Shown: positions 1 through 38,936 of the stretch, in pieces
Layout: every line of letters starts with the position of its first letter
Numbering within the stretch: position 1 is the first letter of the stretch
Source: Oscillospiraceae bacterium
GTDB lineage: Bacteria > Bacillota > Clostridia > Oscillospirales > Acutalibacteraceae
Assembly (NCBI GenBank): GCA_015066525.1
Contig: SVOG01000051.1
Coordinates: 1 to 38,936 of the forward strand
DNA: 38,936 bases
Direction: 5' to 3'
Made by a program: the position numbers and the translations under genes
The notes under the pieces: generated by a model
The model's input: only the letters and a program-made list of their open reading frames with translations
Database searches by the model: none
Told to the model about the DNA's origin: nothing

Positions 1-29
1 ATCGGTTACTCGGCTGCGCCTCAGGGAAT

Positions 30-56
30 TGTAGGGAGCGATGCCCACATCGCTCC
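30..56 (+). repeat. Type I REP-like hairpin (TGTAGGG box)
   Basis: A TGTAGGG box runs into a perfect 9-base stem, GGAGCGATG (35-43) and CATCGCTCC (48-56), with a 4-base loop. Related hairpins that begin TGTAGGG or end CCCTACA recur at 286-312, 8458-8478, 23139-23168, 23317-23346 and 31973-31999. This copy and the inverted one at 286-312 bracket the type II element at 99-255. Confidence 0.7.
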
Positions 57-98
57 GCGGGTCGCCGCTCCCGTGCGGCTGTTTGTTTTGCCTGTTTG

Positions 99-255
99 GC
101 TTCCCCTTGAGGGGAAGCTGTTGAGGAGCAAAGCGACGAAACTGATGAGGTGGAGTAATACTTTTGTTGAGTTCGGGGGGTAAAACTTTTTGAAACGGCG
201 CTATGCACCTACACCTCATCCGTCACTTTGTGACACCTTCTCCTCAAGGAGAAGG
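99..255. repeat. Type II paired palindromic element (BIME/MITE-like)
   Basis: The left end is a hairpin (GCTTCCCC TTGA GGGGAAGC, 99-118) followed by a conserved GATGAGGTG tail (144-152). The right end is the inverted arrangement: CACCTCATC (212-220), a GTCAC/GTGAC hairpin (222-234) and CCTTCTCC TCAA GGAGAAGG (236-255). The two ends are inverted relatives around about 60 bases of unrelated sequence. A solo unit of the same type lies at 38785-38829 and a related pair at 22231-22337. The whole 1-316 stretch holds no gene that I can support. Confidence 0.7.
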
Positions 256-285
256 CTTTTTTATTTTCCCGAAAGTTTAAGGCTC

Positions 286-312
286 GGAGCGTCGGGGTCG
301 CCGCTCCCTACA
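286..312 (-). repeat. Type I REP-like hairpin, inverted copy
   Basis: Stem GGAGCG (286-291) and CGCTCC (302-307), followed by CCTACA, so on the minus strand it reads TGTAGGGAGCG. It is inverted relative to the copy at 30-56. Confidence 0.6.
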
Positions 313-316
313 AACT

Positions 317-345
317 AAAAAAAGGAGCGCTGTGAACAGCGCTCC
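317..345 (-). terminator. Rho-independent terminator of the GtrA-like gene
   Basis: Perfect 9-base stem GGAGCGCTG (324-332) and CAGCGCTCC (337-345). On the minus strand it is followed by seven T. It lies 9 bases past the stop of the gene ending at 355. Confidence 0.9.
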
Positions 346-354
346 TTACATAGA

Positions 355-975
355 TTATTCTGCAGTTTCTTCTGCGGGTTTCTTTTCCTTAAGAAGGACG
401 AACTTCTCAATCGGGAAGAGGATGACCATCTGGACGAATCCTGCTGCGAGACCGGCAATCGTACGTGCCAGACCGTTGAGCCATGCCCACGGTGCCTTAG
501 CGATAACGCCTACGAGCCAGCCCTGGAACCAGGTGGAGAACAGGATGAGCGCAATCATCAGCACGATATAAATAGCAAAATTGTACCAAGGTGCGTCGGA
601 CTTAAAGGTCGTCTTCTTGTTCTGATAGAAACCGTAGATATTCGCAATCAGGTTCGAGAGGAAGAACGGAAGAAGGTAACCCCAGGTAACCACGCCGCCG
701 ACAACATACTTCGCAATCTGCTCAGCGCCCTTAGCGGTGGTAGCGTCGAAGATGAGGTCGGGATTGAAGATGCCCTGAAGGAATGCAGGCAGGGTTGCCG
801 TAACGCCGTCGAAGATAAACGGGAGCACATTCGCCAGAACGAGCTGGATAATGGTAACAAGTCCCGAAACTACGAGGAACTTTACAAGCTGCCATACAGT
901 CTTAATAAAGGAACCTTTTTCCTCTGCAGCGCCGTCAATGCCGCCGAGAGAAATCTTTTTCTTTTCATCTGCCAT
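355..975 (-). CDS. GtrA-like multi-pass membrane protein
   Basis: A 206-residue protein with a short charged N-terminus and about four hydrophobic segments (near residues 28-53, 90-112, 130-155 and 165-190). The stretch around residues 104-124, a hydrophobic helix running into NIYGFYQNKKTTFKS, matches the hallmark of GtrA-type proteins, where an asparagine-rich turn is followed by a basic and aromatic TF motif. GtrA relatives are thought to flip or position polyprenyl-linked sugars in the membrane; the substrate here cannot be told. The start has a good site (AAGGAG, 9 bases upstream). It is the second gene after the metallophosphoesterase, 79 bases away, and ends in a strong terminator. The family call is moderate because GtrA proteins are usually nearer 130-150 residues. 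Confidence 0.6.
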   Translation of the reverse strand: MADEKKKISLGGIDGAAEEKGSFIKTVWQLVKFLVVSGLVTIIQLVLANVLPFIFDGVTATLPAFLQGIFNPDLIFDATTAKGAEQIAKYVVGGVVTWGYLLPFFLSNLIANIYGFYQNKKTTFKSDAPWYNFAIYIVLMIALILFSTWFQGWLVGVIAKAPWAWLNGLARTIAGLAAGFVQMVILFPIEKFVLLKEKKPAEETAE

Positions 976-1054
976 AATTTTTACTCCTTAATTATGTATT
1001 TTTTATCGAACATATCCATTATACCAACTTTGTCGGGATAATGCAATATTATTT

Positions 1055-2734
1055 TTATGCAAACAGCAAGCCGATGATTCCCTTGCCTGCCGCAAGACCT
1101 ACGAGGGCGATAATGCCCTTCACGATAAGCACGATAAGGCAAACGATAATCGCCAGCAGAACGAGCACCGCGAGAATCAGACAGCAAAGAATTGCCGGTC
1201 CCTTCCTGCTCGGCTTAACCGGGTCGATAAATTCCTTCTCCTCAAACATCTCGGCAGGAGCGGGATTCTCGTCGTCAAACACGGGATAGAGCGGCAGCGT
1301 AGCCTCGGCGTCGCAATAGCCGGAATTCCACAGAAGCGGCTCGACGAGCGCGCGCACGCCGGTAGCGCCCTTTAGGAATTTGCCGATATTCAGATGAATG
1401 GTATTCAGGAAGGAATCAATGACATTCAAAAAACCGCAGGTGAGTTTATACTCCCGCGTGTCGGGTCCGTAAGGCGAGTCGCCGCAGTAGAGATTCTGCA
1501 CGAGCTCGAGAATGAAGTCGACCACCTTATTATCCTTGATATCCTCGATATCCGCTTTGGAAAGTCCGCTCTCTTTCTTGCAAAGCTTCCAGATTTTCTT
1601 AAAGGTCAGTCGGTTGAGAAACTTACCGAGCGGATGGAGAACGGGCTTTAATTTCTTCGCCTTTTCCTTACTGATGGAGAAGGACGGCGCCGTGTCAATA
1701 AAGCGGTCATAATCATTCGCCAGCGCGTCAATAACGCCGCCAATCATACCGAAGAAGAAACCGCGCATATACTCGTCAAACGGCTTTCCGCCGGTGTCCA
1801 GTCCGGGAACGTCCTTAATGGTAACGGTCTCGACATCCACCTTTGCATTCTTCGGGTCGATGGTGACGTTACGCATGACGGGCGGGCAGCCAATCATCGC
1901 GCCGCAGGCGATGTCGTAGAAACGGTTGCCCTTCGGGGTGGTGATGAAGCTGATGTCGTGGACGTGGGTGTGACCCGTGAGCATCACCTGAAGTCCGTTA
2001 TCCGCAAAGATTTCGCGCGTGATTTCGTGGTGCTTTTGCATATCGCCGCTGCCGATAATCGAATAAAACGGCGACGGGGATATCATCGGATGGTGCGTCA
2101 TCGCAATCACAAACTGGTCGTTATCGTGCGCGTCCTTGAGCTGCTCCATAATCCACTTCATACAATCCTCGCTGTAACCCGAGCCGCCGTCGGGGTCGGG
2201 GCGCTGATTATAGTCGTCATTGAGCGCAAAGAGGCGGTAGCCGGGCGCGAGCTGCACGACGTAGCACATCTGGTCCTCGTGGACGGCAATCGCCTCCGAC
2301 GGACCGAAATCGTAATACATTTTCCAGAGGTCGTGTCTGTCCTCAACAGCGGGCACTTCAATCTCGTTGTCGCCGTCGTAACCCGGCGCTACACCGCCGC
2401 CGCGGTAGTCGTGGGTTGCGGTGATGACGTAGACTCTCTTGCCCCTCTTCTTGAGGTCATAGAGCATTTCAATAAACTCCTTGTGCGACTCGATTTCGCC
2501 GTCGCGGGTGGTATCGCCCGAGAGCACGACAATATCGGTCGAGGTGTCCTCGCAGAGCATATCGAATCCTCTCTTAATGACAAGGTCGCTGTCCTTAATG
2601 ACCTTCTGGCTCTTGGACTCGGCTTTCTCATACGCCTTGCCCTCGGTGCCGATTTTGCGCGAGTAATAATGCAGGTCGGTGATGAACTGAATCTTCAGCG
2701 GTTCATTATTACTGCCGTAAATTTTTCTCTCCAT
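1055..2734 (-). CDS. Calcineurin-like metallophosphoesterase with C-terminal membrane anchor
   Basis: A 559-residue protein. Residues 1-300 carry the metallophosphoesterase motifs in order: DLH (20-22), GDTTRDG, ATHD, THHP and GHTHVHD. These normally hold two metal ions and hydrolyse phosphate esters. The usual GNHD motif reads ATHD here, so the asparagine that bridges or orients the metals is replaced by threonine. A long linker is followed by about 45 hydrophobic residues at the C-terminus, enough for one or two membrane helices, which suggests a tail-anchored enzyme with its catalytic domain in the cytoplasm. There is no signal peptide. The start follows AAGGAG at good spacing and a promoter at 2775-2802. 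The substrate is unknown. Confidence 0.8.
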   Translation of the reverse strand: MERKIYGSNNEPLKIQFITDLHYYSRKIGTEGKAYEKAESKSQKVIKDSDLVIKRGFDMLCEDTSTDIVVLSGDTTRDGEIESHKEFIEMLYDLKKRGKRVYVITATHDYRGGGVAPGYDGDNEIEVPAVEDRHDLWKMYYDFGPSEAIAVHEDQMCYVVQLAPGYRLFALNDDYNQRPDPDGGSGYSEDCMKWIMEQLKDAHDNDQFVIAMTHHPMISPSPFYSIIGSGDMQKHHEITREIFADNGLQVMLTGHTHVHDISFITTPKGNRFYDIACGAMIGCPPVMRNVTIDPKNAKVDVETVTIKDVPGLDTGGKPFDEYMRGFFFGMIGGVIDALANDYDRFIDTAPSFSISKEKAKKLKPVLHPLGKFLNRLTFKKIWKLCKKESGLSKADIEDIKDNKVVDFILELVQNLYCGDSPYGPDTREYKLTCGFLNVIDSFLNTIHLNIGKFLKGATGVRALVEPLLWNSGYCDAEATLPLYPVFDDENPAPAEMFEEKEFIDPVKPSRKGPAILCCLILAVLVLLAIIVCLIVLIVKGIIALVGLAAGKGIIGLLFA

Positions 2735-2774
2735 AAACTTTCTCCTTAAACAAATGTTAAGCGTTCACATTTTA

Positions 2775-2802
2775 ATTATACCATTTTTTGCATTTTGTTC
2801 AA
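2775..2802 (-). promoter_or_regulatory. SigA-type promoter of the metallophosphoesterase gene
   Basis: On the minus strand: TTGAAC, 16-base spacer, TATAAT. It is divergent from the cps promoter at 2885-2913. Confidence 0.65.
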
Positions 2803-2884
2803 GTATTATTTCATCCGGAAGTTTTTCGAATAAAAAATTGTACAAATTGCCATATTTTATTCGATTAATTTTAGTTAATAATTG

Positions 2885-2913
2885 TTGACAAAAAATGTCT
2901 GATAAAGTATTAT
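2885..2913 (+). promoter_or_regulatory. Strong SigA-type promoter of the cpsCDB module
   Basis: Perfect TTGACA (2885-2890), 17-base spacer, TATTAT (2908-2913). The start codon at 2950 follows a purine-rich AAGAGGAAG ribosome site. Confidence 0.85.
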
Positions 2914-2949
2914 TGAATATATACTAAAATAATAAAGAGGAAGTATCTT

Positions 2950-3741
2950 ATGAATATTGATGCTAATGTCCAGAAAATACTCTTTGCTCTGATGAGGAGA
3001 TGGAAACTGCTTGCCATCTTTCTTATCATCGGTGTTCTGCTCGGCTACGTTTACACGGCGCATTTCACCACATTAACGTATTCGTCCAATGTGCTCTATC
3101 TTGCGCAGGCTGTGGACAGCAGGGACGAGATGGGTGAAAACTCAAACGATAACAATACTGCCCGCATCAGCAATACCAGCAAGATGAACTATGTGCAGCA
3201 TATGATGCAGACCTATATTCAGATTATGTCGACCAATCAGTTCTACGAAACTGTCGCGGACGACCTGAATAAACAGTACGGTTCGGGCTACACTGCCGGA
3301 ACGATTCAGGGCGCGATGTCCATCGAGGCAGTGGAAGACACGGCGATGTTCAAGGTAACCGTTACCACGGACGAGAGTCTGAAATCGTACAATATCGCGC
3401 ACCAGCTCGAGACCACCATTCCGCGCTATATGAAGGAAAAGAACGACGGTCTCGTCAAGGCAACCGTGGAAGATAAGGCGGTAAAGTCCGGCGCGTCGGA
3501 AAGTCTCGGCTATCCGAAGAAGTGTGCTCTCGGCGGTGTTATCGGATTACTTCTTGCCGGCGCCTATGTCGTACTGCGTACCCTCTTTGACGTCAGAGTA
3601 AGATCGGGCGACGAGTTGACCGACAAGTACAATATCCCCGTACTCGGCTCCATCCCGAGCTTTGATGCGAAGTCTTCGCCCATTCAGACAATGACAATGA
3701 ATAACAATCATAATAACAAGAAGAAGGGGGAGGATGCATAA
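2950..3741 (+). CDS. cpsC: CpsC/Wzz-type polysaccharide co-polymerase, tyrosine-kinase adaptor
   Basis: A 263-residue membrane protein with one helix near residues 19-40 and a second near 195-213, flanking an extracellular domain of about 150 residues. This is the layout of the Gram-positive chain-length determinant family (Wzz/CpsC/CapA). A proline-rich motif precedes the second helix only weakly (GYPKK). In Firmicutes this protein activates the separate cytoplasmic CpsD kinase through its C-terminal tail, here the Asn- and Lys-rich residues 240-263. Its stop overlaps the next start by one base (TAATG), so the two are probably coupled in translation. It lacks a fused kinase domain, as expected for the split Gram-positive system. 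Confidence 0.85.
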   Translation: MNIDANVQKILFALMRRWKLLAIFLIIGVLLGYVYTAHFTTLTYSSNVLYLAQAVDSRDEMGENSNDNNTARISNTSKMNYVQHMMQTYIQIMSTNQFYETVADDLNKQYGSGYTAGTIQGAMSIEAVEDTAMFKVTVTTDESLKSYNIAHQLETTIPRYMKEKNDGLVKATVEDKAVKSGASESLGYPKKCALGGVIGLLLAGAYVVLRTLFDVRVRSGDELTDKYNIPVLGSIPSFDAKSSPIQTMTMNNNHNNKKKGEDA

Positions 3742-4769
3742 TGGCAAGAAGAAACCGTCAGCGCAGAAATCAGAATGCGCAGAGAGCGCTCATTCAAAAC
3801 CTCAATATGAACCCCTCCACAAAATTCAAGGTAGAAGAGGCATACAAGAGCATCCGAGCGAATATTATGTTCTCGGTTATGAAAAAGGGTTGCAAGACCA
3901 TCGTCGTCACCTCCTCCGTTGCGGGTGAAGGTAAGACGACGACCACCATCAACCTCGCCATCACCTTCGCACAGGCAGGTCAGAAGGTACTTCTGATTGA
4001 CTCCGACCTTCGTAAACCGAAAGTTCACCACTACTTCGGTGTTCCGAATGCGCCGGGACTGACGAACTATCTCGGCTCGAGCGTCTTTAATACCACAAGC
4101 GATAAGGTCGACCTCTTTGAGGTCATCCATCCGACGGAATTCGAGAATCTCTCGGTCATCTGCTCGGGTACGATTCCGCCAAACCCTGCCGAACTCCTCG
4201 GCAGTGAGCCGATGGAGAGTTTCCTGCGCGAAATTTCCAACGACTTTGACTATATCATCATTGATACCCCGCCGATTAATATCGTATCGGACGCACTGCC
4301 GCTGATTAAGGAATCCGACGGCGTCGTGCTTGTCGTCAGATATAATCAGTCGACCCACCCCGAAATTGAGCGCTCCATCTCTGCGCTTGAATTCATCGAC
4401 GCGAAAATTATTGGATTTATCATCAATTTCGTCGAGCCGAATTCCTCGGGCAAGTACAAGTACTCCGGCTACCGTCGCTACGGCTACGGCAGATACGGTT
4501 ACAGCCGCTACGGCTACGGATACGGCGGATATGGAGGCTATGGCGGATACGGCGGCTACGGCGGATACGGCGGCTACGGCGGATACGGCAGCTATGGCAG
4601 TTACGGCAGCTATGGCAGTTACGGCAGTTACGGTGCTTATAACGGCAGCGCTAATCTTTCCAACACGACCTACGGCAGCAACTACTCCGCTTACGCTACC
4701 CCGATGCCTCCGAGCAATCTCAGCAACGAGACACTGTTAAACGACAAAAAATACAATCCGCACGAATGA
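3741..4769 (+). CDS. cpsD: CpsD/CapB bacterial tyrosine kinase with very long Gly-Tyr tail
   Basis: A 342-residue BY-kinase. Walker A is at 60-69 (VAGEGKTTTT), Walker A' at 84-93 (LLIDSDLRKP) and Walker B at 171-178 (YIIIDTPP). With CpsC it autophosphorylates a C-terminal tyrosine cluster and controls capsule or exopolysaccharide chain length. In well-known CpsD proteins the cluster has a few YGX units. Here residues 241-300 are an almost pure Gly-Tyr-Ser repeat with about 22 tyrosines, first as Arg-Tyr-Gly-Tyr blocks, then GGY units, then GSY units. At the DNA level this is a degenerate 9-base tandem repeat (4461-4640). The tail continues for about 40 further residues. The N-terminal 15 residues are Arg- and Gln-rich. 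Confidence 0.92.
   Translation: MARRNRQRRNQNAQRALIQNLNMNPSTKFKVEEAYKSIRANIMFSVMKKGCKTIVVTSSVAGEGKTTTTINLAITFAQAGQKVLLIDSDLRKPKVHHYFGVPNAPGLTNYLGSSVFNTTSDKVDLFEVIHPTEFENLSVICSGTIPPNPAELLGSEPMESFLREISNDFDYIIIDTPPINIVSDALPLIKESDGVVLVVRYNQSTHPEIERSISALEFIDAKIIGFIINFVEPNSSGKYKYSGYRRYGYGRYGYSRYGYGYGGYGGYGGYGGYGGYGGYGGYGSYGSYGSYGSYGSYGAYNGSANLSNTTYGSNYSAYATPMPPSNLSNETLLNDKKYNPHE
4461..4640 (+). repeat. Low-complexity tandem repeat encoding the kinase Tyr cluster
   Basis: About 20 copies of degenerate 9-base units (for example GGATACGGC and GGCTACGGC, then GGCAGTTAC-type units) inside cpsD. Gly and Tyr codons vary at the third position, so the repeat is not freshly expanded along its full length. 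Number changes in multiples of nine would alter the tyrosine count without a frameshift. Confidence 0.85.
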
Positions 4770-4778
4770 GGTTAATCT

Positions 4779-5492
4779 ATGATAAATAACCTTGTTGAGA
4801 TGCACTGTCACATCCTTCCGGGGATTGATGACGGCTCGCAGGATATTGAGACGAGCATCGGGATGATTGAGCGGTTAAAAAACCAGGGCGCAAAAAAAAT
4901 AGTGCTCACGCCACACTATTATTCCGACACGATTTCGCTCGACGATTTTCTGCGGCGCAGAGAGGCATCTTATAACGCGCTTGTGAAAGAACTTCCAAGC
5001 GGTTATCCGACGCTTTATCCTGCGGCGGAAGTATATATCAGCCCCTATCTTTTCAATAACGATAATATTGACGAATTGAAGATTGCGGGGTCTGATTATG
5101 TGCTGATTGAGCATCCGTTTTCTTCGCCCTTCGGCGAGGCGGAATACGACAAGCTGATGAATCTTTACTGCGATTACCGCGTGCGTCCCGTCCTCGCGCA
5201 TATCGAGCGCTACGCGGCGCTGATGGAGGATAAGTACAAGCTCGACGATTTCATCGAGATGGGATGCCTGACGCAGGTCAATATCGGCACCTTTGCCGAC
5301 GCGCCGCGCGGTGTACGCAAAAAGCTGCTGAAGCTCCTGCAAAACGGCAAAATTCATCTCATCGGCTCGGACGCGCACAATCTCGACTCCCGCCCGCCCG
5401 AATATGAGAACGGCATTAACGCCATCGTCAAAAAATGCGGACAGGAAGCAGTCGACACCCTAATACAAAACGCAAATATATTAGTAAAATAA
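4779..5492 (+). CDS. cpsB: CpsB/CapC-type PHP-fold tyrosine phosphatase
   Basis: A 237-residue metal-dependent phosphatase of the PHP fold. Metal-binding motifs are visible: EMHCHILPGIDDG at the N-terminus, TPHYY, LIEHPF, LAHIERY and GSDAHNLDSRPP near the C-terminus. In Gram-positive capsule loci this enzyme removes phosphate from the CpsD tail and so closes the kinase cycle. It follows cpsD by 9 bases with a GAGG site, so cpsC, cpsD and cpsB form one unit ending at a terminator. No glycosyltransferase, polymerase or flippase gene follows directly, so the module must act on a polysaccharide locus elsewhere. Confidence 0.9.
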   Translation: MINNLVEMHCHILPGIDDGSQDIETSIGMIERLKNQGAKKIVLTPHYYSDTISLDDFLRRREASYNALVKELPSGYPTLYPAAEVYISPYLFNNDNIDELKIAGSDYVLIEHPFSSPFGEAEYDKLMNLYCDYRVRPVLAHIERYAALMEDKYKLDDFIEMGCLTQVNIGTFADAPRGVRKKLLKLLQNGKIHLIGSDAHNLDSRPPEYENGINAIVKKCGQEAVDTLIQNANILVK

Positions 5493-5521
5493 CGGTTCCG
5501 TTTGGAACCGTTATTTTATTT
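5488..5521. terminator. Bidirectional terminator between cpsB and the ABC permease gene
   Basis: Inverted repeat AATAACGGTTCC (5488-5499) and GGAACCGTTATT (5504-5515), T-rich on the plus strand and also followed by TTTT on the minus strand after ATTA. It overlaps the cpsB stop and serves two convergent genes. Confidence 0.85.
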
Positions 5522-5533
5522 TGATTACCATTA

Positions 5534-6250
5534 TCAGTCGACATTTACTCCTTTTTCCAAGGATTTCCTGCCGAGCACAAAAAGCACTGCGATATATACA
5601 GCGTACACAGCCGCAAAGACAAGCATATAATTTTTCAGTTTTTGGGGGATTGCGTCATCGTTTACCGTAAATATAATATTTCCGAATGCAATAAAAATAA
5701 TGGCGACAAGCGGTATCTGCTCAATAAAATAAATTATTACAGAGAAGAGTATTGAAAAGCCCTTTTTCTTTGAATTCTCTCGGTTACCGAGTATTATTCC
5801 GAGAAACGCCGTCATAACAATGCAAATAATTTCCAATAACGCAAGTAACATAGCTCTGTATCCCATTGCCGCATAGCTTTCGCTGTCAACAATGCAGAGT
5901 GACATCACGCAAACAGCATATGAGACAGTAATCAGCAGCGACGATGAAAGCGCCTTTGACGAGTAGACCGTTCCCCTTTTTACCGGCAGCGTATGAGTGA
6001 GATATGACTCGTCTAAGTAAAGCGATTTTTCGAAATTCACGAGTATTCGCATAAAGAGATTTATCAGCAGTCCTATTGAAAGTCCTATCGTAATTCCCGA
6101 CATAAATTTGTCGATAATAACAATCGCTGCCGATTTGTCAGGAATTGAGTTTGTAAATTTTGTAATCAGCGCTGCAACCGGTGCGCTGAGCATAAAAAGC
6201 ATAAAGTATTTATACTTCAGTAAATCATATTTAATAAGTTTTCCTAACAT
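5534..6250 (-). CDS. ABC-2-type transporter permease
   Basis: A 238-residue protein with six hydrophobic segments and few charged loops, starting MLGKLIKYDLLKY, a typical opening of ABC-2 permeases. It partners the ATPase encoded just upstream, whose reading frame overlaps this one by 7 bases. In YtrA-regulated systems such pairs are usually exporters or stress pumps for cell-wall-active compounds, but the substrate cannot be read here. One permease gene only is present, so the transporter is probably a homodimer. Confidence 0.75.
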   Translation of the reverse strand: MLGKLIKYDLLKYKYFMLFMLSAPVAALITKFTNSIPDKSAAIVIIDKFMSGITIGLSIGLLINLFMRILVNFEKSLYLDESYLTHTLPVKRGTVYSSKALSSSLLITVSYAVCVMSLCIVDSESYAAMGYRAMLLALLEIICIVMTAFLGIILGNRENSKKKGFSILFSVIIYFIEQIPLVAIIFIAFGNIIFTVNDDAIPQKLKNYMLVFAAVYAVYIAVLFVLGRKSLEKGVNVD

Positions 6251-6939
6251 TTGAACATCCTCCTGAATATCTCGTCTATTGACGCATTTTTGCCGTCTCG
6301 AATTTCATCGGCTGCGCCCGAGAGCACAATATTGCCCCCGTCGATAAACACCACGTCATCGAGGATGCGTTCCACGTCGGCAATCAGGTGCGTCGAAATC
6401 AAAATGCTTGAATTTTCGTCGAAATTAGAGAGAATGGTGTCGAGAATATAGTCGCGCGTCGCAGGGTCGACGCCGCCGAACGGCTCATCGAGGATATACA
6501 AATCCGCTTTGCGCGACATCACGAGCACGAGCTGAAGTTTTTCCTGCATACCCTTGGACATCTTTACAATCTGCTGATTTTCATCAAGCTGCAAATCCTT
6601 TAGCAGCTGCTTTGCCTTTTCAGTGTTGAAGTCGCCGTAAAAGTCCTCAAAAAAATTTAGCGCCTCTCCCACCTTCATCTGCTTGTCGAGGTAAGTTCTT
6701 TCAGGCAGGTATGATATGCGAGATTTTGAATACACGCCGATACCCTGACCGTCAATGTGTATTTCGCCCTTGTTTGCAGTCAGGAGGTCGTTTATCAGCT
6801 TGATAACGGTAGTCTTGCCCGCTCCGTTTCTGCCGAGCAGACCTACTATCCTACCCCTTTCGATTTCAAAGCTAACATTATCAAGTACATTGTTATTTCC
6901 ATAGCTTTTGCATATATTTCTGCAGGTCAGTATTGACAT
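6244..6939 (-). CDS. ABC transporter ATP-binding protein
   Basis: A 231-residue nucleotide-binding subunit. Walker A is GRNGAGKTT (36-44), the signature motif is the variant SKGMQ, Walker B is LYILDEPFGGVDP, and the switch histidine is in STHL. It powers the adjacent ABC-2 permease. The start codon overlaps the stop of the GntR-type regulator by one base, and its end overlaps the permease start, so all three are translated as a coupled operon. The SKGMQ signature in place of LSGGQ is common in this small-exporter group. Confidence 0.92.
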   Translation of the reverse strand: MSILTCRNICKSYGNNNVLDNVSFEIERGRIVGLLGRNGAGKTTVIKLINDLLTANKGEIHIDGQGIGVYSKSRISYLPERTYLDKQMKVGEALNFFEDFYGDFNTEKAKQLLKDLQLDENQQIVKMSKGMQEKLQLVLVMSRKADLYILDEPFGGVDPATRDYILDTILSNFDENSSILISTHLIADVERILDDVVFIDGGNIVLSGAADEIRDGKNASIDEIFRRMFKC

Positions 6940-7304
6940 TATTTTTCACCTCCGAAATTGCACAAGTAATCAACCGCGCCCTCAAACGATATACCTATAC
7001 CTTTCATATCCTCAATATAACGGCGTACCTTCTGTGAGGCAAGCAGTTTTTTAGCGCTGTCAATAACCGCACTGTCCTCAGTTACGAATTTGCCGTTAGT
7101 CCTCTCGGTATATATCAGTCCCTCGCCCTCAAGCTCAGTCAGTGCGCGCTGCATTGTGTTGGGATTTACCTTCGCCGTAAGCGCCAGCTCTCTTACGGAA
7201 GGCAATCTCTCCCCCGGCTCGTACGCACCGGACACGACGGCAATGCGCAGTTGCTCCACCAGTTGGATATAAATCGGTCGTTCATTGTCAAAGATAAATT
7301 TCAT
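6939..7304 (-). CDS. GntR-family (YtrA subfamily) transcriptional regulator
   Basis: A 121-residue protein with an N-terminal winged helix-turn-helix: IYIQLVEQLRIAVVSG, GERLPSVRELA and VNPNTMQRALTELE are the classic GntR positions. Only about 45 residues follow, the short effector region of the YtrA subfamily. Such regulators repress their own operon with the linked ABC transporter and are released by cell-envelope stress. A perfect 7-base inverted repeat lies over the predicted transcription start (7318-7337), which fits autoregulation. Confidence 0.9.
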   Translation of the reverse strand: MKFIFDNERPIYIQLVEQLRIAVVSGAYEPGERLPSVRELALTAKVNPNTMQRALTELEGEGLIYTERTNGKFVTEDSAVIDSAKKLLASQKVRRYIEDMKGIGISFEGAVDYLCNFGGEK

Positions 7305-7317
7305 TTTTTCACCTCAC

Positions 7318-7337
7318 TGTATTACTTGCTTAATACA
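7318..7337. promoter_or_regulatory. Probable GntR/YtrA operator
   Basis: Perfect palindrome TGTATTA (7318-7324), 6-base centre, TAATACA (7331-7337). It begins directly after the -10 box and covers the expected transcription start, 14 bases ahead of the regulator's start codon. That is a classic repressor position. Confidence 0.75.
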
Positions 7338-7366
7338 ATGATACACTTAAGAGTTCTGTTTGTCAA
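7338..7366 (-). promoter_or_regulatory. SigA-type promoter of the GntR-ABC operon
   Basis: On the minus strand: TTGACA (7361-7366), 17-base spacer, TATCAT (7338-7343). The -35 box lies inside the last codons of the upstream glycosyltransferase gene. Confidence 0.85.
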
Positions 7367-8444
7367 GACTTTTTTGAAAAATATTTAAGTTTCGGCTGAT
7401 ACGCTCATCCGTGGGCGCGAGTTTATGCGCTATTTTGCAGAGTGCGAGCGCACTTTCATACAAGCCGAGATTACCCGCGCAGACGCTGCCGATATCGTAA
7501 AGCATGCTGTCCCATGCAAAACCCTCGCTGATATAGGTTTTGGGCTTTTCTGTAATCTTCATCGCCTCAGTGACCATAAAATATGCCTTCAGATAATTGC
7601 CCTGCTCATACGCCAGTAATGCCGCCTCGGCATAGGGCTCGCGCAGATACGGCGCCTCGGCAATCGCGCGGTAAAGCCACAAGGACGCATTATAGTAGTC
7701 CCCTTTTGCCTTGTACGCCCGAGCGATAAAACGCATCGACGCGGCGCGTTCGTCGCGCCACACTGCATTCGGCATCTTCAGATGGCGCTCCAGGGTCGCA
7801 ATACAATCATCCCAACGGTGATGGAACAGATACTCCCTGCCGAGATAGTGCATATTGCGGTCGTCATCGGGCGCCTCCTTCACCGAGAGTTCGAGCAGGG
7901 GCAAATACTGTGCACGTGATTTCGTGCTGTCAGGATAATGATTCAACTTCACTTTATAGGCAAGGGCAAAGAGTTCATTATGATCACCGATATATTGCAG
8001 CACCTCGTGGACGGGATGAATCCATCGAAAGCCGTGGCGCGCGTGAATTTTGTCGCCATAGAAGGTAATATCGGGTGTGCCGTCAGGCTTAAAACTCCAG
8101 GTATAGCTGTACCTCGCTTGCGTCGTCTTTGCAGTCCACACCTTCTCGAGCTCTTTTCGCCAGCCCTTTTCAAACACCTCGTCCAAATCCGTGCAAACGC
8201 AGATGTCATAATTATCAGGAACGAAATCAAGCGAAATATTGCGCGCGGTGTCAAATCGCCATTCGTCAAGGCTGATTTGATAGACCGCGACTCCCCTCTC
8301 TTTCAGTTTTGCCACGGTGGCGTCGGTCGACCCGGTGTCGCAGACAAAAATGCCGTCCGCCTCGCTCATTGAATCCACCCAGCGGTCGACAAATTTTTCC
8401 TCGTTTTTGCAAATAGCATATACTGCCACTTTATACTGATTCAT
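7347..8444 (-). CDS. Family 2 glycosyltransferase with TPR-like C-terminal half
   Basis: A 365-residue cytoplasmic enzyme. Residues 1-150 are a GT-A fold: AICKNEEKFVDRW at the N-terminus, DTGSTDAT for nucleotide-sugar binding and TDLDE as the metal-binding DXD-type motif. Residues 180-350 are helical and repeat-like (YLGREYLFHHRWDDCIATLERHLK, IARAYKAKGDYYNASLWLYRAI), resembling tetratricopeptide repeats that hold protein substrates. This combination is typical of protein-glycosylating GT2 enzymes. It lies 38 bases behind the collagen-like gene on the same strand with its own GAGGTG ribosome site. C. difficile has a similar pairing, sgtA with bclA3, so I infer that it glycosylates the collagen-like protein. 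Confidence 0.85.
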   Translation of the reverse strand: MNQYKVAVYAICKNEEKFVDRWVDSMSEADGIFVCDTGSTDATVAKLKERGVAVYQISLDEWRFDTARNISLDFVPDNYDICVCTDLDEVFEKGWRKELEKVWTAKTTQARYSYTWSFKPDGTPDITFYGDKIHARHGFRWIHPVHEVLQYIGDHNELFALAYKVKLNHYPDSTKSRAQYLPLLELSVKEAPDDDRNMHYLGREYLFHHRWDDCIATLERHLKMPNAVWRDERAASMRFIARAYKAKGDYYNASLWLYRAIAEAPYLREPYAEAALLAYEQGNYLKAYFMVTEAMKITEKPKTYISEGFAWDSMLYDIGSVCAGNLGLYESALALCKIAHKLAPTDERISRNLNIFQKSLDKQNS

Positions 8445-8457
8445 AACATCACCTCTA

Positions 8458-8478
8458 TGTAGGGCGGTTTCCCGCCCT
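8458..8478 (+). repeat. Type I REP-like hairpin between collagen-like and glycosyltransferase genes
   Basis: TGTAGGGCGG and CCGCCCT flank a short loop; on the minus strand the hairpin is GGGCGG GAAA CCGCCC with a GNRA tetraloop. It lies between the collagen-like stop and the glycosyltransferase ribosome site. Without a T-run it is unlikely to stop transcription fully but could tune or protect the mRNA. Confidence 0.6.
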
Positions 8479-8482
8479 TTGA

Positions 8483-9313
8483 TTACGCGAGTTTCACAAT
8501 GACAAGATTGGAAGAAACCGTACAGTTACCGCCGGCACCGGGGGTAACGGTAATATCCGAAGTGTTATCGGCAGGATTCACAATGCTGAGCACATCGCCC
8601 GCATTTGCATTCACAATCACGGTATTGGAAAGTTCCTCCGCAGCCGTCATGCCGACAACGGAGCTCTCAAGCAGGGTACCGTTAATCGCGATACCAAGCT
8701 GTCCGCTCTCGCTGAGAGTTGCGTGAAACGCCACGAGATACGAGCCGGCTTCTGCGAGATTGAATGTGCTGTCGGTGATACGGGTAATACTGCCGCTCTG
8801 CGGACCGTTTTCCGGAAAGTCAATCTCTTCTCCCGCTGCAATCGCGTCGGCATTATCGTCCGGCGCAAGCGCATAGAAGTTTGCGAAGGAGATAACAGCA
8901 GGCTGACCTGCAGGACCCATTGGACCGGTCGGACCTGTGGCACCCTGAGGTCCAACAGGACCAACTGGACCTGTGGCACCTGTCGCACCTGCAGGACCAG
9001 TCGCGCCTGTCGCACCCGTGGCTCCGGTTGCACCCGTGGCACCAGTCGGACCGGTCGGACCCGTGGCACCGGGCATACCCATCATTCCGGGGAAACCCTG
9101 GGGACCCTGAGGACCCGTGGGACCCGTAGGGCCGGCAATCATCGACGGGCAGCAGTTTTGCTGAGGGGATACCGCGGAGCAGTTCTGCTGCGGCAAGTTC
9201 TGCAGGCAGTGAAAAAAATCGTCACGCCTTCTGTCATTCTCTCTTGCGTTACAGTTATAAATCGTAATAATAAAAACCTCCCTGAGTTTACAGAGGTCAA
9301 CCTCATACCCCAT
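8483..9313 (-). CDS. BclA-like collagen-repeat surface protein
   Basis: The protein has a Cys-rich N-terminal part, 26 uninterrupted Gly-X-Y triplets (mostly GPT, GAT and GPQ), and a C-terminal domain of about 138 residues resembling the BclA/TNF-like trimer cap (ending [14 protein letters not shown]). Such proteins form trimeric collagen-like filaments, often on spores, with the threonines glycosylated. No signal peptide is present, as for spore-coat proteins made inside the mother cell. The start is uncertain. An ATG at 9311-9313 is used here and a TTG lies at 9341-9343, but neither has a good ribosome site. The only strong one, AGGGAGG (9277-9283), points to an in-frame ATT at 9271 or 9268. 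The neighbouring glycosyltransferase supports a glycoprotein role. Confidence 0.85.
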
Positions 9314-9344
9314 CCTATGACAATTTCCGACATTTTGACACAAA

Positions 9345-9370
9345 AAAGAACCGCTCGAAAGCGGTTCTTT
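9345..9370 (-). terminator. Terminator of the Fe-alcohol dehydrogenase gene
   Basis: Perfect 11-base stem AAAGAACCGCT and AGCGGTTCTTT around a TTCG loop (minus strand), followed by T-rich sequence. It lies 13 bases after the stop at 9383. Confidence 0.92.
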
Positions 9371-9382
9371 CTATGTAAATAA

Positions 9383-10594
9383 TTAAGCCATAAAGGAACG
9401 GATGACCGACTCGCAGTCGTTTCTGTCCATAATCTTCGGGACGGGATAACCGGGGTTGCCCTCCTTCAGAGCACGGGTAACGAGCGTATCCATATCCTCT
9501 TCCTTAATGAAGTCAAACTTCTCGGGGATATTCATTGCCGCATTCATTCTGCGAATTTCGGCGATGAAGGCTCTGCCCTTCTCAGCGGTGGACATGGACG
9601 GTGTCGTAATACCGATAATATCCGCCAGCTTCGCAAGCCGGGGATAAGCAGCCTCGCCGTACCAGTCGAGCACATACGGGAGAATCACCGCATTGGCAAG
9701 ACCGTGGGGCGTACCGTACAGTCCGCCGAGGTTATGCGCAATCGCGTGAACATATCCGACAAACGCACGCGTAAACGCACAGCCTGCAAGATACGAGCCC
9801 TTGAGCATATTGCCTCTTGCCTGCATATCCTTTCCGTCGACGTAAGCCTTCTCAAGATTATCGTGGATAAGCTTGGTAGCCTCCTCGGCATATTGAATCG
9901 TAGATTTCACATTGCTCTTACCGATATAAGCCTCCACGGCGTGAGTGAGCGCATCCATGCCTGTTGTCGATGTAATATGCGGCGGCAAACCTACGGTGAG
10001 AGCCGGGTCAAGCACTGCATTCTTCGGACGGAGACAGATGTCATTGATAGCGTTCTTCTCATGCGTTTCAGGGTCGGTAACTACGGCAGCAACGGTGGTT
10101 TCTGAGCCGGTTCCGGCAGTGGTGGGAACGGCAAAGAAAGGCGGCAGCTTCTTGAGCACTTTAAGGTATCCGCGCATCGCACGAACGGACTGATTCGGCT
10201 TGACGACTCTCGCGCCGGCAGCCTTAGCGCAGTCCATTGCAGAACCGCCGCCGAACGCGATAATACCCTGACAACCGTTTTGGATGTAAACATCCTTACA
10301 GTCCTCAATGTTCGGAATTGTCGGATTTGGCTGAACGCCGTCGTATACGAAGTACTCGATATTCTGCACCTTCAGTTCTTCAAAGAGCGGGTCAAGCAGA
10401 TGCAGTCCCATCAGTCCCTTATCGGTTACGACGAGCACTCTGTCAATTCCCTTGCCCTTAATGAACTTCGGCAGTCTCAGCACCGAGCCTTCGCCCTCGA
10501 GAATCTCGGGCTCCGACCAGTCCATAAAGCACATAGCGACCATAAAAACTCTTTGGTACACACGGTACCAGCACTTTTTCAAAGTCCAGAGCAT
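9383..10594 (-). CDS. Iron-containing alcohol dehydrogenase
   Basis: A 403-residue group III dehydrogenase. The nucleotide-binding loop is FGGGSAMDCAKAAG, followed by GTGSETT, DALTHAVEAY and a metal-site stretch with HAIAHNLGG and TPHGLANAVILPY, whose histidines and aspartate bind Fe2+. These enzymes interconvert aldehydes or ketones and alcohols with NAD(P)H in fermentation; 1,3-propanediol, butanol and lactaldehyde enzymes are relatives, and the substrate cannot be told. AAGGAGGT 7 bases ahead fixes the start. The first 30 residues are longer than in most relatives but are supported by that site. It has its own promoter (10626-10654) and terminator, so it is monocistronic. Confidence 0.93.
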   Translation of the reverse strand: MLWTLKKCWYRVYQRVFMVAMCFMDWSEPEILEGEGSVLRLPKFIKGKGIDRVLVVTDKGLMGLHLLDPLFEELKVQNIEYFVYDGVQPNPTIPNIEDCKDVYIQNGCQGIIAFGGGSAMDCAKAAGARVVKPNQSVRAMRGYLKVLKKLPPFFAVPTTAGTGSETTVAAVVTDPETHEKNAINDICLRPKNAVLDPALTVGLPPHITSTTGMDALTHAVEAYIGKSNVKSTIQYAEEATKLIHDNLEKAYVDGKDMQARGNMLKGSYLAGCAFTRAFVGYVHAIAHNLGGLYGTPHGLANAVILPYVLDWYGEAAYPRLAKLADIIGITTPSMSTAEKGRAFIAEIRRMNAAMNIPEKFDFIKEEDMDTLVTRALKEGNPGYPVPKIMDRNDCESVIRSFMA

Positions 10595-10625
10595 TTTCAG
10601 ACCTCCTTATTAATTTTCACTTATT

Positions 10626-10654
10626 ATAATACAATTTTTTTTCGACTTTTGCAA
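10626..10654 (-). promoter_or_regulatory. Promoter of the Fe-alcohol dehydrogenase gene
   Basis: On the minus strand: TTGCAA (10649-10654), 17-base spacer, TATTAT (10626-10631). Its -35 box is 9 bases from the -35 box of the divergent promoter at 10664. Confidence 0.7.
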
Positions 10655-10663
10655 CACTTATTA

Positions 10664-10692
10664 TTGTACAAGACGGATATATTTGATATAAT
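10664..10692 (+). promoter_or_regulatory. Promoter of the sialidase-like gene
   Basis: TTGTAC (10664-10669), 17-base spacer, perfect TATAAT (10687-10692). The weak -35 box may mean activator help or extended spacing contacts. Confidence 0.65.
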
Positions 10693-10722
10693 TACAGTAT
10701 CAAGAATAACGGAGTGAATGAT

Positions 10723-11952
10723 ATGCCTACCAACCTGTTTGATAAAAGCGATTACAGATACGCGCGTGTAAGCCTTGCTGCAAACGGCAGTAACCTGCTT
10801 GCCGCCGCCATTCGCTGCTCGCAGAATATAGAAAGCGGCAGCGTCTGGGGATATAATGAAATCACCACAAAACGCAGCACCGACGGCGGCAAGACCTGGA
10901 GCGAAGAAAACGTCATCCTCACTCCGCCCGCGCGCAAAATTACTGCCGAGGCGGACAACACGAAATCCTCTTTCTTCCAGAATCCGCAATTACTGTTTTC
11001 CGGCGGCGAATATGTGCTCCTTTTCACCTTCTTCCCCGAGAGTATGGGCGCCGAGGAGGAGCAGCTCCTCGATAAAAAGAAGGCGGCGTATACATATTTC
11101 AATAACAATACGCGCCCGATTATCTACGACCGCGACGGCAATTATTACATTATTGCCGAGAACGGCAAGGTACTCACCTCCGCCAAGGCGACGACGGAGT
11201 ACACCGTGCGCGATATGGGCGAACTCTTCAGTGGCGAGGAATACATCGGCAATATTTACTTAAACGGTGCGATGGGCAAGAGCGACGGCGTCGGCAAGAC
11301 AACCTTTGGCGCACCGCTCAAGGCGCCGAAGCGCAGTTATATTATGGTGATGAAATCCGCCGACGGCATCCGCTGGAGCAAACCCGTCGACATCACATCG
11401 CAGATATTGAACGACGCGGACGGCGCCGTGTTGATAACGGGCGAAGGAAACGGCACCGTCACAAGCGAAGGAAAAATCATCGTGCCGCTATACAGTGATA
11501 AGGGCGCACTTTGTATCTACTCCTACGACGGCGGCGTGACCTGGAGCCGCAACCGCCACATTCCCTATATGCCGACGAAGGATAGCGCATTATCCCTCGT
11601 GCAGCTTCCGGGCGGCGAACTCCTCGCGCTCGGCAGCAAATGGTGCATTTCACACGACAAAGGCATTACCTGGATGAAAGAAAAGGCAAAGGCGACACCG
11701 TCGTGTGCCGTTTGCCGCGGCGACCGACTCTTCCTTATCATCCATTCGGCGAAAGTCGGCACCTACCTTCTCGGCTGCGATATCATCAGCAAGAAGGGGA
11801 AATTCAAGACTGTCAAGCCCGACAAGAATACCACCGCTTTACCGGGTGCATTCTTCCCCGCGGCACAGCTTGCCTTCTGCAGCGATAAACTCGCCATTCT
11901 CCATATCAGTGACGACTACACGAATGTCGCGATTGATACAACAGAAGTATAA
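10723..11952 (+). CDS. BNR/Asp-box sialidase-like protein, probably cytoplasmic
   Basis: A 409-residue six-bladed-propeller candidate. Four Asp boxes (S-x-D-x-G-x-T-W) are visible: RSTDGGKTW near residue 50, KSADGIRW, YSYDGGVTW and ISHDKGITW. The opening YRYARVSLAANGSNLLAA stands where sialidases have the FRIP/YRIP arginine. I see no signal peptide, so it would act inside the cell or not be a secreted sialidase. GH33 enzymes cleave terminal sialic acid, but many Asp-box proteins have other roles. The GTG at 10714 overlaps the GGAG ribosome site, so the ATG at 10723, 8 bases past it, is preferred. Confidence 0.7.
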   Translation: MPTNLFDKSDYRYARVSLAANGSNLLAAAIRCSQNIESGSVWGYNEITTKRSTDGGKTWSEENVILTPPARKITAEADNTKSSFFQNPQLLFSGGEYVLLFTFFPESMGAEEEQLLDKKKAAYTYFNNNTRPIIYDRDGNYYIIAENGKVLTSAKATTEYTVRDMGELFSGEEYIGNIYLNGAMGKSDGVGKTTFGAPLKAPKRSYIMVMKSADGIRWSKPVDITSQILNDADGAVLITGEGNGTVTSEGKIIVPLYSDKGALCIYSYDGGVTWSRNRHIPYMPTKDSALSLVQLPGGELLALGSKWCISHDKGITWMKEKAKATPSCAVCRGDRLFLIIHSAKVGTYLLGCDIISKKGKFKTVKPDKNTTALPGAFFPAAQLAFCSDKLAILHISDDYTNVAIDTTEV

Positions 11953-11955
11953 CAA

Positions 11956-11978
11956 AAAGGGCAGGTTTACTGCCCTTT
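11956..11978. terminator. Bidirectional terminator, sialidase-like gene and sigG
   Basis: Stem AAAGGGCAG (11956-11964) and CTGCCCTTT (11970-11978) around a 5-base loop. On the minus strand it is followed by TTTTTG. It overlaps the sigG stop codon. Confidence 0.88.
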
Positions 11979-12737
11979 GATTCTTTTAATCACATTCTTT
12001 TCGAGGCGGGAGACCTGCGCCTGGGAGATGCCGATTTCTTCGGCTGTCTCCATCTGGGTCTTGCCCTGCATAAAGCGCATATAGAGAATCTTATGCTCGC
12101 GCTCGTCGAGGCTCTTCAATTCGTCGCGCATCATAATTTCATCTATCCAGTCGGTGTCGGTGGAATTATCGCCCACCTGGTCCATCACATAAATCGTGTC
12201 GCCTCCGTCGTTATACACGGGCTCATAGAGGGACACCGGGTCGACGATTGCCTCGAGGGCGAGGACGACATCGCTCTTTTTCATATCGAGTTCTTTCGCG
12301 ATTTCTGCGACATCGGGCTCTCTTCCCTGCTCGTTCGTGAGGCGCTCCTTCACCTGCATCGCCTTATACGCCGTGTCGCGCATCGAACGGCTGACGCGGA
12401 TGGGATTGCTGTCGCGCAGAAAGCGCCGCACCTCGCCGATACACATCGGAACGGCATATGTTGAAAACCTTACTCCGAGCTCGGTGTCAAAATTATCAAT
12501 CGCTTTAATCAGCCCGATGACGCCGACCTGAAATAAATCATCCATATTCTCGCCGCGATTGGCAAAGCGCTGCACGACGGAGAGCACGAGTCTCAGATTG
12601 CCCTGAATGAGTTTATCGCGCGCTGCCATATCGCCCGCGTGCGCCTTGCGCAGGAGGTCGAGCTTCTCCTCCTCCTTCATCACCGTGAGTTCATTCGTGT
12701 TAATCCCGCATATTTCGACCTTATTAAAATACTGCAC
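11967..12737 (-). CDS. sigG: Sporulation sigma factor G
   Basis: A 256-residue sigma-70 family protein. The opening KVEICGINTNEL is the hallmark of SigG. Region 2 follows (GNLRLVLSVVQRF, DDLFQVGVIGLIKAIDNFD, FSTYAVPMCIGEVRRFLRD), then region 3 (PIRVSRSMRD) and region 4 with the helix-turn-helix QMETAEEIGISQAQVSRLEK. SigG drives late forespore genes after engulfment, so this organism very likely forms spores. The GTG start has AAGGAA 7 bases upstream. It stands alone; the usual sigE-spoIIGA neighbours are not in this position. I could not identify a convincing SigF/SigG promoter upstream. Confidence 0.95.
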   Translation of the reverse strand: MQYFNKVEICGINTNELTVMKEEEKLDLLRKAHAGDMAARDKLIQGNLRLVLSVVQRFANRGENMDDLFQVGVIGLIKAIDNFDTELGVRFSTYAVPMCIGEVRRFLRDSNPIRVSRSMRDTAYKAMQVKERLTNEQGREPDVAEIAKELDMKKSDVVLALEAIVDPVSLYEPVYNDGGDTIYVMDQVGDNSTDTDWIDEIMMRDELKSLDEREHKILYMRFMQGKTQMETAEEIGISQAQVSRLEKNVIKRIKGQ

Positions 12738-12774
12738 ATAATCATTCCTTATTCAGTTATGGTATGTACAAAAA

Positions 12775-12801
12775 AGCCCTGTTCATATTATGAACAGGGC
12801 T
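12775..12801 (-). terminator. Terminator of the uracil permease gene
   Basis: Long stem AGCCCTGTTCA and TGAACAGGGCT around TATTA, with TTTTTTG on the minus strand after the stem. It ends the upp-uraA transcript ahead of sigG. Confidence 0.92.
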
Positions 12802-12819
12802 CTTGATTTTTATAACAGT

Positions 12820-14220
12820 TTATTGTGCTTTTTCTTCTTTTTTGTAATCGGAGTCGAGATTAATTTGTGCCGAGTCCTCTACTGACTCAAACGCGTTTTC
12901 GAAATTGAAGTCCTTTTCGGGGAAGATAACGTTAAGCAGGATACCTGCGATGGATGCTACTGCAAGTGCTGTAAGTGTGATGGTTGCAGAGCCGATGGAG
13001 AAGGTAATTCCGTTTGTAAGACCAAGTGAAATTACCAGGATTACTGCTGCAACGATTGTGTTACGCGCCTTGGAGAAGTCAACCTTTGCCTCAACCACAT
13101 TGCGCACACCGATAGCGGAAATCATACCGTAAAGTACGAAGGAGATACCGCCGACGATTGCTGCGGGCATGGAGTTAATGAGTGCTGCAAACTTCGGTGA
13201 GAAGGAGAAGAGAACTGCAAATCCTGCTGCGATTCTGATAACTCTCGGGTCATAAACCTTGGAGAGCGCAAGCACGCCGGTGTTCTCGCCGTAAGTGGTA
13301 TTTGCCGGAGCGCCGAAAAGGGATGCAAGAGAAGTTGCAAGACCGTCACCGAGAAGCGTTCTGTGGAGACCGGGGTCGTCGATGTAGTTCCTGCCGCAGG
13401 TAGCGGAAATCGCGGAAATATCGCCGATGTGCTCCATCATGGTTGCGATAGCGATGGGCATAATTGCGATGATAGCGGTTGCTGCCTTTGCGCCGTCGTG
13501 TACGCCGCCGAATACGGTGGAGTTCCAGTCAATCGGAAGACCGAACCAAGCAGCCTCTTTCACGCTGGTGAAGTCGATAGCGAATGCCTCAACACCTGCG
13601 ATATTACCGACAACGATTGCCACTGCATACGCGCCGAGGATACCGAGAAGAATCGGGATAATCTTCACCATACCCTTACCGAAGATGTTAAATACGATAA
13701 CGAGTACGAGTGCAACAAGAGCGAGCCACCAGTTTGTGGAGCAGTTGTTGATTGCCGACGGTGCGAGACCGAGACCGATTGCGATAATGATAGGTCCTGT
13801 AACAACAGGCGGGAAAAGCTTCATTACCTTGTGGATACCGACGAGCTTGATAACAGCCGCGAGTACCAGGTAGAGAGCACCTGCGCATGCAACGCCGAGG
13901 CAGGCATAGGGAAGCATTTCCTTATTCGGTGTGCCATCTTCCATCATCGGAGCGATTGCTGCGTAACCGCCGAGGAATGCGAAGGATGAGCCGAGGAATG
14001 CAGGTACCTTAAACTTCGTAAGGCAGTGGAAAAGCAGTGTTCCGAGACCTGCAAAAAGAAGGGTGGTCGATACGGAAAGACCGGTCAGAAGCGGTACAAG
14101 AACGGTTGCGCCAAACATCGCAAACATATGCTGGAAGCCGAGCGTTACCATCTTGCCGGCGCCGAGTTTGCGAGCATCATAAATGCCTTCGGTGCCGATT
14201 TTGATTTTTTCTTTTGCCAT
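12820..14220 (-). CDS. uraA: Uracil permease (NCS2 family)
   Basis: A 466-residue transporter with about 14 hydrophobic segments. The opening QHMFAMFGATVLVPLLTGL is nearly identical in pattern to the UraA family, and an NTTYGENTGVLALSK stretch carries the conserved substrate-site and TM10 region. It imports uracil with protons. upp lies 85 bases upstream on the same strand, so imported uracil can be trapped as UMP. The C-terminal tail of about 30 residues is acidic and longer than in E. coli UraA (429 residues). The start has GGAGG 8 bases upstream. Confidence 0.93.
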   Translation of the reverse strand: MAKEKIKIGTEGIYDARKLGAGKMVTLGFQHMFAMFGATVLVPLLTGLSVSTTLLFAGLGTLLFHCLTKFKVPAFLGSSFAFLGGYAAIAPMMEDGTPNKEMLPYACLGVACAGALYLVLAAVIKLVGIHKVMKLFPPVVTGPIIIAIGLGLAPSAINNCSTNWWLALVALVLVIVFNIFGKGMVKIIPILLGILGAYAVAIVVGNIAGVEAFAIDFTSVKEAAWFGLPIDWNSTVFGGVHDGAKAATAIIAIMPIAIATMMEHIGDISAISATCGRNYIDDPGLHRTLLGDGLATSLASLFGAPANTTYGENTGVLALSKVYDPRVIRIAAGFAVLFSFSPKFAALINSMPAAIVGGISFVLYGMISAIGVRNVVEAKVDFSKARNTIVAAVILVISLGLTNGITFSIGSATITLTALAVASIAGILLNVIFPEKDFNFENAFESVEDSAQINLDSDYKKEEKAQ

Positions 14221-14259
14221 TTTGTTTCCTCCAAAAAATTTTTACTGAATATACAAAAA

Positions 14260-14300
14260 ACGGAGAACGGAGAATGGGGACAAGCCCCATTCCCTATTCT
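14260..14300. repeat. Heptamer repeat with hairpin between upp and uraA
   Basis: Heptamers ACGGAGA, ACGGAGA and ATGGGGA (14260-14280) lead into a perfect 8-base hairpin, GAATGGGG (14272-14279) and CCCCATTC (14285-14292). The sequence beyond continues inverted 7-base units. On the minus strand six T follow the element after 11 bases, so partial termination between upp and uraA is possible. Confidence 0.6.
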
Positions 14301-14305
14301 CACAT

Positions 14306-14938
14306 TTATTTTGTACCGAAAATTCTGTCGCCTGCGTCGCCGAGGCCGGGTACGATATAGCCGTTTTCATTAAGGTGGTCGTCAAGACCTGCGCAGTAGA
14401 TGTCCACATCGGGATGCGCATTTTCAAGTGCCTCGAGTCCTTCGGGAGCGGCAATTAAGCAAAGGAACTTGATAGAACGGGGATTGCGCAGTTTAATCTG
14501 ATTGATAGCGTCAATCGCCGAGCCGCCGGTTGCGAGCATCGGGTCAACAACGAATACGTCGCGCTCTTCAATATCCTTAGGCAGTTTGCAATAATACTCA
14601 ACGGGCTGAAGAGTCTCCTCGTCTCTGTAAAGACCGATATGACCGACACGCGCGTTGGGAACGAGCTTAAGGCAACCGTCAACAAGACCGAGACCTGCAC
14701 GCAAAATCGGAACGAAAGCGAGCTTTCTGCCGGCAATCTGCTTGCAGTCAGCGATACCGACGGGAGTCGTAACTTTAATATCCTCGGTCGGAAGATCTCT
14801 CGTAGCCTCAAACATAATCAGCATCGCGATTTCGTTGACAAGTTCTCTGAAATCCTTGGTAGGAGTTCTGCTGTCGCGCAGAATGCTGAGTTTGTGCTGA
14901 ATCAGCGGATGGTCAAATATAACGACTTTTCTATCCAT
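14306..14938 (-). CDS. upp: Uracil phosphoribosyltransferase
   Basis: A 210-residue enzyme that makes UMP from uracil and PRPP. Hallmarks are [34 protein letters not shown], the PRPP loop [10 protein letters not shown] and the C-terminal [11 protein letters not shown] uracil site. An open frame extends 30 codons further upstream, but AAAGGAG 8 bases before the ATG at 14938 and the usual length of about 209 residues fix this start. It is the first gene of a pyrimidine salvage operon with uraA. Confidence 0.97.
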
Positions 14939-14974
14939 ATTTCTGTCTCCTTTGACACATTTTTTATCCTTACG

Positions 14975-15003
14975 ATAATACCAAAAAAGCATCGCATTAT
15001 CAA
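14975..15003 (-). promoter_or_regulatory. Promoter of the upp-uraA operon
   Basis: On the minus strand: TTGATA (14998-15003), 17-base spacer, TATTAT (14975-14980). The leader is only about 30 bases, too short for a PyrR-type attenuator. Confidence 0.8.
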
Positions 15004-15028
15004 TAAAAGTTACAGCATTGTAAAGCAT

Positions 15029-15047
15029 TGTTACAAGGTTTGTAACA
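15029..15047. promoter_or_regulatory. Perfect 19-base palindrome, possible operator
   Basis: TGTTACAA, 3-base centre, TTGTAACA. It lies 26 bases upstream of the upp -35 box and, on the other strand, fills the space just before a TATAAT (15048-15053) that could serve the ylbJ-like gene. The binding protein is unknown. Confidence 0.5.
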
Positions 15048-15055
15048 TATAATTA

Positions 15056-15110
15056 TTAGGTTTTAGGTGTTAGGTGTTAGGTTTTAGGTTTTAGGTTTTA
15101 GGTGTTAGTA
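15056..15110 (+). repeat. Heptamer tandem array (TTAGGTK)n ending at a start codon
   Basis: Seven exact-period copies of TTAGGTT or TTAGGTG (15056-15104), then TTAGT and the ATG of the next gene. The AGG of the last full copy is the only ribosome-site candidate for that gene. Confidence 0.95.
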
Positions 15111-16135
15111 TGAGAAAAATCAACGATAGTGCATTGGCATTGGGGCTGACCGCCGTTATTGTGATGCTCATCTATCTCTCGTCAGAAGCGAAGGCAGGCG
15201 CCGAGACGGGCATCAGTCTCTGCGAGGGGGTCATCATCCCCGCGCTGCTTCCCGTGCTGATGATTTCCAATATACTGCTCACATCGCGGGCGTCACGCTT
15301 CTTTGAGCGGCTTTGCGGCGGTGTTTTTCGCCATCTGCTGAAACTTCCCGAAAGTGCCGTCACGCCCGTTTTATTTGGACTCGTGGCAGGCTACCCGTCA
15401 GGAGCGGTACTCACGCTCGAGCAGTACAAGGCGGGGGCACTCAGCGACGAGGAAGCAGGGCGCATGATGCGCTTCAATCTCTGCGGCGGGGCAGCATTCA
15501 TCATCACCGCCGTCGGTAACGGATACTACGGCAGTACCAAAATCGGCACATTACTCTATCTCATCAGCCTGACTTCCAATATGATGATTGCCCTGTTTTC
15601 GGCATTTTTATTCAGAGGTGCGGTGCACCGTAGCGAAAGGCGCAGGGCGCTCCCCTTTTCGGACGCGCTTTGCCGCAGTGCCGAGACCGCAAGCCGCAGC
15701 GTCATCCTGATGTCGGCGTACATCATCCTCTTTTGTGCGTTGGTGCGGATAGCGAAACCGCCGCCGTTTCTCACGCCCGTGCTCGAAATCACAAGCGGCA
15801 TCTTCACCGCAGGAAGCAAAATCCCTCTGCCCTTCTGCGCGGCATTCCTCTCCTTCGGCGGAATCTGCATCCACCTGCAGCTCATCGGAATGCTCAGCGA
15901 AATGAAAGTAAAATACGCAGAATTCTTCCTCTTTCGCGTGCTCGCGGCAGTGCTGTCATACGGGATGGGAAAGCTTTATCTTCTGTTCTTCCCCGACGCG
16001 GTCGCCGTGTTCAGCGCGCTCTCCGATGAGGTTACCGTCCGTTTCACCGAGGCACACACGGCGCTCGGTGTCCTCGCGATGCTCGGATGTGCGATGCTCG
16101 TCATCGAAATAGAAAATCGCAAAATCCGGTTGTGA
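15110..16135 (+). CDS. YlbJ-like sporulation integral membrane protein
   Basis: A 341-residue protein with about eight hydrophobic segments. The pattern of SLCEGVIIPALLPVLMISNILL near the N-terminus, the GLVAGYPSGA motif near residue 95 and FNLCGGAAFIITAVG resembles YlbJ/nucleoside-recognition (Gate domain) membrane proteins. YlbJ is needed for spore cortex formation in Bacillus and is part of the sporulation gene set. The start abuts a heptamer array, and its ribosome site can only be the AGGTG of that array. A TATAAT at 15048-15053 with no good -35 box is the possible promoter. The family call rests on motif pattern only. Confidence 0.65.
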   Translation: MRKINDSALALGLTAVIVMLIYLSSEAKAGAETGISLCEGVIIPALLPVLMISNILLTSRASRFFERLCGGVFRHLLKLPESAVTPVLFGLVAGYPSGAVLTLEQYKAGALSDEEAGRMMRFNLCGGAAFIITAVGNGYYGSTKIGTLLYLISLTSNMMIALFSAFLFRGAVHRSERRRALPFSDALCRSAETASRSVILMSAYIILFCALVRIAKPPPFLTPVLEITSGIFTAGSKIPLPFCAAFLSFGGICIHLQLIGMLSEMKVKYAEFFLFRVLAAVLSYGMGKLYLLFFPDAVAVFSALSDEVTVRFTEAHTALGVLAMLGCAMLVIEIENRKIRL

Positions 16136-16158
16136 TATAGCGCATAAGATGCTATAAT
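16130..16158 (+). promoter_or_regulatory. Promoter of the nuclease gene
   Basis: TTGTGA (16130-16135), 17-base spacer, TATAAT (16153-16158). The -35 box uses the last codon and stop of the ylbJ-like gene. A 6-base inverted repeat, TATAGC (16136-16141) and GCTATA (16151-16156), fills the spacer and could be an operator. Confidence 0.75.
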
Positions 16159-16173
16159 AAACGCGGTGATAAA

Positions 16174-17034
16174 ATGAAAAAGCATATAAAACTCCTGTCG
16201 CTGCTGTTGGTCATCTGTGCGCTCTTTTCGGCGTGCACGATTACCTTCGACACCGTTGGTGACAGTGCGCCGGAACTGGCGAGCGTACAGGAATATAATG
16301 AAGACGCATTTTGCGTGGTGAACGACAATGTGCCGCAGTTTTCCGCGGACGAAATCACGACCGACTCCTTCGAGGAATACGGCGATCTCGACCCGCTCGG
16401 TCGCTGCACAGTCTGCACCGCGAGTATCGGCAAGGACTTAATGCCGACGGAAAAACGCGGTGCCATCGGAATGGTCAAGCCGACGGGCTGGCATACCGTC
16501 AAATACGACGGCATCGACGGGAATTATCTCTATAACCGCTGTCATTTAATCGGATTTCAGCTCACGGGCGAAAACGCAAACACGCGCAATCTGATTACGG
16601 GCACGCGGTATATGAATACCGAGGGGATGCTCCCGTTTGAAAACGAGGTCGCGGAATATGTCAGGCGCACGAAAAAGCACGTGATGTACCGCGTCACGCC
16701 CGATTTTCGCGGCAGAGAACTTGTCGCGCGCGGCGTTCAGATAGAGGCGTACAGCGTCGAGGATAAGGGCAGGGGCGTGTCCTTCAACGTCTACTGCTAC
16801 AATGTGCAGCCGGGGATTGAGATTGACTACGCCACGGGCGAGAGCAAAAAGCTCAAAACCGCAACGCAGTCCGCAAGTAGCGCCTACATTCTCAACACGA
16901 ACTCCAAAAAATTCCACCGTCCTTCGTGCAAGCTCGCCAAGGACATCAGCGACAAAAATAAAAAGAATTACAGCGGCTCCCGCGAGGAGCTGATAAACAG
17001 GGGCTACAAACCCTGCGGAAGCTGTAAGCCGTAA
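16174..17034 (+). CDS. Secreted DNA/RNA non-specific endonuclease lipoprotein with C-terminal Cys domain
   Basis: A 286-residue protein. Residues 1-21 are a lipoprotein signal (LLLVICALFSAC, lipobox cysteine at 21), so it is anchored outside the membrane. Residues 90-210 carry the beta-beta-alpha metal nuclease core of the EndA/DNA-entry group: YNRCHLIGFQLTGENANTRNLITGTRYMN has the catalytic histidine and the metal-binding asparagine. In most relatives the motif is DRGHL; here it is NRCHL. The last 50 residues (HRPSC, REELINRGYKPCGSC) form a small Cys/His zinc-type domain like the N-terminal domain of Ada, often found at the ends of Firmicutes nucleases. Roles could be DNA scavenging or uptake. 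Confidence 0.85.
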   Translation: MKKHIKLLSLLLVICALFSACTITFDTVGDSAPELASVQEYNEDAFCVVNDNVPQFSADEITTDSFEEYGDLDPLGRCTVCTASIGKDLMPTEKRGAIGMVKPTGWHTVKYDGIDGNYLYNRCHLIGFQLTGENANTRNLITGTRYMNTEGMLPFENEVAEYVRRTKKHVMYRVTPDFRGRELVARGVQIEAYSVEDKGRGVSFNVYCYNVQPGIEIDYATGESKKLKTATQSASSAYILNTNSKKFHRPSCKLAKDISDKNKKNYSGSREELINRGYKPCGSCKP

Positions 17035-17037
17035 AAC

Positions 17038-17066
17038 AAAACCGTATTGCGATGCAATACGGTTTT
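17038..17066. terminator. Bidirectional terminator between the nuclease gene and gatB
   Basis: Perfect 13-base stem AAAACCGTATTGC (17038-17050) and GCAATACGGTTTT (17054-17066). It is T-rich in both directions and overlaps the last bases of gatB. Confidence 0.93.
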
Positions 17067-18483
17067 ATTGTTGCAATTTTGATGTAATGATACGGGAGAC
17101 ATCGGGTGCGGAGGCTTTGCCGCCAAGGCGCTTCATCACCTGCCCGATTAAATAGCCGATTGCTTTCTCCTTGCCGCTTTGGTATTCTGCGACTGCCTTG
17201 GGATGATTCGCTATGACCTCAGCGACAACGCGCTCAATTTCATCGGTATTGTTTTCAAGAAACAGCGCGTTCTCCCCGATATACTCCGTCGGGTTTACAT
17301 CGTCGTAAAACACACGTTCAAACACGGCTTTCGCAGTGGCGCGGGAGATTTTGCTCTCGGTGAGAAGGGTGATAATTTGCGCGAGTGCGGCAGCGGAAAA
17401 GTGCATCTCCTCGGGTAAAGTACCGCTCTCGGAAAGGTGGTACATCACCTCTCCCATAATCCAGTTGGCGCTCTCCTTCGGCTGACCCGTCAGCGCCGCC
17501 GTTTTCTCAAACAGGCGCACATATGCAAGGTCCGTACAGATAACCGCTGCATCGTAAGCGCTGATACCGAGGTCGTCCACATAGCGCCGTTTCTTCTCGT
17601 CGGGAAGTTCGGGAAGGGTGCGGCGAATTTCCTCGATATATGCGTCATCAAGGACAAGCGGCGGAATATCCGGCTCGGGGAAATACTTATAGTGCGGCGC
17701 CTCTTCCTTCTTTCGCATCGCAAAGGAGGTATTCTTCCTGTCGTCCCAGCGGCGGGTTTCAAGCCGTACCGCGCCGCCGTTTTCGAGCAACGCTATCTGG
17801 CGCTTCGACTCGGTTTCCACCGCCTTTTCAATCGCGGTGAAGGAGTTGATATTCTTCATCTCCGTGCGGGTACCAAGCACATCGGAATTCTCGTCCGTCA
17901 CGGACACGTTCACATCCGCCCGCAGGGAGCCCTCCTGCATCTTGCAGTCGGACACGCCGCAAAAGCGCAGCACATCGCGGAGCTTGCGTGCAAATTCTCC
18001 CGCCTCTTCGGGCGTGCGGATATCGGGCGCGCTGACAATTTCGAGCAGGGGCACGCCGCAGCGATTATAATTAATCAGCGTTTTGCCGTTTTCGTGAAAG
18101 AGCTTGCCCGCGTCCTCTTCCATATGTATCTCTTTAATGCGGATTCTTCTGCCGCTGTCGAGTTCGATATAACCGTCCCGGCATATCGGCAGGTAGAGCT
18201 GCGAAATCTGGTACGCCTTCGGCAGGTCGGGATAAAAGTAATTCTTGCGGTCAAATTTATTGTATTTTGTAATGTCGCAATGCAGCGCAAGTCCTGCGCG
18301 CACGGCAAACTCCACGACTTTCGCATTCAGCTGCGGCAGGGTGCCGGGCATACCTGTGCAGATTTCGCAGCACTGGGTATTCGGCTCTGCGCCGAAACGC
18401 GTGGAGCAGGAACAGAAAATTTTACTTGCAGTGAGAAGTTCGGTATGAACTTCAAGCCCGCAGACAATTCTATAATTCATCAT
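17065..18483 (-). CDS. gatB: Asp/Glu-tRNA amidotransferase subunit B
   Basis: A 472-residue subunit. The opening YRIVCGLEVHTELLTASKIFC, zinc-type cysteines (CSCSTRFGAEPNTQCCEICTG) and the GMPGTLPQLN, NYNRCGVPLLEIV and FRYFPEPD-like (YKYFPEPDIPPL) stretches are all GatB signatures. It binds mischarged Glu-tRNA(Gln) or Asp-tRNA(Asn) and holds the kinase active site. The helical and YqeY-like tail is complete to IGQVMKRLGGKASAPDVSRII. It overlaps gatA by 14 bases. Confidence 0.97.
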   Translation of the reverse strand: MMNYRIVCGLEVHTELLTASKIFCSCSTRFGAEPNTQCCEICTGMPGTLPQLNAKVVEFAVRAGLALHCDITKYNKFDRKNYFYPDLPKAYQISQLYLPICRDGYIELDSGRRIRIKEIHMEEDAGKLFHENGKTLINYNRCGVPLLEIVSAPDIRTPEEAGEFARKLRDVLRFCGVSDCKMQEGSLRADVNVSVTDENSDVLGTRTEMKNINSFTAIEKAVETESKRQIALLENGGAVRLETRRWDDRKNTSFAMRKKEEAPHYKYFPEPDIPPLVLDDAYIEEIRRTLPELPDEKKRRYVDDLGISAYDAAVICTDLAYVRLFEKTAALTGQPKESANWIMGEVMYHLSESGTLPEEMHFSAAALAQIITLLTESKISRATAKAVFERVFYDDVNPTEYIGENALFLENNTDEIERVVAEVIANHPKAVAEYQSGKEKAIGYLIGQVMKRLGGKASAPDVSRIITSKLQQ

Positions 18484-19876
18484 TTACCTTCGGTCTCTTC
18501 GTATGATAATCGGTCGCGCTCTGATAGATTTTGCCCGCGGAGAGCAGGACTTTTTCACGAAACGGTTTGCCAATCAGTTGAACGCCAAGGGGTAGCCCTT
18601 CGCTGTCAAAGCCGCACGGGAGCGCGAGCGCGGGCAACCCCGCGAGATTTACCGCAGCGGTATACCAATCGCTCAAAAACAGATTTTCGGGCGCAGCGCC
18701 GATTTGATAGGCGGCACCTTCCGTCACGGGTGACAGAATCATATCGTACCGCTCAAACACTTTCGCAAATGCGTCGCAGAGTATCCGCTTCACGCGCAGC
18801 GCCTTGCGGTAATAATCGTCAAAATAACCCGCCGAGAGCACGAAATTGCCGAGCATTATGCGTTTCTTCACCTCGGTGCCGAAGCCCTCGCTGCGGGAGA
18901 GCACATACATTTCATCGAGCGCCTCGGCATCCCGATTGCGATAGCCGTATTTCACCCCGTCGTAGCGCGCGAGGTTAGAGCTCGCCTCCGCACAGGCGAT
19001 GATGTAGTAAGCCGACACGGCATAGCGGAGTTCGGGGAGTGCGATTTCTTCGCACACAGCGCCGAGGTTTACCAGTTCCTTCGCCTGCTTTGTACAATCC
19101 CCGAGCACGGCGATTTTAACGCCGTTAAGGTCGGTCAGCGGTTGCGATTCGGGCACTGAAAGCGTGGTCAAGTCCTTATCGTCAGCACCCCTGATGATGT
19201 CAAAGAGTGCCGCGCAGTCGGCGGCATCCCTGCCCACCGTGCCAATCGTATCAAGCGAGGACGCAAAGGCAATCAAGCCGTAGCGCGACACGGCGCCGTA
19301 GGTCGCCTTCAACCCCGTTACGCCGCAGAAGGCGCAGGGCTGCCGAATCGAGCCGCCCGTATCGGAGCCGAGCGCAAGCACGCTCTCGCCCGCTGCAACC
19401 GCAGCCGCAGAGCCTCCCGACGAGCCGCCTGCCACACGGGTCATATCCCACGGATTCTTCGTCACGCCATAGGCGGAAGTCTCGGTCGACCATCCCATCG
19501 CAAACTCGTCCATATTCGTTTTTCCGAGGGGTATCATCCCCGCGTTTTTCACCTTCGTAATCACCGTTGCGTCGTAGGGAGGGATAAAATCTTTCAGCAT
19601 ACGGGAGCCAGCCGACGTGACCTTCCCCTTCTCGCAGATATTGTCCTTAATCGCAACAGGGACACCCGCAAGGGGCGAAAGCTTCTCGCCGTTTTGAAGG
19701 CGGATTTCCACCTCTTTCGCATCGGCAAGGGCGCTCTCCAAATCAAGCGAGGTATAGCAATTCAGGCGGCTCTGCCGCGCTTTTTCAAAAAAAGCGTGCA
19801 CCGCCTCGGTGGGCGTTATATTCTTTTTTCTGATTTCCTCGGCGAGCGAGAGCGCCGTCAAGTTCGTCATCTCCAT
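18470..19876 (-). CDS. gatA: Asp/Glu-tRNA amidotransferase subunit A (glutamine amidase)
   Basis: A 468-residue amidase-signature enzyme that releases ammonia from glutamine for GatB. The Ser-cisSer-Lys triad is visible in VAIKDNIC (Lys), GGSSGGSAAAVAAG (cis-Ser) and GSDTGGSIRQPC (nucleophile Ser). The frame also offers a GTG at 19888, but GAGG lies 6 bases ahead of the ATG at 19876, which fits better. It follows gatC almost directly (stop at 19885) and overlaps gatB, giving a tightly packed gatC-gatA-gatB operon. Confidence 0.97.
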   Translation of the reverse strand: MEMTNLTALSLAEEIRKKNITPTEAVHAFFEKARQSRLNCYTSLDLESALADAKEVEIRLQNGEKLSPLAGVPVAIKDNICEKGKVTSAGSRMLKDFIPPYDATVITKVKNAGMIPLGKTNMDEFAMGWSTETSAYGVTKNPWDMTRVAGGSSGGSAAAVAAGESVLALGSDTGGSIRQPCAFCGVTGLKATYGAVSRYGLIAFASSLDTIGTVGRDAADCAALFDIIRGADDKDLTTLSVPESQPLTDLNGVKIAVLGDCTKQAKELVNLGAVCEEIALPELRYAVSAYYIIACAEASSNLARYDGVKYGYRNRDAEALDEMYVLSRSEGFGTEVKKRIMLGNFVLSAGYFDDYYRKALRVKRILCDAFAKVFERYDMILSPVTEGAAYQIGAAPENLFLSDWYTAAVNLAGLPALALPCGFDSEGLPLGVQLIGKPFREKVLLSAGKIYQSATDYHTKRPKVNDEL

Positions 19877-19884
19877 ACCGCACC

Positions 19885-20172
19885 TCACTCAAATGCCTGC
19901 GGCACGGTGAAGAAGACGCCGTCCGTTTCGGCAGTGTTCTGCAGGATTTCGTCGCGCGAGAGTGACGGCTTTGCCTCGTCTTCTCGTAGCGGGCATGACT
20001 GTGCGAAGGTATGGCTGAGCGGCTCGACACCCGCGGTGTCAAGTTCGCTGAGCACCTCCATATGCCCAAGCATAGAGGAAAGCTCGTCTTTTACTGTTTC
20101 CTTTTCTTCGTCGGTAAGCCTGATTTTGGCAAGTACTTCAAGCTCACTGATTCGTTCGTTCGTAATTTCCAT
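19885..20172 (-). CDS. gatC: Asp/Glu-tRNA amidotransferase subunit C
   Basis: A 95-residue subunit that wraps around GatA and stabilises the complex. The pattern ISELEVLAKIRLTDEEKETVKDELSSML followed by DTAGVEPLSH and LREDEAKPS is typical of GatC. There is no Shine-Dalgarno site: only AAAGCT stands between the -10 box and the ATG. The promoter at 20179-20207 puts the transcription start at or beside the A of this ATG, so the operon mRNA is probably leaderless. Confidence 0.95.
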   Translation of the reverse strand: MEITNERISELEVLAKIRLTDEEKETVKDELSSMLGHMEVLSELDTAGVEPLSHTFAQSCPLREDEAKPSLSRDEILQNTAETDGVFFTVPQAFE

Positions 20173-20178
20173 AGCTTT

Positions 20179-20207
20179 ATTATATAAAAAACACGCCCCG
20201 CGGTCAA
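20179..20207 (-). promoter_or_regulatory. Promoter of gatCAB embedded in the upstream terminator
   Basis: On the minus strand: TTGACC (20202-20207) lies in the loop of the terminator hairpin, the 17-base spacer is the descending stem arm plus the T-run, and TATAAT (20179-20184) follows. The predicted start of transcription is near 20172, the first base of gatC. Confidence 0.8.
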
Positions 20208-20219
20208 CCTCGGGGCGTG
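20192..20219 (-). terminator. Terminator of the DUF4173 gene
   Basis: GC-rich 9-base stem CACGCCCCG and CGGGGCGTG with a 10-base loop and six T on the minus strand, 8 bases past the stop at 20227. Confidence 0.9.
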
Positions 20220-20226
20220 GGTGGGA

Positions 20227-22005
20227 TTACCACTCTTTCGTTTTTTCGGTTTTGTCGTACAGACCGGTTTTGGAATTATAGGAATGCTTAATGGAATACT
20301 CCTCATCCGTGAACTCGATGAAACAGTTTTCTTCTTCATCATAGTAGCCGTCACGGTAAAGGACAACAAGACGGTTCATCTGGTCGTACTCCGCTTTCGA
20401 CGCGGCGCCGTAATACTGCTTTACCATCTCATAGGCGGTATTGCGCGCCCTGTTATAGCGGCGAAAATCCTTTATATCGTATTCAATGCGCACATCCTTG
20501 GTGTTTCGCTTCAGTTTTAGATTTTCGTTTTCGCAGATATAAAGGGCAATCTGATTGCGCGCAGAATTCGCAGCGACTTTGTCATCACTACCGGCAAGGT
20601 CGATGAGATACGGCACCGCCGAGTCGGAGAATTTGCGAATCGCGACGGTATCCACCGTCTCGAGCTTGCCGCTTTGGTACGCCTTGATATTATAGTCGGC
20701 GCAGCGCGCGTCGATATTCGCAAAGGAGAGCGCGACAAACATCGCCGAGCAGATGAGAATCACCGGCTGGAGATAGGGCACTTTCGGCGCGAAGATATGC
20801 AGCAGGAAGAACGCAATCGTCACCAGCAGCATCACCATCAGCGTGGTGACGAGGACACGGTTGACCGAAAGTCCGTAGATGCTGATATTCAGTCGCATCT
20901 TCTGCATCGCAACCACAATCAACAGCACTGAAAACAGGGTGACAAACGCGGACAGCACCTTAATGGACGGCGCCACTCTGCCGTGAATACGCTTCGTCAT
21001 AATGCCGACGGCGGACACGAGCAGGATATTGATGACGCAAATCACGAACATCTCATAAAAGCCACGACGCGCAAAAGCGCTTGCCGTATAATGATAATCC
21101 GCGGGAAGAATGCCCTTGAACGCCGAGAAGAAGTAAGCAAGCTGCGAGAAGAGATAGACGAGATAGGTCAGCGAAATGACGCTCAGGAATGAGACACTGA
21201 TGGTCGGCGAAAGCACACGGGTATTATCCTTCGGTGCGGCAGCCGCCCGCTTCGCACTGCGCTTGCTGAAAAAGTAACTGAACAGAAACGGCGTGATCGC
21301 GAGCGCAAGCGCAAATTCAACGAGGTAGATGCCGATGTCCGCGGCAATCCGCTTAATCAGTCCCTCAAACGCAGCGTCACTCTGCACAAGAAGCGGGATA
21401 ATCACAATCAGAAACGGAATCGCAATCCCGATACCGATGAGGGCATTAATGACTTTTTTATTCTTCCGGGACGTTGCCTTCGCGGAGCCGAATACGCGTT
21501 CCAGTCCGCCGAAGGTATCCCCCACTACGGACTCAAAGACATCAAACAGCGCCTTGAAACTGCCGCGCGGACGCTTGAAGGCATCGCTGATACCAATGAC
21601 GTAAAAACAGTACAGTCCCGCCACGAGGAAAAACATCAGCGCGTTCATCAGCATATTGTCAAAGAGCGCGAAGGTCGCCGCTCCCGCAAGCGACAGTCCG
21701 CCGCAAAGAAGCGAAAAGACATTCTTTGCCGCGCCCTTCCTCCACAGATATGCCGTCGTCACGCCAAAGAGCGCATAGTACGCAATCGAAAAACCGATAT
21801 TGAATCCGTGAAAGGCGGCAAAATCCACCATCAGAAACGCCGCAATCAGCGTCAGAAATACAAAGACGGTATCCTTCTTTTCAAACGGTTTATGCTCCTT
21901 TTTCACAGGCGCATAAAGTGAGAGGTCAACCTTTTCTTTACTCTTTTCATTATTCTTTTCGGGCGGCGCAAAGTATACGCCGTTATGATTATTATTATCC
22001 ATCAT
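20227..22005 (-). CDS. DUF4173-type multi-pass membrane protein
   Basis: A 592-residue protein with a 40-residue charged N-terminus, about 11-13 hydrophobic segments (residues 45-430) and a soluble C-terminal part. The motif ASAFARRGFYEMFVICVINILL is a recognisable DUF4173 (DUF4153-related) feature. The function of this family is unknown. It starts one base inside the stop of the XRE regulator (TAATG), with its ribosome site inside the regulator's last codons, so the two are coupled. The family is often found next to the XRE/DUF2975 pair, as here. Confidence 0.7.
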   Translation of the reverse strand: MMDNNNHNGVYFAPPEKNNEKSKEKVDLSLYAPVKKEHKPFEKKDTVFVFLTLIAAFLMVDFAAFHGFNIGFSIAYYALFGVTTAYLWRKGAAKNVFSLLCGGLSLAGAATFALFDNMLMNALMFFLVAGLYCFYVIGISDAFKRPRGSFKALFDVFESVVGDTFGGLERVFGSAKATSRKNKKVINALIGIGIAIPFLIVIIPLLVQSDAAFEGLIKRIAADIGIYLVEFALALAITPFLFSYFFSKRSAKRAAAAPKDNTRVLSPTISVSFLSVISLTYLVYLFSQLAYFFSAFKGILPADYHYTASAFARRGFYEMFVICVINILLVSAVGIMTKRIHGRVAPSIKVLSAFVTLFSVLLIVVAMQKMRLNISIYGLSVNRVLVTTLMVMLLVTIAFFLLHIFAPKVPYLQPVILICSAMFVALSFANIDARCADYNIKAYQSGKLETVDTVAIRKFSDSAVPYLIDLAGSDDKVAANSARNQIALYICENENLKLKRNTKDVRIEYDIKDFRRYNRARNTAYEMVKQYYGAASKAEYDQMNRLVVLYRDGYYDEEENCFIEFTDEEYSIKHSYNSKTGLYDKTEKTKEW

Positions 22006-22208
22006 TAGTCCTCCCTGTATTCAATAATGTCGGCGGGCTGGCAGTCGAGTTCCTTACAGATGGCGTCGAGCGTGGAAAAGCGGATTGCCCGCGCCTTGCC
22101 CGTCTTGAGGATGGACAGATTCGCCTGCGTAATGCCGATTTTATTTGCCAGCTCGAGCGAACTCATTTTTCGCTTGGCAAGCATAACATCTAAGTTAATT
22201 ACTATCAT
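22005..22208 (-). CDS. Small XRE-family (Cro/CI-type) regulator, YozG-like
   Basis: A 67-residue single helix-turn-helix protein: NLDVMLAKRKMSSLELANKIGITQANLSILKTGKARAIRFSTLDAIC is the whole DNA-binding fold. Small XRE proteins of this type are typically paired with DUF2975 membrane proteins, as with YozG and YoaS of Bacillus, and act as a membrane-linked regulatory pair. It shares one transcript with the DUF2975 gene before it and the DUF4173 gene after it. GGAGA lies 7 bases ahead of the ATG. Confidence 0.9.
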   Translation of the reverse strand: MIVINLDVMLAKRKMSSLELANKIGITQANLSILKTGKARAIRFSTLDAICKELDCQPADIIEYRED

Positions 22209-22230
22209 ATATTATCTCCAAACCTTATTG

Positions 22231-22337
22231 CCTCCCTTGTGCAAAGGGAGGTACCGAGCGTATGCGAGGCGGAGGGATTGTCACAACCCCTCAGTCGCTC
22301 ACTTCGTTCGTGACAGCTCCCCTTACACAGGGGAGCC
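22231..22337. repeat. Type II paired palindromic element inside an operon
   Basis: Hairpin CCTCCCTT and AAGGGAGG (22231-22251) at one end; at the other end an inverted arrangement with a GTCGCTCAC/GTGAC-like hairpin and GCTCCCCT/AGGGGAGC (22315-22336). Internal parts GGAGGGATTGT and ACAACCCCTC pair with each other. It fills most of the 137-base gap between the DUF2975 and XRE genes. Confidence 0.75.
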
Positions 22338-22345
22338 TTAATCGG

Positions 22346-22822
22346 TTATACTACTAAATCATTATCCTCTTTCATCTCAATTGCCTTTTGCATCACATCG
22401 CGCACCACACGCACCACAAGCGCCATAAACGCTTCGCCGAATGCAAGAAGCATCACGGTCTCGATGGACTTATACATCAGCGCAATTATCACATACGACA
22501 CTACGCCCACCGCCGCGGCAAACAGGCAGCAGTAAGTAATACGATTCAGCAAAACGATATTACTCTTATCGAACACGATGTCGCTCTTGATATTCGAGAG
22601 AATCCTATCAAGGCAGACGAGCGCCGCATAGCCCGCGGGCACCACTGCGTAAAACGGGTAAATCAGATACTTTCCGTGCATCGCTATCATCACGAAATAC
22701 CACGGGCTGTCCTCCTCGGCGCGCATCAGTATCGGAAAAAGTATCACCGAAACCGCGAGCAGGACATAGCATAACCTTACAACAAATTGCGTGAGCTGCG
22801 CGCTCTTAACACTGTATTTCAT
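22346..22822 (-). CDS. DUF2975 membrane protein, YoaS-like
   Basis: A 158-residue protein with four hydrophobic segments (near residues 13-32, 48-70, 92-115 and 120-142). Length, topology and the downstream small XRE gene match DUF2975 proteins. Their job is unknown; the pairing suggests that they sense a membrane state and control the regulator. It is the first gene of the cluster, with GGAGGT ahead of its ATG and a strong promoter at 22853-22881. Confidence 0.75.
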   Translation of the reverse strand: MKYSVKSAQLTQFVVRLCYVLLAVSVILFPILMRAEEDSPWYFVMIAMHGKYLIYPFYAVVPAGYAALVCLDRILSNIKSDIVFDKSNIVLLNRITYCCLFAAAVGVVSYVIIALMYKSIETVMLLAFGEAFMALVVRVVRDVMQKAIEMKEDNDLVV

Positions 22823-22852
22823 AAAGTACCTCCACAGGTAAATTTCACCATA

Positions 22853-22881
22853 GTTATAACACTAAAATTATCGTTTGTCAA
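22853..22881 (-). promoter_or_regulatory. Promoter of the DUF2975-XRE-DUF4173 operon
   Basis: On the minus strand: TTGACA (22876-22881), 17-base spacer, TATAAC (22853-22858). Confidence 0.85.
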
Positions 22882-22913
22882 TAATTTATTATCATTTTTC
22901 AAAAATAATTAAC

Positions 22914-22938
22914 AAAGACGAAGCATTGCTTCGTCTTT
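22914..22938 (-). terminator. Terminator of the RAYT gene
   Basis: Perfect 11-base stem AAAGACGAAGC and GCTTCGTCTTT around a 3-base loop, with TTTG then T-rich sequence on the minus strand. Confidence 0.8.
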
Positions 22939-22952
22939 ACTGTACTAATATA

Positions 22953-23462
22953 TCAGGCATAATACTCGTCTTTCCCCATCAGCCATTTTTTGGGATTCTC
23001 ATCTATGTATTGAATATGCATACACAAATCTTCATCGCTACGAATGATATGGTCGTGGTACGACCTTTGCCATATTCGTTCGCCGATTTCTTTTTCCGTA
23101 AACTTCTTAAAAGCTGTTACAAACTTTGAGAGCGTATTTGTAGGGGGCGACGACCTCGGCGCCCCGCTATCAGGAACGCTACTGTTATCTATTACCAAAA
23201 GCATATGAATATGGTTGGGCATAATGACATAATTAACAACCGTAATATCATCATAAATGCTGTTCATCCGAATAATATTTTGTTCCGAAACGGCTCCGTA
23301 TTTTGTTAGATGTACAAGCGGGCTGCCGAGGTCGTCAGCCCCTACAATTTCAGAGAGAATACACTGCATATCAAGAGTACATATAGTTATAAAATACGCA
23401 CCGTCTGAAGAATAATCATAATCAGCAAGCCTGTTTGCTTTTCTTTTCGGTAATTCTTTCAT
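22953..23462 (-). CDS. REP-associated tyrosine transposase (RAYT, Y1/HUH family)
   Basis: A 169-residue protein. The HUH metal motif is PNHIHM (residues 82-87), preceded by NYVIM; the likely catalytic tyrosine is Y135 in RSYHDHIIR. The N-terminal ANRLADYDYSSDGAYFITIC is the usual opening of the group. RAYTs are domesticated single-strand transposases that process REP palindromes. Two copies of a REP-like hairpin are read in-frame here: residues 40-49 (from 23317-23346) and residues 99-108 (from 23139-23168). Both fall between conserved blocks, so the enzyme may still fold. The start overlaps the stop of the GH13 gene by one base (TAATG), with no clear ribosome site of its own. Confidence 0.88.
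   Translation of the reverse strand: MKELPKRKANRLADYDYSSDGAYFITICTLDMQCILSEIVGADDLGSPLVHLTKYGAVSEQNIIRMNSIYDDITVVNYVIMPNHIHMLLVIDNSSVPDSGAPRSSPPTNTLSKFVTAFKKFTEKEIGERIWQRSYHDHIIRSDEDLCMHIQYIDENPKKWLMGKDEYYA
23139..23168 (+). repeat. Type I REP-like hairpin A inside the RAYT gene
   Basis: TGTAGGGGGC, a GACGACCTCGGC centre and GCCCCGCT. The GGGGC arm pairs with GCCCC. It encodes residues 99-108 of the RAYT on the opposite strand. Confidence 0.85.
23317..23346 (-). repeat. Type I REP-like hairpin B inside the RAYT gene, inverted to A
   Basis: On the minus strand it reads TGTAGGGGCT, the same GACGACCTCGGC centre, then AGCCCGCT. Against copy A, 26 of 30 bases match. The four differences are two paired changes, GC to CT on one arm and GC to AG on the other, which keep the stem. 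Confidence 0.85.
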
Positions 23463-25321
23463 TATTTTACTCTTGTCAGCACGGCAAAGCGGTACGGCTC
23501 GAGGGTAATAGTCGCCGCTCCCGGTACGTCACCAAGGAGAGAATACGCATTCTCCCACTCCGCGCCGACGGGAATATCCATCGGTATCTCGTCGAGATTC
23601 ATCGCGACGAGCACCTCGCTCGTGTCGTCCGAGCGCTTATACGCTATCGTCTTATGGCTGCTGAATACGGGGATGAACGCGCCCTTTTGGAACACATGGC
23701 AGCCGCGACGGATTTCACCGAGTCGCTTATACCAGCGCAGCAGTTCGTCATTTTGGTTATCCCACTGCATACAGCCGCGGTTGAAGGGGTCCTTGTAGCC
23801 CATCATACCGATTTCGTCGCCGTAGTAGAGCGACGGCACGCCGGGCAGCGTATACTGCAAAAGTGACGCAAGTTTCATCAGCGAAACGCCGTGGAGATAC
23901 TCGTAATTCGACAGGGTGTTATGCTCATACTGCCACTGCCGTCCCCTGCCCTCGCAGTCCTCACCCGCAAGGCGGTTAATTGCGCGCTCCGTGTCGTGGG
24001 TGCCGATATGATTCATCAGCACGTTCGTCACCTGCGGCGGGTAATTCTCGATAATGCCGAGCACGCTGTCGAAAAAGGCGTTTGCATTCTTAAACCGCAC
24101 GAAATTCAGCACCGCATCGGCGAAGGGATAATTCATCACCGAGTCGAGCTGCTCACCGAGCAGGTAGCGGCGGCGCTCGCCGTAGGCGAATTTTGTCGTC
24201 GCATCCTCCCAGACCTCGCCGATGATAACGGCGTCCTGATTCTCAGCCTTGACGGCTTTTCGCAGGTCGTCAAGGAAAATATCGGGGAGTTCGTCGGCAA
24301 CATCCAGCCGCCAGCCGCTGATACCGCAGCGCAGCCACTTGCGCAGGATGCCGTCCTTACCGCAGATATACTGACGGTAACTCTCGTCCTCCTCAATCAC
24401 TTCGGGCAGGAGCTTGATGCCCCACCACGAATGATAGTCGTCAGGATAGTCGATAAACTTATACCACGAAAAATACGGGCTTTCCTTGCTGTTATAGGCG
24501 CCGACACTATTATAATTGTTATAAATATTAAAATATTTACTGTCGCAACCCGTATGGCTGAATACGCCGTCGAGAATGATGCTGATGCCGTACTCCTCCT
24601 TCGCCTTCTTGCAAAGCGAGCGAAGGTCGTCCTCGGTGCCGAGGAGCGGGTCAATACGCTCGTAGTCCGCCGTGTCGTAGCGATGGTTCGAGTTTGCCTC
24701 AAAAATCGGATTGAGATAGATGCAACTGACGCACAAATCCGCAAGATACGGTAGTTTCTCCTCAATTCCCTTCAGGTCGCCGCAGAAATAATCGTTATTC
24801 CAGATGCCGTTCATCTGTTCGTCTTTCCAAAAGGGCTCGTCGCCCCATTCCCGGATAACGCGGGATTCACGCACGCCCTGCTTCGGGGTGCCGCTGTTAT
24901 AAAACCTATCGGGGAAAATCTGATAAATCAGACCGCCCTTCAACCAGTCGGGAGTGGTAAAATTCTTATCGTACACCGTCTGCTGAAAATCCATTCCCTC
25001 GGGCAGGATATCACCGACACCGCCGCCCGCGTGGTACACGAAATTCTTGCCCCACGGGGTATCAAGTTCAAAGTGGTACCAGTAAAGCCCCTCGGTCGTC
25101 GCGGAAAAATGCAGGTCCCAATACTCAAAATCATCGCCGCACATCCCTGCCCAGAACATGGAGTAATACACATTTTCCTCGTTTTCCTTATGTACCGTGA
25201 GGGTCGCGCCGCTGCAGGACATATGGCGGGGTACGACAATACGGAGCCTTACCTGTTCATCGGTGGCAATGGCTCTGATTTTATCCTTATATTCTGTTTT
25301 TCGCGCATTGAAAATCTGCAT
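23462..25321 (-). CDS. GH13 alpha-glycosidase (neopullulanase/cyclomaltodextrinase type)
   Basis: A 619-residue cytoplasmic enzyme without signal peptide. Residues 1-120 are an N-terminal beta domain (CBM34-like position), then a TIM barrel with all GH13 motifs: DGVFSHTG (251-258), GWRLDVADE with nucleophile D340, IIGEVW with acid/base E369 and NHIGTHDTERA with D443. The C-terminal beta domain ends at VLTRVK. The type (MPKQ-like switch absent, SLYYGDEIGMMG present) fits intracellular enzymes that split maltodextrins, cyclodextrins or pullulan. It follows glycogen phosphorylase by 51 bases on the same strand and probably shares its transcript, releasing chains that the phosphorylase cannot shorten. 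Confidence 0.92.
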   Translation of the reverse strand: MQIFNARKTEYKDKIRAIATDEQVRLRIVVPRHMSCSGATLTVHKENEENVYYSMFWAGMCGDDFEYWDLHFSATTEGLYWYHFELDTPWGKNFVYHAGGGVGDILPEGMDFQQTVYDKNFTTPDWLKGGLIYQIFPDRFYNSGTPKQGVRESRVIREWGDEPFWKDEQMNGIWNNDYFCGDLKGIEEKLPYLADLCVSCIYLNPIFEANSNHRYDTADYERIDPLLGTEDDLRSLCKKAKEEYGISIILDGVFSHTGCDSKYFNIYNNYNSVGAYNSKESPYFSWYKFIDYPDDYHSWWGIKLLPEVIEEDESYRQYICGKDGILRKWLRCGISGWRLDVADELPDIFLDDLRKAVKAENQDAVIIGEVWEDATTKFAYGERRRYLLGEQLDSVMNYPFADAVLNFVRFKNANAFFDSVLGIIENYPPQVTNVLMNHIGTHDTERAINRLAGEDCEGRGRQWQYEHNTLSNYEYLHGVSLMKLASLLQYTLPGVPSLYYGDEIGMMGYKDPFNRGCMQWDNQNDELLRWYKRLGEIRRGCHVFQKGAFIPVFSSHKTIAYKRSDDTSEVLVAMNLDEIPMDIPVGAEWENAYSLLGDVPGAATITLEPYRFAVLTRVK

Positions 25322-25341
25322 AAGTTCCTATCGAAAAGTAC

Positions 25342-25360
25342 GGGCGGATATGATCCGCCC
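25342..25360. repeat. REP-like hairpin between phosphorylase and GH13 genes
   Basis: Perfect 8-base stem GGGCGGAT (25342-25349) and ATCCGCCC (25353-25360), preceded by GTAC. It resembles the type I elements. It lies in the 51-base gap of the operon and has no T-run strong enough for a firm terminator. Confidence 0.6.
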
Positions 25361-25372
25361 ACACATTCATCA

Positions 25373-27847
25373 TTACTTAGTTTTCTTGGTTGCTCTCTTT
25401 TTCGGAGCGGGTTTTCTCGAAGTCTTAGGCTTCGCCTCTTCCTTCTTCGTGACCGGAGAAGTGTGCCAGATACGGTTCGCATAATCCATAATGGAACGGT
25501 CCGCGCTGAACACACCTGCGCCGCTGATATTCATCAGTGACATACGGTTGAATTTCTCCTGATTTGCATAGAGTTTCTGAATCTCCTGATGCGCTTTCTG
25601 ATAATCCGCAAAGTCAGCGAGTGCCATATACGGGTCAACATTCATCAGCGAGGAGGTAACCTCGTCGAAGCGCTTGCCGTTTACGCCTGCCATAATGAAG
25701 TCGATGGCGTTTTTGAGCACTTCGTTATTATTGATATAATTCATCGGATAGTAACCCGTGCGTTTGAGGTCCTCGACCTCGGGGGTCTTCATACCGAAGA
25801 TTACGATATTATCCTTGCCGACAGTCTCGAAAATTTCGACATTTGCGCCGTCGAGTGTACCGAGGGTAATCGCACCGTTTAGCATCAGCTTCATATTGCC
25901 CGTACCCGAAGCCTCGGTACCTGCGAGCGAAATCTGCTCGGAGATATCCGCTGCGGGCATCAGCACTTCAGCAACGGAGACGTTATAATCCTCGACAAAT
26001 ACTACCTTGAGCTTGCCGTTTACATCGGGGTCGTTATTGATGACGCGGGAAAGTGCGTCAATCAGTTCGATGAGTTTCTTAGCCATAAAGTAACCCGGTG
26101 CTGCCTTGGAAGCGAAGATATAGGTTTTGGGATAATATGCCGCATTCGGATTTGCCTTGAGCATCTGGTACTCTGCAATGATATTGAGGATATTAAGCTG
26201 CTGTCTCTTATACTCGTGCAGACGCTTCACCTGTACGTCAAAGATAGAGTCGGGGTTAATATCAACGCCCTGCTTCTTCTTGAGATACTTCGCGAAGCGT
26301 ACCTTGTTTTCGTACTTAATCTTAGCGAGTTCCTCGAGAACCTTCTTGTCATCCTTGAAGTCGCGGAGTTTCAGAAGTTCGTCTGCCTTGGTGATGAACT
26401 TATCGCCGATGAGCGTGGTAATGTAATCGGTGAGCGCGGGGTTTGCCTGGCAGAGCCAGCGTCTGAACGCGATACCGTTGGTAACATTCGTGAACTTATC
26501 GGGAGTGAGGGTGTAGAAATCGTGAAATACGGTGTCCTTGAGGATTTCGCTGTGAAGCGCGGACACGCCGTTGACGCTGTGGGAGCCGGCAACGCAGAGG
26601 TTTGCCATACGGACAACGCCGCCCGATACGATAGCCATTCTCTCTACGCGGTCCGCATCCTGGGTCGCCGACCATACATAGGCTCTGAAACGGTTGTCAA
26701 TTTCCTTCGTAATCTGATAGATACGGGGCAGAAGTCGGCTGTAAAGCTCCTCCGCCCAGCACTCGAGCGCTTCCTTCATAACGGTATGGTTGGTATAAGC
26801 AACCGTTCTCGTCACGATGGACCATGCCTCGTCCCAGCCGTAACCGCACTCGTCGAGCATAATACGCATCAGCTCGGGGATTGCCATTGTCGGGTGGGTA
26901 TCGTTAATATGAATCGCAATCTTCTCCGGAAGATTGTCGAGTGTGCCGTATTCCGTCAGGTGGCGCTGGATAATATCCTGGATGGAAGCGGACACGAGGA
27001 AATACTGCTGGCGCAGTCTGAGCGCCTTGCCCTCGGGAGAGTTATCCGCGGGATAGAGAATCTTGGAGATAGCCTCCGCCATTGCGGACTGCTCCATCGC
27101 CTTGACATAGGAACCCTGATTAAAGAGCGCCATATCGAGCTCGGGTTTCTTCGATGCCCACAGACGCAGTCTTGCGACGCCCTCGCCGGCACCGGATACA
27201 TACATATCATAAGGGATTGCGGTAACGACATTCGCATCCACATGGTCAACATGGTGATAATCGCCGTCCCACGTGTCCACAATCTTGCCCTCAAACTTGA
27301 CTTCGCACGCACGCTCCTCACGCGGAACGAGCCATACGTCGCCGCCGGGAAGCCAGAAATCGGGAAGCTCGGTCTGCCAGCCGTCGACGAGCTTCTGCTT
27401 AAAGATACCCGCCTCATAGCGGATGGAGTAACCCATCGACTCAAAGCCGTCGGTTGCCAGTCCGTCGAGGTAGCAGGCAGCCAGTCTGCCGAGACCGCCG
27501 TTGCCGAGACCTGCGTCCGGCTCAAGCTCATAGATATTGTCGAGCTTGACATCCATCGACTTCAGCGCCTCCTCAAACACCTTGGTGAGACCGAGGTTAT
27601 AGAGGTTGTTCTTCAGCGAACGGCCCATCAGGAACTCCATACAGAGATAGTACACTTTCTTGGAATCGCTCTCCTTTGCCATCTCGCGAAATTCGGAATG
27701 CTGCTCCGCGAGTTTATCGCGCACAATCATCGAAACAGCCTTGTAGAACTGCTCGTCGGATGCAACACTCGGAGTGACGCCGAAGAAATGGGAAAGTTTA
27801 TCACAAATCAGCTTCTTTGCTTGTGTTACTGAAAGGTTAGTTTTCAT
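25373..27847 (-). CDS. glgP: Glycogen/maltodextrin phosphorylase
   Basis: An 824-residue GT35 enzyme that releases glucose-1-phosphate from alpha-1,4-glucans using PLP. Visible hallmarks: YYLCMEFLMGRSLKNNL, ELEPDAGLGNGGLGRLAACYLDG, the VKRLHEYKRQQLN block and the PLP-lysine motif EASGTGNMKLMLNGAITLGT followed by DGANVEI. The frame runs 9 codons further upstream, but GGAGG 7 bases before the ATG at 27847 decides the start. The last 24 residues (after HTSPVT) are a Lys/Pro/Ala-rich basic tail with ten lysines and two arginines, which is not part of the usual fold. The promoter is at 27903-27931. Confidence 0.96.
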   Translation of the reverse strand: MKTNLSVTQAKKLICDKLSHFFGVTPSVASDEQFYKAVSMIVRDKLAEQHSEFREMAKESDSKKVYYLCMEFLMGRSLKNNLYNLGLTKVFEEALKSMDVKLDNIYELEPDAGLGNGGLGRLAACYLDGLATDGFESMGYSIRYEAGIFKQKLVDGWQTELPDFWLPGGDVWLVPREERACEVKFEGKIVDTWDGDYHHVDHVDANVVTAIPYDMYVSGAGEGVARLRLWASKKPELDMALFNQGSYVKAMEQSAMAEAISKILYPADNSPEGKALRLRQQYFLVSASIQDIIQRHLTEYGTLDNLPEKIAIHINDTHPTMAIPELMRIMLDECGYGWDEAWSIVTRTVAYTNHTVMKEALECWAEELYSRLLPRIYQITKEIDNRFRAYVWSATQDADRVERMAIVSGGVVRMANLCVAGSHSVNGVSALHSEILKDTVFHDFYTLTPDKFTNVTNGIAFRRWLCQANPALTDYITTLIGDKFITKADELLKLRDFKDDKKVLEELAKIKYENKVRFAKYLKKKQGVDINPDSIFDVQVKRLHEYKRQQLNILNIIAEYQMLKANPNAAYYPKTYIFASKAAPGYFMAKKLIELIDALSRVINNDPDVNGKLKVVFVEDYNVSVAEVLMPAADISEQISLAGTEASGTGNMKLMLNGAITLGTLDGANVEIFETVGKDNIVIFGMKTPEVEDLKRTGYYPMNYINNNEVLKNAIDFIMAGVNGKRFDEVTSSLMNVDPYMALADFADYQKAHQEIQKLYANQEKFNRMSLMNISGAGVFSADRSIMDYANRIWHTSPVTKKEEAKPKTSRKPAPKKRATKKTK

Positions 27848-27902
27848 ACAAATCCTCCAAAAATAATTTGCCATTGGTTATATTTTATTAATTGTTTTGG
27901 TT

Positions 27903-27931
27903 ATTATACACTAAAACACAGGGCTTTTCAA
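27903..27931 (-). promoter_or_regulatory. Promoter of the glgP-GH13 operon
   Basis: On the minus strand: TTGAAA (27926-27931), 17-base spacer, TATAAT (27903-27908). A small GCGCC/GGCG hairpin just upstream may weakly end the flippase transcript. Confidence 0.8.
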
Positions 27932-27953
27932 GCGCCAAAAGGCGATAATATGT

Positions 27954-29378
27954 CTATTTTTTCTTTTTTAAGAACTTATCTGTCAGAAGATGGAACAATT
28001 CGTTGAGCGGTGTATTATTGAGAACAAGCATAACGATGACGAGCACTACCTCGATAGCATACATCAGAATGCCCGACTTCATCACAATCATCACCGCCGC
28101 CTGAATGGCGAGAATCAGCAGTTCTGCCACGACAATCGGCGTCTTGTAATTAATCTTCACAAAGCGCTTCGTGTCGACGCCCCTCGTGATAAATACCATC
28201 ACGAACGCCGCCAGTGTCGCAATCGCGGCGCCGTTTGCGCCGATAACGGGTATCAGAACAAAATTCAGTATAATGTTGGTCAGCGCGCCTGAAAGAGCGG
28301 TCACCATAGCCATCATATTCTTCTTCTCCGCCATATATACCGAGGCGAGGAAATTGACGTGGCAGGAAATCGTAGTCGCCATAATCAGCACGGGCACGTA
28401 CTGCCACGAACTGTAATAACTCGGCGCGACGAGAATTTTCGTCATCAGCTGGCAGCCGAGTATCAGCGCTGCCGATACGGAGAACACGCCGCCGGAATAC
28501 ACGCGGAATACGTTGGTAAAGAATTTCGCCCTGTCCTCGCTGTCGTACTCGTCGACCGCAGAAAGCTGCCACGCATCAATAAAGATGGACGAGAACATAA
28601 TAACAAAATTCGGAATCTTCGACGCCGCAGTATAAAGACCGTTTTCCGCCGAGCCGATAAAGCCGGTGACCATATAGCGGTCGGACACATTGATAATCCA
28701 CCAGAGGATAATCGTCGGCATCATCGGAACGGAATACTTGAGCATACTGAAAGCGGTGCTCTTGCGCACGCCCCTGAATTTCACAAATCGCCAAAGTTTA
28801 CAGGTAGCAAAAAGGAAAATAACCGAGCAAGCATCCGACGCAATAATCGCGAGAATATAGCCCTGCACGCCCCAGTGAAACGGACCGAGGAAGAGGATGT
28901 TAAACGCAAGCGTCGTCGCCGTCGCTAAAATGCCGTCAATCGCAAAGGTTTTCACATGCCCGCAGCCTCTGACGAACTGCTGACAGAGCTGGCGCAGTCC
29001 CGACACGAGCACGAACGCATAAATCAGTCCGATATAATCGCCGAGGCAAAAATCCTTAATGCGGACCAAACTCAGCGGATACCAGAGCAGAAGAAACACT
29101 GCAAAGCCGAGAAAAGTCGTGCGCAGTCCGACGGAGAACACCTCCGACTTATCGCCGTCCTTATCGAGCGCAAAGCGCAGGCAGGCGCTGTTAATCTGAA
29201 GAAAAACAATCGGAATCAGCACGTTCGCCGTCTGCTGGATGAGGTCGGCGTCACCGTAACTGCCCTGCTCGAGCATACGGGTGACAAACGGCATCAAAAG
29301 GAAGGAGAGCACCTTCGAGGAGAAGGTACCGATGGCAAATATTAAAGTGTTTGTCGCTAATTTTTTATATTTATCCAT
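27954..29378 (-). CDS. Polysaccharide flippase (Wzx/MATE-like oligosaccharide transporter)
   Basis: A 474-residue protein with about 12-14 membrane helices. The opening LATNTLIFAIGTFSSKVLSFLLMPFVTRML is the standard start of Wzx-type flippases, and the QQFVRGCGHVKTFAIDGILATA block in the middle also fits. It would move lipid-linked sugar units across the membrane for cell-surface polysaccharide. It follows the DUF5050-like gene by 3 bases. No glycosyltransferase cluster is near; it may serve the same surface polymer as the distant cpsCDB module. It ends in a very basic KFLKKKK tail. Confidence 0.88.
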   Translation of the reverse strand: MDKYKKLATNTLIFAIGTFSSKVLSFLLMPFVTRMLEQGSYGDADLIQQTANVLIPIVFLQINSACLRFALDKDGDKSEVFSVGLRTTFLGFAVFLLLWYPLSLVRIKDFCLGDYIGLIYAFVLVSGLRQLCQQFVRGCGHVKTFAIDGILATATTLAFNILFLGPFHWGVQGYILAIIASDACSVIFLFATCKLWRFVKFRGVRKSTAFSMLKYSVPMMPTIILWWIINVSDRYMVTGFIGSAENGLYTAASKIPNFVIMFSSIFIDAWQLSAVDEYDSEDRAKFFTNVFRVYSGGVFSVSAALILGCQLMTKILVAPSYYSSWQYVPVLIMATTISCHVNFLASVYMAEKKNMMAMVTALSGALTNIILNFVLIPVIGANGAAIATLAAFVMVFITRGVDTKRFVKINYKTPIVVAELLILAIQAAVMIVMKSGILMYAIEVVLVIVMLVLNNTPLNELFHLLTDKFLKKKK

Positions 29379-29381
29379 AGT

Positions 29382-30635
29382 TTAATACTTCCAGCGTCCA
29401 TCACTGAATTTCATATAGTTTGTCGAGCCGGTGAACACACAGCCGGCGCGGTAAATCTTCTTACCGTTTTCTTTTTCCCCGATGACGAAGTCATACTCGC
29501 CGCCGTGAAAGATATGGAGTTTGTGAGCGCTGCCCGCGTCCTTAACCGCCATCAGATAACGGCTCTTTTGGGAATTCATATTGATTTCGGTCATACAGAG
29601 CTTTTTGCCGTCAAGTTCGGTGTAGTAGAGACGATTATTTTCGACCTCGATATAATTCGTGCCGTCGCCGTCTTTGGCAAGGGAAACCGTCTTTTCACTG
29701 CCGAATTTTTGGCGTACAATCTCGTACTTGCCGCCGTTTTCACGGTAGTAGTACAGAAAGCCGTTTTCCATCACGAGTTTGGAATCCGTCGTCTCGCGCT
29801 CGCGAAACGGCGACGGTACATCCTCACTGCCGTCGGTGGCAAGCGTAAAATAATCAATACTGCCGTCATAACCCTTCACGGCGAAATAGACCCTGTGCTT
29901 TGAGATACCCACGAGGCGCATCTCATCGTCCGCCGAGGAATAGAGCGTTTTTGGCTCGAGCGCCTTCGCGTCCATCACGCAGAGGTCGTTGTCGACGGAT
30001 ATGAAGTAAACCGTGCTGTCATATACGAGCGCGAACTTCACATTATCGCGCACGGATTTCGGTTCCTTCGCACCCTTTTGCATCTTATAGAGTTTCTGCT
30101 CCTCGTCGTCGATGAAGTAGATAAAGTCCCCTCTCAGATTGAGCGAAGAGAGTGTATGCGAGGACTTATACAGCCGCGTATAGCCCTCGGTGTCGGGGTT
30201 GAGTCGGTAGAGACCGTCACCCGCAATATGGTAGATATAGGAGCTGTCCGTCGCGACCTTGCCGCCGTTTAAGAGATTGCCGATGAGGTTTCCCTGCTTC
30301 GAGGTTTTGAGCTCAAACTCGTCGAACTCGATATAATTCATCATCTTTGCCGTCGGCTTCTCGGTCGTGGTCGGCGCAGTCGTGGTCGGTGCGGTCGTCG
30401 TCGTGTTCCCGAAAATTCTCTCATCCACAAAGGTCTGCACCGTTTGGGGCAGCAGGGTGGTGAAATCGAAATCGGGAGCGAGCACCTTCACCGTCGTCAC
30501 AAACACGGCGAGCGCCACAATGATAACGGAGAGAAAAATCAGAAAACCTTTGAGCGCTTTTCTCTCCTTTTTCTTCTTTTTTCTTTGGGCGCGTTTGACG
30601 TCGGCGCCGTCATTTTCGTAATAATTGTTTTTCAT
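29382..30635 (-). CDS. Membrane-anchored DUF5050-like beta-propeller protein
   Basis: A 417-residue protein: a basic cytoplasmic N-terminus (RKKKKKERK), one membrane helix near residues 30-50, a short Thr/Pro linker (TTTTAPTTTAPTTT, about 77-90) and an outer domain of about 320 residues made of repeats such as YIYHIAGDGLYRLN, FIYFIDDEEQKLYKM and LYYTELDGKKLCMTE. Such IYY-x-DG-x-LY units are typical of DUF5050 propellers in Clostridia, whose function is unknown. It lies 3 bases upstream of the flippase gene, so a link to surface polysaccharide is likely but inferred. The ribosome site is weak (GGATGA). Confidence 0.7.
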   Translation of the reverse strand: MKNNYYENDGADVKRAQRKKKKKERKALKGFLIFLSVIIVALAVFVTTVKVLAPDFDFTTLLPQTVQTFVDERIFGNTTTTAPTTTAPTTTEKPTAKMMNYIEFDEFELKTSKQGNLIGNLLNGGKVATDSSYIYHIAGDGLYRLNPDTEGYTRLYKSSHTLSSLNLRGDFIYFIDDEEQKLYKMQKGAKEPKSVRDNVKFALVYDSTVYFISVDNDLCVMDAKALEPKTLYSSADDEMRLVGISKHRVYFAVKGYDGSIDYFTLATDGSEDVPSPFRERETTDSKLVMENGFLYYYRENGGKYEIVRQKFGSEKTVSLAKDGDGTNYIEVENNRLYYTELDGKKLCMTEINMNSQKSRYLMAVKDAGSAHKLHIFHGGEYDFVIGEKENGKKIYRAGCVFTGSTNYMKFSDGRWKY

Positions 30636-30652
30636 ATCTATTCATCCGATTC

Positions 30653-30711
30653 AGCTTTTAGCTATTAACTTGTGCTAAGCACAAAATCAGCTTGCCGAAG
30701 GCAAAATTAGC
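30653..30711. repeat. Heptamer units with two tandem hairpins
   Basis: AGCTTTT (30653-30659), AGCTATT (30660-30666) and AACTTGT lead into two small hairpins, TTGTGC/GCACAA and TTGCC/GGCAA. Each is preceded by A(G/A)CTTG and followed by AAAAT, then AGCTTA. It occupies the 76-base gap between proA and the DUF5050-like gene. No promoter is evident there. Confidence 0.55.
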
Positions 30712-31953
30712 TTATCTTATCTGTCCGTCTCCGTAAATCAGATACTTAGTCGATGTCAGTCCTTCAATTCCCATCGGTCCGCGGGCGTGAAGTTTCTGGG
30801 TGCTGATGCCGATTTCGGCACCGAGACCGAACTCGCCGCCGTCGGTGAAACGCGTCGACGCATTGACATACACACTCGAGGAATCAATGCACTGCATAAA
30901 GCGGCGCGCGTTATCATCATTGCTTGTGATAATCGCCTCACTGTGACCCGTCGAGTGCTCGTTGATATGGTCGATTGCCTCGTCGACACTGTCGACCGTC
31001 TTAACGCTGATAATATAGTCGAGATACTCGGTATAGAAATCCTCCTCGGTTGCGGGGAGAATACCCGCGCACGCTCGTTGCGCTCTCTCATCACCGCGGA
31101 TTTCGACATTCTTCTCATCAAGACGCGCCTTGATGACAGGCAGCGCTCGTTCAATCACGCCCGAATGAATCACGAGACTCTCACACGCATTGCACACGCT
31201 GATGCGCTGCGTTTTCGCATTAAAAATAATATTCGCCGCCATCTCAATATCGGCGCTCTCGTCCACAAAAATATGGCAGTTGCCCGAGCCGGTTTCAATC
31301 ACGGGTACGGTCGAATTCTGCACAACCGACTGAATCAGTCCCTTGCCGCCGCGCGGAATCAGACAGTCGAGATAGTCGGTCAATTTCATCATCTCGTTTG
31401 CACTATTGCGCGAGGTGTCCTCCACGAGCTGCACGGTCTCACGGGGAAATCCCGCCCTCTCGAGTGCATCCTGCATGACACCGACCACCGCTTTATTGGA
31501 GTTGATTGCCTCCTTGCCACCGCGGAGAATCACGGCGTTACCGCTCTTCAGACAGAGTGCCGCCGCGTCAGCCGTCACGTTCGGGCGCGCCTCGTAGATA
31601 ATACCGATGACGCCGATGGGCACGGTGATTTTCTGAATTTTCAGTCCGTTTTCTTTTTCATATTCATAGACGACCTTGCCGCAGGCGTCGGGGAGTGCTG
31701 CCACCTGACGCACGCCGTCCGCAATGCCCTCGATACGCTCGGCATCCAGCATCAGTCGGTCCAGGAGACCGGCATTCAGTCCGGCATTTTTACCATTTTC
31801 AAGGTCTGTCGCGTTAGCGGAGATAATCTCCCCCGCTCGGTTGCACAGTGCATCTGCAATAAAGAGCAGCGCTCTGTTTTTATCCTCGGTGCTGACCCGT
31901 GACAAAAAGGTCTGCACACCCTTTGCGCGAATTCCTAAATCTTTTACTGTCAT
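30712..31953 (-). CDS. proA: Gamma-glutamyl phosphate reductase
   Basis: A 413-residue NADPH enzyme that turns gamma-glutamyl phosphate into glutamate semialdehyde, the second step of proline synthesis. Markers: [44 protein letters not shown] and the catalytic cysteine in [13 protein letters not shown]. The end ([22 protein letters not shown]) is complete. AAGGAG lies ahead of the ATG. The 58-base gap to proB contains a REP-like hairpin. Confidence 0.97.
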   Translation of the reverse strand: [413 protein letters not shown]

Positions 31954-31972
31954 ATATAACTCCTTTGTTGAA

Positions 31973-31999
31973 GCGGGCGATTCGTGAATCGCCCCTACG
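31973..31999 (-). repeat. Type I REP-like hairpin between proB and proA
   Basis: Stem GGGCGATTC (31975-31983) and GAATCGCCC (31986-31994) with a 2-base centre, followed by CCTACG; on the minus strand it reads CGTAGGGGCG. It lies directly ahead of the proA ribosome site. Confidence 0.8.
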
Positions 32000-32011
32000 G
32001 TTGCTTGTTAT

Positions 32012-32794
32012 CTACTTTTGTGCCAAAAATCTGGTGCCCACGCTCTTGCCTTCGAGAATCTTGTACATTTTTGTGGGTTTATTGCCGTTGGCAATCACGA
32101 CGGTGATACCCGCGTCGGTCGCAATCTTCGCCGCCTTAATCTTGGTCGCAAAGCCGCCCGTGCCGCGGCTGCCTGCGCCGCCTGCGAGCGAGGCAATCTC
32201 GGGGGTGATTTCCTCGACGAGTTCAATCAGTTTCGCGTCCTCATTTTCATTCGGGTTGCTGTCATACAGTCCGTCCGTATCGGTAAACATGACGAGTAAA
32301 TCCGCGTCAATCAGCGCTGCCACCGTGGCGGAAAGGCAGTCGTTATCGCCGTTTAAGAGTTCGTCGACCGAGATGCTGTCGTTTTCATTGACAATCGGGA
32401 TAACGCCGTAATCGAGGAGCTGGTTAAAGGTGTCGAGAAGATGGTGCCTGTCCTGCTCGCGCTCGAGCACATCGGTCGTGAAGAGAAGCTGAGACACGAC
32501 AACGTCGTACTCGCCGAAGAGTTTATCGTACATAAACATCAGTTCACCCTGACCGATGGCAGCCAGCGCCTGCAGCGCCTTCGTTTCGCTCGGCTTATCC
32601 GCAATATTCAGCCTGCCCTTGCCGATGGATACCGCACCTGAGGATACGAGGATAACCTCGTGTCCCATATTATGCAAATCGGCGAGCACCGAAACGAGTT
32701 TTGCCATACGGGCAATATTTGTCTTACCCGTCTTATGCGTTAATGTGGAGGTGCCGACCTTGACGACAATCCTCTTTTTCTCATTTTGTGACAT
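32012..32794 (-). CDS. proB: Glutamate 5-kinase, short form without PUA domain
   Basis: A 260-residue amino-acid kinase that makes gamma-glutamyl phosphate from glutamate and ATP. Motifs: RIVVKVGTSTLTH at the N-terminus, LVSSGAVSIG, NENDSIS, LVMFTDTDGLYD and AGSRGTGGFATKIKAAKIA. E. coli ProB has a C-terminal PUA domain (367 residues); this one ends after the kinase fold, as in several Firmicutes. It is the first gene of proBA with a good promoter. No T-box leader is visible. Confidence 0.96.
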   Translation of the reverse strand: MSQNEKKRIVVKVGTSTLTHKTGKTNIARMAKLVSVLADLHNMGHEVILVSSGAVSIGKGRLNIADKPSETKALQALAAIGQGELMFMYDKLFGEYDVVVSQLLFTTDVLEREQDRHHLLDTFNQLLDYGVIPIVNENDSISVDELLNGDNDCLSATVAALIDADLLVMFTDTDGLYDSNPNENEDAKLIELVEEITPEIASLAGGAGSRGTGGFATKIKAAKIATDAGITVVIANGNKPTKMYKILEGKSVGTRFLAQK

Positions 32795-32827
32795 ATGCAG
32801 ACTTCTCCATTATATATAATCTTTAGT

Positions 32828-32856
32828 ATTATAACATAATATGAGCACCGTTGCAA
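32828..32856 (-). promoter_or_regulatory. Promoter of the proBA operon
   Basis: On the minus strand: TTGCAA (32851-32856), 17-base spacer, TATAAT (32828-32833). Confidence 0.8.
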
Positions 32857-32883
32857 TATTGTTTTTGCATAACAAAGTATAAA

Positions 32884-32977
32884 TTGTACAAGGATGTACA
32901 AGCATAAATATAGGTTTTTTCTTAAACAAACGAAAAATAAAAAAATACCATTTTTGTCCTTGTACATGCTTGTACAC
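32884..32977. promoter_or_regulatory. Two inverted pairs of CTTGTACA boxes upstream of proB
   Basis: Block 1 (32884-32903) and block 2 (32958-32977) each hold two CTTGTACA boxes exactly 10 bases apart, one helical turn. The blocks are inverted to each other with 17 of 20 matches and a 54-base AT-rich gap. Block 1 starts 28 bases upstream of the proB -35 box. The layout looks like a cooperative binding site; no protein can be named. Confidence 0.6.
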
Positions 32978-32986
32978 CGCATCAAA

Positions 32987-33010
32987 AAAGCACTCCCGAA
33001 GGAGTGCTTT
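32987..33010 (-). terminator. Terminator of the DUF5692-like gene
   Basis: Stem AAAGCACTCC and GGAGTGCTTT with a TTCG loop on the minus strand, then TTTTTTG. Confidence 0.92.
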
Positions 33011-33022
33011 GATTGATGAAGC

Positions 33023-34105
33023 TTACGCTGCCTTGTGAGCCTCAGCCGCTCTTTCAAGTGCAAGCTTGTAATCTCTTGTATCCGTGAAGATTTCGTTGGT
33101 GTAAGGATTCTTCTTCTGCTCCTTAGCACGCTTGATGATATTCGTGATAACAAGAACGTTAACTGCGATAGCAAGAATTGCTACGACACCCTGAGCCTTC
33201 GGGTTAGCGTCAGCTGCAGTCAGTACGAGATTCGGGTCCATTCTGCCGTCTGCGCCGGTAGCGAAGAGAGCAGGATCCTTATAGATAACCGGAAGTGTCG
33301 TGAACTTCGAGTGGTTCTGGAAGCTCGGGAATACCTGAGCGAACATACACCAGAGTGCAAGTGTGTTAGCACGGTTCTGAATCCAGCCGCCCTTGTTCCA
33401 GAATGCGTTTGCAAACGTGGGAGCAAGGAGAAGCGCAACACCGCAGTACCAGGTGTGAAGCGGAAGGTTGAGATAAGTATACTCAAAGTTCCATACATCA
33501 TACGCAAGGATGAACTGCCATGTCATATCGGGCCAGAGCATATCCTGCTGCTTATTCTTGGAAGAATAGATGCCGAACCAACCGGTCATACACATAATAT
33601 TGATGAGACCTGCAACGCCGTTGAGGATATTCCACCAACCGCCGTAAAGCCATACGCCCTCGGAGGAATACCACCAGCCGCCTGCCATACCGCCTGCGCT
33701 GATACCCTTAACCGCAGACTCAAAGTCAGAAGCGACTGCAATCAGGATGTTGATACCAACGATGATGAACGGATAGCACTTGAACCAATGGCTCTTGCCG
33801 AGGCTGCCCCAATGATACTTCAGAATCATGAAGCCGACGCAGCCGATGGTTGCAGCATAGAGTTTTGCATAGTGGAACCAGCCGTTCATCTGAACGATGG
33901 TCGGGTTATCTGCTGCAAAGGTCTTAGCACCGATATTGATTACTACGAAGTAAACAGTCAGCGCTAACGGCAATACAACAAAGCAGAAAATACCGCCTGC
34001 TTTCGTGCGGCGTGCGATTTCATTCGCAACAACGAGTCCGACGAATACCAGGCACCAGCCAAGAAGCTGCCACATGGATAAATCGCCATAGATGTGAAAC
34101 AACAT
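33023..34105 (-). CDS. DUF5692-like multi-pass membrane protein
   Basis: A 360-residue protein with about nine hydrophobic segments and many tryptophans (GGWWYSSEGVWLYGGWW near residue 145; TWQFILAYDVWNFEYTY near 198). The pattern resembles DUF5692, a family without known function. The C-terminal 40 residues are soluble and charged. It ends the unit that starts with the 936-residue oxidoreductase and the HypA-like gene, though a 155-base repeat-filled gap separates it from hypA. GGGGAGG precedes the ATG. It may accept electrons or transport an ion for the oxidoreductase; this is inference. Confidence 0.65.
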   Translation of the reverse strand: MLFHIYGDLSMWQLLGWCLVFVGLVVANEIARRTKAGGIFCFVVLPLALTVYFVVINIGAKTFAADNPTIVQMNGWFHYAKLYAATIGCVGFMILKYHWGSLGKSHWFKCYPFIIVGINILIAVASDFESAVKGISAGGMAGGWWYSSEGVWLYGGWWNILNGVAGLINIMCMTGWFGIYSSKNKQQDMLWPDMTWQFILAYDVWNFEYTYLNLPLHTWYCGVALLLAPTFANAFWNKGGWIQNRANTLALWCMFAQVFPSFQNHSKFTTLPVIYKDPALFATGADGRMDPNLVLTAADANPKAQGVVAILAIAVNVLVITNIIKRAKEQKKNPYTNEIFTDTRDYKLALERAAEAHKAA

Positions 34106-34138
34106 TTTTGTTTCCTCCCCTTAAAAATATAAATATTT

Positions 34139-34259
34139 TTAGCTTCAGGCTCCAAGCTCCTGGCTACAGGCTTTAGGGCGGGACACCCGCACCCGATAAT
34201 AATGGGTGTGGGCAAAGCCCACCTTGGCTTGCAGCTTGAGGCTTGAAGCTTGCAGCTTA
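34139..34259. repeat. Mirror-symmetric heptamer element with central hairpins
   Basis: Left array (34139-34173): five heptamers TTAGCTT, CAGGCTC, CAAGCTC, CTGGCTA and CAGGCTT. Right array (34225-34259), read on the other strand: TAAGCTG, CAAGCTT, CAAGCCT, CAAGCTG and CAAGCCA. Between them lie hairpins CGGG/CCCG and GTGGGC/GCCCAC, with a TAGGGCGG start like the type I elements. It fills the gap between the hypA-like and DUF5692-like genes. Confidence 0.8.
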
Positions 34260-34260
34260 T

Positions 34261-34605
34261 TTACATTGCTTCAATTTCCTTAATCTGCACCTCGTTACCC
34301 CGGATAAGATAGGTATTTTCCGATTGGCAGTAAGGACAAATCTTGGCATATTTAACGGTTTCGTAAGTCTTGCCGCAATCCTCACAGTAGGTTACGCCCT
34401 TGATGACCTCGTGCTTGAGTTTGGAGCCGGACATCAGCTCGCTCTTCTTGCAAGCCCAGTCCCAGCAGTCCTCGAGGTACTCCATAATGACCGTCGAAAC
34501 CTCGCCGACTTCCAAGGTAACAGAAGAAACCTTCGTCAGATTCTGTTCCTCTGCCACCTCTTCAATCGTCTTAATCACATGAAATACGATTCCCAGTTCG
34601 TGCAT
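34261..34605 (-). CDS. hypA: HypA-like nickel/zinc metallochaperone
   Basis: A 114-residue protein with the HypA layout: N-terminal MHE (Met1-His2 binds nickel in HypA), a first domain to about residue 70, and a zinc site CEDC-x12-CPYC. HypA delivers nickel to [NiFe]-hydrogenase or urease. No hydrogenase, hypBCDEF or urease gene is in the window. It begins 3 bases after the large oxidoreductase. It may therefore be a HypA-fold protein adapted to that enzyme, for example a metal carrier or a rubredoxin-like zinc or iron protein. Confidence 0.85.
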   Translation of the reverse strand: MHELGIVFHVIKTIEEVAEEQNLTKVSSVTLEVGEVSTVIMEYLEDCWDWACKKSELMSGSKLKHEVIKGVTYCEDCGKTYETVKYAKICPYCQSENTYLIRGNEVQIKEIEAM

Positions 34606-34608
34606 AGA

Positions 34609-37419
34609 TTACTTATTCTTCTTTGCTTTTTTAATAGCAAATTCACGCTTAATCATATACGGGAAAATCGCTTTTAACTTATCCTCAGCCTTGTACATCG
34701 TGCTGCACTCAGGTCTGTCGCGGTGAAGCTCAATCGCCTCAAATTCGCACTTGGTGGTACATACGCCGCAGCCTACGCAGCGGTTTGCGTCAACGATGGT
34801 GGCGCCGCAGCCGAGGCAACGCGAGGTTTCAATTTTAACCTGCTCCTCGGTGAGCATCTTGCAATCATCCTTGAAGCCCTTGGGGTCAACCTTGCGGGTT
34901 GCCTCGGGTACCTGGCGATGAGCGGTATCGTAGCTCTCGACCATGAAATCGTCCTTGTCAAGCTCAACATAGTATCTCGGATTTCTGCCGATGGTGAGCG
35001 TGGAGTGAGGCTGTACAAATCTGTGGATGGAGATAGCGCCTTCCTTACCCATCGCGATAGCGTCGATAGCAAAACGCGGACCGGTGAATGCGTCACCGCC
35101 GACAAAGATGTCGGGCTGCGCAGTCTGGAAGGTGAAGGTATCCGCCTGAGCGGTCATATTTCTGTTGAGTTCAACAGCGCTGCCCTCAAGCAGTCCGCCC
35201 CACTGGATAGCCTGACCGATGGAAAGAATGACATTATCACATTCTACGGTGACGGTATCGTCCTCATCATATACGGGCGCGAAACGGTGCTCGTCATCAA
35301 ATACGGATACGCACTTCTTAAATACGATAGCCTTGACTTTTCCGTTTTCGTCCTTGACGATTTCCTTCGGACCCCAGCCATTGTTGATTGTTGCGCCGTC
35401 CTCGAGTGCCTCCTCGACCTCGTCGTCGGAAGCGGGCATCTCTTCCCTGCTCTCAAGGCAGTACATACCGACTTCCTCAGCGCCGCAGTGTACGCTGACT
35501 CTTGCTGCGTCAATGGCAACATTACCGCCGCCGACTACAACAACTTTCTTGCCGATATCGAACGCTTCTTTCTCAGCAGCCTCATGGAGGAATTCAACCG
35601 CGGTCATAACGCCCTCGGCATCCTCGCCGTCAACGCCTGCCTTACGTCCGCCCTGCGCACCGATTGCCATATAGAACGCCTTATAGCCCTGTGCGCGAAG
35701 CTCGTCGAGGGTAATATCCTTACCAACCTCAACGCCGCACTTAATCTCCACACCCATCTCGCGGATGATGTCGATTTCAGCGTCGATTACTTCTTTTTCG
35801 AGTTTATAGTTCGGGATACCGTAGCGAAGCATACCGCCCGGCTTCTTATTCTTCTCAAATACAGTGACATTCATATAACCCTTTTCAGCAAGGAAGAATG
35901 CACACGAAAGTCCTGCGGGACCTGCACCGATGATGGCAACTTTCTCGGTGAATCCGGGCTCACGGTCAAATACGCCGTCAACGGTAATCTTCGGGATAAC
36001 CTTCTTCGGAATCAGTCTCGTCGCGTTATCCATATCGCGGTGAGCGAGGAATTTCTTAACATCGTCGATTGCGATTGCCTCGTCGATGGTACCGCGGGTA
36101 CAAGCTTCCTCGCAGCGCTTATTACAAATATGGCCGCATACTGCCGGGAACGGGTTTTCCTTCTTAATCAGCGCGAGCGCGTCCTCATATCTGCCCTGTG
36201 CCGCCATCTTGAGGTAACCCTGAATCGCGATATGCGCGGGACAAGCCGTCTTACACGGAGCCGTACCGGTTTCGTGCGTGTTGATACGGTTCTTGTCTCT
36301 GTACTCGGGCTCCCACTTCTCGGGTCCCCATTTTACTGCGTCCGGAAGTTCCTGCTTCGGATATGTAACCTCGCTGCCGTCCTTCTTGCAAAGCTTCTGG
36401 CCGAGTTTGAGCGCGCCCGCCGGGCAATGCTCAACGCAGCGACCGCAGGCAACGCAGTTCTCCTTCTTCACATGAGCGACATATGCCGAGCGTGACATAT
36501 TCGGTGTGTTGAAGAGCTGTGAGGTACGCAGTGCGTAACAAACATTAACATTACAGTTACAGATGGCGAAAATCTTGTCCTCGCCGTCGATGTTGGTAAT
36601 CTGGTGAACGAAACCATTCTCCTCACCCTGCTTGAAGATTTCGAGCGCCTGCTCGCGGGTGATATAGTGGCCGCCCTTCTTCGTCTCTACGACATAGTCA
36701 GCCATATCGCCGACCGCTATGCACCAGCCCTCGGGGTCGTCGGCGCAACCTTCATCATAGGTCTTTCTCGAATAACGGCACGAGCACGGGGATGCGGCAT
36801 ACTTGCCGTCATATTTGTCGAGCCAGTAGGAAATCTTTTCGATTCCGATTGCCTCGTTTTCCATTTCGATTGCTTTCTCTACAGGAATGACGTGCATACC
36901 GATTCCGCCGCCTCCGGGAGGCACCATCGGGGTAACCTTCTCGAGGGGGTTACGGGTCATTCTCTCAAAGAATCTGCCGAGTTCGGGATGCTTTTCAAGA
37001 AGTTCGTGGTTCATATTAGAGAACTCACCCGAGCCGGGTACGAACATCGGAAGCACCCACTGCTTTTCGTGCTGCGGATTCTCATAATTCCACTCGATGA
37101 GACCGTTTTCGCTCATCTGCTCAAGCAGTTCTGTAAGACGGTCGTCAGAGATATTCATATTCGCAACAAGCTTCTTCATATCCGCAAAGGTGCGGGGATG
37201 ACGCTTCTTCATACGAATCGCAATCTCTGCCATCTCATCGGTAGGACAAATGGTGGCAACAGCCCAGTATTCGGGGTCCTGCGGTGTGATTTTCTGCATA
37301 CCGAGAACAATGGGAATTCTGTCCGTTATAATCTTGCCGAGCTTGACAATCGGCTCGCGCATAACAAGATTCTCATCATAGGTCCATTCCGGAGCATATT
37401 CTAACATCTTATCAGGCAT
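34609..37419 (-). CDS. Large FAD/NAD(P)-dependent oxidoreductase with several Fe-S modules (GltD-like)
   Basis: A 936-residue multidomain protein. Residues 1-300: a region of unknown type with Cys at 212, 214, 225, 233, 288, 290 and 294. Residues 322-336: ferredoxin motif CVACGRCVEHCPAG. Residues 389-460: the Fe-S domain of glutamate synthase small subunit and dihydropyrimidine dehydrogenase (CKTACP, CGHICNKRCEEAC). Residues 494-530: FAD Rossmann IIGAGPAGLSC. Residues 626-640: NAD(P)-binding VVVVGGGNVAID. Residues 771-795: second FAD contact. Residues 868-891: CLGCG, then CVGCGVCTTKC. Such proteins move electrons between NAD(P)H and ferredoxin-type carriers, possibly by bifurcation. It is first in a unit with hypA-like and DUF5692-like genes. 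Confidence 0.88.
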   Translation of the reverse strand: MPDKMLEYAPEWTYDENLVMREPIVKLGKIITDRIPIVLGMQKITPQDPEYWAVATICPTDEMAEIAIRMKKRHPRTFADMKKLVANMNISDDRLTELLEQMSENGLIEWNYENPQHEKQWVLPMFVPGSGEFSNMNHELLEKHPELGRFFERMTRNPLEKVTPMVPPGGGGIGMHVIPVEKAIEMENEAIGIEKISYWLDKYDGKYAASPCSCRYSRKTYDEGCADDPEGWCIAVGDMADYVVETKKGGHYITREQALEIFKQGEENGFVHQITNIDGEDKIFAICNCNVNVCYALRTSQLFNTPNMSRSAYVAHVKKENCVACGRCVEHCPAGALKLGQKLCKKDGSEVTYPKQELPDAVKWGPEKWEPEYRDKNRINTHETGTAPCKTACPAHIAIQGYLKMAAQGRYEDALALIKKENPFPAVCGHICNKRCEEACTRGTIDEAIAIDDVKKFLAHRDMDNATRLIPKKVIPKITVDGVFDREPGFTEKVAIIGAGPAGLSCAFFLAEKGYMNVTVFEKNKKPGGMLRYGIPNYKLEKEVIDAEIDIIREMGVEIKCGVEVGKDITLDELRAQGYKAFYMAIGAQGGRKAGVDGEDAEGVMTAVEFLHEAAEKEAFDIGKKVVVVGGGNVAIDAARVSVHCGAEEVGMYCLESREEMPASDDEVEEALEDGATINNGWGPKEIVKDENGKVKAIVFKKCVSVFDDEHRFAPVYDEDDTVTVECDNVILSIGQAIQWGGLLEGSAVELNRNMTAQADTFTFQTAQPDIFVGGDAFTGPRFAIDAIAMGKEGAISIHRFVQPHSTLTIGRNPRYYVELDKDDFMVESYDTAHRQVPEATRKVDPKGFKDDCKMLTEEQVKIETSRCLGCGATIVDANRCVGCGVCTTKCEFEAIELHRDRPECSTMYKAEDKLKAIFPYMIKREFAIKKAKKNK

Positions 37420-37479
37420 AAATCTTCTCCTTTTCCTTATTTATATCCCTATGAAAGGATATTTTTACCCATTGATAAT

Positions 37480-37508
37480 ATTTTAACATTTATAGTTGCC
37501 ATAGTCAA
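37480..37508 (-). promoter_or_regulatory. Promoter of the oxidoreductase-hypA unit
   Basis: On the minus strand: TTGACT (37503-37508), 17-base spacer, TAAAAT (37480-37485). A small ATATCC/GGATAT hairpin lies in the leader ahead of an AAGGAG site. Confidence 0.82.
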
Positions 37509-37580
37509 TAAGCACTTATCAAAACTATACATATAGAAAATTGTGTATAGCAATTTATAAATAAAGTATAAATTAAGAAG

Positions 37581-37598
37581 CCCGCTCAAAAGAGCGGG
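37581..37598 (-). terminator. Hairpin downstream of tRNA-Arg and its duplicated 3' end
   Basis: Stem CCCGCTC and GAGCGGG around four bases. The minus-strand tail CTTCTTAATTT is only moderately T-rich. Confidence 0.55.
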
Positions 37599-37599
37599 A

Positions 37600-37746
37600 A
37601 TTCACTTGGTCTGCCCGGCAGGATTTTCTTCTCATCTATCGGACAGTCCACCGGACTGTCCTCCCAATCGGCTCTCTCTGCGAGCCTCTTGGAGTTCGTT
37701 TCAAATCCTGTCGAGCTTTATTCACTTGGTCTGCCCGGCAGGATTT
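37600..37746. repeat. 27-base direct repeats of the tRNA 3' end with a 120-base period
   Basis: An identical 27-base sequence occurs at 37600-37626 and 37720-37746. It covers the CCA, the 3' acceptor arm, the 3' T-stem and part of the T-loop of tRNA-Arg, plus the bases just beyond. The segment between carries two perfect hairpins, GGACAGTCC/GGACTGTCC (37641-37661) and GGCTC/GAGCC (37670-37686), and near its end an AAATCCTG that is inverted relative to the CAGGATTT of both repeats. There is no coding capacity. Confidence 0.9.
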
Positions 37747-37803
37747 GAACCTGTAATCTTCGGAATCGGAATCCGATGCATTATCCAATTATGCTACGGG
37801 CAG
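37727..37803 (-). tRNA. tRNA-Arg (anticodon CCG)
   Basis: The cloverleaf reads on the minus strand: acceptor CTGCCCG/CGGGCAG, D-arm GCAT/ATGC, anticodon stem TCGGA/TCCGA with loop TTCCGAT (anticodon CCG, decoding CGG), T-arm ACAGG/CCTGC with loop TTCAAAT, discriminator A and an encoded CCA. The outermost T-stem pair is A-C, a mismatch. Length is 77 with CCA. Confidence 0.95.
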
Positions 37804-37868
37804 ATATATGAATGATAATACCATATTCAAAAAGAAATTTCAATATATGATTATTTACAATTTGTCTA

Positions 37869-37897
37869 TTGTTTTTCTTTCGAAAGATTGTTATAAT
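37869..37897 (+). promoter_or_regulatory. Promoter of the SDR gene
   Basis: TTGTTT (37869-37874), 17-base spacer, TATAAT (37892-37897). Confidence 0.7.
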
Positions 37898-37927
37898 ATT
37901 GTCAATATATGAAGGAGGTTTATTCCA

Positions 37928-38701
37928 ATGAACAATTATTTTAATCTCAAGGGTCAGGTTGCCCTTGTAACAGGATGCTCGGGTGGTCTCGGCGTACAGA
38001 TGGCAAAGGCGCTCGCCAATCAGGGCTGCAACATCGTAGCAGTGGCACGCCGCCAGGAGAAGCTCGACGAGGTTGTGAAGGAAATCAAGGACGAGTTCGG
38101 CGTTGACGCGCTGGCACTCAAGTGTGACATCACCGACACCGACAATGTCAACGAAACCGTTGCAAAGGCAGTGGAGCATTTCGGCAGAATTGATATCCTC
38201 ATCAACAACGCAGGCACGGGCGCAGTAGCTCCCGCCGAGGACATCACGGACGAGCAGTTCGGCAACGAGTGCGACATCGACCTCTTTGGTTCCTTCAGAG
38301 TCGCAAGAGCAGTGGCGAAGCAGGCGATGATTCCCGCAAAATACGGCAGAGTCATCAACATCGCTTCGATGTACGGTCTTGTCGGTAACAAGATTGCGGG
38401 CTCCGCTCCCTACCACGCAGCAAAGGGCGGCGTCGTAAACCTTACCAGAGCGCTCGCAGCAGAGTGGGGCAAGTACGGCATCACCGTAAACTCCATCTGC
38501 CCGGGTTATTTCTACACCGACCTCACCAGAGAGACGCTCAACTCCGATTTCTTCCAGCAGAACGCTAAGACCATGATTCCGATGGAGAGATACGGCGAAG
38601 AGGGAGAGCTTGACTCCGCGGCAATCTTCCTTGCAGCACCCGAATCAAGCTATGTCACCGGCGTAAACCTCGCTGTTGACGGCGGATACACCTGTATGTA
38701 A
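37928..38701 (+). CDS. Short-chain dehydrogenase/reductase (SDR)
   Basis: A 257-residue classical SDR. The nucleotide motif is TGCSGGLG (residues 15-22), then NNAG, the active serine in NIASMYG, YHAAK with catalytic Tyr and Lys, and the C-terminal VDGGYTCM. The ending and size fit gluconate 5-dehydrogenase or 3-oxoacyl-reductase-like enzymes; the arginine after the beta-2 strand (VARR) suggests NADP(H). The substrate cannot be told. AGGAGG precedes the ATG by 9 bases. It is monocistronic. Confidence 0.9.
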   Translation: MNNYFNLKGQVALVTGCSGGLGVQMAKALANQGCNIVAVARRQEKLDEVVKEIKDEFGVDALALKCDITDTDNVNETVAKAVEHFGRIDILINNAGTGAVAPAEDITDEQFGNECDIDLFGSFRVARAVAKQAMIPAKYGRVINIASMYGLVGNKIAGSAPYHAAKGGVVNLTRALAAEWGKYGITVNSICPGYFYTDLTRETLNSDFFQQNAKTMIPMERYGEEGELDSAAIFLAAPESSYVTGVNLAVDGGYTCM

Positions 38702-38710
38702 GAAACTGTT

Positions 38711-38732
38711 AAGGCTACCTTCGGGTAGCCTT
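38711..38732 (+). terminator. Hairpin after the SDR gene
   Basis: Stem AAGGCTACC and GGTAGCCTT with a TTCG tetraloop, 9 bases past the stop. No T-run follows, so it may act mainly as an mRNA end-protecting hairpin, with the real stop at 38831-38865. Confidence 0.6.
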
Positions 38733-38784
38733 GAGACTGTCGAAAAAGCGCATAAACGCACCGAAACAATAAAACTTATTAAAG

Positions 38785-38829
38785 CCTTCCCCTCAAGGGG
38801 AAGGGGGACCGCTTGCGGTGGATGAGGTG
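38785..38829. repeat. Type II palindromic element, single unit
   Basis: Hairpin CCTTCCCC TCAA GGGGAAGG (38785-38804), a second small hairpin ACCGC/GCGGT (38808-38819) and the GGATGAGGTG tail (38820-38829) shared with the element at 99-255. Confidence 0.75.
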
Positions 38830-38830
38830 T

Positions 38831-38865
38831 AAAAATCCCGAAAACATCGAGTTTTCGGGATTTTT
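38831..38865. terminator. Strong bidirectional terminator near the window end
   Basis: Perfect 15-base stem AAAAATCCCGAAAAC and GTTTTCGGGATTTTT around ATCGA. It would stop the SDR transcript and any convergent one. The remaining 38866-38936 shows no gene I can support. Confidence 0.88.
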
Positions 38866-38936
38866 GGTGCTTTTTGTCTTTTGCTCGGGGGCAGTACCGT
38901 CGTACAGCTCCCACTCGCAAAATACAAAATTCTGCA

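Follow-up and report, generated by a model that had tools for sequence, protein, structure and literature searches.

A RAYT gene of an Oscillospiraceae bacterium carries an inverted pair of REP hairpins in its reading frame, possibly sites of its own product

The stretch of Oscillospiraceae DNA analyzed here (38,936 nucleotides, hereafter the window) includes a RAYT/TnpAREP gene with two REP-like hairpins inside its own reading frame, which raises the question of what such elements are doing in the gene of an enzyme of this kind. The gene (22953 to 23462, minus strand) encodes a protein of 169 amino acids and is, by homology, that of a Y1 HUH single-strand endonuclease. The protein matches Pfam Y1_Tnp barely above threshold (23.5 bits versus a cut-off of 23) and scores 58.9 bits with the NCBIfam equivalog model REP_Tyr_transpos, below its cut-off of 80; this cut-off is set by curators and is not itself a biological property, and we read the protein as a divergent RAYT member. 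A profile of the window protein and its relatives found 4er8, a RAYT in complex with a REP hairpin, as the nearest PDB sequence (E = 9e-11), and the same entry is the nearest PDB fold to the predicted structure of the window protein (mean pLDDT 85.1; Foldseek E = 7.6e-7, TM 0.55). N83, H84, H86, and Y152 are invariant in both alignments A1 and A2, so that the HUH motif and the single tyrosine are present. The HUH codons (H84-I-H86; 23205 to 23213, minus strand) lie between the two hairpins, and the codon of Y152, which is likely the catalytic tyrosine (23007 to 23009, minus strand), lies downstream of both, these coordinates being derived from residue numbers. As expected of a RAYT, the gene is linked to GTAG REPs present elsewhere in the genome.

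The internal REP at site 1 (23317 to 23346, minus strand) is in gene-sense orientation with its GTAG foot 5' and is read as the peptide IVGADDLGSPL (residues 39/40 to 49), in the model a predicted beta-hairpin between beta1 and alphaA. Site 2 (23139 to 23168, plus strand) is antisense with its foot toward the 3' side of the gene and is read as SGAPRSSPPT (residues 99 to 108), in a loop between beta3 and alphaB where model confidence is low. The pair spans 206 nt and encloses about 150 nt of coding sequence. The initial annotation had described these hairpins as inverted copies matching at 26 of 30 positions, read through in the RAYT frame between conserved blocks, with four differences that form two paired changes; all of this was confirmed, and both compensated pairs lie in the lower stem (G-C versus C-G and C-G versus T-A). 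Folded as single-stranded DNA, 23139-23168 and 23317-23346 form the same hairpin (-9.1 and -10.3 kcal/mol, with z of -3.0 and -2.6, respectively). A search of the whole window against Rfam at gathering thresholds returned a tRNA as its sole match.

Further hairpins of the same TGTAGGG type had been reported outside the gene, and the type does occur elsewhere in the genome, but those in the window are of other REP families. By sequence match, the dispersed REP at 286 to 311 (minus strand) belongs to the family found inside the RAYTs at C15 and C52 of the same genome and that at 31975 to 31998 (minus strand) to the family inside the RAYT at C17, and the REP at 31 to 56 (plus strand) is of a further type, which all five RAYTs that we found in this incomplete genome lack. 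The hairpin at 8458-8478 is a shorter one, and that placed at 31973-31999 begins with CGTAGGG instead of TGTAGGG. Absence of the type from the rest of the genome, which had been named as grounds for giving up the original reading, was not what we found: the window gene's own hairpin type has three further copies (at most 2 mismatches), and only three, in this 74%-complete genome. In all four additional RAYT genes of the genome (C5, C15, C17, and C52), an inverted pair occupies the same two positions, with one family common to C15 and C52 and others in C5 and C17. Elsewhere in the window, we noted by eye a collagen-like Gly-X-Y repeat protein (8483-9343) and a tyrosine-kinase-like protein with a Gly/Tyr repeat tail adjoining exopolysaccharide-type genes (3741-4769).

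The arrangement recurs widely among relatives. From 134 ORF hits, we assembled a full-length set of 112 ORFs in 109 loci, drawn from 60 related genomes, the best 80 of 464 genome-contig relatives, and one viral contig; partial and frameshifted ORFs (including L076 of genome G028, L072 of G006, and L048) were omitted, the plain IS200-like locus L001 was scanned and gave no full-length match, and the scan omitted L003, L044, L057, L064, and L065, which duplicate scanned loci, as well as the pattern loci L006-L035. Homologs lacking the hairpins would have spoken against the original reading; instead, the pair was detected at the same places in 91 of the 112 ORFs, with site 1 only in 5, site 2 only in 7, and neither in 9, and it is a lineage trait. 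The hairpins are not indispensable, since 21 of the 112 genes miss one or both by our detector; several of the incomplete genes show, by eye, decayed hairpin remnants with the loop still in place. GT[AG]G hairpins number 217 in these ORFs versus 11.8 expected from codon shuffles, and their presence inside RAYT ORFs is not due to chance. Their orientation is fixed: in 111 ORFs (L079 was excluded from this recount, from the foot count, and from the tree), all 101 GT[AG]GGG hairpins upstream of the HUH codons have the sense orientation and all 102 downstream the antisense one, the GTAG foot being outermost in all 203. Counted regardless of a detected hairpin, the foot is retained as GTAGGG at site 1 in 97 of 111 ORFs and as CCCTAC at site 2 in 99 of 111; codon counts at the foot were not used, being circular with detection. 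Other collections added little (one relative among viral contigs, three among plasmids, and one unannotated record among phages). The plasmid relative L192, from Monoglobus pectinilyticus, has an identical hairpin pair, and its ORF fits the model only from position 57.

A tree computed without the loops (FastTree, midpoint root) separates ten pair-less relatives, together with L051, from the remaining genes, among which losses are scattered, although support is weak for the edge dividing pair-bearing from pair-less genes (0.756 on one side and 0.353 on the other). These ten full-length pair-less relatives, recovered from phylum and plasmid searches, have REPs beside the gene within 800 nt in 7 cases, and three of the ten (L165, L167, and L169) contain a GTAGGG hairpin at some other place in the reading frame. 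A flanking REP occurs within 600 nt of 22 of 82 pair-bearing genes and resembles the gene's own hairpin in 15 of the 22, RAYT flanks having been scanned only for GTAG hairpins.

The initial annotation had taken the paired changes as a sign of selection on the nucleic acid. The part that concerns constraint stood, and so did the REP-like hairpins in the RAYT frame, whereas the changes did not prove to be recent in this gene. Five window-type genes from five genomes are identical within the whole codons of the hairpins at 48 bases, including 16 of 16 third positions, in all 10 pairwise comparisons; outside the hairpins, third positions in the same 10 ortholog pairs agree at 58/146 to 96/151 (about 40-64%). 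Each site in these genes keeps its own version of the two-pair difference, and the two compensated differences are therefore long-standing and position-specific. A sixth genome, G028, has a frameshifted window-type gene (L076) with a decayed site 1. Dispersed copies show the same kind of compensated variation in the lower-stem pairs. Among 41 window-type copies, hand-picked as distinct sequences, pairing holds in 97.9% of stem cells; the claim of compensation rests on columns 8-23 and 9-22, which were not constrained by the search pattern and are paired in 41/41 and 40/41, with all four Watson-Crick types at the first. Two other counts were set aside, that of whole-stem compensation within genes (29 both-sided, 7 one-sided, and 36 non-standard in one copy) because it includes naturally unpaired apical positions and that of lower-stem compensation (22 both-sided, 10 one-sided) because it is partly fixed by the detector. 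Further, sites 1 and 2 share 31 hairpin sequences (compared over the first 22 nt) that yield different peptides, being read sense at one site and antisense at the other, which argues for constraint on the nucleic acid; two of the 31 peptide pairs do resemble each other (VGAIHESP/RAIRESPL and VGALHEAP/RALREAPL) because the hairpin is palindromic. As judged from these comparisons of related genes, the internal hairpins are conserved as nucleic-acid sequence.

Hairpin sequence varies widely between genes, and yet the two copies within a gene stay alike at any protein divergence, a pattern of concerted evolution. Across the 91 pair-bearing genes, the mean edit distance between paired hairpins (foot excluded) is 1.42, with 30 of 91 pairs identical, versus 7.84 between genes, and the lowest of 10,000 permutations of the within-gene mean is 6.80. 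As the full set includes cross-collection duplicates (L041/L080 and L070/L095) and a tandem copy (L124), we repeated the test on 68 genes dereplicated at 70% core identity and obtained a within-gene mean of 1.56 versus a permutation mean of 7.83 (lowest, 6.56). Without conditioning, the distance between site-1 hairpins of different genes climbs from 0.00 to 8.17 over bins of core divergence while the within-gene distance remains at 0.66-1.65, and the distance matrices of sites 1 and 2 correlate at 0.85, with 0 of 1,000 Mantel permutations as high. In one clear case, two six-gene groups differ by the same base pair, C:G versus A:T, at both sites. Compared with the nearest relative of each of the 91 genes, a gene's own partner is closer in 43 cases and the ortholog's hairpin in 30, with 18 ties, the ortholog often being closer because close relatives share the hairpin; with the nearest relative at a core divergence of at least 0.35, the numbers become 72, 13, and 6. 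The own site 2 is closest or co-closest to the own site 1 among all 91 genes in 50 of 91. A first count of 74/80 was dropped in favor of these unconditioned figures, as it was conditioned on differing site-1 hairpins and hence biased.

The dispersed REPs follow the RAYT genes as well. Copies outside RAYT genes are enriched in the genomes that carry the matching gene for five of five hairpin types among 41 genomes, with means of 9.0 to 14.0 copies in carriers versus 0.37 to 1.23 in others (permutation p of 0.00085 to 0.011); this association ignores genome relatedness and rests on 2 to 6 carriers per type, with only 2 for two types. Carriers include genomes with broken copies, and G060-G063 were counted as non-carriers; when searched, all four proved to lack a RAYT of this kind. 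There are exceptions in both directions: G019 has the window-type RAYT and no copy of the type outside it, and G036, G008, G012, G025, and G028 are among those with many copies for which no matching RAYT was found, G036 having 12 of the window type. At one locus of the latter genome (L193, G036:C61), an outward-facing REP pair at 954-1136 spans 183 nt, compared with 206 nt for the internal pair; we considered it as part of a RAYT gene and rejected this, no recognizable RAYT gene being found there.

We favor, as the somewhat better-than-even reading, that the RAYT gene contains the enzyme's own REP pair, held in cis and tying the enzyme to its REP family. We infer that the hairpins are the enzyme's DNA recognition sites, which would then sit inside the gene, not beside it, in the two loops that flank the HUH-coding core. 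The protein might bind or nick its own gene whenever the hairpin-bearing part becomes single-stranded; the gene would then limit itself and tend to break at these sites, and in each lineage the pair would be renewed or selected to fit the current specificity of the enzyme, keeping enzyme and REP family together. Self-recognition or autoregulation, as originally proposed, is plausible, and we likewise infer that by binding its own gene the enzyme may limit its expression or keep enzyme and REP family matched. The stronger version, in which the internal pair is the working substrate of the gene's own product, limits both expression and spread, and serves as an inherited master copy setting the REP family of the genome, we regard as a tentative possibility.

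The alternative that survives best, and which we consider a real if minor contender, is that the hairpins are tolerated passengers, REPs that landed in two permissive loops, were kept alike by recombination or template switching and by re-seeding, and are of no use to the gene. In-frame REPs are known in unrelated genes (Di Nocera et al. 2013, PMC3733652, in its accessible part), the units can grow in tandem without loss of frame, as in L075 (G030:C73), where five REPs with a 42-nt period occupy site 1 and an array of the same REP with a 45-nt period adjoins the gene, and several genes retain the loop with a decayed hairpin. Inverted-repeat conversion, too, could yield some of the matching between copies without any function. 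However, such passengers would not be expected to hold a fixed orientation, nor to reach their density in RAYT ORFs: in the best 80 of 464 contig relatives, RAYT ORFs contain 157 GTAGGG hairpins, or 3.30 per kb, 50-fold above the 0.065 per kb in other called ORFs of the same loci (29, some of these ORFs being doubtful), with 0.84 per kb (80) in the remaining sequence. Homogenization is also contradicted in the window-type genes, which keep their two-pair difference in five genomes while third positions elsewhere have fallen to 40-64% agreement.

The hairpins, or a long duplex between sites 1 and 2, might alternatively act in the mRNA by controlling translation or decay. In the mRNA of the gene, a duplex between the two sites is indeed predicted (z = -3.4, equaled by 0 of 100 shuffles), but G.T accounts for only 46 of 1,635 standard stem pairs in the internal hairpins, which points to DNA rather than RNA as the constrained form; the scarcity of G.T and the conserved unpaired GTAG foot fit a TnpAREP DNA site better, and REPs outside the gene in 7 of 10 pair-less relatives also speak against this role, which we therefore rate as improbable. 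That the two loops are conserved as protein, with incidental hairpins, is very unlikely: V-G does recur at site 1 and P-T at site 2, but both follow from the GTAG foot, third codon positions are conserved in the hairpins, the 31 shared sequences encode different peptides at the two sites, and L046 and L136 read the same site-1 hairpin in two frames.

If the gene indeed holds its own recognition sites, it might be expected to break at them, and the broken copies are of interest in this respect. Six of eight end at, or are joined through, the internal REPs (L053, L054, L055, L056, L077, and L078). In L053 and L078, the core between the REPs is gone and one double-foot palindrome stands in its place; in L054, L055, and L077, similarity to RAYT stops shortly past the site-1 REP (decayed in L054), and the start of L056 is an apparent site-2 foot. 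The other two break away from REPs, namely, L079 and L052 with L063, the latter being a gene of G007 split by about 10.7 kb. These numbers are small, and they suggest that the internal REPs are active rearrangement sites, whether via the enzyme or via slippage. Across 41 genomes, the bare double-foot pattern GTAGGG-N(13-17)-CCCTAC occurs at 10 places in 7 genomes and a reversed control at 8 places, likewise in 7 genomes. Two of the 10 lie in the RAYT remnants of G023 and G027; apart from these, the pattern is near chance. As a separate observation on the split gene (L196, G007:C16:16500-28300), the insert lies near the HUH codons and encodes, with names assigned by eye, an apparent tyrosine integrase (6890-8203) and a replication-like protein (9679-10767).

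How does this arrangement compare with known systems? The REPs of the E. coli TnpAREP/RAYT lie outside its gene, whereas those of the window gene lie inside; the E. coli protein (4er8), the nearest solved structure, is similar in recognizing a GTAG-footed hairpin with an unpaired stem position. REPINs reportedly consist of two REPs in inverted orientation, whereas the inverted pair here encloses coding sequence. The closest precedent is subclass 2.4 of tnpAREP genes, in which, according to the accessible part of Quentin et al. (2018, PMC6006769), REPs are inserted in frame, generally between HuH and Y; that REPs occur in frame in tnpAREP genes has thus been in print since 2018. Like that subclass as described there, the window gene encodes a Y1 HUH enzyme with the NH[IFV]H motif (here NHIH) and WQ and carries GTAG REPs without a frame break, its YIDENP differing from YIxNNP at one position. 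A second fixed site upstream of HuH, a pair that faces outward, concerted change of the copies, and third-position conservation, all seen here, go unmentioned in the accessible part of that paper. The accessible part of Di Nocera et al. (2013, PMC3733652) reports that many genes contain REPs and that REPs flank RAYTs; these intragenic REPs and the Rickettsia palindromic elements resemble the present case as palindromes read through in frame, but there they are spread over many unrelated genes, whereas here the concentration is in RAYT genes. Cleavage by TnpAREP depends on the GTAG motif and on features of the stem, as stated in the available portion of PMC8266576. Our literature search, with subscription journals mostly outside its coverage, turned up no earlier account of a two-site pair or of its changing in concert, and as far as searched the new elements are the two fixed sites that form an outward-facing pair around the HUH core, their concerted change, and the breakage of six of eight broken copies at internal REPs.

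One question to which these genes speak is how RAYTs and REPs remain matched as they evolve; enzyme and target have usually been paired by guesswork. As each of these genes carries an enzyme together with its likely target, the sequences alone supply dozens of pairs for testing and make it possible to trace a REP that is constrained both as DNA site and as peptide. If the internal pair is the enzyme's own substrate, then each matched change at the two sites would mark a switch in the specificity of the enzyme. Double-foot REPs may have originated by central deletion (Quentin et al. 2018, PMC6006769, in the part accessible), and L053 and L078 show a double-foot REP exactly at such deletions, the origin suggested in 2018. 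In Gemmiger formicilis DFI.6.10 (L158), two RAYT genes are separated by about 1 kb, and their internal pairs differ from one gene to the other.
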